A DNA stretch of 45,474 nt from Candidatus Scalindua sp. SCAELEC01 (GTDB lineage: Bacteria > Planctomycetota > Brocadiia > Brocadiales > Scalinduaceae): NCBI GenBank assembly GCA_004282745.1, contig SHMT01000036.1, forward strand, positions 1-45,474. The letters run 5' to 3'. Below the pieces are notes generated by a model that searched no databases, had not been told where the DNA came from, and saw nothing but the letters and a program-made list of their open reading frames with translations. Positions 1 through 45,474 of the stretch are shown here, piece after piece; the first letter of the stretch is position 1, and the number at the start of each line of letters is the position of its first letter. Made by a program: the position numbers and the translations under genes.

Positions 1-34
1 CTGAATGCAAATCTATTCCTACATAATAACTCAT
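1..34 (-). CDS. IS110-family transposase, N-terminal 11 codons (cut by window edge)
   Basis: The ATG is the complement of 32-34, and the visible protein begins MSYYVGIDLHS, then runs off the window. This is the usual start of IS110-family DEDD recombinases: the Asp in VGIDLH is the first acidic residue of the RuvC-like catalytic domain, which cuts and joins DNA under guidance from a bridge RNA encoded in the element's non-coding end. A strong Shine-Dalgarno AAGGAGG lies 7 bases upstream of the start. The identification rests on 11 residues plus context, namely a structured non-coding stretch upstream and an insertion boundary in a genomic repeat, so the family call is likely and the subgroup is open. 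Confidence 0.7.
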   Translation of the reverse strand, partial: MSYYVGIDLHS

Positions 35-37
35 TAC

Positions 38-110
38 GGCACCTCCTTAAAAAATTGTTAACAATACAATTAATATCAACATTATGATATATTGTTAACT
101 TGAAGGTGCC
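38..110 (-). promoter_or_regulatory. Long inverted repeat covering the transposase ribosome-binding site
   Basis: GGCACCT (38-44) pairs with AGGTGCC (104-110), and GTTAACAAT (57-65) pairs with ATTGTTAAC (91-99), giving a long interrupted hairpin. In the transposase mRNA the outer stem takes in part of the AAGGAGG ribosome-binding site, so it could limit translation. It could instead be a protein-binding palindrome. The pairing is seen directly, and the role is inferred. Confidence 0.45.
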
Positions 111-189
111 TACTATATGATTATCAAGTCTACTTCAAATTCAAAGTCGCTTTAAGAAGAGTCACCGCTTAGGGCGTGAGAAACACAAA

Positions 190-400
190 CGCTCGCTATG
201 AGCCCAGGAAAGAATAACTTGTTGTTCTTGCCTGTCCCCGCCAGAAAGAGCTTCGCCCGCCTGGCTCATACCGTTTGGACGGGCGATAAAACAACAAGTT
301 GTTTTTTTCTGCACCCTATGTTAAAAAATTGAAAAGGGAAGACCTACGGTTTGGGAAAACTAACGGCATAAAGCCGTGAGAAGAGTTAGCGACCTGCAAA
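190..400 (-). ncRNA. Candidate bridge RNA region of the IS110-like element
   Basis: Two inverted repeats interleave: TATGAGCC(C)AGG at 197-208 pairs with CCTGGCTCATA at 260-270, and AACTTGTTGTT at 216-226 pairs with AACAACAAGTT at 290-300, a pseudoknot topology. A third hairpin joins CTAACGGC (360-367) to GCCG (373-376) and TTAG (386-389). IS110-group bridge RNAs lie in this position, upstream of and on the same strand as the recombinase. No promoter or guide loops were assigned, so extent and strand are inferred. Confidence 0.3.
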
Positions 401-449
401 ATTCTTTAAAAGTATTAACAAACCGGTCGGGCGTTCTCGTATCGCTTCC

Positions 450-464
450 TATGAGATGAGTATA
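450..464. repeat. R2 repeat, half copy at the IS110 boundary
   Basis: TATGAGATGAGTATA is the terminal motif of repeat family R2 (other copies at 7594-7700, 10557-10612, 10896-10952 and 13985-14110). Only this end is present, as expected if the neighbouring IS inserted into an R2 copy. The rest should lie beyond the window start, on the far side of the element. It abuts the stop codon of the receiver gene at 466. Confidence 0.6.
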
Positions 465-465
465 C

Positions 466-834
466 TTAAATCTGACTATTTATCACGGTTAGGATTTCAT
501 TTATATTATAGGGTTTTGCAAGCATAACGTTGCCACCGGTAACATGGCTGTTTCTGTTCTCCTCATCCTTTGAGAGCAGGGCGGTGAGAAAAATAATTGG
601 AATATTTTCTGTTTCTGAATTTTCTTTAATCATTTTGGCAACTTCACCACCATCCATGTCCGGAAGACATACGTCCAGAACAATCAGGTCAGGTTTGTGT
701 GATTGTGCAAGTTGTATGGCATCCGTGCCATTCACTGCAGAAACCACATCGAACCCCTTTACTATGAGCCACTTTTCAAGTACCGTGAGCATATCTTTTT
801 CGTCGTCAACGATCAATATATTCTTTTTTTTCAT
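466..834 (-). CDS. Single-domain response regulator (CheY-like receiver)
   Basis: This is a 122-residue stand-alone receiver domain with no output domain. Visible landmarks are the acidic pair in ILIVDDEKD, the phosphoacceptor Asp54 in LIVLDV, the conserved Thr84 in FLTALLS and the Lys107 of AKPY. It would be phosphorylated by a histidine kinase and act through protein contacts or as a phosphorelay shuttle. A paralogue of similar length lies just upstream (854-1240), 19 bases away on the same strand, and the two share the unusual [TS]ALLS stretch, so they look like a tandem duplication in one operon. No histidine kinase is in the window. Confidence 0.9.
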   Translation of the reverse strand: MKKKNILIVDDEKDMLTVLEKWLIVKGFDVVSAVNGTDAIQLAQSHKPDLIVLDVCLPDMDGGEVAKMIKENSETENIPIIFLTALLSKDEENRNSHVTGGNVMLAKPYNINEILTVINSQI

Positions 835-853
835 GACGAGGTCCTTTCAAGTT

Positions 854-1240
854 TCATGTAATACATTTTGGTCGTAGATACTTTTGTATAGCTTCGATCA
901 AATCTTCAAAATTATAGGGTTTTATGATTAATTCGCTGTTGTCTAATATCGTGAATCTCTCTGCATTGTTGGGCGAGGACAACAGGGCACTTAAAAAAAT
1001 TACCGGTATGTTCTTGGTAATTGGGTCATTTCTTAACCGAGTTGCAACTTCTTCGCCCTGAATATCTCCGAGTACCCTGTCGAGGATCATCAGGTCAGGG
1101 TGTTTTGTTCTCGCAGAAGCGATACCATCATGACCATTATCTGCCGTAATAACTGAATATCCCTCAGCGGAAAGTCCCTTTTTCAGTATTAAGAGTAGAT
1201 CTTTTTCGTCATCAACTACGAGTATTTTCTTCTTTTCCAT
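854..1240 (-). CDS. Single-domain response regulator (CheY-like receiver), paralogue
   Basis: This is a receiver domain of about 128 residues beginning MEKKKILVVDDEKD. The phosphoacceptor is the Asp in MILDRV, the switch residue is the Ser in FLSALLS, and the conserved Lys is in IIKPYNF. There is no output domain. I chose the ATG at 1240, since GGATC sits just upstream; a GTG six codons earlier (1258) would also stay in frame. It is the first gene of a two-gene minus-strand unit with the receiver at 466-834. After the Lys the domain ends normally, with a short charged tail (YLRPKCIT). Confidence 0.88.
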   Translation of the reverse strand: MEKKKILVVDDEKDLLLILKKGLSAEGYSVITADNGHDGIASARTKHPDLMILDRVLGDIQGEEVATRLRNDPITKNIPVIFLSALLSSPNNAERFTILDNSELIIKPYNFEDLIEAIQKYLRPKCIT

Positions 1241-1323
1241 GTCAGATCCATTTTTCACACAAAAGTTGGCAATTTCTTATTGCAGTAATTATCGTCGTAT
1301 TATGGAAAAACTTTGAAAATTAT

Positions 1324-1386
1324 TTATTCGGAATCTTATTTGCGAATAAAATAATTGTCACCCGTCTATACCGAATTTGACGGTGG
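1324..1386 (-). terminator. Paired hairpins downstream of trxB
   Basis: Reading from the trxB stop (minus strand), the first hairpin joins the arms at 379-386 and 359-366 of the 1-kb block (CCACCGTC with GACGGGTG, one bulge). It is followed by an AT-rich stretch and a second hairpin TTATTCG/CGAATAA (1324-1330 with 1343-1349). There is no clean T run, so this is a probable but imperfect intrinsic terminator between trxB and the receiver genes. Confidence 0.35.
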
Positions 1387-1417
1387 TTGCTGCTCGACCC
1401 ATCCTGATCGATAGGAC

Positions 1418-2380
1418 TTAAGCAAAACCCTTGAAAGTAATCCATCTTTCTGCTTCGAGAGCGGACATACACCCTGTACCTGCTGCAGTAATAGCCTGCT
1501 TAAAGTAAGGGTCCATTACATCACCGGCAGCAAAGACACCTTCAACACTTGTTGCCGTTCTCCAGGGTGTAGGAGTTGCGATGAAGCCCTTCTCATCCAA
1601 GGTGATCTGGTCATCCAGGAAGGCCACATTTGGTGTATGACCGATTGCTACAAATAGACCTCCGCAGTCTAAGGTTGTCTCTTCTTTGGTTTTTGTATCC
1701 TGGAGTGTAAGACCGGAAATTACTTTGTCACCCAATACATCGGTGACGATAGAATTCCATTTAAATTCTATTTTAGGGTTCGTTTTAGCGCGTTCTTGCA
1801 TTATGGGGCTTGCCCTGAGGCTATCACGACGATGTATGAGAATGACTTTACTTGCAAATTTTGTTAAATATAAACTCTCTTCAATTGCTGAATCACCGCC
1901 ACCGACTACGGCAAGGACCTTATCTCTATATGCGGGAAGGCCACCGTCACAAATGGCACATGCACTAACTCCTCCTCCAGAATGTGCGAGCCTCTGTTCG
2001 TTTGGGAGATTGAGCCAATTTGCCATTGCACCAGTTGCAATAATTACGGCTAAGGCCTCAACTTCTTTGCCCTCAGAAGATTTCAGGAGAAAGGGGTGCG
2101 ATCCGAATTGAACAGAGGTAATATCTGCTGCTTGGACCCGTGTCTGGAAATTTTCCGCCTGTTTGCGAAGCAGTTCCATTAGATCTGGTCCCTGTATGCC
2201 CGAAGGAAATCCCGGGTAATTTTCCACTTCAGTGGTAAACATAAGCTGTCCACCAGGAACCATAGCACGCGAAGGTTCTCCCTCGTAAACAACGGGATTA
2301 AGATTTGCTCGTGCCGCATAAATTGCAGCTGTCCATGCTGCAGGTCCTGAACCAATGATTGCCAATTTTTCTGTCATCAT
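1418..2380 (-). CDS. trxB: Thioredoxin reductase
   Basis: A 320-residue FAD/NADPH enzyme that reduces thioredoxin in the cytoplasm. The N-terminal FAD-binding motif is IGSGPAAWTAAIYAAR, and the redox-active pair is Cys141-Ala-Ile-Cys144 followed by DGG, the position of CATC in the classical enzyme. The NADPH-binding motif GGGDSAIEE follows, and the C-terminal FAD motif AAGDVMDPYFKQAITAAGTG completes the fold. Length matches the family. The start is the first of two adjacent ATGs, preceded closely by GGAGATAG. No thioredoxin gene is in the window. The gene stands alone, with a repeat-containing gap upstream and the receiver genes downstream. Confidence 0.93.
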   Translation of the reverse strand: MMTEKLAIIGSGPAAWTAAIYAARANLNPVVYEGEPSRAMVPGGQLMFTTEVENYPGFPSGIQGPDLMELLRKQAENFQTRVQAADITSVQFGSHPFLLKSSEGKEVEALAVIIATGAMANWLNLPNEQRLAHSGGGVSACAICDGGLPAYRDKVLAVVGGGDSAIEESLYLTKFASKVILIHRRDSLRASPIMQERAKTNPKIEFKWNSIVTDVLGDKVISGLTLQDTKTKEETTLDCGGLFVAIGHTPNVAFLDDQITLDEKGFIATPTPWRTATSVEGVFAAGDVMDPYFKQAITAAGTGCMSALEAERWITFKGFA

Positions 2381-3075
2381 CTATCTCCAAAAATTTTGAT
2401 ATAAAGTTTAATTGTTGTCTTAGGGGGCAGGAAGAGGTACCAAGTTACCTTTTTCTGACCTAAATGCTTAGTGAGTTACGGTGAGTTTTCAGGAAAATAG
2501 GTTTTTGATTGTTTGAACGAAGCAATTCTTGAAAGCATAACGAAAGCCTTGGCCTTGTCTAACTAGTGTTTGAACGAAAACTACCCATCTACTGCGTTGC
2601 TGCAATAATTTCGCAATCCTCAAGTATAATTGTACGTTCCGGTTACGAAATTATTACGCGCCTTGTACCTAGGCACTTTTCATTCAAACACAGGGTTTTC
2701 GTTCAGACACTAACTATCAAGCGAAAAATTCCATGTGTCACTTGTAAAATAGTAGCATGACTGATCTGGAAAATCAATTATGGAATAAAGTTATCATGCA
2801 GGTGGCTCAAGTACTCCGGTGGTCATGTTATCTCTTTATATTGAATAATTTTCTATTACCTGCTCTCTTAACCCAAAGGAGGGATTCACCCGAGATAATG
2901 GCGAAATAACTTCGCTAAAGCCATTAGATTTACCCAATGATTTCGAAAAAATTTCGCTAAAACTGGCATTGCAATAGAACCGATTACATAGAATAATCTG
3001 TTAGATGCGTTGTTACCCGTTATTCAAAAGATACTTATGAGGACACTCACTTATTATTTGTGATTAATTTTAAAT
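2381..3075. other. Intergenic region with one R1 repeat, no convincing gene
   Basis: Divergent spacer between trxB (minus) and the multicopper oxidase (plus). It contains R1 copy 1 (2564-2712). A small hairpin near 2898-2926 (AATGGC...GCCATT with GCGAA/TTCGC inside) has no T tail. A 48-codon ATG frame begins at 2757, but it has no ribosome-binding site and no recognisable product. Confidence 0.6.
2564..2712. repeat. R1 palindromic repeat, copy 1 (149 bp)
   Basis: It starts TAGTGTTTGAACGAAAAC and ends TTCGTTCAGACACTA. The two arms form a long imperfect palindrome around an AAGTATAATTGTACG-type centre. The outer right end carries a second, shorter copy of the terminal motif. The same family occurs at 8318, 18402, 18881, 31182, 32804 and 33746. 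Confidence 0.85.
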
Positions 3076-3091
3076 TGGTATAACATTTGCG
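3076..3091 (+). promoter_or_regulatory. Sigma-54 type (-24/-12) promoter of the multicopper oxidase gene
   Basis: TGGTATA-ACAT-TTGCG matches the TGGYAYR-N4-TTGCW consensus at all but the final base, with the invariant GG and GC correctly spaced. It lies about 83 bases before the chosen ATG at 3174, a normal distance. Transcription from it would need a bacterial enhancer-binding protein, and none is encoded nearby. Confidence 0.6.
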
Positions 3092-3173
3092 GTTTTGCTA
3101 TTATAGGTTTTGCATCTATCGAATTTAAATCGTGTTGTATCGTTTTTTTAATTGTTTTAAGGGAGGGGTAAGA

Positions 3174-4415
3174 ATGGTTTTTAGTGAGAAGTATACGAAA
3201 TATGTCTCGACGTTTTTTAAAAGACAGACGATAACTCTGTGTTATCTGTTTGCTGTTATTTTGAGTCTGTCAGTTATGGCTCATGCTACTGAAAAGGAGA
3301 TAATTGGCGGCCAAGAGATAAAGGAGAGTTTTGAGGCATTAAGTGAGAAAGGTGAAATCGAGAGAGAATTTCACATCTATATTACTGACGGGTACCAGGA
3401 GATGGCTGATGGTGAATTCATCTATTTCTGGGGGTATACCCATGCGAAGGATTGGGCCGATGTCGGGAAGATTGACACTATTGAAGAGAGAGACGAGAAA
3501 CTGCTACCGGTGAGATTTCCGGGAGATGAGATGCGTTTCAAATCTGGTAAAAACTACATCGTTGTTCTTCACAATGCGGGTTGGTATGAGACAGAGGAGC
3601 ATTCAGGTATTAATCATGTAGCCCATACTATCCATTGGCATGGATTTGATTTAATTCCTGCCGTTGACGGTATACCAAATATTCCGTATCCTGCAGTTTT
3701 TCCACATGAGACCTTTCGATACTATTTGTCAATACCCGAACATATTGAGGGTTCATATATGGGACATTGCCACGTAGACTCTACGAACCATATAATGGCC
3801 GGTTTATACTTTCCTGTGGTGATCCAAAAAGAGGAGAAGGAGATATACGGGTACAAATATGACCGGGAGTATACGCTCTTCTTTTCTGAAATTGATAGTG
3901 AATACATGGAGATGCTGAGAGATAAGGGAGATATCAAGCGTGGGTTGGATTGGAAGTCAAACTACTTTATGTTGAACGGTAGGATATTTATGGATAAATT
4001 GGACAATCCGTTGTCGACAATTAACGACCCCAAGACGAGATTAGTTGCATACGATGGTGAGACGGTACTCGTTCGATTAATGGCTATCACCTACGATCAT
4101 ACGTTTATGTGGCATCCTCATGGGTATCACGGGTTAATCGTTGGTATGGACGGAAGAAAACTGCCTGCTCCTTACGAAAAGGATAGTATCCGTATTGGCT
4201 CGGGTGAGCGGATTGATATTTTATACAATATTCCTGACTTTTCTTCCCAGCAGTTGTGCCTCTCATGTAATCGTGGCGCTGGTATAACGATTGCGCATGA
4301 CCATAACCTGATGGGTATGGTAAGTAACGGTATCTATCCGCACGGGGGATTAACCATATTTGATGTGAGACCAAAGAGTGAAAAACCCAAAGAGGATGAA
4401 TGGTATATCAAGTAA
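3174..4415 (+). CDS. Multicopper oxidase, two-cupredoxin-domain type
   Basis: A secreted or membrane-anchored copper oxidase of about 413 residues. The ATG at 3174 follows GGGAGGGG. A hydrophobic segment (about residues 18-36, ending SVMAHA) is a signal peptide or anchor. Domain 1 has HTIHWHGFD and the HCH motif in YMGHCHVDSTNH, whose Cys would bind type-1 copper. Domain 2 has HTFMWHPHGYHG and IAHDHN, trinuclear-cluster ligands without a second Cys. A type-1 site only in the first domain resembles type B two-domain oxidases. The spacing between the HCH Cys and the next His is two residues longer than in laccases. Substrate is unknown. It is flanked by a sigma-54 type promoter and a strong terminator, so it is likely monocistronic. 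Confidence 0.85.
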   Translation: MVFSEKYTKYVSTFFKRQTITLCYLFAVILSLSVMAHATEKEIIGGQEIKESFEALSEKGEIEREFHIYITDGYQEMADGEFIYFWGYTHAKDWADVGKIDTIEERDEKLLPVRFPGDEMRFKSGKNYIVVLHNAGWYETEEHSGINHVAHTIHWHGFDLIPAVDGIPNIPYPAVFPHETFRYYLSIPEHIEGSYMGHCHVDSTNHIMAGLYFPVVIQKEEKEIYGYKYDREYTLFFSEIDSEYMEMLRDKGDIKRGLDWKSNYFMLNGRIFMDKLDNPLSTINDPKTRLVAYDGETVLVRLMAITYDHTFMWHPHGYHGLIVGMDGRKLPAPYEKDSIRIGSGERIDILYNIPDFSSQQLCLSCNRGAGITIAHDHNLMGMVSNGIYPHGGLTIFDVRPKSEKPKEDEWYIK

Positions 4416-4461
4416 TTGAATACTCTTCTGAAAAAGTTCAGGGTAGTGAGTTTTGTTAATT

Positions 4462-4500
4462 GGCTATGCCTAATCACTGAGATTAGGTATAGCCTTTTTT
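4462..4500 (+). terminator. Intrinsic terminator after the multicopper oxidase
   Basis: A 14-bp near-perfect stem (GGCTATGCCTAATC with GATTAGGTATAGCC) closes a 5-base loop and is followed directly by six T. This is a textbook rho-independent terminator. Confidence 0.92.
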
Positions 4501-4525
4501 ACTGGAACACCGATTCTGATATGTA

Positions 4526-4554
4526 TTGACAAATTCTCGACGATTTGTTAGTTT
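4526..4554 (+). promoter_or_regulatory. Possible sigma-70 type promoter of the K+ channel cluster
   Basis: TTGACA (4526-4531), a 17-base spacer, then TAGTTT (4549-4554), a weak -10 box. The expected start point would be within a few bases of the ATG at 4565, which has no Shine-Dalgarno sequence, so the message could be nearly leaderless. Confidence 0.35.
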
Positions 4555-4564
4555 GGCAATTTAA

Positions 4565-5596
4565 ATGTCAAACGTGCTATTCCGCATGAAAAGCTTTATC
4601 ATATCAATCACCAACAGGAGTATTACGCGATTATTTTTTCTCACCCTATTAATACTATTATTAGGGGCATTGGGCCTCAGCTATTTTGAGCATCCTCCTC
4701 ACATAATCGATGCCTTGTGGTGGAGTTTTGTAACGATTACGACCGTTGGATATGGCGATATTGCTCCATCAACAATTGGTGGGAGGATAACGGGCATTGT
4801 CGTTATGGTGTTTGGCATTGGCATTCTTGGTATGTTTACGGCAACCATAGCGAGCGCCTTTGTTACAGGAAAGATTAAAGAAGGGAAGGGTGTTATTGAC
4901 GTAAAGGTTAAAGACCATTTTCTTATCTGTGGTTGGAGCTATAAGGCGAAAGAGATTATTGCTGAGCTGAGGGCAGATAAAAAAGTAAGGGACAAACCTA
5001 TCGTGCTGGTGGCGGATATTCCTGAGAAACCATTCGAAGATGAAAACACCTATTTTATTCGCGGTGAGATGAGTGCTGAGACAGCAAAAAAAGCTAACTT
5101 AGAAGCCGCATCAGTTGTCATAATATTGTCGGACGAGAGTCTTGATTCATACGCCAGGGACGCTAAGGCAGTGTTGAACACCCTTACCATTCGCACACTC
5201 AATCCAAACGCATACGTCTGTTTAGAAATTACCGATGCAAAAAATAGGCAACATGGTAGGATGGCGGGAGCAGATGAAATTATTGTTGTCGGTGAGTTGA
5301 GCTGCAATCTTCTTGTCCAGGCGGCCTTAGACAACGGCATAACCCGGATTATTACCGAGCTTGTCAGTAATCAATTTGGTAATGAGTTGTATAAGATACC
5401 GTCCCCTGAGAACCTTATTGGACAACGGTTCGTTGATGTATTACTATTTCTTAAGAGTGAACATGACGCAATTACCCTGGCAGTTGAGTCGCTGGATGAA
5501 AAGAGATTTATTGCGAATCCTGACATGGACTATATTATTCGGGATGGAGACCAACTGATCGTAATTGCTCAAGAGCGGCCACACTTAGTCCGATAA
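4565..5596 (+). CDS. Two-helix K+ channel with RCK (TrkA-N/TrkA-C) domain
   Basis: A 343-residue inner-membrane channel. Transmembrane helix 1 spans about residues 22-40, the pore helix and the potassium selectivity filter TVGYGD follow at residues 60-65, and helix 2 spans about 75-97. The cytoplasmic part begins DHFLICGWSYKAKEII, a Rossmann-like RCK/TrkA-N domain, and ends in a TrkA-C domain of about 80 residues (IGQRFVDVLLFL...GDQLIVIA). The architecture is that of MthK-type, ligand-gated K+ channels. The next gene starts about 50 bases downstream in the same direction, and the three following genes are PspA-associated, which suggests a role in membrane potential under envelope stress. That role is inferred from neighbourhood. 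Confidence 0.9.
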   Translation: MSNVLFRMKSFIISITNRSITRLFFLTLLILLLGALGLSYFEHPPHIIDALWWSFVTITTVGYGDIAPSTIGGRITGIVVMVFGIGILGMFTATIASAFVTGKIKEGKGVIDVKVKDHFLICGWSYKAKEIIAELRADKKVRDKPIVLVADIPEKPFEDENTYFIRGEMSAETAKKANLEAASVVIILSDESLDSYARDAKAVLNTLTIRTLNPNAYVCLEITDAKNRQHGRMAGADEIIVVGELSCNLLVQAALDNGITRIITELVSNQFGNELYKIPSPENLIGQRFVDVLLFLKSEHDAITLAVESLDEKRFIANPDMDYIIRDGDQLIVIAQERPHLVR

Positions 5597-5647
5597 TTAC
5601 TTCTATTAATTGGGAAATTTTTTTATGTTTATGGAGGAAGTATAACG

Positions 5648-6043
5648 ATGTCTGAGAATCTTGATAAGGTAAAGGTCTATTTGGATGAATTGGGATTTGC
5701 TCTGTCCAGTGAAGATGGAGAACAGGAATTGGTTATTATTGATGATGAAGAGCAAGGGATCAAAAATCTCGTGATAGATTGTGAGTATCCAATTTTAGTG
5801 CTAGAACAGGTAATCATGGACGTCCCACAGGGGACAGATGGCCTTTATAAGCGATTACTGCAAATGAACAGAACCTTGGTCCACGGGGCATTTGCTTTGG
5901 ATGAGGAGGGAAAGAGGGTCCTTTTTAGGGATACTTTGCAACTGGAAAATCTCGACAGAAATGAACTGGAGGGGTCTATTAATGCATTGAGCATTGCTTT
6001 GGCAGAGTATGCGGGTGAGTTGATTGAATTTAGTAAAGCATGA
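5648..6043 (+). CDS. YbjN-like cytosolic protein beside pspA
   Basis: An acidic 131-residue soluble protein with alternating strands and helices and no signal or membrane segment. The pattern (VIDCEYPILVLEQVIM, then LLQMNRTLVHGAFALD and a C-terminal helix) resembles the YbjN / type III secretion chaperone-like fold, in which a central Asn-containing helix precedes a strand. I cannot assign a function. GGAGG lies a few bases before the ATG. It sits between the K+ channel and the pspA-like gene, spaced about 50 and 106 bases, and is probably co-transcribed. Small proteins of this type accompany PspA homologues in other genomes, so it may be a partner or chaperone. Confidence 0.6.
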   Translation: MSENLDKVKVYLDELGFALSSEDGEQELVIIDDEEQGIKNLVIDCEYPILVLEQVIMDVPQGTDGLYKRLLQMNRTLVHGAFALDEEGKRVLFRDTLQLENLDRNELEGSINALSIALAEYAGELIEFSKA

Positions 6044-6149
6044 TATTGTTACGGAACAAGACGAATTAGAGACGGGGAACTCAAATAGGTCTATCTTTGT
6101 GTGAGGATTAGTAAGTTATTCATGTTTATCAGAAAGAAGGAGAGTAACC

Positions 6150-6857
6150 ATGGCAAGTATATTTCGCAGAATGTTTAAGGTTGGTCAGTCCCAAGCGCAC
6201 AGTGTGATGGATAATTTTGAAAATCCTATCAAGATGACAGAACAGGGAGTAAGGGACTTAAAGAAAGATTTACAAGGAACCATGAAGAGCCTTGCAGAGG
6301 TAAAAGGCGTGGCCATCCGACTGAAAAGGGAATCTGAAGATAACAAAAGACTCGCGGCGGATTATGAACGCAAGGCTATGATGCTGCTTCAGAAGATGCA
6401 GGATGGCGGACTCGATCCTGCTCAGGCGGAGAGGTTGGCTGCCGAGGCGTTAAATCGGAAGGAAGAGTGTAGCCAAAAGGCCGTAAGCCTGATTCAGAAC
6501 TGGGAACAGCAGGATAAAATGGCAGCGCAATTACAGGCAAATGTCAATAAGTTGAAATCAACGGTCTCATCGTATGAGAATGAACTCATTACCCTCCGGG
6601 CACGTGCCAAGACTGCAGCTGCGACCCGTAAAATTAACGAACAGATGGCAAGGGTTGACTCTACAGGAACGATAGCGATGTTAGAGAAGATGAAGGCCAA
6701 GGTGGAAGAAGATGAATCCCTTGCACAGTCTTACGGGGAGTTGGCATCGGCAGAAGAGAGTGTTGATGATGAAATCAATGCTGTCCTTGCAAGTGGCCAA
6801 CTCGTGCCGTCAAGTAATAAACTGGCCGAACTGAAGGCAAAGATGGGTATACAATAG
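6150..6857 (+). CDS. PspA/IM30 (ESCRT-III-like) family membrane-stress protein
   Basis: A 235-residue protein that is almost wholly helical coiled coil, starting IFRRMFKVGQSQAHSVMDNF, close to the amphipathic N-terminal helix pattern of PspA/IM30. The family polymerises on damaged inner membrane and stabilises it. Heptad-rich helices run from about residue 25 to 150, with a break near residues 90-95 and a C-terminal acidic part (about 178-225). The ATG follows AAGGAGAG. No pspF, pspB or pspC is nearby. The neighbours are a K+ channel, a YbjN-like protein, a DUF4178 protein and a lipoprotein, so this is one of the alternative PspA contexts and not the enterobacterial psp operon. Confidence 0.85.
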   Translation: MASIFRRMFKVGQSQAHSVMDNFENPIKMTEQGVRDLKKDLQGTMKSLAEVKGVAIRLKRESEDNKRLAADYERKAMMLLQKMQDGGLDPAQAERLAAEALNRKEECSQKAVSLIQNWEQQDKMAAQLQANVNKLKSTVSSYENELITLRARAKTAAATRKINEQMARVDSTGTIAMLEKMKAKVEEDESLAQSYGELASAEESVDDEINAVLASGQLVPSSNKLAELKAKMGIQ

Positions 6858-6913
6858 AATTCTGGAACGTGTAAGTAATGAAAAATATGTCTCACCGTAT
6901 GCTTTTTTAGCGA

Positions 6914-6949
6914 CGGTAAAATAGTTTACCGCTTAGGGTCCTGGACCCT
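6914..6949 (+). other. Two intercistronic hairpins between pspA and the DUF4178 gene
   Basis: CGGTAAA (914-920 of the block) pairs with TTTACCG (925-931), and AGGGTCC pairs with GGACCCT (935-949). Neither has a T run. They may be mRNA processing or stability elements, or attenuate the downstream gene. Confidence 0.4.
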
Positions 6950-6966
6950 GAGAGAGGGTAGGAACA

Positions 6967-7512
6967 ATGGTTTGGAACAGGATGTTTGGGAAAAAGAAAA
7001 AAGATGAAGCACTTGACCCTTTTCAGGATCTGGTATTATCTAAGCTCAAGGTTGGTTATCTCGTAGATTATGACATGAATACGTGGGAGGTGACTGAGTA
7101 TAATATGTATGATTGGGATGATGGGGACTATAGTTATGAATGGGAACTCACATCTGGTAATCAAGTTTTATATCTTGAACGTGAGGAAGATGATGAGGTT
7201 GAGTGGGTGCTAACAAAGAGAATCTCTTTCAACAGTTTGGGAGCGGGTATATCCAAATACATCGAACAAAATGAAGATCCTCCCCATGAGCTTGAGTATG
7301 AAGGAGTGAAGTATTATCTTGATGATGGTAGTGGGGGCTATTTGTGTAAAGGTGGGGGGAAACAGAGAATAGAATTTCTTTACTGGGAATTTCTTGATAA
7401 ATCAGAGGAAAAAGTGCTTACCATTGAACAATGGGGAGAGGACAAGTTTGAGGCATCTGTGGGTATCTATGTTGAAGAGTATCAATTTACCAATATTTTG
7501 CCGAAGGCCTAA
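6967..7512 (+). CDS. DUF4178-type protein of the PspA cluster
   Basis: A 181-residue acidic protein rich in Trp, Tyr and Asp. The order LKVGYLVDYDMNTWEVTEY, YSYEWELTSG, then YLEREEDDEVEWVL matches the DUF4178 pattern of a beta-rich domain that repeatedly occurs with PspA homologues, ion channels and spermidine-synthase-like proteins. The N-terminus is short and basic (RMFGKKKK). There is no signal peptide or membrane helix, so it is probably cytosolic or peripheral at the membrane. The ATG follows GAGAGAGGG. Its biochemical function is unknown. The position directly after pspA supports a common role in membrane stress. Confidence 0.7.
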   Translation: MVWNRMFGKKKKDEALDPFQDLVLSKLKVGYLVDYDMNTWEVTEYNMYDWDDGDYSYEWELTSGNQVLYLEREEDDEVEWVLTKRISFNSLGAGISKYIEQNEDPPHELEYEGVKYYLDDGSGGYLCKGGGKQRIEFLYWEFLDKSEEKVLTIEQWGEDKFEASVGIYVEEYQFTNILPKA

Positions 7513-7593
7513 CTCGGTAGCCATTGAGTAAATGACTTGTTATTTTACAATGGGTGGCTGCAAATCCGGTTAAAGAACCATGGTGAATTTATA

Positions 7594-7700
7594 TATACTC
7601 ATCTCATAATGGTTTTCGGATAAAATCCGAGATCAATTGTGCGAGTATAACGGCAACCAAGATTTAGTTTTCAGTAAAAACCAAATCGGTTTTAGTGTAT
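7594..7700. repeat. R2 repeat, long copy A (107 bp)
   Basis: It begins TATACTCATCTCATAATGG and ends near TTTTAGTGTA. It has two internal hairpins: TCGGAT/ATCCGA and GATTTAGTTTT/AAACCAAATC. It is about 90 % alike with the copy at 13999-14110 by eye, and lies between the DUF4178 gene and the lipoprotein gene. Confidence 0.8.
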
Positions 7701-7824
7701 TTCTTGTTGACTTACCTATTGTTGAGATCTATGATCACGGTATCGTGAGAGTCTTATTCGTCCGTATTTTGGGTTGCAGGAAAAATAACGGATTTAATTT
7801 TTCAGAAGAGAGAGAGGGGGCCTT

Positions 7825-7983
7825 ATGAAGACATTATCTATAAGATTGTTTACTCTTTGCACAGTAGCATTTTTGGCTTTTGGTATTATCGGTTGTAACG
7901 GAGGATCAGGAGAAAGAGCGGGGAAAGAGGTTGATAAAGCTGTTGAGTCTGCCAAAGAGACGATTCATGAAGCAACAAAATAG
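7825..7983 (+). CDS. Small lipoprotein (52 aa), entericidin-like
   Basis: A short reading frame with a lipoprotein signal: basic start MKTLSIR, a hydrophobic stretch, and the lipobox FGIIGC with Cys at about residue 24. The mature part is about 29 residues and forms an amphipathic helix (GKEVDKAVESAKETIHEATK). This shape resembles entericidin-type and other small stress lipoproteins. GAGAGAGGGGG lies just upstream. The gene lies 312 bases after the DUF4178 gene with an R2 repeat in between, so co-transcription with the PspA cluster is possible but not certain. Function is unknown. Confidence 0.7.
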   Translation: MKTLSIRLFTLCTVAFLAFGIIGCNGGSGERAGKEVDKAVESAKETIHEATK

Positions 7984-8055
7984 TTCCCCTCTTTTTTCCA
8001 GTAGATCACGTGATGTAGAGTGCCTTGTACATTACTGCATGGCGTTACCCGAGTG

Positions 8056-8091
8056 ATATTCGTCTGGTGCTTTTTGCACCAGACGAAATAT
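8056..8091 (+). terminator. Strong hairpin after the lipoprotein gene
   Basis: About 15 bp of stem (ATATT-CGTCTGGTGC with GCACCAGACGAAATAT) around a TTTTT loop. There is no T tail on the plus strand, so it is a terminator-like or mRNA-stabilising structure, not a canonical intrinsic terminator. Confidence 0.5.
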
Positions 8092-8580
8092 TAAGGGCGG
8101 TAACAATCCAGTTCTTTTATTTTTCATACCGTGTCGCACCGCACTATTTGCTCAAGCCCTAAAGACCACAACCACCAATCACAAAATTCAAGCCAAATGG
8201 TGACGCGCTCTCTGGAATTTCCTGATGTTTTTAAAGAGGGTGACACCGGTATTCAGTTCAACTGTTTGAGAATAAAAGGCTTTCATTTAGGAGATAATTG
8301 CTTTAGAATCACCTATATAGTGCGTGAACGAAAACCCAGTGTTTGAACCAAAACTGCCTAGGTACAAGGCGCGAAATAATTACGTAACCGGAGCGTACTC
8401 AAGTACGTGAGGATTACGTAATTGTTGCAGCAACGCAGTAGATGGGTAGTTTTCGTTCAAACACTATATAGAATTTCTTTATCTGACTATTTTATCGTAA
8501 ATAATACGTTTGTTACCAGCTCGCTTTCTCGCCAACCACCCTGGTTGGAAAGACCCAGTGAGCATGGGTGAAAGAGGTCA
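8092..8580. other. Intergenic region with R1 copy 2
   Basis: No gene is recognised. It holds R1 copy 2 (8318-8466) and a perfect small hairpin CCAACCA-CCC-TGGTTGG (8534-8550 area) shortly before the aldo/keto reductase start. An open frame through 8131-8346 runs into the repeat and has no ribosome-binding site. Confidence 0.5.
8318..8466. repeat. R1 palindromic repeat, copy 2 (149 bp)
   Basis: It starts TAGTGCGTGAACGAAAAC and ends GTTTTCGTTCAAACACTA. Compared with copy 1 it is in the opposite orientation, with the doubled terminal motif on the left. The central hairpin is GCGTACTCAAGTACGTGAGG. Confidence 0.85.
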
Positions 8581-9537
8581 ATGTGCATGGAGTATAGGGT
8601 TCTTGGGAAAAGTGATTTGTCTGTATCGATTATTGGTTACGGTGCCTGGGGGATAGGAGGCGCACCCTTTTGGACAACAGAGGGTGAAGAGAACTCTGCA
8701 AACTCTATTCTAAAGGCGTTAAGTGTGGGCATAAACTTCTTTGACACTGCACCGGTTTACGGATTTGGATACTCTGAAGAACTCCTGGGGAAGACATTGC
8801 GTAAAAAGCGTGAAGATGTCATCATTGCAACCAAGTGTGGTTTGAGGTGGGAGAGGGAAGATCTTAGCTCCTTGAGAAAGGAGGCCACGCAAAAATCGAT
8901 ACTGTTTGAGATTGATGCAAGCCTGAAGAGGTTACAAACCGACTATGTAGATTTATATCAGGTACACTGGCCTGATGAGAGTACACCGATTTCAGAAACA
9001 ATGGAAGCCCTGCTCAAGATTCAGAAGGCTGGTAAGGCCCGCTATATAGGTGTTAGCAACTATACGGTAGAAATGATGAAGGAGAGCCTTACCTACGGAC
9101 AGATCGTTTCACTGCAACCCATGTATAGTATGTTGGAACGAGATATTGAGCAAACGATCCTTCCCTATTGTAGAGAGGTGGATATCGGTATCATTTGTTA
9201 TAGTCCACTTGCCTCCGGAGTACTGACTGGAAAGTACGATGAAAATACAAAATTTAAAGACTGGAGAGGGAAGGATATTATTGGCCATTTTACTGATGAC
9301 GTGTATCTGTCCCATGTAAGAAAGGTCAAGGAGATCGCGAAAATTGCGAAGAAACTGGGTAAGACGACTGCCCAGTTAGCCATAAATTGGTTGATTCACC
9401 AAAGCGGTGTGACGACAGCGCTGGTAGGTGTGAAGAACCCTGGGCAGGTTGAACAAAACAGTGGTGCTGTTGGATGGAAAATCCCGGATGAGGATTTAAA
9501 TACGATAATAAATATTTTAGAAGAAAGGAGATTGTAA
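8581..9537 (+). CDS. Aldo/keto reductase
   Basis: A 318-residue NADPH-dependent oxidoreductase with a TIM-barrel fold. The catalytic set is visible: Asp in FFDTAPVYG, Tyr in the same motif, Lys in VIIATKCG and His in LYQVHWPD. The C-terminal cofactor-binding part contains GVKNPGQVEQN. The family reduces aldehydes and ketones to alcohols, and the substrate cannot be told. The start is ATG 8581 or the ATG two codons later; AAGAGGT lies upstream. The next gene (RidA family) starts immediately after the stop codon, so the two form an operon, possibly for handling a reactive carbonyl or imine. Confidence 0.9.
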   Translation: MCMEYRVLGKSDLSVSIIGYGAWGIGGAPFWTTEGEENSANSILKALSVGINFFDTAPVYGFGYSEELLGKTLRKKREDVIIATKCGLRWEREDLSSLRKEATQKSILFEIDASLKRLQTDYVDLYQVHWPDESTPISETMEALLKIQKAGKARYIGVSNYTVEMMKESLTYGQIVSLQPMYSMLERDIEQTILPYCREVDIGIICYSPLASGVLTGKYDENTKFKDWRGKDIIGHFTDDVYLSHVRKVKEIAKIAKKLGKTTAQLAINWLIHQSGVTTALVGVKNPGQVEQNSGAVGWKIPDEDLNTIINILEERRL

Positions 9538-10065
9538 ATGGCAAAAGCAGCAAAGAAAAATTATAATTTAAAAGATTTGGATAAAATGCCTTTGGATGAG
9601 GCTCAAAAGCTCCCCTTTTCAGATAGGGACAAGCTACTTGATCTACTCCTTGCCGAGAACAGGAAGGTGGGTGGTAAGCAACCAACCCGTCAGATTGGGT
9701 TGATGTGTGATTGGTTTGAGGAAAACCTTGCACTTCTTCAGAAGCTTAAGGCAATAAAGATCTGTTTTGGTGGCTTTATTCCCGTGGATTCAACCGGAGA
9801 AGTTCCAACATTAGATCCCAAAGCGCAATTCAAGTTAGTCTTTGATAACATCAAGACCGCTGTAGGTAAATCTGGCTCAAATATGGACAGGGTTGTTAAT
9901 TGCTTGATATTCATGAAGAATATTGACTATTGGGGGCAAATGAATGATATCTATAAGAAGTATATCAAGTGCTCACCAACCCGTGCAGCGATTGGTTGTC
10001 AAGATTTGAACAAGACGTATCAGATTGAGGTAGTAAACCTGGTAGCGTATAAGGTTGCGAAATGA
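9538..10065 (+). CDS. RidA/YjgF-family protein with N-terminal extension
   Basis: A 175-residue protein in which the RidA-like domain occupies about residues 50-175, preceded by an extension of about 45 residues (KAAKKNYNLKDLDKM...). Landmarks are CFGGFIPVDSTGE, a central helix with VFDNIKTAVGKSGSNMDRVV, and PTRAAIGCQDL, where the Arg corresponds to the substrate-binding Arg of RidA. RidA proteins hydrolyse reactive enamines and imines, but many paralogues differ. The ATG directly abuts the upstream stop codon and has AAAGGAG inside the end of the aldo/keto reductase gene, so translation is coupled. The extension is not typical of the family. Confidence 0.8.
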   Translation: MAKAAKKNYNLKDLDKMPLDEAQKLPFSDRDKLLDLLLAENRKVGGKQPTRQIGLMCDWFEENLALLQKLKAIKICFGGFIPVDSTGEVPTLDPKAQFKLVFDNIKTAVGKSGSNMDRVVNCLIFMKNIDYWGQMNDIYKKYIKCSPTRAAIGCQDLNKTYQIEVVNLVAYKVAK

Positions 10066-10117
10066 TTATTGTATGAGGGTTTTATTAAACGCGTAAATTT
10101 TGAAAGGAGACTCAATT

Positions 10118-10507
10118 ATGTTTCAATATGTAAGAGTAGGTTTTATCAGTTTATCGGCTATGGCATGTGCGCTCGTGTTATCATCTTCACTCTTGGAGGC
10201 ATCTGGTGATGCTTGCTGCAGTGCATCAAAAAGTGACAAGGCATGCGAAGCAGGGGATGCAAAACTAAAACAGGTGTCAACATCTGAACACGCTAATGAA
10301 CAGGTGGTCTTAAACATAGAGGGTATGACCTGTGGTGGTTGTGAAAGCAAGGTTAAGAGTGTGCTCACAAAGTGTCCGGGAGTTAAGGACGCACAGGTAG
10401 ATCATCATAGCGGTAAGGCTGTTGTAGAGGTTGAGAGTGGAAGTGCAAGTACGGAAGATCTCATAAAGGCTGTTAAGAAATTGGGCTATAAGGTATCCGA
10501 AGGATAA
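10118..10507 (+). CDS. Secreted heavy-metal-associated (HMA, MerP-like) protein
   Basis: A 129-residue protein with an N-terminal signal peptide (about residues 1-27), a Cys-rich linker (ACCSASKSDKAC) and a C-terminal HMA domain from about residue 62. The domain carries the metal-binding loop GMTCGGCESKVKSVL and ends AVKKLGYKVSEG. The fold is that of MerP and CopZ, binding soft metal ions through the two Cys, and export puts it in the periplasm. The ATG at 10118 follows AAAGGAG by 8 bases, so the upstream TTG is not used. No metal ATPase or mer gene is adjacent. It lies 52 bases after the RidA gene. Confidence 0.85.
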   Translation: MFQYVRVGFISLSAMACALVLSSSLLEASGDACCSASKSDKACEAGDAKLKQVSTSEHANEQVVLNIEGMTCGGCESKVKSVLTKCPGVKDAQVDHHSGKAVVEVESGSASTEDLIKAVKKLGYKVSEG

Positions 10508-10556
10508 GTGGCCAGGAAGCACTTGAGCCAAAGACTCAGTCTAAAGTGAAGTGTTA

Positions 10557-10612
10557 TATACTTAAACCGATTTGGTTTTCGGTTTTACCGAAAATCATTA
10601 TGAGATGAGTAC
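10557..10612. repeat. R2 repeat, short copy C (56 bp, inverted)
   Basis: It begins TATACTTAAACCGATTTGG and ends TGAGATGAGTAC. It has both R2 ends but lacks the middle of the long form, leaving one hairpin (TTTTCGG-TTTTA-CCGAAAA). It lies 50 bases after the HMA gene. Confidence 0.8.
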
Positions 10613-10895
10613 AAAATAGAAATATGCTTGTGATTTGCCTGTCTGATGTATCTATTCAGACAGGCAATACGCAAGTTATACCCATCACAAATTAGTTTTA
10701 GGTTTTAGAACCCTATTCCACACGAACATTACACTTTTCTCAATCGCATAATCCTAAGTCACACCTAATCCTCCGCTTTTGTTCAACTAGTAATCCCTGC
10801 GTGAGTTCCTTGCCTTCCTTTTACCCTTGACGTACCTTGTCCGCCCCATTTACATTCGTTTTCTCTTCTCTCTTTATCCCTTCTTAGGCAGCTTT

Positions 10896-10952
10896 TATAC
10901 TAAAACCCATTTGGTTTTCGGTATTACCGGAAACCATTATGAGATGAGTATA
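10896..10952. repeat. R2 repeat, short copy D (57 bp, inverted)
   Basis: It begins TATACTAAAACCCATTTGG and ends ATTATGAGATGAGTATA. It has the same internal deletion as copy C, with the hairpin TTTCGG-TATTA-CCGGAAA. Confidence 0.8.
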
Positions 10953-11434
10953 GTACTTACTGTCTGATCAATTTCCAATTGAATAAAACCGGACGCTAAT
11001 GACAAAAAGTGGGTATCTCTTTACATTTATTTTGTTCGACCGATGGTGAGTCTTCATGGTTGCTCTTCCATATGGTCAATCGGGTTACTTATTTGGATAA
11101 TGTTTTCCTCTAACATAAAAGGGGAGATAGACATGCCGATTTGGCGAAGGTGTCCCAAAATGGGAATTCTGTAAAACTTTTATGGTGACATCAAGGACCA
11201 TTAAAAGGGGTGATGGTGAATCCGGATAATAATACTCTCTTGGCGGAGAGAGAGCTCCTATCGTGTAAGTACTTTATTTTAATGTTAATAGAGGTGCTGA
11301 AGCGGGGCTATGACAGGAGAAGAGCAAAATTCTTTGGTTTTGTAATATACTCAGCAGGTTAAGTTTATTTATGGCAAGGACTTTGCGGGTAGCAGATGGG
11401 TTGAGCCTTTGGAGGATTTGATATCTGAAGATTA

Positions 11435-11596
11435 ATGGTCCTTCTCAGTTCAAAGATAAAAAGAGTTAAAGTCGCAAACTTATCAGGCATCACGGTTGAC
11501 GTTGCCGGAGCTTTAACCATGCCACTAGATGAACTTCTTCGATAAGAAATTGAGAAAAGAACTTATGATGTGCTTGCGCTCTATGCGGTTGCGTAA
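11435..11596 (+). pseudogene. Possible decayed gene fragment
   Basis: An ATG frame reads MVLLSSKIKRVKVANL and on to DELLR before a TAA, then continues in the same frame for another 16 codons to a second stop. The composition looks protein-like, but the fragment matches no family I recognise and has no clear ribosome-binding site. It may be a remnant of a mobile-element gene. Confidence 0.25.
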
Positions 11597-11750
11597 CTGA
11601 GTTATTAGTATTTTATTACTATTGTGACGGGATAAGAGAACAAGAGAGGGTATAAATTCTGTAAATATTTATTGGGAGAGTATGCCGACTTAAAAAAAAG
11701 ACCTTATTGTTTCTGGGATGTAGAATGTCAACTTTTTTTGGGGATAAGAT

Positions 11751-11990
11751 ATGAGGTGTGTATATCAAGATCTAGACAAGAGTTACCGTGTTGAAACCTG
11801 CACGTGTGGATCAAATAAGATCAAGATTAAAGTGATACAGGATAAGTGGTTACTCGGGATCGTTGAGGGGGAAATCATCAGGCCTTCTTTAGTCTCACAC
11901 ACGAAACCTATCGCAGTCACGGAGTTTTTCTGTGAAACTTGTAATAGTTTGTTGATTTCCACGATACACAACAAAGAGAAGGACGTGTAA
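11751..11990 (+). CDS. Small zinc-ribbon-like hypothetical protein
   Basis: A 79-residue protein with two Cys pairs, CTCG near residue 17 and CETC near residue 62, that could form a zinc ribbon around a beta-rich core (KIKIKVIQDKWLLGIVEG). There is no signal peptide or membrane segment. I do not recognise the family. The ATG has GGGG about 10 bases upstream and follows the gene-poor stretch. Downstream, a hairpin with a T-rich tail (12047-12095) could end transcription. The gene points towards the minus-strand folK gene, so the two converge. Confidence 0.5.
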   Translation: MRCVYQDLDKSYRVETCTCGSNKIKIKVIQDKWLLGIVEGEIIRPSLVSHTKPIAVTEFFCETCNSLLISTIHNKEKDV

Positions 11991-12046
11991 TAATGCGGGA
12001 GGTTAAAAGCCTTATAACTTACGTCTTAAGAGAAACCATAAGCGAC

Positions 12047-12095
12047 CCTCAAACACTCCCAAGGTAATCTAAACCTTCTTGAGGCTATAGTTTTT
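12047..12095 (+). terminator. Possible intrinsic terminator between convergent genes
   Basis: CCTCAA (12047-12052) pairs with TTGAGG (12079-12084), with an inner AAGGT/ACCTT stem. CTATAG and then TTTTT follow. CACTCCC and GGGAGTG (12054 and 12116) offer an alternative pairing. Confidence 0.4.
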
Positions 12096-12182
12096 ATGAT
12101 TTGATACCATAAATTGGGAGTGATTAGATCAGTGGAGGAAATGTTGCTGTTTATCATTCTAGCAAGTGTAAAGGATGATGAG

Positions 12183-12704
12183 TCAACTCTGGCACCTATA
12201 CACCTTGTTTCTTAACTGTTCAGTAAACCGTATGTCGGGTCTCAAATCTTCTTTTGACAACGAGTTTAGGAGAATGGATATTGGGGTATTCGTATCCGGT
12301 AGGGTCAAGTTCGGATCCAATTCGAATAAGGGAAATGCAATGAACGGCCGTGTATAGATGTCCTGATTGGGAATGGTTATATCTCTGTCCTTTAGTATGT
12401 GATCTCCATAAAGTAAGAGATCAAGATCTATGGTCCTTGATGTGTACCTGTCTGCTGTCTTGATTCGGTGCAGGTCCATTTCGATTTGTTTGAGTATTTT
12501 AAATGTTAAATCTTGTGCCGTCATGGAAACTTGTATTTGCCAGACACCATTTAAATAGTCAGCTTGCCTTCTTCCCAAGAGTGGCTTCGTACGATAGAAG
12601 GTTGAAATACCCGTAATCGTTACCTGTCTACGCAGCATTGTTAACGCACTCTTAATGTTATCTTCCGGATGAATGTTACTACCGACACTGACATAAGCGT
12701 TCAT
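12183..12704 (-). CDS. folK: 2-amino-4-hydroxy-6-hydroxymethyldihydropteridine pyrophosphokinase
   Basis: FolK transfers pyrophosphate from ATP to 6-hydroxymethyl-dihydropterin in folate synthesis. With the ATG at 12704 the protein has 173 residues and starts NAYVSVGSNIHPEDNI, the usual FolK opening. The family signature follows as DRYTSRTIDLDLLLYGD, with the two magnesium-binding Asp in DLDLLLYG, and then IPNQDIYTRPFIAFPLFEL. A start 21 codons upstream is possible but would add a non-typical leader. Neither start has a good Shine-Dalgarno sequence. It is the last gene of a folM-folB-folK minus-strand cluster, 148 bases after folB. Confidence 0.92.
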   Translation of the reverse strand: MNAYVSVGSNIHPEDNIKSALTMLRRQVTITGISTFYRTKPLLGRRQADYLNGVWQIQVSMTAQDLTFKILKQIEMDLHRIKTADRYTSRTIDLDLLLYGDHILKDRDITIPNQDIYTRPFIAFPLFELDPNLTLPDTNTPISILLNSLSKEDLRPDIRFTEQLRNKVYRCQS

Positions 12705-12852
12705 TGTTATACGGTGTGAATTGTTGATACGGTATCCAATATCTTCCGGATATCTGATATGCACCAAAGAGTAAAATGCAAATAGCCTGTTATAGGTCCT
12801 GGTTCGTTAACGCTCTATCGATACTGCAATCAGGGATTGGAAAAGGAGAGTG

Positions 12853-13233
12853 CTACCGATCTTCCTTGCCTCTTATTATCTCAACTGCTGCAGAACTGGC
12901 AAATCGTAATGCTCCCGGCTTATCTACGGTTACCTTAACGTTATGGACCTTAGGGTCGTCCAGGCAAATTTGAGCAATCTCCTCTGCTAACTTTTCGATT
13001 AGATAAAAGGATGATTTTTCTATGAGGGCCAATATATCCTTTTTAATTTTCACATAATCAACAGAATCCTCAAGGCTATCTGTTTTTCCCGCTTTTCTCA
13101 GATTGACATGTAGTTTGATATTGATGATAACGTCTTGTTTGTCCCTGCGTTCTTCATCATGAATGCCAATGATGCAGCGAACCAACAGGTTCCTAATATG
13201 AATCTTGTCAAGGAGTAAAGGTGCTTCTTTCAT
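12853..13233 (-). CDS. folB: Dihydroneopterin aldolase
   Basis: FolB cleaves 7,8-dihydroneopterin to 6-hydroxymethyl-dihydropterin and glycolaldehyde, one step before FolK. The 126-residue protein shows the family features: IIGIHDEERRDKQDVIINI with the substrate-binding Glu, the DSVDYVKIKKDI helix, and VTVDKPGALRFASSAAVEI with the catalytic Lys. Length is normal. The gene overlaps the 3' end of the SDR gene by 26 bases, so translation is probably coupled. The order reductase-FolB-FolK makes a compact pterin-branch operon. Confidence 0.92.
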   Translation of the reverse strand: MKEAPLLLDKIHIRNLLVRCIIGIHDEERRDKQDVIINIKLHVNLRKAGKTDSLEDSVDYVKIKKDILALIEKSSFYLIEKLAEEIAQICLDDPKVHNVKVTVDKPGALRFASSAAVEIIRGKEDR

Positions 13234-13975
13234 AAGATTTCTCTTTCAGGTTTTGTCCCCCATCAATACAGAGAACTTCTCCGGTAATGAAGGTATTTGA
13301 TAATAGGAAAAGAACCGCATCGGTAATATTGGGTAGTGTGCCATAACGAAATAACAAATTTCTCTTGCTGTTTTTTACCAAAAAAGATTCATCCATTCCT
13401 ACTGGTGGCAATATGAGGCCCGGTGCAATACCATTGACGCGGAGCCGAGGCGCAAAATCAATAGCCATCATCTCCGTCATATGAAATAACAAATTCTTGC
13501 TTAATTGATACGCTGCATGATTTAGATCATAGTTCCTTATACGGTTATCAAGAAAATTGATAATACATCCTTCCCTATTCTGTTTTGCTATCTGTTGAGA
13601 AAGTCTAAAGGGGGCGATTGAATTAACCATTAATGTGTGTTGCAAATCCTGGATATCCAGGGTTTTTAGATTTGAAACAGGGAATATCGATGCATTATTA
13701 ATAAGAAAATCAACGGCTCCAACCGCTTCGTGAATATTTTTAACGAGTGTGTCAATTTCGTTTAAATTTGAGAAGTCCGCTTGGAAGCTCCATGATTTTA
13801 CCCCCTCTGTCCTTATCTGCGTTACAACCTCTTCCGCTGTTTCTTTTGAAGAGGGGGAGTGGTGGATAATAACGTTTACTTTGTTTTCTGCTAGTACATT
13901 CGCGATTGCCTTTCCTATACGTTTGGTTGCGCCGGTCACGAGGGCCGTTTTATTATGTAAATGGTTCTTCTTCAT
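13208..13975 (-). CDS. Short-chain dehydrogenase of pteridine-reductase / FolM type
   Basis: A 255-residue NAD(P)H-dependent SDR. The cofactor motif reads TGATKRIGKAIA, where the basic residue in TGxxxRIG is typical of pteridine reductase and FolM. FLINNASIFP supplies the NNA motif, and AAYQLSKNLL holds the catalytic Tyr and Lys. The C-terminus has FITGEVLCIDGGQNL. Tetrahydrobiopterin or dihydromonapterin reduction is inferred from the motif and the folB-folK neighbours. It may stand in for, or assist, a dihydrofolate reductase. It is the first gene of the operon, and R2 copy B lies just upstream. Confidence 0.8.
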   Translation of the reverse strand: MKKNHLHNKTALVTGATKRIGKAIANVLAENKVNVIIHHSPSSKETAEEVVTQIRTEGVKSWSFQADFSNLNEIDTLVKNIHEAVGAVDFLINNASIFPVSNLKTLDIQDLQHTLMVNSIAPFRLSQQIAKQNREGCIINFLDNRIRNYDLNHAAYQLSKNLLFHMTEMMAIDFAPRLRVNGIAPGLILPPVGMDESFLVKNSKRNLLFRYGTLPNITDAVLFLLSNTFITGEVLCIDGGQNLKEKSYERSTFTP

Positions 13976-13984
13976 TTTCTTTTG

Positions 13985-14110
13985 TTATGAGATGAGTATA
14001 TACTCATCTCATAATGGTTTTCGGATAAAATCCGAGATAAAATTGAGCGAGTATACCTTCACCAAGATTTGGTTTCCGATAAAGCCGAAAACCAAATCGG
14101 TTTTAGTATA
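13985..14110. repeat. R2 repeat, long copy B with a 30-bp perfect palindrome at its left edge
   Basis: The long R2 form occupies 13999-14110, TATACTCATCTCATAATGG to TTTTAGTATA, with hairpins TCGGAT/ATCCGA and GGTTTCCG/CCGAAAACC. Bases 13985-14000 are an R2 end in the opposite direction, so 13985-14014 reads as a perfect palindrome centred on TATA. The right edge touches the stop codon of the decarboxylase gene at 14111. Confidence 0.8.
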
Positions 14111-15049
14111 TTAGCCCTTAAAATACTCAATGGTCTTCATCAGGCCTTCTTCCAGTTTGATCTTTGTTTCCCATCCCAGTCTCTCTTTTGCAAGGGCTAT
14201 ATCCGGTTTTCTTTGGAGAGGATCATCCTGAGGCAAGCTCTCAAAGACAATCTTTGATCGACTCCCCGTCATTTTAATTGTGATCTCGGCGAGTTCCAAC
14301 ATGCTGAATTCAGACGGATTTCCGAGATTGACAGGACCTACAAAGTCGTCAGGACCATCCATCATGCAGATAAGGCCTTCTATGAGATCATCAACGTAGC
14401 AGAAGGAGCGTGTCTGGCTGCCGTCACCATAGACGGTAATATCACGGTTTGATAGCGCCTGGACAACAAAATTACTCACAACTCTGCCATCATTCGGATG
14501 CATCCTCGGTCCATAGGTGTTAAAAATGCGAACAACTCTTATATTAACCCCACTTTGACGATGGTAATCGAAAAACAGGGTCTCTGCACATCGCTTCCCC
14601 TCGTCATAACAGGACCGTGGTCCAATGGTATTGACATTTCCCCAGTAACTCTCCTTTTGAGGATGAACCATCGGATCACCGTAGACTTCACTTGTAGATG
14701 CCTGGAGTATCTTTGCTTTAACCCGCTTGGCAAGGCCTAGCATGTTGATGGCGCCCATCACACTGGTCTTTGTAGTCTTAACAGGATTATACTGGTAGTG
14801 GATAGGGGAAGCGGGGCAAGCCAAGTTATATATCTCATCCACCTCAAGCAAAATAGGTTCGACCAGGTCATGGCGTACCAATTCAAAATTGGTTTTTGAA
14901 AGCAGGTGGGCAATGTTCTCCTTGCTTCCCGTGAAGAAATTATCTAGGCACAAGACGTCATAGCCCTCTATAACCAGTCGATCACATAGATGTGAGCCCA
15001 AAAAACCTGCCCCACCGGTTACCAATATCCGTTTTCTGACATGTTCCAT
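14111..15049 (-). CDS. UDP-glucuronate decarboxylase (UDP-xylose synthase)
   Basis: A 312-residue extended SDR that converts UDP-glucuronate to UDP-xylose with NAD+, supplying surface-polysaccharide precursors. The NAD motif is [28 protein letters not shown] and the TSEVYGDP segment are hallmarks of the UXS group, and the catalytic Tyr and Lys lie in RSCYDEGKR. The C-terminal part has [14 protein letters not shown] and [12 protein letters not shown]. Length and motifs fit bacterial UXS closely; a dTDP-glucose dehydratase is less likely. The ATG is preceded by a weak purine run. Other sugar genes are not nearby, so it is a stand-alone gene. Confidence 0.9.
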
Positions 15050-15338
15050 TTTTTATCCCTGAAAATAAAAGTGCCCAAAATGTAAAGAGATCTAAGGTGT
15101 TTCAGTCGGGTAGGAAAGCATTATGAAGTAAAATTAATTTAAAATCAAGTGTAAGATTATCAATAGCGGCATAAAAAATGACACGTTAACCGTCAGAGGT
15201 CTAATTTGTTTAACTTTTCATTATTGTTCAATTTACACACTCTCATTTTGAACAGAGGTGACAAATATCCCCTTTTATTGTAAAATCTGAACATGAGTAT
15301 CAGGAGACATTATCCTGCATTCTTACCGTAATGAGTGC
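15050..15338. other. Divergent intergenic region
   Basis: This 289-bp AT-rich spacer separates the minus-strand decarboxylase from the plus-strand AsmA-like gene and should hold both promoters. I see no convincing -35/-10 pair, riboswitch or hairpin. Its right edge (15334-15350, AGTGCTTGAACAAAAAC) resembles the R1 terminus AGTGCGTGAACGAAAAC. Confidence 0.4.
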
Positions 15339-18300
15339 TTGAACAAAAACTCTCTGGTTGTACATAAAATAGTGAAAAAACCAAAGCTGATAATATCCTT
15401 CATATTTTTAGGTCTCATTCTCCTGGTGATCTCCGGTGTTTCAATAGTTGTTGTCTTGGTCAATACGGGGAAATTAACAGCGCTGATTGAACAACAAGTT
15501 CGTAAGACAACGAACATGGATATCAATATTGGAAATGTTCATGTGGACCCCTTTTCAGGGCTTACGCTCAGTCACATAAGCATAAGAGATAAAGAACCCA
15601 GAGAATCTTTCACGCTTATGGGTAAGTCTTGCACCGTTACCTATAACCTCCTTGAGGTACTAACCGGTAACATAGCAAAGATTTCTCTCTCGGACATTGA
15701 CATCTTTGTCGACACGGATGTGATACAACAGGTTGAATCAGCCACTCTTCCAGACAAAAAAACAGCTTCATTTAATATTGGAGACAGAATACCTCATTAC
15801 GTCCATGTTGGAGATATAAGCATTGATAATGCAAAAATACAGTTGAAGAGTACAGGCAACACAATAACGGTTACTGAAATTGACCTGCATATGAGCGATT
15901 TCCATTCTACGGGAAATCCAGGTTTTTCATTCTCCGGGAGGGTTACTTTGTCAACTTCGCAAAGTGACCATTCTCCTATTCCAGGGGATGTTAAAATGAA
16001 TGGTACTTATGATCTTGTAGAAGACACACTGACCCTGGCGGACACATCACACATTCTCTTAAACCAAAATACCTTGTTTGAGATTGTTGGGAATATCCAT
16101 TCACTTACCGATACCCCCACGGTAAATCTCAAAATAGATGCCAGAAATATCAACATAGACACGATACCCTCAATGTTGACCCCATTCGGGCTGGATATGA
16201 GTTCACTACCCACCGTAAAAGGAGAGTGTAACACGAGGTTTTCGCTTCAGGGAAATCGTGATGCCCTGACTATTCAATCACATATATCAATAAAAGACCT
16301 GAGTTTGGGAAATGAAAATTTAATTTTTAAGACAAAGGGGCTTGAGATACCCTTTGTGGTACACACCTCTCCTTCTGGAGCAAAGAACAAATTAACTATT
16401 GAAGGAAGATGTATGATAACCGAAGGAGAACTCTTGATCGATAACGAACAAATGATGACCATAGATCTCCCCATCATCTTTTCCCTGAAGTATCCCCATA
16501 CTTTAGCGGTCTCATCACCGAGTATGAAGGGGAACTTTTTTGTCGATAATACACCTATCCCTATCAGTGAACTCATATCAGATCTCCAGATGAACCTGAA
16601 TCTGGATCAACCGAATAGCATAAAGTTCGAGACCTCTATCCAAACTACATTTTCAGATCCGCTGTTTCTTTCAGGGACATTTGACAAAGAAGCGGAGGTG
16701 GTCAGAGATTTTACCATGAAACTAGATGACATTGACTGCAATGCAATCTCCAGGACTATGGAGAAACTGATACCGGAGCATTTGAGAGAGTTGGACCTTA
16801 AGGGCTGTCTGTCACTGGACGCGACATTAAACTCTTTATCTATAAATAAGAGAGAGAACACATTTATGAGCAGCAACATTTCTCTCAATGGAGTGGGTTT
16901 TACTTCACCCGATTATGAATATTTTGGTGAGAACATGAATGGAAATATCGAGACAGATATAACCTTAGACGCACTTACCAATCGATTCTCTTTTCATACC
17001 ACTTGTTTAGTCGAACCCTTTCTTGTACAACTTGGTACATTTACTACTGACATGAGAAAGAGGCAAACACTGCTCTCACTAAGTGGAGCGTATACCTCTC
17101 TCGATAAAAACCTGTCAAATATCTCGGGTACATTAGCGTGGGACGATATCGGGGCGATCACAATAGCTGGAGAGGTATTGCAGCTACCACATGAACCGCA
17201 CATTGATTTAGAACTTACGATGGAGGGCCTCTCTCATACACCGCTCTTTGATACGTTCGTGAAAGATACGATCCAATATTCTCACCCATCACTCTTTCAA
17301 TCGAACATAGAGGGGGAACTGAACGGGCAGTTTCGCTTTTTTGGCTCTCAGAACGCTCTGGATGTTGATGGGGAGATCAAGATCAGCAAAACCAGCCTTA
17401 CCCACAAGGATATTTCCATAGAAGACCTCAACCTTAATATCCCCATCTCTCTTACCTATCCTACGTCAACAAATAATATACAAAAACAGGATATCCCCGA
17501 TTCTCAATATGGAACTATGAGCATACGAGAGTTGAGACAGGGTCCTCTTAGACTTGAGGGGCTGAGACTACGGCCCATAATTATTTCAAATAATTTCTAT
17601 ATACAGTCCCCTTTAAGAATACCTGTTTTTGGAGGAACCATCGCGATCAATGACGTCGCGATAGAAAACATCATAACCCCGGACCGTGAAGTCAAATTAG
17701 CTCTCCAGCTTCAAGATATAAATCTTGAGAAAATTACCAACACCTACAGGCTAACCCCCTTAGAGGGGACCTTAAACAGCTCCCTTATCCCTCTTGAACA
17801 GAAAAATGATCGACTCCATTCTCAAGGGGAGATGAATATTGCCGTTTTTGGCGGAGATATCACCATAAGCGATTTAACGTTAAGCAATTTTCTCACACCC
17901 CTCATGGGTATTGAGTTTTCAGCGAAAATTAGTGATCTGAGTCTGGGGAAGATGTCCGCTACCTATAAAGATTGGGGTGGAATTACGGGAGTCGTCAACG
18001 GAGATATAGAGGATTTCAAATTAGTTGCAGGTGAACCCTCCAGCTTTGATATACAAGTAAAAACAAAAAAAGTTGATAACATTAAACAAACCGTAAGTAC
18101 AAAATTTCTGAAGAAGTTTGTTCCCGGGATAGGCACGGTGTTGGAAAAATTCGGACTCACAAATTATAGATACGCGGTAATGGGTCTGCACGCCATACTT
18201 GAAAATGATTACATCACCCTACAGGGTGCTGTGAGAGAGGAAGGGAAAGATCTTTTTATGAAAGGTGCAGGGTTTAAAAAACTTGAAATTGTATTTTACG

Positions 18301-18395
18301 ATGCAAACAAAAAGATACAATTTAAGAAATTTATGAATTCATTTCAGGGAATAATGAGTTCGGATTTTGAGGAGACGCAAGTGCAAATCAAATAA
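15339..18395 (+). CDS. AsmA/YdbH-like large envelope protein
   Basis: A 1018-residue protein with one N-terminal transmembrane helix (about residues 17-42) and a very long, repetitive beta-rich remainder. AsmA-type phrases recur: INIGNVHVDPFSGLTLSHIS near the start, and later IPVFGGTIAINDVAIENI and AVFGGDITISDLTLSN, two related C-terminal repeats. Such proteins form long grooves that bridge inner and outer membranes and carry phospholipids. The YdbH assignment is supported by a YdbL-like gene in the same direction 2.2 kb downstream, as in the ydbH-ynbE-ydbL operon of enterobacteria. The start is uncertain: TTG 15339 or GTG 15372, neither with a good ribosome-binding site. Confidence 0.7.
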   Translation: MNKNSLVVHKIVKKPKLIISFIFLGLILLVISGVSIVVVLVNTGKLTALIEQQVRKTTNMDINIGNVHVDPFSGLTLSHISIRDKEPRESFTLMGKSCTVTYNLLEVLTGNIAKISLSDIDIFVDTDVIQQVESATLPDKKTASFNIGDRIPHYVHVGDISIDNAKIQLKSTGNTITVTEIDLHMSDFHSTGNPGFSFSGRVTLSTSQSDHSPIPGDVKMNGTYDLVEDTLTLADTSHILLNQNTLFEIVGNIHSLTDTPTVNLKIDARNINIDTIPSMLTPFGLDMSSLPTVKGECNTRFSLQGNRDALTIQSHISIKDLSLGNENLIFKTKGLEIPFVVHTSPSGAKNKLTIEGRCMITEGELLIDNEQMMTIDLPIIFSLKYPHTLAVSSPSMKGNFFVDNTPIPISELISDLQMNLNLDQPNSIKFETSIQTTFSDPLFLSGTFDKEAEVVRDFTMKLDDIDCNAISRTMEKLIPEHLRELDLKGCLSLDATLNSLSINKRENTFMSSNISLNGVGFTSPDYEYFGENMNGNIETDITLDALTNRFSFHTTCLVEPFLVQLGTFTTDMRKRQTLLSLSGAYTSLDKNLSNISGTLAWDDIGAITIAGEVLQLPHEPHIDLELTMEGLSHTPLFDTFVKDTIQYSHPSLFQSNIEGELNGQFRFFGSQNALDVDGEIKISKTSLTHKDISIEDLNLNIPISLTYPTSTNNIQKQDIPDSQYGTMSIRELRQGPLRLEGLRLRPIIISNNFYIQSPLRIPVFGGTIAINDVAIENIITPDREVKLALQLQDINLEKITNTYRLTPLEGTLNSSLIPLEQKNDRLHSQGEMNIAVFGGDITISDLTLSNFLTPLMGIEFSAKISDLSLGKMSATYKDWGGITGVVNGDIEDFKLVAGEPSSFDIQVKTKKVDNIKQTVSTKFLKKFVPGIGTVLEKFGLTNYRYAVMGLHAILENDYITLQGAVREEGKDLFMKGAGFKKLEIVFYDANKKIQFKKFMNSFQGIMSSDFEETQVQIK

Positions 18396-18401
18396 AGAGA
18401 G

Positions 18402-18530
18402 AGAGATTTGACGGAAACCGCCCATCTACGGCGTTGCTGTAACAATTTCGTAATCCTCACGTACTTCAGTACGCTCCGGTTCCGGATATTTTGCGCGCCT
18501 TGTACCTGGGCGGTTTTCGTCAAATCTCTG
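18402..18530. repeat. R1 palindromic repeat, copy 3 (divergent ends)
   Basis: It starts AGAGATTTGACGGAAACC and ends GGTTTTCGTCAAATCTCT. The ends differ from other R1 copies, but the two arms match each other exactly over the outer 12 bases. The core (CGTACTTCAGTACGCTCCGG) is conserved. It lies 6 bases after the AsmA-like stop codon. Confidence 0.85.
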
Positions 18531-18567
18531 GGTTGTGTACAATCTACGTTGGATTGCCAATTTTCTC

Positions 18568-18692
18568 CGTAGGGGCACGTTGCTACGTGCCCTTTTCCTT
18601 GACACCACAATGTTTTTAAACACAATGCATTTGGCTACGGTGCACAAGGGCACGAGCATCGTGCCCCTACGGAATGGTTGATTGCCTCCAAT
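18568..18692. repeat. R3 repeat: inverted GTAGGGGCACG modules
   Basis: CCGTAGGGGCACGTTGCTAC (from 18568) and GAGCATCGTGCCCCTACGG (to 18672) face each other, each also nearly self-complementary. The flank GGAATGGTTGATTGCCTCC after the second module recurs at 19436-19454. This is a third repeat family, probably non-coding. Confidence 0.65.
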
Positions 18693-18880
18693 AAAGAATG
18701 ATTTCATTCGATAATTACAGACCGAATTGTCCTGGTTTTGCATTCTCGGACAATCTGTAATCTATAGAGAGAAAACACGACACATCAAACTTTAAATTTC
18801 AATTGACGATTATAAAATCAAAAGCAATAATAGACTAACGAGCGTATTGCGCAACCGCGTACTTCTTAAGCGTTTTTATT

Positions 18881-19029
18881 TAGTGTCTGAACGAAAACCC
18901 TGTGTTTGAATGAAAAGTGCCTAGGTACAAGACGCGCAATAATTTCGTAACCGGAACGTACAATTGTACTTGAGGATTGCGAAATTATTGCAGCAACGCA
19001 GTAGATGGGTAGTTTTCGTTCAAACACTA
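18881..19029. repeat. R1 palindromic repeat, copy 4 (149 bp)
   Basis: It starts TAGTGTCTGAACGAAAACCC and ends GTTTTCGTTCAAACACTA. It is nearly the reverse complement of copy 1 and is placed 51 bases before the addiction-module gene. Confidence 0.85.
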
Positions 19030-19080
19030 TTTAATGTTTTTATAAAGAGTAAGTAAAGAATTTTAAATGTGAGGTGTTTT

Positions 19081-19305
19081 ATGAGGAAAGAAATTATTAA
19101 AGAGATAGATAATTTGGGTTTGTCTGAAAAATTGTTACTAGTTGAGGATATTTGGGACTCAATTGCCAGAAGTAATTCTGAATTACCAATGCCGGAATGG
19201 CGGAAGGCAGAATTAGATAAGAGCTATAGTGAGTATAAAAATGGGAAATTAAAGCTTCATGATTGGGAAGATGTTCATAATGAACTGAGGAATAAGTATA
19301 AATGA
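19081..19305 (+). CDS. Addiction-module antitoxin-like protein (orphan)
   Basis: A 74-residue protein starting MRKEIIKEIDNLGLSEKL, with VEDIWDSIARSNSELPMPEW and a C-terminal LDKSYSEYKNGK region. This is the pattern of the small addiction-module component family (TIGR02574 type) that pairs with RelE-like toxins. The ATG at 19081 follows GAGGTG. The toxin gene normally overlaps the antitoxin stop. Here an ATG at that place gives only four codons before a stop, followed by repeat sequence. The toxin therefore seems to be lost, leaving an orphan antitoxin. Confidence 0.75.
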   Translation: MRKEIIKEIDNLGLSEKLLLVEDIWDSIARSNSELPMPEWRKAELDKSYSEYKNGKLKLHDWEDVHNELRNKYK

Positions 19306-19505
19306 ATCTGTACTAGACGGACAGGTCTATTGTATAGCCATGTAGGGTAGGCAGTGCCTGCCGATTCATATGTATTCTATAGGCAGGAGAAACGCAGGAA
19401 AAATATTGTATAGATACGTAGCAACGTGCCCCTACGGAATGGTTGATTACCTCCAATCAAAACTCACCGCTACGTTTCGGTCACTCCCCAGCTCTCGCCA
19501 CTTCG
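19306..19505. other. Intergenic remnant with R3 sequence
   Basis: No gene is seen. It includes a short self-complementary stretch (GGCAGTGCCTGCC near 19351) and a second copy of the R3 module and flank (19415-19457: ACGTGCCCCTACGGAATGG and on). It looks like debris from repeat insertion after loss of a toxin gene. Confidence 0.4.
19415..19457. repeat. R3 repeat, second locus
   Basis: GTGCCCCTACGGAATGGTTG and the following CCTCCAAT match 18662-18692 with one difference visible by eye. The left half of the module (TACGTAGCAACG) corresponds to the reverse complement of the 18568 module. Confidence 0.6.
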
Positions 19506-19712
19506 CTACTTTGTATTCACACACCATTTTGTCGTAATTTTAACACAAAAACAATATCCCACCGTGTTACGCTGCTTCTCATTTGCTACCCATAAGTTAA
19601 ATGATACCGTATTGACAAACCGCTTTACCGTACGGGGATTTTTACCCAGAGATTTCAGTACGGTATCCATATATGGCGCTGCCTCCTTGAAGTCCTTCAT
19701 CTGGTCTTCCAT
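19506..19712 (-). pseudogene. Fragment of a KAP-type P-loop NTPase gene
   Basis: The frame contains VLKSLGKNPRTVKRFVNTV, close to the NPRxxKRFxN motif near the end of the NTPase domain in KAP-family ATPases. No Walker motifs and no rest of the protein are present; the frame breaks near 19712. The reading frame just upstream (to about 19790) may be an out-of-frame part of the same relic. I take it as a remnant. The family call is tentative. Confidence 0.4.
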
Positions 19713-19819
19713 CTCCCTTTTGCATTGTAGTATTCCGGTTCAGCCAGGTTGTAAGATGTTGTTGACATTTCCCTGCCAATACATATAATTAAAAAAAAAA
19801 TATGCAAAAGGAGAAGGGT

Positions 19820-19996
19820 ATGCGCAAAACGATGGAGATAAATAAACAGAAGCTGGCTAAGGTAAAGAAGATTTTGGGGGCAAAAAATGATACCCAAACG
19901 GTTGATAAAGCTCTATCTTTAGTTATTGAAAACAGAGAAATTGAACACGCTATTAAGAATCTATTTGGATCTTTGCCGAATTTTGAGACAAAATGA
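19820..19996 (+). CDS. vapB: VapB-type antitoxin
   Basis: A 58-residue protein with ATG at 19820, preceded by AGGAGAAGGGT. An upstream in-frame ATG at 19802 would add six residues. The central part KKILGAKNDTQTVDKALSLV has the ribbon-helix-helix look of VapB antitoxins, which bind DNA through the strand and the toxin through the C-terminal part (NLFGSLPNFETK). The last four bases overlap the toxin gene by ATGA, giving translational coupling. The pair probably represses its own promoter. It sits in the repeat and relic island between the AsmA-like and YdbL-like genes. Confidence 0.8.
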   Translation: MRKTMEINKQKLAKVKKILGAKNDTQTVDKALSLVIENREIEHAIKNLFGSLPNFETK

Positions 19997-20391
19997 AGCC
20001 AGTCATCATAGATACTTCTGTCTGGGTTGATTGGGCAAGAGGAAAAAACGAAGAGAAGCGCAGATTGGTTGCTGGTAAAACGATTTATATGCCATCTATT
20101 GTTATAATGGAACTACTGGCGGGTGTTAGAGATAAAGACTCTCAAAAAACAATACAATCAACCATAAATCCATTTGTTAGGCATAATAGGATTGTCAATC
20201 CGAGTTTAAAAGATTTTGCCAGAGCAGGTGAGGTTTTATCACAATTAGAGTTGCCGGCATCTAAAAGATCAAATGTTGTATTGATAACGGTGTTAACGAG
20301 AAAAGTGGGCGCCGAAATAGTAACATCAAACCTGAGAGATTTTGAGCCTATCTGTAAATTGCTAGACGTAATGATATTAAGTCCTTCATAA
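19993..20391 (+). CDS. vapC: VapC-type PIN-domain toxin with a changed active-site residue
   Basis: A 132-residue PIN-domain protein. PIN toxins are metal-dependent ribonucleases with four acidic residues. Visible here are Asp7 (IIDTSVW), Glu40 (IMELLAG) and Asp116 (TSNLRDFE). The third position, normally Asp in a pattern like NDVLIA, reads NVVLIT with Val95. The codon GTT at 20275-20277 is one base from GAT. Activity is therefore doubtful, although the fold and antitoxin binding may persist. It overlaps vapB by 4 bases. Confidence 0.85.
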   Translation: MKPVIIDTSVWVDWARGKNEEKRRLVAGKTIYMPSIVIMELLAGVRDKDSQKTIQSTINPFVRHNRIVNPSLKDFARAGEVLSQLELPASKRSNVVLITVLTRKVGAEIVTSNLRDFEPICKLLDVMILSPS

Positions 20392-20520
20392 CAACTCTTT
20401 GCCGCAATTGATGGCCGGGACAACTGCTTCCCCGTAGTTGCTTCACACCATTACTGAATCAAGTTCAACGGAAGCTTGGGTATGTGCTAACGCACAAAAA
20501 AAATATAATTCATTGATTTG

Positions 20521-20549
20521 TTTAGATTTGTAATGGGATTTCGTATACA
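20521..20549 (+). promoter_or_regulatory. Possible promoter of the ydbL-like gene
   Basis: TTTAGA (20521-20526), a 17-base spacer and TATACA (20544-20549) make a plausible but imperfect -35/-10 pair about 30 bases before the ATG at 20579. The gene would thus be transcribed apart from the AsmA-like gene. Confidence 0.35.
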
Positions 20550-20578
20550 ATTTAACGGTTATTGAAAGGGGAAAAAAC

Positions 20579-21181
20579 ATGAAAAGAAGGTCTGTAAAGT
20601 ATTTTGGACTTCCACTACTAACGTTTTTCATCGTAAGCTGTGCAGTCATTACGGTTAATATCTATTTCCCAACTGAAGCCGTTGAAAAGGCTGCAGAGAT
20701 AATTATTGACGAAATCGAAGGTGGAGAAGAGGCAGAAGTTCTTCCTGGTGGAGCGAGTCCGCAGAGTCTCTTTTGGAGGCGGGTTCCAGGATTTACCATG
20801 AGCGGCTCAATAGCATACGCTGAAGAGATCGATCTCAACATAACTACACCTGCCATACGCAAGGTAATTGAGAGTATGAAGGGGAGAAATTCTGAGATCA
20901 TGCGGTATAAGGACATGGGAGTTATTGGTGAAGCACATGACGGTACAGTTGTGATCCGTGATATGGCCGGCCTTGGAGGAGACGATATCAGGACCGTTAC
21001 ACGAATATTGAGAGCAGAAAATGGCGACAGAGAAATCTTATATACTGAACTGGCAACGGCCAACAAGATTACGGAATCAGAGGCCCACAAGATCAACACC
21101 ATATTCGCAAAAACTCGTAAGGAAAAGGCCAAGTCAGGCCACTGGTTCAAGGATGATGCGGGCGCTTGGACACAGAAATAA
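20579..21181 (+). CDS. YdbL-like (DUF1318) lipoprotein
   Basis: A 200-residue protein with a signal sequence and lipobox-like FFIVSC (Cys at about residue 21). It continues AVITVNIYFPTEAVEKAAEI, a common opening of the YnbE/YdbL-type lipoproteins. A hydrophobic, Gly-rich linker follows. The C-terminal domain from about residue 85 fits DUF1318: IRKVIESMKGRNSEIMRYKD, GVIGEAHDGTVVIRD, and a final GHWFKDDAGAWTQK. YdbL works with the AsmA-like YdbH in lipid transport to the outer membrane, and such a gene lies 2.2 kb upstream. GAAAGGGGA precedes the ATG. TypA follows in 43 bases and may be co-transcribed. Confidence 0.75.
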   Translation: MKRRSVKYFGLPLLTFFIVSCAVITVNIYFPTEAVEKAAEIIIDEIEGGEEAEVLPGGASPQSLFWRRVPGFTMSGSIAYAEEIDLNITTPAIRKVIESMKGRNSEIMRYKDMGVIGEAHDGTVVIRDMAGLGGDDIRTVTRILRAENGDREILYTELATANKITESEAHKINTIFAKTRKEKAKSGHWFKDDAGAWTQK

Positions 21182-21224
21182 TTTTATAGGAATAAACAGA
21201 AAAGAAGGAGTCTAAAAGAATCAG

Positions 21225-23048
21225 ATGGAAGAAATAGAGAAAAGAAACATTGCCATTATCGCACACGTAGATCATGGAAAAACAACGCTTGTAGATGAAA
21301 TGTTAAAACAGACTGGAGTCTTTCGTTCAAATCAAGAGGTTGCGGAACGTGTGCTTGATTCTAATGATCAGGAGAGAGAGCGGGGGATCACAATAGTCGC
21401 CAAGAACTTTTCAATTATGTACAAGGGACTCAAACTCAATATCATTGATACGCCGGGACATTCCGACTTCGGTGGTGAAGTTGAGCGTATTTTGAAGATG
21501 GCGGAGGGAGTACTCTTACTGGTTGACGCATATGAAGGACCTATGCCTCAGACAAGGTATGTGTTACAAAAGGCATTGGATTTCAACCTAAAGCCTATTG
21601 TTGTCATTAATAAAATTGATAGACCTGATTCGAGACCGGGCGATGTCCTGGAAGAGATATTCGATCTCTTTGTAGACCTCAATGCCAATGACAACCAACT
21701 TGACTTCCCCGTCATATACGCCAGTGCCCGAAATGGTTATGCGAAGCTTGAAATAGAGGAGGAAAATGATGACCTGATACCTCTTTTTGATGCTATTGTT
21801 AAGTATATTCCAGCACCAAGCGTAAGCCTTGAGAAACCGTTTCAAATGCTTGTGCACACCTTAGATTACAGCGAATATGAAGGAAAAATAGCTATCGGGA
21901 AGATTGTGAATGGAACGATTCCGTCCAATTCTGCCGTGACATGGTTCAGTAGAAGTGGTGAAAAATCAAATGAAAGAGTAAGGGACATTTACTCATTTGT
22001 CGGACTTGGACGTAAAAAGGTAGAGAGTGCATCGGCCGGAGACATTGTAGCGATAACGGGCATAGAGAATATCGAAATTGGAGATACGCTGGCAAGTATG
22101 GATGATCCGAAACCACTTCCTATTATTGATATTGATGAACCAACACTGACCATGATATTTTCTGTAAATGATTCACCATTCGCTGGCCTTGAGGGGAAAT
22201 TCGTGACAAGCAGAAACTTGAGAGAGAGGCTCAATAGAGAGTTACGCTCCAATGTCTCTTTAAAAGTACACGACACGAGTAGTAGCGAATCATTCCATGT
22301 TTCAGGAAGAGGATTATTGCACCTCTCCGTATTAATTGAAAACATGAGAAGAGAGGGATATGAACTTCAGGTATCAAAACCAAAGGTTATTTTCAAAGAG
22401 ATTAATGGTAAGAAGGCGGAACCAATTGAAATTGTAGTGATTGATGTTCCCAAAGAGTTCGAGGGACAGGTTATCTCATTATTAGGTAGCCGTAAGGGAG
22501 AAATGTTGAACATGCGAGAGGTAAACGCTCGCACCCATTTCGAATTCAAGATGCCTTCACGGGGATTGGTTGGTTTGAGATTAAGGCTCCTCAGTTCCAC
22601 ACAGGGAACAGCTATCATGTACCACAATTTCCACGAATACGAATATTTTAAGGGAGACATTCTGCATCGGGCACAAGGTGTCCTGGTATCAATGTCACAG
22701 GGCGATACAACAGCATACGCATTAGATTCATTACGTGAAAGAGGAGTGATGTTCTATAAACCTGGCTGTAAGGTGTATGAAGGGATGATCATTGGCGAAC
22801 ACTGTGAGCAAAATGATATCGCCGTAAACGTCTGTCGAGCAAAAAAGGCAACGAATATGCGATCTGCAACTGCTGATAAGGGCATAAAATTAGCTCCACC
22901 AAGGGAACTGACACTTGAAATGGCGTTAGAATATATAGAAGATGACGAACTGATAGAGATCACCCCAAAAACTTTCCGACTCAGGAAGAAATTGTTAAAG
23001 GAGAACGACCGTAAGCGACAGAAAACGACTAGGGGTATCTCGATTTAA
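21225..23048 (+). CDS. typA: GTP-binding protein TypA/BipA
   Basis: A 607-residue ribosome-associated translational GTPase related to EF-G. G-domain motifs are AHVDHGKTT (P-loop), RGITI, DTPGHSDFGGEVER and NKID. EF-G-like domain III/V segments (SGRGLLHLSVLIENMRREGY, PSRGLVGLRLRLL) follow, and then the BipA-specific C-terminal domain, with KPGCKVYEGMIIGEH and AKKATNMRSATADKG. Length matches the family. It is needed for ribosome assembly and growth under stress or cold. AGAAGGAG lies 15 bases before the ATG. Confidence 0.97.
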   Translation: MEEIEKRNIAIIAHVDHGKTTLVDEMLKQTGVFRSNQEVAERVLDSNDQERERGITIVAKNFSIMYKGLKLNIIDTPGHSDFGGEVERILKMAEGVLLLVDAYEGPMPQTRYVLQKALDFNLKPIVVINKIDRPDSRPGDVLEEIFDLFVDLNANDNQLDFPVIYASARNGYAKLEIEEENDDLIPLFDAIVKYIPAPSVSLEKPFQMLVHTLDYSEYEGKIAIGKIVNGTIPSNSAVTWFSRSGEKSNERVRDIYSFVGLGRKKVESASAGDIVAITGIENIEIGDTLASMDDPKPLPIIDIDEPTLTMIFSVNDSPFAGLEGKFVTSRNLRERLNRELRSNVSLKVHDTSSSESFHVSGRGLLHLSVLIENMRREGYELQVSKPKVIFKEINGKKAEPIEIVVIDVPKEFEGQVISLLGSRKGEMLNMREVNARTHFEFKMPSRGLVGLRLRLLSSTQGTAIMYHNFHEYEYFKGDILHRAQGVLVSMSQGDTTAYALDSLRERGVMFYKPGCKVYEGMIIGEHCEQNDIAVNVCRAKKATNMRSATADKGIKLAPPRELTLEMALEYIEDDELIEITPKTFRLRKKLLKENDRKRQKTTRGISI

Positions 23049-23071
23049 ATACCACACAAAACAATACTATT

Positions 23072-24376
23072 ATGAGAAAGAGTCTTGTCGTCGGCATTTT
23101 ACCAGAATCAAAAAATATATGGGAACGTAGAGCCCCCATAATACCCAGAGACGTTGAATGGCTGACAAAGAGAGGTATCCAGGTTGAGGTAGCCGCAAGC
23201 AAGCTTCGTATTTACAAGGACTCGCAATACGAACGCTCAGGCGCCAAAATAGTCTCAAAGTTCAACAAAGCCAATCTTCTCATCGGTATAAAGGAGCCTC
23301 CTATTGATACACTGATCCCTAACTCCGTTTACCTGGTGTTCTCCCATACTACAAAGGGTCAGGAATACAACCGTGAACTCCTCTCTGCGTTCGTACAGAA
23401 AAGAATTACGCTTATTGATTATGAGCATTTAACGGGTTCCCTGGGGCAGCGACTTGCTTATTTTGGAAGATTCGCCGGGATCTGCGGTATGATTGATACA
23501 TTGCATGTTTTTGGAAAGAGACAAAAACTTCATGGAATTCCAACACCATTCTCTGGACTAAAGAGCGCAGTATCATACGGTAATTATAGATCCGCCAAGA
23601 GTGCGTTAAGTCTTGCAGGAGAACAGATACGAAAGAGAGGTTTTGATCAAAGACTCACACCCTTTGTCATCGGAGTCTTGGGGCATGGGAATGTTTCCCA
23701 AGGTGCGCAGGAAGTACTAGAGCTGTTAGGGGCCGTCACTATCCATCCGCGGGACTTAGATACACTCGCCAAATCCCGAACTTCCCATAAAAAAACAATT
23801 TACACGCTGGTTTTCCAACGGGAGGAAAAGCTGAGGTCGAAAAAGGGGAAGAACTTTTACTTTGAAGAGTATCTTCGTCACCCTGGGCTATTTGAGTCAA
23901 ATCTGGATACGCATCTTCCTTATCTCAATATCATTATCAATGCCAGCTACTGGGATAGTCGCTATCCACGCTTGTTGCCGACGAGAATGGTTAAAAATCT
24001 TTCCCGTGCTAACCCCGATTTTCGTTTATCAGTAATTGGTGACCTGTCCTGCGATATTGAAGGAACTGTACAAATTACCAAAAGGGCAACTACTTCATCT
24101 GATCCCGCTTACGTCTATGATCCTGTTTCAGGAAAAATAGAGAACGACCTGTCACATAAAGGGATTGCAATAATGGCCATTGACAATTTACCCTGTGAAT
24201 TTCCGAGGGAATCTTCAACGGAATTTTCTGAAAAGATCCGTGATTTCGTCTATCAAATCGCAGCTCATGGTATCACCGACATTACCAATCATCACGCACT
24301 ACCAAACTCCATTCGAAATGCCGTCGTATCACAAAACGGTTCATTAACACATAAATTCAAGTATCTCAAAAAATGA
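23072..24376 (+). CDS. Lysine-ketoglutarate-reductase / saccharopine-dehydrogenase-like protein
   Basis: A 434-residue protein of the alanine dehydrogenase / LKR fold. It opens LVVGILPESKNIWERRAPI, the N-terminal domain of lysine-ketoglutarate reductases. The NAD(P)-binding motif GVLGHGNVSQGAQEVLELLG is near residue 205. IGDLSCDIEGTVQITKRATT and SDPAYVYDP are typical of the LKR/AlaDH C-terminal part. It probably acts on an amino acid with NAD(P)H; lysine degradation or synthesis through saccharopine is plausible but not shown. No separate saccharopine dehydrogenase gene is present. It starts 23 bases after typA and ends at a good terminator, so it closes the operon. Confidence 0.8.
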   Translation: MRKSLVVGILPESKNIWERRAPIIPRDVEWLTKRGIQVEVAASKLRIYKDSQYERSGAKIVSKFNKANLLIGIKEPPIDTLIPNSVYLVFSHTTKGQEYNRELLSAFVQKRITLIDYEHLTGSLGQRLAYFGRFAGICGMIDTLHVFGKRQKLHGIPTPFSGLKSAVSYGNYRSAKSALSLAGEQIRKRGFDQRLTPFVIGVLGHGNVSQGAQEVLELLGAVTIHPRDLDTLAKSRTSHKKTIYTLVFQREEKLRSKKGKNFYFEEYLRHPGLFESNLDTHLPYLNIIINASYWDSRYPRLLPTRMVKNLSRANPDFRLSVIGDLSCDIEGTVQITKRATTSSDPAYVYDPVSGKIENDLSHKGIAIMAIDNLPCEFPRESSTEFSEKIRDFVYQIAAHGITDITNHHALPNSIRNAVVSQNGSLTHKFKYLKK

Positions 24377-24443
24377 CTTCATTTGTTAACAAAAACAGGC
24401 AGGGTCTCGGGATATCCTTATCTTATATAAAGGGTGAAAATGT

Positions 24444-24480
24444 AAGGGGTTGGACTTGATTCAGGTCTTCCCCTTTTTTA
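24444..24480 (+). terminator. Intrinsic terminator after the LKR-like gene
   Basis: AAGGGG pairs with CCCCTT, with an inner GAC/GTC part, and is followed by a run of T (CCCCTTTTTTATT). It lies about 70 bases after the stop codon. Confidence 0.8.
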
Positions 24481-24737
24481 TTGGTAGAAAATCTTGTCAA
24501 AAAGAAAAAGAGTTCATCAAGAAGAGAATAATGATTGCATTTGTGACTCTTTTTGCTTTAATATTTCTAGAACTCCGTGCAAATTTTACAAAATTTTTAC
24601 AGTAAGGGTAGTTACAGATATTGAGCAGGCACAATGTATGATCTAATCCTCCTGAATTTATCACACATTGTCCACTCCCTTTAATTCTCTTTAAAAAAGT
24701 ATTTCACATTGTTTCAAGAATTAGGAATGAGAAAAAG
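24481..24737. other. AT-rich intergenic region
   Basis: No gene, hairpin or strong promoter is recognised between the terminator and the HAD gene. The sequence is AT-rich with several T runs. Confidence 0.4.
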
Positions 24738-25373
24738 TTGCGAAAATTTAAACATCTCGATGTGAAGTTGGTAATCTTTGATTGTGACGGTGTGATGTTT
24801 AATACGGAAAAGGCAAACACCGCTTACTATAATCAAATTCTGAGACATTTTAATAGGCCCGATATGACACCAGAACAGTTTTCTTTTGTTCAGATGCACA
24901 CCGCACATGACTCTCTCTCACACCTATTTGGAGAGAGGTTACAAGATCTTGAACAGGTGATTGGGTATAGTAAGCAATTGAGCTATCTGCCGTTTTTTAA
25001 ATATATGGAGATTGAGCCATATCTGAAGCCGCTTCTGAACAAATTGAGACCTGTTTACAAGACAGCAATTGCAACAAACCGTACCGATACAATGAACAGT
25101 GTCTTAATGGAGCATGGTCTTGAAAACTGTTTTGACATTGTGGTTAGTGCACTGGATGTCGATCGGCCAAAGCCTCACCCAGACCCGCTATTGAAGGTGC
25201 TGGACCATTTTCTGTTTAAACCATACGAGGCTATTTATATTGGTGACTCAAAACTTGACGAACAGGCGGCAGAGAAAGCGGAAATACCCCTAATCGCATA
25301 TGATAATGTTTCTCTCTCTTCAGACTTCCATATCAACAGTTTACAGGAAATTGAAAAAATTCTTACTATTTGA
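24738..25373 (+). CDS. HAD-family hydrolase (phosphoglycolate phosphatase-like)
   Basis: A 211-residue HAD hydrolase. Motif I is FDCDGVMFNT with the nucleophile Asp, motif II is AIATNRT, the Lys of motif III is in DRPKPHPDP, and motif IV is YIGDSKLDEQAA. A helical cap of about 70 residues lies between motifs I and II, the Gph-like arrangement. It dephosphorylates a small phosphorylated metabolite of unknown identity. No ATG fits in frame, so I chose TTG at 24738, 12 bases after an AGGAATGAG purine run. It stands alone between intergenic regions. Confidence 0.88.
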   Translation: MRKFKHLDVKLVIFDCDGVMFNTEKANTAYYNQILRHFNRPDMTPEQFSFVQMHTAHDSLSHLFGERLQDLEQVIGYSKQLSYLPFFKYMEIEPYLKPLLNKLRPVYKTAIATNRTDTMNSVLMEHGLENCFDIVVSALDVDRPKPHPDPLLKVLDHFLFKPYEAIYIGDSKLDEQAAEKAEIPLIAYDNVSLSSDFHINSLQEIEKILTI

Positions 25374-25684
25374 CCACCCTCTGTTCTGCTTTTGGTAAAG
25401 TCATTTCCGGGAAAATGGTTGTTTTCTGTTTTTACACCATAGTGAAGTATGGCCAACTTGTCTGACCCCATTTTTGTAAATTCTGGTATAGGATGCAGGA
25501 GGAATAAAAAGATTATTTTGACTTTGTCAGGTTACAAAAAATACGGTACTATAAACATGTTTTTTAGATAGATATACCCATTGCAAAATAGTTTTTGGAA
25601 TTTCTGGTGAAAACTGGTTCTGAAAACGGCAATCTGTTGTGTGATGGGTATTTACTCGTAAAAATAGGAGGAATTGATAAAACT
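25374..25684. other. Intergenic region before the DUF2760 gene
   Basis: About 310 bases without a recognised gene. An open frame continues upstream from the DUF2760 start to 25595, but ATAGGAGGAATTG just before 25685 marks the likely start. TTGACT at 25518 has no good -10 partner. Confidence 0.4.
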
Positions 25685-26428
25685 ATGAAAAGGTCCATAA
25701 CTGCTCAATCCGCAATAATTATATTTCTGTGCAACGCATTTTTAATCGCTTTATATTTCTTCTTATTGAAATATGTTTTTAAGGGGATCAGCGAATGGGA
25801 GGATCCATATCCAACCGTCCAACGTTTGACGCATCTTATGCGTAACCCTGAACTGACATCTATCATTGTTTTGTTTAGTGCCGGAGCAGTTTTGACGATC
25901 GTTTCGTGGGTTTTGGTCTGGATATTTGGGAATCGCGTGATAAGGAGAAACAGGGAGCCTGGTGGACAGCCCACCACGAAAGTAGTTAAAAGTCAGAAAA
26001 AAAATCGAAAAGCTTTGACAGCGGATAACAGTTTTGTCCCCTCCCCACAAAGGGCAAGTTTACAGATGCTGATTATCTTACAAAGAAAGGGGAGACTCCT
26101 TGACTTTCTCCAGGAAGACCTCAGTCAATTTGATGATGCTCAGATCGGTGCAGCAGTTCGAAATATCCACTCCGGTTGCAAAGAGTCCTTGTCGGAATAT
26201 ATCGATCTTGAACCGATCTTTAAGGAGGAAGAGGGGAAAGAGGTCTCTATCCCGAAGGGATTTGATTCAAAAGCTATTCAACTTACGGGTAATGTGAAGG
26301 GAGAACCACCTTTTCGAGGCATTCTTCGACACCGCGGATGGAGGGCGTCACGGGTAAAATTCCCTCAACTTACGGCGAAGGAAGATAAAGATAACGTTCT
26401 TGCTCCTGCAGAAATCGAGATAGCATAA
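25685..26428 (+). CDS. DUF2760 membrane protein of the twin-Hsp70 cluster
   Basis: A 247-residue protein with two transmembrane helices (about residues 8-31 and 58-79) and a cytoplasmic part from about 85. The part from about residue 118 (SLQMLIILQRKGRLLDFLQE, then LSQFDDAQIGAAVRNIHSGC) is the DUF2760 domain. Its ending is RGILRHRGWRASRVKFPQL. DUF2760 genes are regularly found beside two unusual Hsp70 genes, as here, but their role is unknown. AGGAGG lies 13 bases before the ATG. The protein may anchor the Hsp70 pair at the membrane, which is an inference. Confidence 0.8.
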   Translation: MKRSITAQSAIIIFLCNAFLIALYFFLLKYVFKGISEWEDPYPTVQRLTHLMRNPELTSIIVLFSAGAVLTIVSWVLVWIFGNRVIRRNREPGGQPTTKVVKSQKKNRKALTADNSFVPSPQRASLQMLIILQRKGRLLDFLQEDLSQFDDAQIGAAVRNIHSGCKESLSEYIDLEPIFKEEEGKEVSIPKGFDSKAIQLTGNVKGEPPFRGILRHRGWRASRVKFPQLTAKEDKDNVLAPAEIEIA

Positions 26429-26439
26429 TAAAGGCACAT

Positions 26440-26478
26440 ATAGTGGGACTTAGAATATGGGTAGTTTTCGTTTAACTT
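26440..26478. repeat. R1 fragment between the DUF2760 and hsp70 genes
   Basis: TAGTGGGACTTAG at the left and ATGGGTAGTTTTCGTTTAAC at the right match R1 ends, with almost all the core missing. It looks like a deleted R1 copy in the promoter or leader region of the first hsp70 gene. Confidence 0.5.
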
Positions 26479-26495
26479 GAATGAAGGAGTCTGTT

Positions 26496-28325
26496 TTGAA
26501 GGATGTGAAATATATAGTCGGAATAGATCTGGGTACAACCCACTGTGTATTATCTTATACAGAGGCAGTGATTGAAGAGGGGGTGGAACCTCACATTCTC
26601 ATTTTTCAGATTCCTCAAATTGTGGCGCCCGGAGAGATAAAGAGCCAAACGCTGCTGCCCTCTTTTCTCTTTCTACCGGGGGAGCATGATGTTCCGAAGG
26701 GTGCCCTTTCGCTCCCCTGGAGTACCGAACCAGATTTAGCAGTAGGTGAATTTGCGAGGCAACGAGGAGCGGAGATACCGAATCGTCTTGTCTCTTCAAG
26801 TAAATCGTGGCTTTGCCATAGTGGTGTTGATCGAACCAAGCCCATACTCCCCTGGGAGAGTCCTCCAGATTCACGACGGGTCTCTCCGGTGGAAGCCTCC
26901 TCCTATCTCCTTTATCATTTACGAGACGCCTGGAACCATGAGATGGCTCAAGAAGATCCGGAACTTATCCTGGAAAACCAGGAAATTTATCTAACAGTTC
27001 CGGCATCATTTGATGCTGTAGCACGAGAATTAACGGTAAAGGCAGCAGAATCTAGTGGTCTTAAAAATTTAACACTGTTAGAGGAGCCTCAGGCAGCTTT
27101 CTATTCCTGGATTGAGTCACAAAAGGGCTGGAGGAAGATTGTGAAGAAGGGTGAGTCTATCCTGGTTTGTGATGTAGGTGGTGGAACAACTGATTTCAGT
27201 CTGATACAGGTTGAAGAGGAAGATGGTAGTCTAGCACTCAAACGAGTGGCGGTGGGGAGTCATATTTTGCTGGGTGGTGACAACATGGATTTGACCCTGG
27301 CATATGCTATACGGGCAAAACTGGAAAAAGAGGGTACCAAGCTCGATGCGTGGCAGTTTCGCGGGCTTGCGCATAGCTGCCGGGTGGCGAAGGAGCGGTT
27401 ACTAACAGATCCGGATCTTGAGAAAGAACCCGTCTCTATATTGGGTCGTGGCTCTTCATTGATTAAGGGTACGATTCGAACAGAGATTACGCGGCAAGAA
27501 GTGAGCACTACTCTTTTGGAAGGATTCTTACCTCTCTGTGATAATGGAGATCATCCTGAGAAAAAGAGCAAAATAGGGATACGTGAAATGGGTCTTCCTT
27601 ATGAGGCTGATCCGGGGATATCTCGACATCTTGCTTATTTTTTGCATCAACAGATCAACAGTGGTGGGTCATCATCGACCGTACCGTTTCCATCATCGGT
27701 GCTTTTTAATGGTGGGGTCATGAAATCGGATATGATGAGGGAGCGTATACTGAAAGTTCTCAATCAATGGAATACGGGAGAGGCAGAGATCCATGAGCTC
27801 TATTCAGAGGACCTCGAACTCTCTGTCGCGCGTGGTGCGGCGTATTACGGGCTTGCCAGACGTGGTCGCGGTATTCGCATTAAGGGGGGAACCGCACACT
27901 CATACTACATAGGTATAGAGAGTACGATGCCGGCCGTACCAGGTATTCCGACCCCCATGAAAGCGCTCTGTATCGTTCCGTTTGGACAAGAAGAGGGTAC
28001 CGAATCGGAGATACGAAAACGTGAATTTGGTCTCGTTGTTGGGGAGCCTGCAGTATTCCATCTATTTGCCTCTAATCTCCACAAGGAAGAGCAACTGGGA
28101 GAGATAAGTGAAGATTGGAGTGGGGCGTTAGAAGAGGTTACCACAATGGAAGCGCAGCTGAAGCCAACTTCGGAAGAGGAGGGGGGTACCCTTATTCCCG
28201 TATGGCTGGATATAAAATTGACGGAGATAGGTTCTCTTGAACTGTGGTGTGTGGCGAGAGATGACGAAACGAGACGCTGGAAGTTGGAATTTAATCTGAG
28301 AGAGAGAGAGGAAAAGGAGGTTTGA
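26496..28325 (+). CDS. Atypical Hsp70 family protein (first of pair)
   Basis: An Hsp70-like ATPase of about 609 residues. ATPase motifs are VGIDLGTTHCVLSY (phosphate 1), VCDVGGGTTDFSLIQ (phosphate 2), and LLGGDNMDLTLAYA. Adenosine-binding parts lie near LFNGGVMKSD and LSVARGAAYYGLARRG. The C-terminal 140 residues are beta-rich, and the usual helical lid with an EEVD-like tail is absent. The start is ATG 26481 or TTG 26496. I favour TTG because GAAGGAG lies 6 bases before it. It is 6 bases ahead of a longer paralogue and follows the DUF2760 gene. No dnaJ or grpE is near, so it is not the housekeeping DnaK. Confidence 0.85.
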   Translation: MKDVKYIVGIDLGTTHCVLSYTEAVIEEGVEPHILIFQIPQIVAPGEIKSQTLLPSFLFLPGEHDVPKGALSLPWSTEPDLAVGEFARQRGAEIPNRLVSSSKSWLCHSGVDRTKPILPWESPPDSRRVSPVEASSYLLYHLRDAWNHEMAQEDPELILENQEIYLTVPASFDAVARELTVKAAESSGLKNLTLLEEPQAAFYSWIESQKGWRKIVKKGESILVCDVGGGTTDFSLIQVEEEDGSLALKRVAVGSHILLGGDNMDLTLAYAIRAKLEKEGTKLDAWQFRGLAHSCRVAKERLLTDPDLEKEPVSILGRGSSLIKGTIRTEITRQEVSTTLLEGFLPLCDNGDHPEKKSKIGIREMGLPYEADPGISRHLAYFLHQQINSGGSSSTVPFPSSVLFNGGVMKSDMMRERILKVLNQWNTGEAEIHELYSEDLELSVARGAAYYGLARRGRGIRIKGGTAHSYYIGIESTMPAVPGIPTPMKALCIVPFGQEEGTESEIRKREFGLVVGEPAVFHLFASNLHKEEQLGEISEDWSGALEEVTTMEAQLKPTSEEEGGTLIPVWLDIKLTEIGSLELWCVARDDETRRWKLEFNLREREEKEV

Positions 28326-28331
28326 AGTTAC

Positions 28332-31184
28332 GTGAAAGAGGCGTTAACCGAGAATGCATTAGAAGAGATTCCTTTTAAATTTGTGGTAGGAATTGATCTT
28401 GGTACAACAAACTCTGCAGTATCGTTTGTTGATCTTACAACAACCGGTTCCGAAAAGAGAGAGATACAATTCTTTACAATTCCACAACTGGTGGCTCCCG
28501 GTGAGCTGGGTGAGCGGTCTGTCTTGCCTTCATTCCTCTATCTACCAACAGAATATGAAATGAAGGATGGTGGGATGGCACTTCCCTGGGACGACAAGAG
28601 GGGGTATGCCGTAGGAGAGGTTGCACGTGAACAGGGGGCACTTGTGCCTGGGAGACTTGTCTCATCTGCAAAGTCCTGGTTGTGCCATGGTGGTGTTGAC
28701 CGAACAGCCAACATTCTGCCTTGGGGAGAAGGCTCCGAGGTGGCAAAAGTTTCTCCTCTTGAAGCAAGCACTCGCTATCTCCTACACATACGGGAGGCTT
28801 GGAACAACGGAGTTGCCAAGGGGCGTGAAGAATACAATCTGGAAGCTCAATTGGTTGTTATTACGGTACCTGCCTCTTTTGATGAAGTTGCCCGAGAGCT
28901 TACGGTCACAGCAGCTCAGAAGGCAGGGTTTCATCGAATTAAACTGATGGAGGAACCTCTGGCATCTTTTTATGCCTGGTTGTGCCAAGAGAGGGAAGGG
29001 TTGCAAAAGAGAATGAAACCGGGGCAATTGATTTTAGTCTGTGATGTGGGGGGAGGTACAACAGACTTTACGATTATCTCCGTGGTTGATGGGACAGATG
29101 GTTTGAGTTTTAACCGGTTGTCGGTTGGAGATCACCTGATGCTTGGAGGTGATAATATGGATTTAACTATTGGCAGACATATTGAAATGAAGATGTTCGG
29201 TCAACCGGGTAAACTCGATTCAAAGAGATGGCACCAACTTACGCATCAGTGTAGAAAAGCAAAGGAGCTTCTTTTATCAGAGAATAGAGAAAAACAGGAA
29301 ACTGATATTACTATTATGGGAACAGGGGGTAAGCTTATTGCGGATACTCTCAAATGTACCATTCAACGAAATAGTGTAGAAGAGTTGATAATTGATGGTT
29401 TTTTCCCATTTGTAGAGCTTGAGGATGTTCAGAAAGAGAGTAAACGCAAGGGTCTCACCGAGTGGGGTTTGCCCTATGTGCAGAATCCTGCAGTAACTCA
29501 GCATCTGGCGACATTCTGGCTTAATTGTAAATCTCTTCTTCAGAGTGAAACTGGCCGTGAGGTTCCCTATCCAGATTATCTCCTCTTTAACGGTGGCTCA
29601 CTAACCCCTTCAGTCATTCGGATGCGTATACAGTCTGTTGTCAAAAAGTGGTTCCCAGATATTCCTGATCCTGATTGGGTCCCGGAAGAGTTACCAAACG
29701 CAACCCCAGAATTGGCGGTTGCTATTGGCGCCGCTAATTATGGGCTCTCAAAGCTGTTTAAAGGTCCTCGTGTTGGGGCGGGTAGTCCACGTACCTATTT
29801 CGTAGAAATCGCATCTTCCGATGACGAGAGAGAATCCCATACACGGTCGGCTGTTTGTATCGTTCCTCGAAGTGCTGAGGAAGGACTTGAATCTGAGCTT
29901 CATGAACCCGCCTTTGAAGTACTGGCAAATAAGCCTGTAGCGTTTAATGTCTTCAGTTCAAGTACTCGTTTAGGAGATAAGGTTGGAGATATCGTAACTT
30001 TGTCAGACGATGAGATTACGGTTCTTCCACCGATACATACGGTACTCCGATATGGTAAAAAGAGTGATGCAAAACCCATACCTGTCCTTCTTTCCGTTTA
30101 CCTGACAGAGATCGGTACCTTGGAACTCTGGTGTAACTCACAAAATAGTCCACATCGTTGGCAACTCCAATTTGATGTCAGACTTGGTGAAAGCCAGCAC
30201 GAACTCTCTTCAGCCTCTTCCGAGACACTTGATGCTGGGACGATAGAGTTAGCCACGGAAAAAATTCATGATGTGTTTGATAAAGAGAGGGGAGCAGATC
30301 CTGATAATCTTGTCAAAGAGCTCGTTTCCGTTCTCGAATTGAACAAGGTGAAGTGGTCTACTTCCACCATAAGAAAAATAGCTGATGCACTGCTGAAATG
30401 TAAACAAGGGAGGTCTTTGTCTCCTCAACACGAAACCCGATGGCTTAATCTGCTCGGCTTCTGTTTGAGACCTGGTTTTGGAGATCCTCTGGACGAATGG
30501 AGGATTAAGGAAACATGGAAGCTGTTTCATGAAGGAGTACTATTTTCGAAAAAGCAGCAAAATTTAACGGAATGGTGGATTCTTTGGAGACGTATAGCAG
30601 GCGGATTGATTGCAGGTCAACAACTGGAAATATACAAACAGTTATCTCCATTCTTACAATCAACTTCAAGTAAAAGGGGAAAGGGTTCAAAGACACAAAA
30701 AAGAAAGGTATTTTTACAGAAAGATCACGAAGTCTGGATGACCTTGGCAAGTTTAGAACGTCTTCCTGTAGAGATTAAGGAAGAGCTTGGTAACCAGATG
30801 TTAAGAACATTCAAAAGAAATAGTCCTGGCCAAAAAGAGCTTTGGGCTCTAAGCCGTTTTGGGAACAGGGTCCCTTTTCACGGTACCCTCGATAAGGTTA
30901 TTCCTGCACAAGAAGCGGCCTCCTGGGTTAGGACTCTTTTGTCTTTTAATTTCGGTGTATCTGATACACTGGCCCATACGCTGGTTCAACTGGGGAGATA
31001 CACAGGTGATCGGGAACGGGACCTGCCCGATACAGAGAAAGATAATTTAACCAAGTGGTTCGATAGCATACCGAATGGGGAGTATTTTAAAGAGTTACTG
31101 AATAATCCTGAGAGCGCTTATAGGCAAAAAGAGCAGGAGTGGATTTTCGGTGAAACTCTGCCCCCGGGTCTGAGTCTAAAATAG
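28332..31184 (+). CDS. Atypical Hsp70 with long C-terminal extension (DUF3731 type)
   Basis: A 950-residue paralogue of the preceding protein. The ATPase domain has VGIDLGTTNSAVSFVDL, VCDVGGGTTDFTIISV and LGGDNMDLTIGRHI. A beta-rich part runs to about residue 625. The last 320 residues are helical, with a WxxLGFCLRPGFGDPLDEWR segment typical of the DUF3731 extension of this Hsp70 branch, and no standard lid. The start is GTG 28332, 10 bases after AAAGGAGG. The TAG stop is the first three bases of an R1-type repeat. Together with the previous two genes it makes a conserved but uncharacterised chaperone-like cluster. Confidence 0.87.
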   Translation: MKEALTENALEEIPFKFVVGIDLGTTNSAVSFVDLTTTGSEKREIQFFTIPQLVAPGELGERSVLPSFLYLPTEYEMKDGGMALPWDDKRGYAVGEVAREQGALVPGRLVSSAKSWLCHGGVDRTANILPWGEGSEVAKVSPLEASTRYLLHIREAWNNGVAKGREEYNLEAQLVVITVPASFDEVARELTVTAAQKAGFHRIKLMEEPLASFYAWLCQEREGLQKRMKPGQLILVCDVGGGTTDFTIISVVDGTDGLSFNRLSVGDHLMLGGDNMDLTIGRHIEMKMFGQPGKLDSKRWHQLTHQCRKAKELLLSENREKQETDITIMGTGGKLIADTLKCTIQRNSVEELIIDGFFPFVELEDVQKESKRKGLTEWGLPYVQNPAVTQHLATFWLNCKSLLQSETGREVPYPDYLLFNGGSLTPSVIRMRIQSVVKKWFPDIPDPDWVPEELPNATPELAVAIGAANYGLSKLFKGPRVGAGSPRTYFVEIASSDDERESHTRSAVCIVPRSAEEGLESELHEPAFEVLANKPVAFNVFSSSTRLGDKVGDIVTLSDDEITVLPPIHTVLRYGKKSDAKPIPVLLSVYLTEIGTLELWCNSQNSPHRWQLQFDVRLGESQHELSSASSETLDAGTIELATEKIHDVFDKERGADPDNLVKELVSVLELNKVKWSTSTIRKIADALLKCKQGRSLSPQHETRWLNLLGFCLRPGFGDPLDEWRIKETWKLFHEGVLFSKKQQNLTEWWILWRRIAGGLIAGQQLEIYKQLSPFLQSTSSKRGKGSKTQKRKVFLQKDHEVWMTLASLERLPVEIKEELGNQMLRTFKRNSPGQKELWALSRFGNRVPFHGTLDKVIPAQEAASWVRTLLSFNFGVSDTLAHTLVQLGRYTGDRERDLPDTEKDNLTKWFDSIPNGEYFKELLNNPESAYRQKEQEWIFGETLPPGLSLK

Positions 31185-31244
31185 TGGTTTAACGATAGCC
31201 AAGTTGTCGTATGTATCCCGTAATCTACCGGGAATCAACCACTA
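31182..31244. repeat. R1 repeat, short copy 7 (63 bp)
   Basis: It starts TAGTGGTTTAACGATAG and ends GAATCAACCACTA. The ends are inverted, and the usual core is replaced by a short stretch containing CCCGTAATCTACCGGG. The first three bases are the stop codon of the Hsp70 gene. Confidence 0.65.
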
Positions 31245-31285
31245 TCTCATTTTACAACGGAAAAATTAACCCTGGAGGTGTTCTC

Positions 31286-31573
31286 ATGAAACAGAACAGA
31301 GAAAAATTCGTTTCCTTTGCGTCTGGTTTACTCTTTGCAGCAATTATCTCTCTTTGTATGGGGGCATATTCTTCACATAAACGGAGTGAAAAATATGAGG
31401 AGTTGGGGAGGTTTCAGTTTGAAACGAACTTTATCGGGGCTAAAAGTACGATTTACCGACTGGATACAAAGTATGGTGATCTGACCATTTACACCCCACA
31501 AGATAATTTTTATGATGCGATTGACTTTAACAACGATACCTTTGAGAGGGTATCTCTAAAATTTAAACCGTAA
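31286..31573 (+). CDS. Small membrane-anchored hypothetical protein upstream of nhaP
   Basis: A 95-residue protein with a single N-terminal helix (about residues 9-27, FVSFASGLLFAAIISLCMG) and a small periplasmic or cytoplasmic part of beta character (STIYRLDTKYGDLTIYTPQD). The ATG at 31286 follows TGGAGG by 7 bases. It lies 3 bases before the antiporter start and is certainly co-transcribed. I do not recognise the family. It may be an accessory subunit of the antiporter. Confidence 0.65.
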   Translation: MKQNREKFVSFASGLLFAAIISLCMGAYSSHKRSEKYEELGRFQFETNFIGAKSTIYRLDTKYGDLTIYTPQDNFYDAIDFNNDTFERVSLKFKP

Positions 31574-31576
31574 AGT

Positions 31577-32806
31577 ATGGAAACTCTCGATCTTGCCGCA
31601 CTACTCTTAAGCTTGGCTGCAATTTTCAGCTATATTAATTTCCGATTTATTCGGTTACCCACGACGATTGGCATTATGTTGATTGCAATGCTCATGTCCA
31701 TAAGTTTGGTGGTCCTCAGTCTTGCCGGCCTTACGAGTATTCCGAAGAAAGCGATGGTGGTGTTGGATGGAATTGATTTTAACGAAACCCTTATGCACGG
31801 CATGCTGAGCTTTCTCCTTTTTGCGGGTGCTTTGCATGTGAATCTAGAAGATCTTGCTAGACATAAGTGGATAATTAGCATCCTTGCGACTGTTGGGGTT
31901 GTGATGTCAACCTTTATTGTTGGTGTCATTGCATGGATTGTGTTTTTGTATGTAGGGATTAAGGTGCCATTCATTTACTGTTTGCTCTTTGGCAGCCTAA
32001 TTGCCCCGACAGATCCGGTGGCAGTGATAGGGATCCTGAAAAAGGCGAGTGTACCCAAGAGCCTGGAAACCAAGATTACGGGTGAGAGTCTGTTTAATGA
32101 TGGTATTGCCGTAGTGGTGTTTCTCGTCATTATGGGAATTGTTGCAGGGGGGCATGAGGTTACGGTCAAACATATAACACTGTTATTTCTGGAGGAAGCA
32201 GTTGGCGGAATATTTTTTGGGCTGGCGATAGGATGGGTCACTTACCTTATGCTTAAGAGTGTAGACAACTACCAGGTGGAGGTCTTACTCTCCCTGGCAC
32301 TTGTTATGGGTGGTTATGCACTAGCCAATACCATTCACGTCTCAGGCCCTATTGCTATTGTGGTAGCGGGGCTGCTTATTGGCAACAAGGGGCGATTCCT
32401 GGCCATGAGTGACCGTACCAGAGAGCACTTAGACTCCTTTTGGGAGTTGATGGATGAGATATTAAATGCAGTCCTCTTTTTGCTTATTGGACTAGAAGTA
32501 TTAATCCTGACCCTTAAGGGCAGTTACTTGATCGCCGGCCTCATCATGATACCCGTTGTATTGATAGCGAGGTTCGTGAGTGTGGGATTACCTGTCACAC
32601 TCATGCGTTGTTTTAAAGATTTTAGTCCCAATGCAGTAAAGATTATGACGTGGGGTGGTTTAAGGGGTGGAATATCAGTTGCCCTTGCCTTGTCTATTCC
32701 ACCTGGTCCTGAACGCGAGACTTTGTTGACGGTTACCTATATCATCGTGGTATTTTCAATACTGGTGCAGGGGTTGACGGTAGAACGCTTGGTGAAATCT
32801 AAATAG
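31577..32806 (+). CDS. Na+/H+ antiporter, CPA1 (NhaP) type
   Basis: A 409-residue inner-membrane protein with about 11-12 hydrophobic helices. It contains SLIAPTDPVAVIGILKK and GESLFNDGIAVVVF, the latter with the Asn-Asp pair of electroneutral CPA1 exchangers, and WGGLRGGISVALALSIP near the C-terminus. It exchanges Na+ (or K+) for protons for pH and salt balance. There is no large cytoplasmic tail. The TAG stop is the first three bases of R1 copy 5. The gene is coupled to the small upstream gene. Confidence 0.92.
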   Translation: METLDLAALLLSLAAIFSYINFRFIRLPTTIGIMLIAMLMSISLVVLSLAGLTSIPKKAMVVLDGIDFNETLMHGMLSFLLFAGALHVNLEDLARHKWIISILATVGVVMSTFIVGVIAWIVFLYVGIKVPFIYCLLFGSLIAPTDPVAVIGILKKASVPKSLETKITGESLFNDGIAVVVFLVIMGIVAGGHEVTVKHITLLFLEEAVGGIFFGLAIGWVTYLMLKSVDNYQVEVLLSLALVMGGYALANTIHVSGPIAIVVAGLLIGNKGRFLAMSDRTREHLDSFWELMDEILNAVLFLLIGLEVLILTLKGSYLIAGLIMIPVVLIARFVSVGLPVTLMRCFKDFSPNAVKIMTWGGLRGGISVALALSIPPGPERETLLTVTYIIVVFSILVQGLTVERLVKSK

Positions 32807-32953
32807 TGGTTGGGCGATAACTACCCACCTACCGCGTTTCTGTAAAAATTCCGTAATCCTCACGTACTTCGGTACGCTCCGGTTCCGGAATTTTTACGCG
32901 CCTTGTATCTGGGCAGTTTTCGCCCAACCACCGGGTTGTCCGTTCACGCACTA
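32804..32953. repeat. R1 palindromic repeat, copy 5 (150 bp)
   Basis: It starts TAGTGGTTGGGCGATAAC and its matching right arm is GTTTTCGCCCAACCACC, followed by a second terminal motif ending CACGCACTA. The GGGCG in the left arm is matched by CGCCC on the right, unlike GAACG/CGTTC in copies 1, 2 and 4. Confidence 0.85.
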
Positions 32954-32971
32954 ACTCGAAGCTGTAAAATT

Positions 32972-33754
32972 ATGGAAATTGCACTCTATCAGATTGATGC
33001 CTTTGCATCTGAAGTTTTTAAAGGGAATCCGGCAGCTGTTTGTCCTCTAGAGGGTTGGTTGCCGGATTCCCTTCTTCAAAAAATCGCTGCGGAGAATAAT
33101 CTTTCGGAAACGGCATTTTATGTACCTACAGCTTCCGGGTTTCATCTACGCTGGTTTGCGCCAACTTCAGAAGTAGATTTGTGTGGTCATGCAACGTTGG
33201 CAACTGCATTTGTTATCTTTCATATTGTTGGATATGAACTCCCTGCTATCCGGTTCCAGACAAGGAGTGGAGAGCTGGTAGTGGAGAGAGATGGAGAGTC
33301 CATTATTATGGATTTTCCCACTCGTCCGGTAAAGGACTGCTCACTACCGGGAGACTTGAGTGCTGGTCTCAGGAGAGAACCAATTCATGTGTTCTCTTCC
33401 GATGATTATATTGCGGTATTTGACAATGAAGATGATATCGTTTCTCTCGATCCCGATTATGAAATGTTGCGTAAGCTTGATCTACGGGGCGTTGTCGTAA
33501 CGTCACGGGGAGAGAGTGCCGATTTCGTCAGCCGTTTCTTTGCCCCTAAGTTAGGGGTAAACGAAGATCCGGTTACCGGATCTTCTCACTGCGAACTTGT
33601 ACCTTACTGGGCAGACAGGTTACGTAAGACGAAGCTGAGGGCGAAGCAGCTCTCTAAAAGGGGAGGGGAGATAGGTTGTGAATTAAGGGGCAACCGTGTG
33701 CTCCTCTCAGGGAGGGCGGTTAAGTATATGGAGGGACGCATAACTTGTGGTTGA
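32972..33754 (+). CDS. PhzF-family isomerase/epimerase-like protein
   Basis: A 260-residue protein of the PhzF/DapF-like fold. Typical phrases are QIDAFASEVFKGNPAAVC at the start, NNLSETAFYV with the catalytic Glu, FAPTSEVDLCGHATLATA and NEDPVTGSSHCELVPYW. Its substrate is unknown. I chose ATG 32972, since the open frame upstream lies inside R1 copy 5. There is no clear Shine-Dalgarno sequence. The C-terminus ends MEGRITCG, and the last codons, including TGA, fall in the left edge of R1 copy 6, so the repeat appears to have replaced the original gene end. Confidence 0.87.
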   Translation: MEIALYQIDAFASEVFKGNPAAVCPLEGWLPDSLLQKIAAENNLSETAFYVPTASGFHLRWFAPTSEVDLCGHATLATAFVIFHIVGYELPAIRFQTRSGELVVERDGESIIMDFPTRPVKDCSLPGDLSAGLRREPIHVFSSDDYIAVFDNEDDIVSLDPDYEMLRKLDLRGVVVTSRGESADFVSRFFAPKLGVNEDPVTGSSHCELVPYWADRLRKTKLRAKQLSKRGGEIGCELRGNRVLLSGRAVKYMEGRITCG

Positions 33755-33874
33755 ACGTAATCTACCCATCTACTGCGTTGCTGTAATAATTTAGTAATCC
33801 TCACGTACTTGAGTACGCTCCGGTTACAAAATTATTACGCGCCTTGTATATGGGCAGTTTAAGTTCAACCACTA
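33746..33874. repeat. R1 palindromic repeat, copy 6 (129 bp)
   Basis: It starts TTGTGGTTGAACGTAATC and ends TTTAAGTTCAACCACTA. It takes in the last codons of the PhzF gene. The core CGTACTTGAGTACGCTCCGG is conserved. Confidence 0.85.
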
Positions 33875-33967
33875 AATAAAGTCTCTTAACAAAATATTTT
33901 GACAAATCCCTGTTTTCAATTTACTGGAATTTGTTTAGGGAAAATTCTTAGAAAAAAACAGTGAAAA

Positions 33968-33998
33968 CCGTTTAGCCTGCTTGAACAGTTTAAACGGT
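33968..33998. repeat. Upstream 9-bp units with hairpin before the four-helix-bundle gene
   Basis: Three units GTTTAGCCT, GCTTGAACA and GTTTAAACG (33970-33996) match the 9-bp unit of the array downstream of the gene. ACCGTTTA (33968-33975) and TAAACGGT (33991-33998) form a perfect 8-bp stem. The gene's ribosome-binding site starts 14 bases later. Confidence 0.7.
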
Positions 33999-34023
33999 AT
34001 CGTACTATACTGGAGGTAATGTA

Positions 34024-34470
34024 ATGGCGGCAAAGTATTTTGAAGATTTGGAGATCTGGATACTTTCACGGGAATTGACGAACAAAATCTATTCGGTAAG
34101 TAATGACGGCAGATTCGCGAAGGATTACGGACTCCGTGATCAGATAAGAAGGGCAGCTGTTTCGATTATGTCGAACATTGCGGAAGGTTATGAAAGAGGT
34201 GGTAATCAGGAATTTATACAGTTTCTGTCAATAGCCAAAGCGTCATGCGGTGAAGTTCGATCACAATTATATCTTGCAATGGATCAGTGCTACATTAAGA
34301 AAGCCGAATGTGAACAAGTAATAGATACCTTTAAGAAACTCTCCATCATGATTAACAACTTCATCGAATACCTCAAAGGCAGTGGATACAAAGGGACAAA
34401 ATATAAGATGCCGAAACAGAAAAGCACAAAAGAAAAACTGGAAGAGATAATAAAAAAGATTAATGCTTAA
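34024..34470 (+). CDS. Four-helix-bundle protein (23S rRNA intervening-sequence protein family)
   Basis: A 148-residue, helix-rich protein starting [19 protein letters not shown], with [20 protein letters not shown] and [20 protein letters not shown], the signature of the S23/IVP four-helix-bundle family (TIGR02436). Members occur inside 23S rRNA intervening sequences, in diversity-generating retroelements as Avd relatives, and as free-standing genes of unknown role. This copy stands free: no rRNA or reverse transcriptase is present. The C-terminal 25 residues are basic. TGGAGG lies 8 bases before the ATG. The same 9-bp unit brackets the gene on both sides, and the stop codon is inside the first downstream unit. 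Confidence 0.88.
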
Positions 34471-34608
34471 ACCTCTTAAACTGTTTAAACTGTTTTAACA
34501 GTTTGAACCGCTTAAACCGCTTAAACCGCTTAAACCGCTTAAACCGCTTAAACCGCTTAAACCACTTGAACTGTTTGAACCGCTTAAACTGTTTGAACTG
34601 TTTAACTG
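34465..34608. repeat. Tandem array of sixteen 9-bp units
   Basis: The stretch divides exactly into 16 units of 9 bases with consensus GYTTRAACY. Units 6-11 are identical GCTTAAACC; the others differ mainly at positions 2, 5 and 9. The first unit contains the TAA stop of the four-helix-bundle gene. Each unit junction (AAACTGTTT or AAACCGCTT) is near-palindromic. Read in reverse it would translate to a low-complexity KRF repeat, which is an artefact. Confidence 0.9.
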
Positions 34609-34841
34609 GTTGCTGGTATATATACCCATAACATGCTGCGTATATCATCTCAAGAGTACTGGATTATGGTAATGAAAAAGATTTAAAGATTTTAAGTTAT
34701 ATAACGGAAGGCAATGTGCATTGCGAGCACGGAGGAATAAAGTTATTATTTTTTTTTTATCAACAGCCCATAAAATTGTCAGATGATAGATGATTTAATA
34801 ACTAATAAATTTGCGGTTCACATTTTTGACGGAGACGTAAC
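34609..34841. other. Intergenic region before the cas operon
   Basis: An AT-rich spacer with a long T run (34747-34756). The promoter of the toxin-antitoxin/cas transcript should be here, but no convincing -35/-10 pair was found. GACGGAGACG precedes the GTG at 34842. Confidence 0.4.
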
Positions 34842-35126
34842 GTGACGACAATAGATATAGTAGCAAAGGAACTTCACATGAGGCCAAATGAACTCTTACA
34901 TGAAAGTTTAAGAACTTATCTGGAGAGGAGACTCGCAAAGGTTGAAGCCGAGATCTTTGCCCTGGCGAAAAAATATGGAGTTAAAGATGTATTTGAACTT
35001 GATACAAAGGTTAAAGATGGCTTGATCAAAGAAGAAAATGCCCATGAAGACTACTTTAACCTGGACAACCTGGAGGCAGATAGAGATAAGATAAAGAAAC
35101 TCTTAGAGGAGTTTCGATGTCAATAA
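34842..35126 (+). CDS. Antitoxin-like protein of a TumE-type pair
   Basis: A 94-residue, highly charged helical protein. It begins with a short helix-turn-helix-like piece (IVAKELHMRPNELLHESLRT) and continues with coiled-coil (RRLAKVEAEIFALAKKYG) and an acidic tail, the shape of many antitoxins. The start is GTG, with GGAG 9 bases upstream. The toxin-like gene starts inside its last codons (10-base overlap). The family is not recognised with certainty, and the antitoxin call rests on the pairing. It is the first gene of the cas transcription unit. Confidence 0.6.
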   Translation: MTTIDIVAKELHMRPNELLHESLRTYLERRLAKVEAEIFALAKKYGVKDVFELDTKVKDGLIKEENAHEDYFNLDNLEADRDKIKKLLEEFRCQ

Positions 35127-35470
35127 TTGATGATCTGAAAAGAATAGCTGAAGTAGAATATGCTGATATTGTAAAAGAAACTTTATTTATTGGATACAAG
35201 CTTAGAATTATTCTTGTTGATAACAGCTTCATAAACGTGCATTTATCACAAAGAATTCCCGATAAATTCAGCTTTCATTGGGAGTGCATAAGTAGTTTAG
35301 GAATGCTTTATCGGTATGACAATTTTCCAGACAAAAATTGGCAATCTGTACCAACCTATCCTCACCATTTTCATGATGACTCACAAGACGTAGTTAAATC
35401 TTCTCCTTTTCCGTTGAATTCTATTGATGGCTTCAGAGCATTTATGGAATTTGTAAAGAAAAAGATATGA
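35117..35470 (+). CDS. TumE-like (DUF6516) toxin, coupled to cas6
   Basis: A 117-residue protein with the TumE/DUF6516 pattern: a beta-rich part with YKLRIILVDNSFINVHLSQ, then FSFHWE and a His-rich YPHHFHDDSQDVVKSSPFPL segment. TumE-type toxins are thought to act on RNA. TTAGAGGAG lies just before its ATG, inside the upstream gene. Its TGA overlaps the cas6 ATG (ATGA), so toxin and cas6 are translationally coupled. The function in this setting is unknown; it could be a stabiliser of the CRISPR locus. Confidence 0.7.
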   Translation: MSIIDDLKRIAEVEYADIVKETLFIGYKLRIILVDNSFINVHLSQRIPDKFSFHWECISSLGMLYRYDNFPDKNWQSVPTYPHHFHDDSQDVVKSSPFPLNSIDGFRAFMEFVKKKI

Positions 35471-36231
35471 GAGTAAAAATATCACTTATTTCCGATAAAG
35501 CAGTTGTCTTACCAAAAAAGTTTAACCATATAACTCAGGCAGTAATTTATCAGCTTATTGACAAAATATCTGCCAAGTGGCTGCATGATGGCGGCTTTAA
35601 GATAGAGAAACGCTCATTTAAACTCTTTACCTTTTCTTCAATTATTGAAAAAGGCAAATATCACCAACAAAAGGAAATGTTTACCTTCCCTCACGCAGTC
35701 AGTTTTTACGTTTCGTCCCCTGTTGCCTGGATACTTGAACAGGTTGCGAAGAATACGGCATTTAGCGAAAAGTTAATGTTTGGGCAGAACGAAATGAGTA
35801 TTTCGTCAGTTGAAATCATAAAGGACGATGATATTACAGGAAACAAGATAAGGATTAACGCCTTAACTCCCATAGAGACACATTCCACATTGCTGAAAGG
35901 GGACGGCAGTAAAAAGACCTACTACTACTCTCCAACTGAATCTGAGTACAGCGAATTAATAAACGAAAATCTCAGAAAGAAATGGAAAGCATATTACAAA
36001 GAAAGTTGTCCATACAATATTAAAATCAAACCAGTACAAATGAAATATTGCAGGGAAAGGATAAGGTCTTTTAAAGGTACAGTCATAAAGGGATGGACAG
36101 GCCATTTCTGGCTGGAAGGTGAACCGGAGTTCCTGCAGTTTGCACTTGCGGCTGGATTGGGATCGAGAAACAGTGCAGGGTTTGGGTTTATTGAGATGGT
36201 TGGGAAAAGAAGGAGTACAAAAGAATGCTGA
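35467..36231 (+). CDS. cas6: CRISPR-associated endoribonuclease Cas6
   Basis: A 254-residue RAMP-fold protein that cuts pre-crRNA in the repeat. The N-terminal part has FNHITQAVIYQLI, where the His may be catalytic, and the C-terminus has the Gly-rich loop GLGSRNSAGFG of Cas6. Length is usual. The start ATG overlaps the stop of the upstream toxin. The stop overlaps the cas8b start by 7 bases. It is the first cas gene of the type I-B set. Confidence 0.92.
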   Translation: MRVKISLISDKAVVLPKKFNHITQAVIYQLIDKISAKWLHDGGFKIEKRSFKLFTFSSIIEKGKYHQQKEMFTFPHAVSFYVSSPVAWILEQVAKNTAFSEKLMFGQNEMSISSVEIIKDDDITGNKIRINALTPIETHSTLLKGDGSKKTYYYSPTESEYSELINENLRKKWKAYYKESCPYNIKIKPVQMKYCRERIRSFKGTVIKGWTGHFWLEGEPEFLQFALAAGLGSRNSAGFGFIEMVGKRRSTKEC

Positions 36232-38198
36232 AAGAGATTGTTGAGTTTTCTACGAAATTAGAGGAAGCTGGGATCTATGATCTGGTTAACGAAGGAGAAA
36301 GGAAACTAGATAAACCTGTTATGGTTATTCCGGTGAGCGATGATCTAAATGAAATTATAACTGATGATATATATTTTGTTTTTAAGGATATAAAAGAAGA
36401 GGTGGAAAACGGGACTACTGTAAAAAAGCATAATGTCATTTTGGAGGGGAAGAAAGGAAACGAGATTAAATGGGAAATTAAAAATAGTGAAGAAAACCCC
36501 TCAATTTTTAAGAAATGTTCTGATGAAAACGTAGAATGGCAGAATATACTAAAGTCATTATCTCTTTACACAAAAAAACCGTCAAATGATTCAAAAGGAA
36601 ATAAAAGTATTGGAAGTAATAAAGGCACAAATTCATATAGTCTGCTCATTTTTGAAGGCAAGTTTGACAGTGGCACATTAAGCGCCGGAAAATTTAAAGG
36701 AGATATTTTTAACTGCAAGGAGGGTTTTAAGCAAAAACTTACCAACACCTATAAAGAAACAAATATAAAAAAAGGATTACCTGATAATTTGGACCAAGAG
36801 ATGCAGCAAAAATACTTGAGATTATTTGAATCAGTAAGTATCAACGAGAATATTTCTAAAATTTCATACAACGTGGCTTGGTTAAAGATAATAATGTCTT
36901 ATTATGACGACAAAAAGAAAGGATGGAAATTTCCTGGTAATTCAATGTTTGTGGTTTTTAAACTTCCGGAAAGTTTTTATGGAAATTATAAAGATTGGTA
37001 TGAAAGATATCTTTCAAGAAAAATATTTGCAGAAGATAAACCTGAAAGGTATTTAAACGGAAAATGTTTTATTTGCAATAGAGAGCAGGTAAATATTTAT
37101 GTCCCGAATGCGTTCCATAATTTTGACTCAGGAGGGCTAAAGCCATTCTTGAAACACCTTAATAGATTCATTGATTACAACATTGAGGTATGTGAAACTT
37201 GTTCACTTGATATTTATAAATTTCAAGAATATTTTTTAAATAAGCTTGGAGTTACATTATTCCCTCTATTTGTCAATGCAAAGTACAAAGAATATGTTGT
37301 TAACCTTTTTGAAAATGAAGGCAAGCTTACAAAAAAAGGATTCAAAGAGATTGTTCAGGAAGTCTATAAAAATAGTTCGAACGAAGAATTGGATTTTTAT
37401 CTGATTATTTATAATCGCGGGGAACGCATACTCGCTTTTGACTATATTACCGGTTTTAAATTTAAAATGTATGGACAGAACATATTTGCCATTGAAAGTT
37501 TAATAAACAGATATTTTTTTGCATATAAGCTAGAAAAAAACTACTTCACTGAGGACGTAGATACCGGTTCACACCAATTGAATATTCTTATTTACAAATA
37601 CAGACAACAGCTTTTTGATTATTTTTATAGAGCAAAATATGCGGGACTGTCACAAAAGATTTTGGCTAATATGTACTTTGATTCTCTGAAAATGAGACTT
37701 AGAGAGTTTTTTGATAAAAAAAAGGATATTAAAAAAACTTATTACAACCTTAAAGATATGAGCGATGTCTATTTTGATTTAGACAATATATTCATATTCA
37801 GCAAAAAGGAGACAAAAATGGAAACCGTAGAAAGGATTAAAAAGGAGGAGAAGATTAAGGATAAAGAGAGTTTCGCCTATTATGCAGGACAAATTGCCTA
37901 CTATCTCTTAAACCAATCAAAGTCCGCTGAGAAAACTCATGCCATGATCGAACCTTTTATAAATATGAATAATTTTGGATTACTTGCGGAAAGAATTAAG
38001 GAACTGTTTAATTCATATAAACATGCCATTCCGCTTAATGCTAAAAGATTTAATGAGATGTTTTCTGAAATGTGGGGATTTCTTTATGATAACAAAGAAG
38101 AGAAATTCACCAGGGATTTGAAAACACTCTTTTATGCCGGTTATTTTAATAGTAACGAAAATATTTTTTATGCTTCGTCAAAGGAGGGAGAAAAGTGA
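36225..38198 (+). CDS. cas8b: Type I-B Cascade large subunit Cas8b (Csh1/TM1802 type)
   Basis: A 657-residue large subunit that recognises the PAM and holds the crRNA-target complex. Two Cys pairs, CFIC at about residues 281-284 and CETC at 323-326, form the zinc-binding site seen in the TM1802-type Cas8b. The sequence is Lys-, Asn- and Phe-rich, as usual in AT-rich hosts. The gene overlaps cas6 upstream and cas7 downstream (GTGA), and no frameshift is seen. Its C-terminal part (from about 560) is helical and may hold the small-subunit (Cas11) region or an internal start. Confidence 0.88.
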   Translation: MLKEIVEFSTKLEEAGIYDLVNEGERKLDKPVMVIPVSDDLNEIITDDIYFVFKDIKEEVENGTTVKKHNVILEGKKGNEIKWEIKNSEENPSIFKKCSDENVEWQNILKSLSLYTKKPSNDSKGNKSIGSNKGTNSYSLLIFEGKFDSGTLSAGKFKGDIFNCKEGFKQKLTNTYKETNIKKGLPDNLDQEMQQKYLRLFESVSINENISKISYNVAWLKIIMSYYDDKKKGWKFPGNSMFVVFKLPESFYGNYKDWYERYLSRKIFAEDKPERYLNGKCFICNREQVNIYVPNAFHNFDSGGLKPFLKHLNRFIDYNIEVCETCSLDIYKFQEYFLNKLGVTLFPLFVNAKYKEYVVNLFENEGKLTKKGFKEIVQEVYKNSSNEELDFYLIIYNRGERILAFDYITGFKFKMYGQNIFAIESLINRYFFAYKLEKNYFTEDVDTGSHQLNILIYKYRQQLFDYFYRAKYAGLSQKILANMYFDSLKMRLREFFDKKKDIKKTYYNLKDMSDVYFDLDNIFIFSKKETKMETVERIKKEEKIKDKESFAYYAGQIAYYLLNQSKSAEKTHAMIEPFINMNNFGLLAERIKELFNSYKHAIPLNAKRFNEMFSEMWGFLYDNKEEKFTRDLKTLFYAGYFNSNENIFYASSKEGEK

Positions 38199-39157
38199 AC
38201 GGAACTAAAGAAACAAAACAAGATGAAAGTGAATTCAGAAGCAGATGTTACGGAATTATCGTAATAAGGAGTGAAAACAGTAATTTTAATGCTGACTTTA
38301 CCGGTAATCCAAGAAGGTTGCCTGATGAAAATGGGACTATCTACGCAACTGACAAGGCTTTGAAGTATGCCATTAGAAAATACTGGGTAGATAACGGTGA
38401 GAATGTCTTTGTGTGGAAAACCTTTAGAGAGGATAAAGGAAAGTATCTACCATATACTCTTGAAGAAAGATACAACAACATGAAACAAAAACTAGAGAAA
38501 GAGACGCCTCTAGAAGTTTTCACGGAATGTATTGATACAAAACTGTTTGGGATTACCTTCGCAATGCAATCCGCTATAGAAGGAGAAAGCAAAAACATAT
38601 CTCTTACCGGCCCTGTTCAAATAAGCTATGGAGTAAACAAGTATGAAGAAAATATTATTTTCTCAAATGACATACTTTCTCCATACGCTAAAGATTCAGG
38701 AGACAAAAGTCCAACAATAGGAAATGAAAACAAGGCAAAGGAGATTTATTATGTGTATGATTTTGTAATAAACCCTCAAAACATCCTTAACCATTATGAA
38801 GATAATTCAGAAGTGCAGGAAAAGATGATGCTTAAGACCGGAGATATAGACCGCCTGAAAGATGCTCTTAAAAATGCCGTAACAAACCTGAACACCGCAT
38901 CAAAGGTTGGATCTGAAAACATTCTTACTCTGTTTATAACGATGAATGAAGGATCAAAAGTACAAATCCCTACTCTGAAAAGTCTTGTAAAGATAACAAA
39001 GAATAATGGGATTCCTACAATAGATCTTACTTCAGTCGTGAATACGCTTGATAATTATGGAGAAAAGAGAATGGAGTTGTATTACGATAATACTTTGATT
39101 AATGTGGACAGTTGTGACAAAATTGATAACAAGCATCAATCAAATAATAAGGATTAA
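38195..39157 (+). CDS. cas7: Cas7 (Csh2) backbone subunit of type I-B Cascade
   Basis: A 320-residue RAMP protein that forms the filament along the crRNA spacer. Diagnostic phrases are CYGIIVIRSENSNFNADFTG near the start, YATDKALKYAIRKYW, and LFGITFAMQ plus SLTGPVQISYG in the middle, all as in Csh2. The start is GTG, overlapping the cas8b stop as GTGA, with AAGGAGGGAG upstream. It is followed by a toxin-antitoxin pair and not directly by cas5, which departs from the usual cas8b-cas7-cas5 order. Confidence 0.93.
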   Translation: MNGTKETKQDESEFRSRCYGIIVIRSENSNFNADFTGNPRRLPDENGTIYATDKALKYAIRKYWVDNGENVFVWKTFREDKGKYLPYTLEERYNNMKQKLEKETPLEVFTECIDTKLFGITFAMQSAIEGESKNISLTGPVQISYGVNKYEENIIFSNDILSPYAKDSGDKSPTIGNENKAKEIYYVYDFVINPQNILNHYEDNSEVQEKMMLKTGDIDRLKDALKNAVTNLNTASKVGSENILTLFITMNEGSKVQIPTLKSLVKITKNNGIPTIDLTSVVNTLDNYGEKRMELYYDNTLINVDSCDKIDNKHQSNNKD

Positions 39158-39207
39158 TTATTGTACCAATTTATTTCATTAATAATTTTATATTGGAGGT
39201 AACTTTT

Positions 39208-39402
39208 ATGGCTATTACGGCAATACAGGGAGTTTGTCATGATGGTAAAATAGAACCATTGGAAAAAATTCCTTACAAAACGGATAAGAAGGTTATCATT
39301 ATCTTTCTGGATGACGCAGAAGATGGAATATGGGAAAACGCTGTAGCCGAAGATTTTATGAAAGGATATTCAGAAAAGGATGCCGCTTATGACAAACTAT
39401 GA
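39208..39402 (+). CDS. Antitoxin of a MazF/PemK-type module inside the cas operon
   Basis: A 64-residue protein beginning AITAIQGVCHDGKIEPLEKI. The pattern of a short beta-rich N-terminal part (GKIEPLEKIPYKTDKKVIII) and a C-terminal acidic helix fits small antitoxins of the DUF104/AF2212-like type. TGGAGG lies 10 bases before ATG 39208; the frame upstream is open but has no site. It overlaps the toxin gene by 14 bases. It starts 50 bases after cas7. Confidence 0.75.
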   Translation: MAITAIQGVCHDGKIEPLEKIPYKTDKKVIIIFLDDAEDGIWENAVAEDFMKGYSEKDAAYDKL

Positions 39403-39721
39403 TTTTGGCGATATATTGCTTGTGAAATTTCCCTATAGCGAAGGAAAAGGAGAAACTAAAAGGCCTGTGGTTGTTTTAGCACAGACAGATGTAAAGGATA
39501 TTGTTGTGGCAAAGGTGACCAGTATGGAACAAAGAGGAGAATATGATATAGCAATAGATGATTGGGAACATGTGGGCTTATTATATCCCTCCATTGTTAG
39601 AATGGATAAATTGGCGACTCTTTCAAAGGAGAGATTGACAAGAAAACTTGGAGCGCTGAATGATTCATATAAGCCCAAAATAATATATAAGATAAAACAG
39701 CTGTTTAAAATAGAGAATTAA
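39389..39721 (+). CDS. MazF/PemK-family toxin inside the cas operon
   Basis: A 110-residue SH3-like barrel protein of the MazF/PemK endoribonuclease family: DFGDILLVKFPYSEGKG, TKRPVVVLAQ and, near the end, MDKLATLSKERL. Such toxins cut mRNA when the labile antitoxin is gone. I chose ATG 39389, with AAAAGGA upstream, over the ATG three codons earlier. It ends 21 bases before cas5. Its place between cas7 and cas5 on the same strand means it is probably co-transcribed with the interference complex. Confidence 0.88.
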   Translation: MTNYDFGDILLVKFPYSEGKGETKRPVVVLAQTDVKDIVVAKVTSMEQRGEYDIAIDDWEHVGLLYPSIVRMDKLATLSKERLTRKLGALNDSYKPKIIYKIKQLFKIEN

Positions 39722-39742
39722 AACGAATACTGGAGAAAATCA

Positions 39743-40552
39743 ATGAACGTATTCTCTTTTGACATTGCGGGTGACATGGCTTTCTTCAAGAAAAATGATG
39801 CCAATGACATGGTGTATACAAGCTACAACTTTCTGCATAAACCGGTGATATTGGGTATTATCGGTGCTATTCTTGGAATTTCCGGTTATGCGAAATCAGG
39901 TGAAGATAAAAAGGAAAAGCGATATCCTGACTTTTACACAAATTTAAAAGATATAAAGATTGCCATATTCCCCCATTATGAGAAACCGTTGAAAAAAGTT
40001 ATTACGGGTTTTAATAATGCCTCTGGACTTGCATCAAGAAGCACAAAAAAACAAGGCGAGACCTGGCAGATAAGAGAGCAAATTCTTGTAGGAGAACCTG
40101 AAATCAGGTATACGGTATTTGTTCTTGATAATAACTCAATTCAGGATGGCTTAATTAGTAATCTGAAGCACTTATTAGAAAACAGAGAATCGGAATATCC
40201 TCTCTATTTCGGGAAAAATGAGTTTTTCGCCTATCATGAGAATTATCAGGAATATGAAGCTATGCCATTGACGTGTGCCGAAACATCTGTCTGTAGTTTA
40301 GTCAAAGCCGGTAATGAAAGTACGAATATTTTCCGTGAAGCTTCTTTTGAAGATTTTGACCCATTTGAAAAATCATCAAATGAAGGTTATACCTTATATG
40401 AGCATCTGCCATACGATTTTGACGAAAGGGGGTTTTATAAAAAGGATATGTTCGTTCTGACTCAACGGGAAATAATAATAAAAGATAAAACAGGCTTTTA
40501 TACACTTGTGACTAAAAGCGGAGGAGAACCGTTCAATGTTCAGTTTATTTAA
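39743..40552 (+). CDS. cas5: Cas5 (type I-B, Cas5h-like)
   Basis: A 269-residue RAMP protein that caps the 5' handle of the crRNA. It opens NVFSFDIAGDMAFFKKNDAN and has SYNFLHKPVILGIIGAILG, the usual Cas5 segment binding the crRNA handle, with RSTKKQGETWQIREQIL further on. GGAG precedes the ATG. The last 17 bases overlap the cas3 start, so translation is coupled. No lesion is seen. Confidence 0.9.
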   Translation: MNVFSFDIAGDMAFFKKNDANDMVYTSYNFLHKPVILGIIGAILGISGYAKSGEDKKEKRYPDFYTNLKDIKIAIFPHYEKPLKKVITGFNNASGLASRSTKKQGETWQIREQILVGEPEIRYTVFVLDNNSIQDGLISNLKHLLENRESEYPLYFGKNEFFAYHENYQEYEAMPLTCAETSVCSLVKAGNESTNIFREASFEDFDPFEKSSNEGYTLYEHLPYDFDERGFYKKDMFVLTQREIIIKDKTGFYTLVTKSGGEPFNVQFI

Positions 40553-43107
40553 TGTAGATTTAAAAGATATTAAAGCGTTTGCTCATTCAAAGACCAATTG
40601 CCTTAAGGAGCAGTTCCACATACATTGTGACAAAACATTATCCTACTTTGACGACATAATACAAACTTATGAAATTGAGAACATCTTCTACCGGCTACTA
40701 AAAGATATCGCTGAGGACGATAGTGTTGACAACGATAAGCTTTTAAAGATTATGCGGGAATTTGTTTTTTTTCATGATATCGGAAAATTAACTCCTGAAT
40801 TTCAGGCAAAACTGGATGGAAAAAAGAATGAGACGACACATAGTGATAAGAGTTTTTTTATTTTGGTATATGCAGTTCTGAAATTGAAAAAAACTGATAA
40901 GATCAACAACAAAGAGTTCATAATACTTTTCCTTCTTCTCTATTCAGTATACAAACACCATGGCAGGTTAAATGACATACTTGATGATATTCAGAACTTT
41001 TCATATAGGATTGATAGAAACGTTTTAGTTGATATTCTAAATCAACTAAATGAAGCGCCGGATGATAATATTCTTGATACAATGACGGCAAGAGGATTCT
41101 GGCACAAATGGAAGGACCGCAGCACAAGAGAACTTGTAAGAAAGTTGTCGAAAGACTCCCTGTCATTCTTTATCCTTGTAAAAATGTTTCACTCCTGTCT
41201 GATTTCATCTGATTATTTTGCAACAATGGAATATAAGACAGGACAAGAATTCTATCACGATATTCTTGATAAAGAATTAAATGAAGAAATTTCTAAAAAT
41301 TTCCATGAAACCCGCGAATTTGAAATTAACGGGAGAAAGGAAAAAAATTTCAATGTGAATATAAATAAGGAGAGAGATGCTTACAGGAATAAAAATATTG
41401 ATGATCTTACATGGTCTGATAACCTGGAAAGGAAAGAATCGCTTAACAAGATGCGTTCAATTTTAAATGTTATTACGGAAGACAATATTGAGAATATCCT
41501 GAAAGAGCAATCCGATAGTCGAACGTTCTTTCTTCACATACCTACGGGTGGAGGCAAAACAAATATTTCACTACGTTTAGCATTAAAGATTATAGAAAAG
41601 GGGGAGATAAAAAAAATATTTTATGTTTTCCCTTTTATTAATTTGATTGAGCAAAGCTATGAAGCACTTGGAAAGTTTATAGGTTTGGGTAATATGTCCC
41701 GTTTGGATTCGAGGTTTATCGATTCTTCAGACAATGAAGATAATTATCAGGATGACACAAAAGTATTTGCAAATTATGTTGATAGTTTGTTTTTCAACAA
41801 GCCTGTTCTTTTCATGAGCCATGTAAAATTCTTTGATCTTTTTTTCAGGAATGATAAAAACTCCAATTACAACTTTTACCAATTAGCTAACAGTGTTGTT
41901 ATCATAGATGAAATCCAGGCTTATAAAGATACTGTATGGACCGAAGTTGCTTAAATTTTTGACGTAATAGGCCGATTCCTTAATACCAATTTTATTGTAA
42001 TGAGCGCAACGCTCCCAAGATTAGATATTCTTACAAATTCAACATTTCATCAAATCATACCTGAAGACACATCCAGCAAAGTATTCAAACATGAGGTGTT
42101 TAAAAGGACAAAAATAATACCTGATAAAAAACTAAAAATCACCGATACAAAGGATAAAAACAAATTCAATAAGTTGGTAAACCGGATAAAAATACTTGAT
42201 AAAAAAAAACAAAATTCTTGTCGTTCTTAATATGGTAAAGGACTCTTTCGATTTATACTTAAAAATACAGGGTGAAAAAACAATATCTGAAAAATATGAG
42301 ATTTACCTACTTAATTCAACAATTATAGATACAAGAAAAAAAGCTATACTTGAAATCTGTAAAGATGAAAACAGGAAGGTTGTTATTGTATCTACTCAAT
42401 CTGTTGAGGCCGGCGTTGATATTGATTTTGATGTAGGGTTTAGGGCTTATGCACCATTCGATAGTATCGTTCAGGTTGCAGGCAGGATAAACAGGAATAG
42501 CAGCAAAGAGTGCTGTGAAATGTTTGTATTTGAAGACGGTACAAGCAAAAAAGTTTACAAAAAGGATTCTAAATCAATAGAAACGAATGATGATGCTTCT
42601 ATCAAATCCTTCTTTAGTAAAAAATTCATTGATGAAAATAGTGAAATAAAAGAATTCTACGATAGGGTTATAAATGGGATCGATCAAAAAAACAAGACAC
42701 TCTTTATCGACAGTTCTCAAACAAATGTCTCCGATATCAGGAATCTGTTTTTAAGACAGGTAGATCGAAATGTTCATCTTATTGAAGGTGATACGATTTC
42801 CCTTTTTATTCCTTACAATGAAGATGGTGAGAAATTATGGCTTGAATACGAATCTCTCTTTGATGGAGAAAAGTGTTTTGAGAATGCGATAAGTATCAAA
42901 GAATTTAAGAAACAATTGATACCTTATTCAATAAATATTTTCAACTGCTATACGAAGCACGGGAAATTGAAGGAAATAATTGATGAAGAGATAAGGTACG
43001 GATTTTACTATTGTGAAAACTGGTCTAAATATTACAACCTGGAGACGGGTCTTGATCAGGAGGAGTTTAAAAAGAGTGTCGGAGAAAGAGAGGCTCTTTT
43101 TGTCTGA
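40536..43107 (+). pseudogene. cas3: cas3 (HD nuclease-helicase) with an in-frame stop and a frameshift
   Basis: Read through both lesions, the protein would have about 857 residues, normal for Cas3. The N-terminal HD domain contains FFHDIGKLTPEF. Helicase motif I is IPTGGGKTN, motif II is VVIIDEIQAY, motif III is VMSATLP, and motif VI is VQVAGRINRNS. A TAA at 41952-41954 stops the frame between motifs II and III, and the same frame resumes after it without other damage. A run of nine A (42201-42209) then shifts the frame; eight A would restore it. The first 472 residues (HD plus half of RecA1) could still be made. Transcript slippage on A9 could rescue only the second lesion. Confidence 0.88.
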
Positions 43108-43603
43108 CCTGGCAAGAGTAACAGGTTCAATTTTGCAGGCGTATGTTATCTGTCGAAGACAGGCATGGCTTATGTCCAGGAACATATCAGGCAATCAGTA
43201 TAATGAATTTATCGCAATCGGCCGTTTGTTTTCAGATGAAACATATAAAAGAGACAAGAAAGAGATAATGATAGGGGGTAGTAAAATAGACGTCATAAGA
43301 CAGAAAGATGGTATTATTACCCTGATTGAAACTAAAAAGAGTTCCCGAATGATCGAGGCTTCACAAATGCAACTGCTCTTATATCTCTATAATTTCTCAA
43401 AAAAAGGCCGAGCCATCAAAGGTGAAATCAGGGTGCCAAAAGAGAAAAAGGTAATTCCTGTGGAATTAACAGATGATCGCATTGTTGAGGTTGAAAATTT
43501 GATTTCAGAAATCAAGTGTATGCTTCAAAAGGAATCTGCACCTACTAAGGAATGGATTAAGTTTTGTAAGACATGTTCCTATCTGGAATTTTGCTGGTCA
43601 TAA
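43076..43603 (+). CDS. cas4: Cas4 exonuclease of the adaptation module
   Basis: A 175-residue RecB-like nuclease that trims prespacers. Cys in YVICRRQAW and the three Cys of FCKTCSYLEFC give the four Fe-S cluster ligands. GSKIDVIR and LIETKKSS hold the nuclease Asp and Glu-x-Lys. I chose GTG 43076, 12 bases after AGGAGG (43059-43064), since the in-frame ATG at 43013 lies deep in cas3 and would add a non-typical leader. It overlaps the end of cas3 by 32 bases. Confidence 0.9.
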   Translation: MSEKERLFLSDLARVTGSILQAYVICRRQAWLMSRNISGNQYNEFIAIGRLFSDETYKRDKKEIMIGGSKIDVIRQKDGIITLIETKKSSRMIEASQMQLLLYLYNFSKKGRAIKGEIRVPKEKKVIPVELTDDRIVEVENLISEIKCMLQKESAPTKEWIKFCKTCSYLEFCWS

Positions 43604-43609
43604 TCAATC

Positions 43610-44605
43610 ATGAAAGAAACCGTATATATTTTTTCAAACGGCCGCCTTAAACGGAAAGACAATACTCTTTTCTTTGAGACCGAAGATGGGAATAAGAAGT
43701 TTATCCCTGTTGAAAATACAAAAGAGATCTTTATGTTCGGTGAGAATGACCTGAACTCTAAAGTGCTTAACTTTCTCTCTCAAAACGAAATCGTTCTCTC
43801 ATACTTCAATTACTACGGCTATTATGCGGGCAGTTTTTATCCCAGGGAGCATTATAACTCCGGTTTTATGATTCTCAAACAGGCAGATCACTATACCGAT
43901 GAAACGAAGAGGCAGTTTATCGCAAAGAGATTCATTGAAGGCGCTGTTAAAAATTGCCTTAAGATTTTGAAATATTACGAAAGGAGGGGGAAGGACCTTG
44001 CGCGACACATTAGCGAGATAGAAAATGCTCTCTCTAAACTTGAAGATCAGGAGAGTATTGAAAAGGCAATGGCCATTGAGGGTCAGATAAAACAGTCGTA
44101 CTACAATGCCTTTAACAACATAATCGACAATCCTGAGTTTTCCTTTGAAAGACGCACGAAAAGACCGCCCAGGGACTATTTGAATACTCTGATAAGTTTT
44201 TCAAATTCAATGATATACACCTATGTGCTTTCCGAGATATACCAGACACACCTTGATCCGAGAATCGGGTTTCTGCATACAACCAACTTCAGACGGTTTA
44301 CCCTTAACCTGGACGTGGCTGAGATATTTAAACCCGTTATTGGAGACAGGACAATCTTCTCGGTAATAAACAAGAAGATTATTACGGAAAATGACTTTGA
44401 AAAACAGTTGAATGGGATATTACTAAAAGATGCCGCCAGGAAGAGGTTCCTTCAATATATGGAGGAGCGCCTAAAACAGACGATTAAGCACTCCGGTTTA
44501 AAGAAGCAGGTGAGTTATAGAAGACTCATGAGGTTGGAGCTTTATAAACTGGAGAAGCATCTTATGGAAGAGGACAAATACAAACCTTTTATAATGGATT
44601 GGTAA
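43610..44605 (+). CDS. cas1: Cas1 integrase (type I-B)
   Basis: A 331-residue Cas1 starting KETVYIFSNGRLKRKDNTLF, usual for type I-B. A metal-binding Glu in MAIEGQIKQSYYNAF, the His in RIGFLHTTNFRRF and the acidic residues in LDVAEIFKPV form the active site. The protein seems intact. It integrates new spacers with Cas2. It starts 6 bases after cas4, and its stop overlaps the Cas2 start by one base (TAATG). Confidence 0.95.
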   Translation: MKETVYIFSNGRLKRKDNTLFFETEDGNKKFIPVENTKEIFMFGENDLNSKVLNFLSQNEIVLSYFNYYGYYAGSFYPREHYNSGFMILKQADHYTDETKRQFIAKRFIEGAVKNCLKILKYYERRGKDLARHISEIENALSKLEDQESIEKAMAIEGQIKQSYYNAFNNIIDNPEFSFERRTKRPPRDYLNTLISFSNSMIYTYVLSEIYQTHLDPRIGFLHTTNFRRFTLNLDVAEIFKPVIGDRTIFSVINKKIITENDFEKQLNGILLKDAARKRFLQYMEERLKQTIKHSGLKKQVSYRRLMRLELYKLEKHLMEEDKYKPFIMDW

Positions 44606-44871
44606 TGTTTGTAATACTCTATTATGACGTCAATAGCAAGCGTTGTGGAAAAATGGTAAAGGCCTGCAGGAAATATCTCCAGTGGGTGCAGAACTCGGTT
44701 TTTGAAGGTGAAGTTTCGGATGCCGGATACGAAAAAATGATTTTAGAGCTGAGAAAGATCATAAAATCAGAAGATAAAGACTCAATTGTTGTATATAAAT
44801 TTAGACAGATGAAGTATTATGAAAGGAATGTCTATGGCACGGATAAAAAAGGAGACAACCAATTCATATGA
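44605..44871 (+). CDS. cas2: Cas2 (type I-B)
   Basis: An 88-residue ferredoxin-fold protein starting MFVILYYDVNSKR, with the conserved Asp. YLQWVQNSVFEGEVS is the typical dimer strand and VVYKF is the second strand. The ATG at 44605 sits in TAATG with the cas1 stop. It is the last cas gene and lies 130 bases before the first repeat. Confidence 0.95.
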   Translation: MFVILYYDVNSKRCGKMVKACRKYLQWVQNSVFEGEVSDAGYEKMILELRKIIKSEDKDSIVVYKFRQMKYYERNVYGTDKKGDNQFI

Positions 44872-45001
44872 ATCTGTCTACCTCAAATAATGTAAAAAAT
44901 ATTGAGGATCGACAGGGAATACATAGTAATTTGAGGTGTTTTTTAATGTGTTTTGTATAAAAATTGACTACAAACCACTTTGCTCCGCTTAAAAGACGGG
45001 G
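44872..45001 (+). promoter_or_regulatory. CRISPR leader
   Basis: A 130-bp AT-rich stretch between cas2 and the first repeat, with no gene. The repeat orientation (ending GAAAC on the plus strand) puts the leader on this side. ATTGACTACAAACC near 44964 could be part of a promoter. Just before the repeat the sequence is GCTTAAAAGACGGGG. Confidence 0.6.
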
Positions 45002-45164
45002 GTTTTCATTTTACCTATGAGGAATTGAAACCGGCATGGCAGTAAAGATTGGGCAGGAGGTGTACTTGTTTTCATTTTACCTATGAGGAATTGAAACTTA
45101 GCAGATATACGTACCCATTCTTTAAACCTATCCAGTTTTCATTTTACCTATGAGGAATTGAAAC
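45002..45164 (+). CRISPR. CRISPR array, three 30-nt repeats and two spacers
   Basis: Repeats at 45002-45031, 45068-45097 and 45135-45164 are identical; each starts GTTTTCATTTTACC and ends TGAGGAATTGAAAC, the usual type I-B pattern with a GAAAC end. Spacers are 36 nt (45032-45067) and 37 nt (45098-45134). Transcription is expected on the plus strand, giving the repeat end as an 8-nt 5' handle ATTGAAAC. No match of either spacer to this window was seen. Confidence 0.97.
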
Positions 45165-45207
45165 AAAATGTTATCAGTGGCTAAAAGACGATTAAACAAT
45201 TTTATCT

Positions 45208-45345
45208 CTATTGTTTTTTGGAAAATTTGCTAAACCATTTTGCTATTTCATGCAAATCAAGATTTTCACTAGCAGCTTTAAGGGAAAATCTTTCAAGTTC
45301 TTTGTTTGATGCGGTGAGTATATAAAGAGAACCTGCTCAGGTGTT
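45208..45345 (-). pseudogene. C-terminal fragment of an unknown gene
   Basis: The minus strand reads LTASNKELERFSLKAASENL followed by DLHEIAKWFSKFSKKQ and a stop at 45208-45210. Just upstream the frame shifts: LVYLTPEQVLFI lies in another frame. It looks like the tail of a real gene, cut near the IS630-type element. I do not recognise the family. Confidence 0.35.
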
Positions 45346-45370
45346 AAATATACTAATCGCGAAATAAAAT

Positions 45371-45384
45371 TCGAGAATTCTCGA
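45371..45384. other. 14-bp perfect palindrome before the IS630-type transposase
   Basis: TCGAGAATTCTCGA is perfectly self-complementary. It lies 33 bases before the transposase ATG and could be an operator or part of the element's end. Confidence 0.35.
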
Positions 45385-45417
45385 GACAAACGTGCATGAA
45401 TATGTCATAATTCTTTT

Positions 45418-45474
45418 ATGACACCGTTTACCCTATCACAAGAAGAAATATCTAGCCTGAAAGCCGCACACAAA
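45418..45474 (+). CDS. IS630-type transposase, first 19 codons (cut by window edge)
   Basis: The visible start MTPFTLSQEEISSLKAAHK has the LSxEExxxLKAAH pattern of the N-terminal helix-turn-helix region of IS630-like (Tc1/mariner group) transposases. Only 19 codons lie in the window, so catalytic DDE residues and intactness cannot be judged. No terminal inverted repeat was defined in the 80 bases upstream. Confidence 0.55.
   Translation, partial: MTPFTLSQEEISSLKAAHK

Follow-up and report, generated by a model that had tools for sequence, protein, structure and literature searches.

The segment at 33967-34608 of the window, by which we mean the whole 45,474-nucleotide contig that was analyzed, is probably a free-standing mobile element of the same class as the intervening sequences (IVS) of 23S rRNA, in which an S23 gene lies between short-repeat arms owned by the element. 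Such an element would be selfish, its S23 protein would bind the element's own arms, and host or other machinery would move it. The element is composed of the following features.

33967..34608, + strand: whole element, comprising upstream arm, S23 gene and downstream arm (DNA homology with copies elsewhere)
33967..33998, unstranded: upstream arm, an 8-bp inverted repeat (hairpin) that encloses three 9-bp units (sequence; RNA fold)
34012..34016, + strand: ribosome-binding site GGAGG (sequence)
34024..34470, + strand: S23/IVP four-helix-bundle gene, 148 aa (PF05635, E=3e-35; 2GSC, E=2e-13; dN/dS)
34465..34608, unstranded: downstream arm of sixteen 9-bp steps, the first of which contains the stop codon (TRF; sequence)

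The gene product matches PF05635 (S23 / 23S_rRNA_IVP) over the entire profile (1-106 of 106) with 121 bits, against a cut-off of 33.8 (E=3e-35). Among solved relatives, 2GSC is matched by sequence (E=2e-13) and 2RLD weakly, and both entries contain five chains. Comparison with relatives gives dN/dS values of 0.055-0.078, so the S23 protein is maintained by purifying selection. S23 is the sole ORF of the element, which encodes no transposase, nuclease or reverse transcriptase.

Both repeat arrays of the original prediction are borne out. The downstream arm consists of sixteen 9-bp units running from the stop codon, with the TAA (34468-34470) inside unit 1; twelve of the sixteen units, as read from the sequence, conform exactly to GYTTRAACY, three deviate slightly (TCTTAAACT, GTTTTAACA and ACTTGAACT), and the sixteenth is broken (GTTTAACTG). 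The three upstream units, GTTTAGCCT-GCTTGAACA-GTTTAAACG (33970-33996), precede the GGAGG ribosome-binding site and are enclosed by a perfect 8-bp inverted repeat, ACCGTTTA...TAAACGGT (33967-33974 and 33991-33998), which RNA folding turns into a 9-bp stem with an inner 3 bp. The downstream arm is the sole tandem array found in the 45-kb window (TRF scores 152-159), and all eight occurrences of the two-unit word in the 4.59-Mb genome fall within it, compared with no matches in the same genome for a reversed-control word. The confinement of the word to a single array argues that the array is not due to chance. Its 9-bp head-to-tail units rule out a CRISPR; the real CRISPR-DR2 repeats are located at 45002-45164.

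Gene and arms move together. Sixteen relatives were fetched (Scalindua, Brocadia, Deltaproteobacteria, Nitrospirae and one betaproteobacterium), and GTTYAAACG-like units are found beside orthologues of about 57% protein identity and above, in differing genomic surroundings; Scalindua, Brocadia and deltaproteobacterial orthologues at other sites retain the same 9-mer arms. BLASTN alignments of the window copy with orthologues elsewhere extend 37-59 nt beyond the gene on the start-codon side and 70-101 nt on the stop-codon side, so that both edges of the homology fall inside the arms or at their borders. Two copies of one genome (loci L126 and L214) are 88% identical, and their flanks match for only 51 nt on each side. 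Since the homology between sites stops at the arms, the gene plus its arms is the unit that moved. The predicted union of gene and array, with a role in mobility or recognition, thus gains strong support, both from arms that travel with the gene and from the finding that most sampled S23 genes are armed.

S23 matches are present in 57 of the 62 genomes of this order, often several per genome, and many copies with differing words coexist in single genomes. The genome under study holds about ten more S23 genes or fragments. The window 9-mer is absent from the flanks of these copies, several of which are bracketed by different short repeats, mirrored in most cases (AGAATTC/AGAAGTC heptads, AAGTGACTA 9-mers, TTTAGGA heptads); this variety within one genome suggests a general rule with lineage-specific words. 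We note that a dispersed hairpin element of roughly 120 bp, with GTGGTTGAACG...CGTTCAACCAC-type ends, lies just upstream of the window element (33752-33875), and similar copies are located beside other S23 genes of the genome (L006, L008).

For a family-wide survey of flanks, S23 loci were taken from genome samples of Planctomycetota and Pseudomonadota, from genomes of other relatives including Nitrospirae, and from plasmids of Cyanobacteriota and Bacteroidota, which yielded 208 loci after removal of near-duplicates, unevenly sampled among phyla and with start codons and neighboring ORFs assigned by rule. For each gene, the 150-nt upstream flank was aligned to the reverse-complemented 150-nt downstream flank. 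The inverted score of a locus with itself has a median of 32, compared with 15 for cross-locus pairs, and exceeds the 95th percentile of the cross pairs in 164/208 loci and the 99th in 114/208; about 20% of the sampled loci do not rise above the 95th percentile. The control, 217 neighboring ORFs from the same loci, has a median of 16 (p=1e-43 versus S23), and a score above 30 is reached by 55% of S23 loci versus 0.9% of neighboring ORFs. Direct matches between flanks are rarer (44/208 above the 99th percentile), and the window clade is among them.

Where the two flanks of one locus share a short-period word, it is usually inverted, usually 7 bp long, and lineage-specific. Self-identity within the arms peaks at lags of 7, 14 and 21 (0.59, 0.55 and 0.52, compared with a value of about 0.27 for most other lags), which makes heptads the standard form, with 8- and 9-mers as variants. 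The arms, with periods of 7, 8 or 9, have a median length of about 32 nt (four to five heptads), and 99 of 116 loci have a G-rich 5′ arm. The arm length might conceivably be related to a pentameric S23 protein, in the manner of TRAP. The less alike two S23 proteins are, the less alike are the words at their sites, and below about 55% protein identity almost no word similarity is left, a relationship expected from recognition and equally from joint inheritance. The expectation that similar 9-mers would accompany other S23 genes holds in part: arms are general, but the GTTTAAAC-type word occurs only in the clade of about 57% identity and above, and the other clades checked have arms of their own but built of other words, mostly 7-mers. 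The window 9-mer, confined to one S23 clade, is therefore rejected as a family-wide signature.

The array also occurs without the gene, contrary to the idea that it is exclusive to the S23 neighborhood; such occurrence far from any S23 gene was one of the two outcomes that the original prediction named as refuting it. Two-unit 9-mers are present in 27 of the 98 genomes searched, and at 26 of 29 motif loci from other genomes there is no S23 within about 1.5 kb. Thus, the 9-mer word alone does not imply S23, and the solo arrays count against an exclusive linkage of the two; they are plausibly remnants or non-autonomous derivatives of the element. Some solo arrays (L021, L022, L023, L024 and L027, at about 1443-1587, and L048, at 1421-1657) are located within riboswitch aptamers, c-di-GMP-I in five genomes and cobalamin in one, and the array at L048 is a near-perfect palindrome.

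Besides operons, S23 elements invade protein genes without breaking the host frame, and for one such gene relatives have empty sites. The protein genes that harbor them are of four kinds, three DNA methyltransferases and one DNA polymerase. In six species the element occupies one methyltransferase gene between IGQPDV and EVLGFDYY, where relatives without S23 have a linker of 63-75 nt or other small inserts, and where arms are absent from the empty sites. The host frame is stop-free through 474-498 nt in 6/6 occupied sites, S23 being read in another frame. Overall, the +2 frame is stop-free in only 5 of 117 S23 genes (median 8 stops), and all five are in methyltransferase genes: three at the site just described, of which L067 is now frameshifted downstream, while L059 lies in a second methyltransferase and L128 in an Eco57I-type enzyme. 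L253, in a DNA polymerase III alpha-type gene, is a further in-gene case; frames that span the element spuriously, in GC-rich loci such as L233, were left out. The stop-free host frame suggests that the host proteins probably contain a long insert, its translation being predicted from the reading frame, and that the element is open in two frames. RNA excision or ribosome bypass is disfavored by the same stop-free frame across the whole element. No target-site duplication was identified; the host linker of the methyltransferase site varies among empty sites, so that the ends cannot be placed to the base.

At four other loci (L191, L192, L193 and L195) the methyltransferase linker holds other small in-frame repeats (CCCCCTCTGGAGGGGGCAAGGGG; CATTGCGAGTGGAACGAAGCAATCT). 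With S23 in some species and other repeats in relatives, the linker is a hot spot for small insertions. Two related genomes (L284, L285) encode a larger protein that ends in a fused S23 domain; repeat arms are apparently lacking there, and the fusion may represent domestication.

The link to rRNA is provided by L300, whose S23 gene is embedded in a 23S rRNA (matched by Rfam RF02541 across 3 kb). Its flanks, TCAGGAATCAGAGTTCAGGAATTAGGTATCAGA ahead of the ATG and TGATCTGATCCCTGATCCCTGACCTCTGATTCCTGA from the stop codon on, form mirrored arms of heptads, the stop codon falling in the first unit of the 3′ arm, and this is the layout of the free-standing copies. The IVS of Coxiella likewise has tandem GACAGAT heptamers before the S23 ORF, in strain-variable number (PMC4990558). 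Compared with L300, the window element shares an S23 ORF and short-repeat arms on both sides, and the same arrangement of an S23 ORF between terminal repeats characterizes the 23S rRNA IVS of, for example, Coxiella burnetii, Leptospira and Xanthomonas. Unlike these, the window copy has a near-palindromic 9-bp unit and lies between protein genes rather than in rRNA; no rRNA family match was found in the window. In the open-access literature, we found no paper on free-standing S23 genes with flanking repeats, and an earlier description elsewhere is possible.

The genes around the element include a CRISPR-cas operon (35467-40552), in which TumE and PemK/MazF toxin-antitoxin-type genes (34842-35470 and 39380-39721) are interspersed. 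S23 is often found beside or inside cas operons (also at L051, L081, L178, L181 and L183), in contexts that comprise cas6, the interval between cas1 and cas2, cas6/cas4, and cmr2/cmr3. Cas proteins make up at least 11 of the 140 neighboring proteins scanned, a sample that is not independent.

The arms could instead function in RNA, as those of rRNA IVS do, by pairing across the S23 ORF so that an RNase III-like cut would process or insulate the operon mRNA, a reading that we regard as unlikely. The terminal stem of rRNA IVS is indeed cut by RNase III (PMC4990558), and the arms are usually mirrored, whereas those of the window clade are mainly direct copies. Mismatches between arms that are compatible with G-U pairing number 130, versus 136 A-C mismatches, and the window element folds no better than its shuffles (z 0.25); with no G-U excess and no better fold, selection for RNA pairing between the arms is unsupported. 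The location of solo arrays in riboswitch loops would suit a function in RNA. So would the orientation of S23, which is co-directional by 72 to 7 where both neighbors share a strand, but ordinary operons are also usually co-directional, and the excess is consistent with reliance on host transcription as well as with normal operon organization.

The same co-direction, together with purifying selection and the frequent proximity of cas genes, would also be consistent with S23 as a host gene that controls its own expression via repeated operators or mRNA-binding sites next to it, its movement being incidental. We consider this improbable in view of the insertions within methyltransferase and polymerase genes and 23S rRNA, the position of arms on both sides of the gene, even after the stop codon, and the many copies with differing words per genome. 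Chance proximity of the gene to a microsatellite or intergenic repeat of the ordinary kind is hardly credible: the same word is found alone elsewhere in relatives, but the association spans five phyla against both the neighboring-gene and the cross-locus controls, which reject such a coincidence, one word lies on both sides of the gene, and the arms moved with it.

For the mobile element of the IVS class that we favor, the S23 protein may bind the units that make up its own arms, and this binding would support transfer or maintenance of a selfish element. Such binding is suggested by the five-chain relatives (2GSC, 2RLD) and by the conserved pairing of word and clade, the co-inheritance of word and protein being no proof of binding. 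Strand cutting or copying would be left to host or other machinery, because the element has no transposase, nuclease or reverse transcriptase of its own. In the window clade, each arm would fold into its own hairpins rather than into one stem with the other arm, because the 9-mer unit has a near-palindromic core. Several observations count against the IVS-type reading: the window arms, with local hairpins in each, match better in direct than in inverted orientation (scores of 32 and 26), relatives commonly have arrays of the same word that lack S23, neither a cutting or copying enzyme for the element nor a target duplication was identified, and about 20% of the loci stay below the threshold.

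Other known systems share parts of this arrangement. The accessory protein bAvd of diversity-generating retroelements is a nucleic-acid-acting pentamer with an S23-type fold, and of the S23-family structures considered alongside it, 2GSC matches the window protein by sequence and 2RLD weakly. In contrast to these retroelements, the window element has no reverse transcriptase and no template or variable repeats, and none of the neighboring genes scanned encodes a reverse transcriptase. The STRR heptanucleotides and small dispersed repeats of cyanobacteria are short-period arrays tolerated even in functional RNAs; the cyanobacterial S23 genes sampled have heptad arms, and STRR are not tied to S23 in the open-access papers found. 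Rickettsia palindromic elements are selfish repeats tolerated as in-frame inserts in protein genes, whereas an S23 element brings along a gene of its own, read in a second frame.

In sum, the survey suggests that most of the free-standing S23 genes tested in five phyla, and the 23S rRNA case, are one kind of minimal selfish element. More tentatively, free-standing S23 genes across bacteria may form a single minimal mobile class, comprising a pentamer-forming protein and two iso-repeat arms, which invades operons, structured RNAs and genes (with a second frame kept stop-free) and whose arms evolve in concert under recognition by their own protein. To our knowledge, free-standing S23 genes have no known role; grouping them with rRNA IVS gives them a testable one, that of an element-encoded binder of its own terminal repeats. 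The one-class view would help explain why IVS carry an S23 ORF, how some short-period arrays in bacterial genomes originated, and how an element of roughly 450 bp can reside in a methyltransferase or polymerase gene with the frame unbroken.
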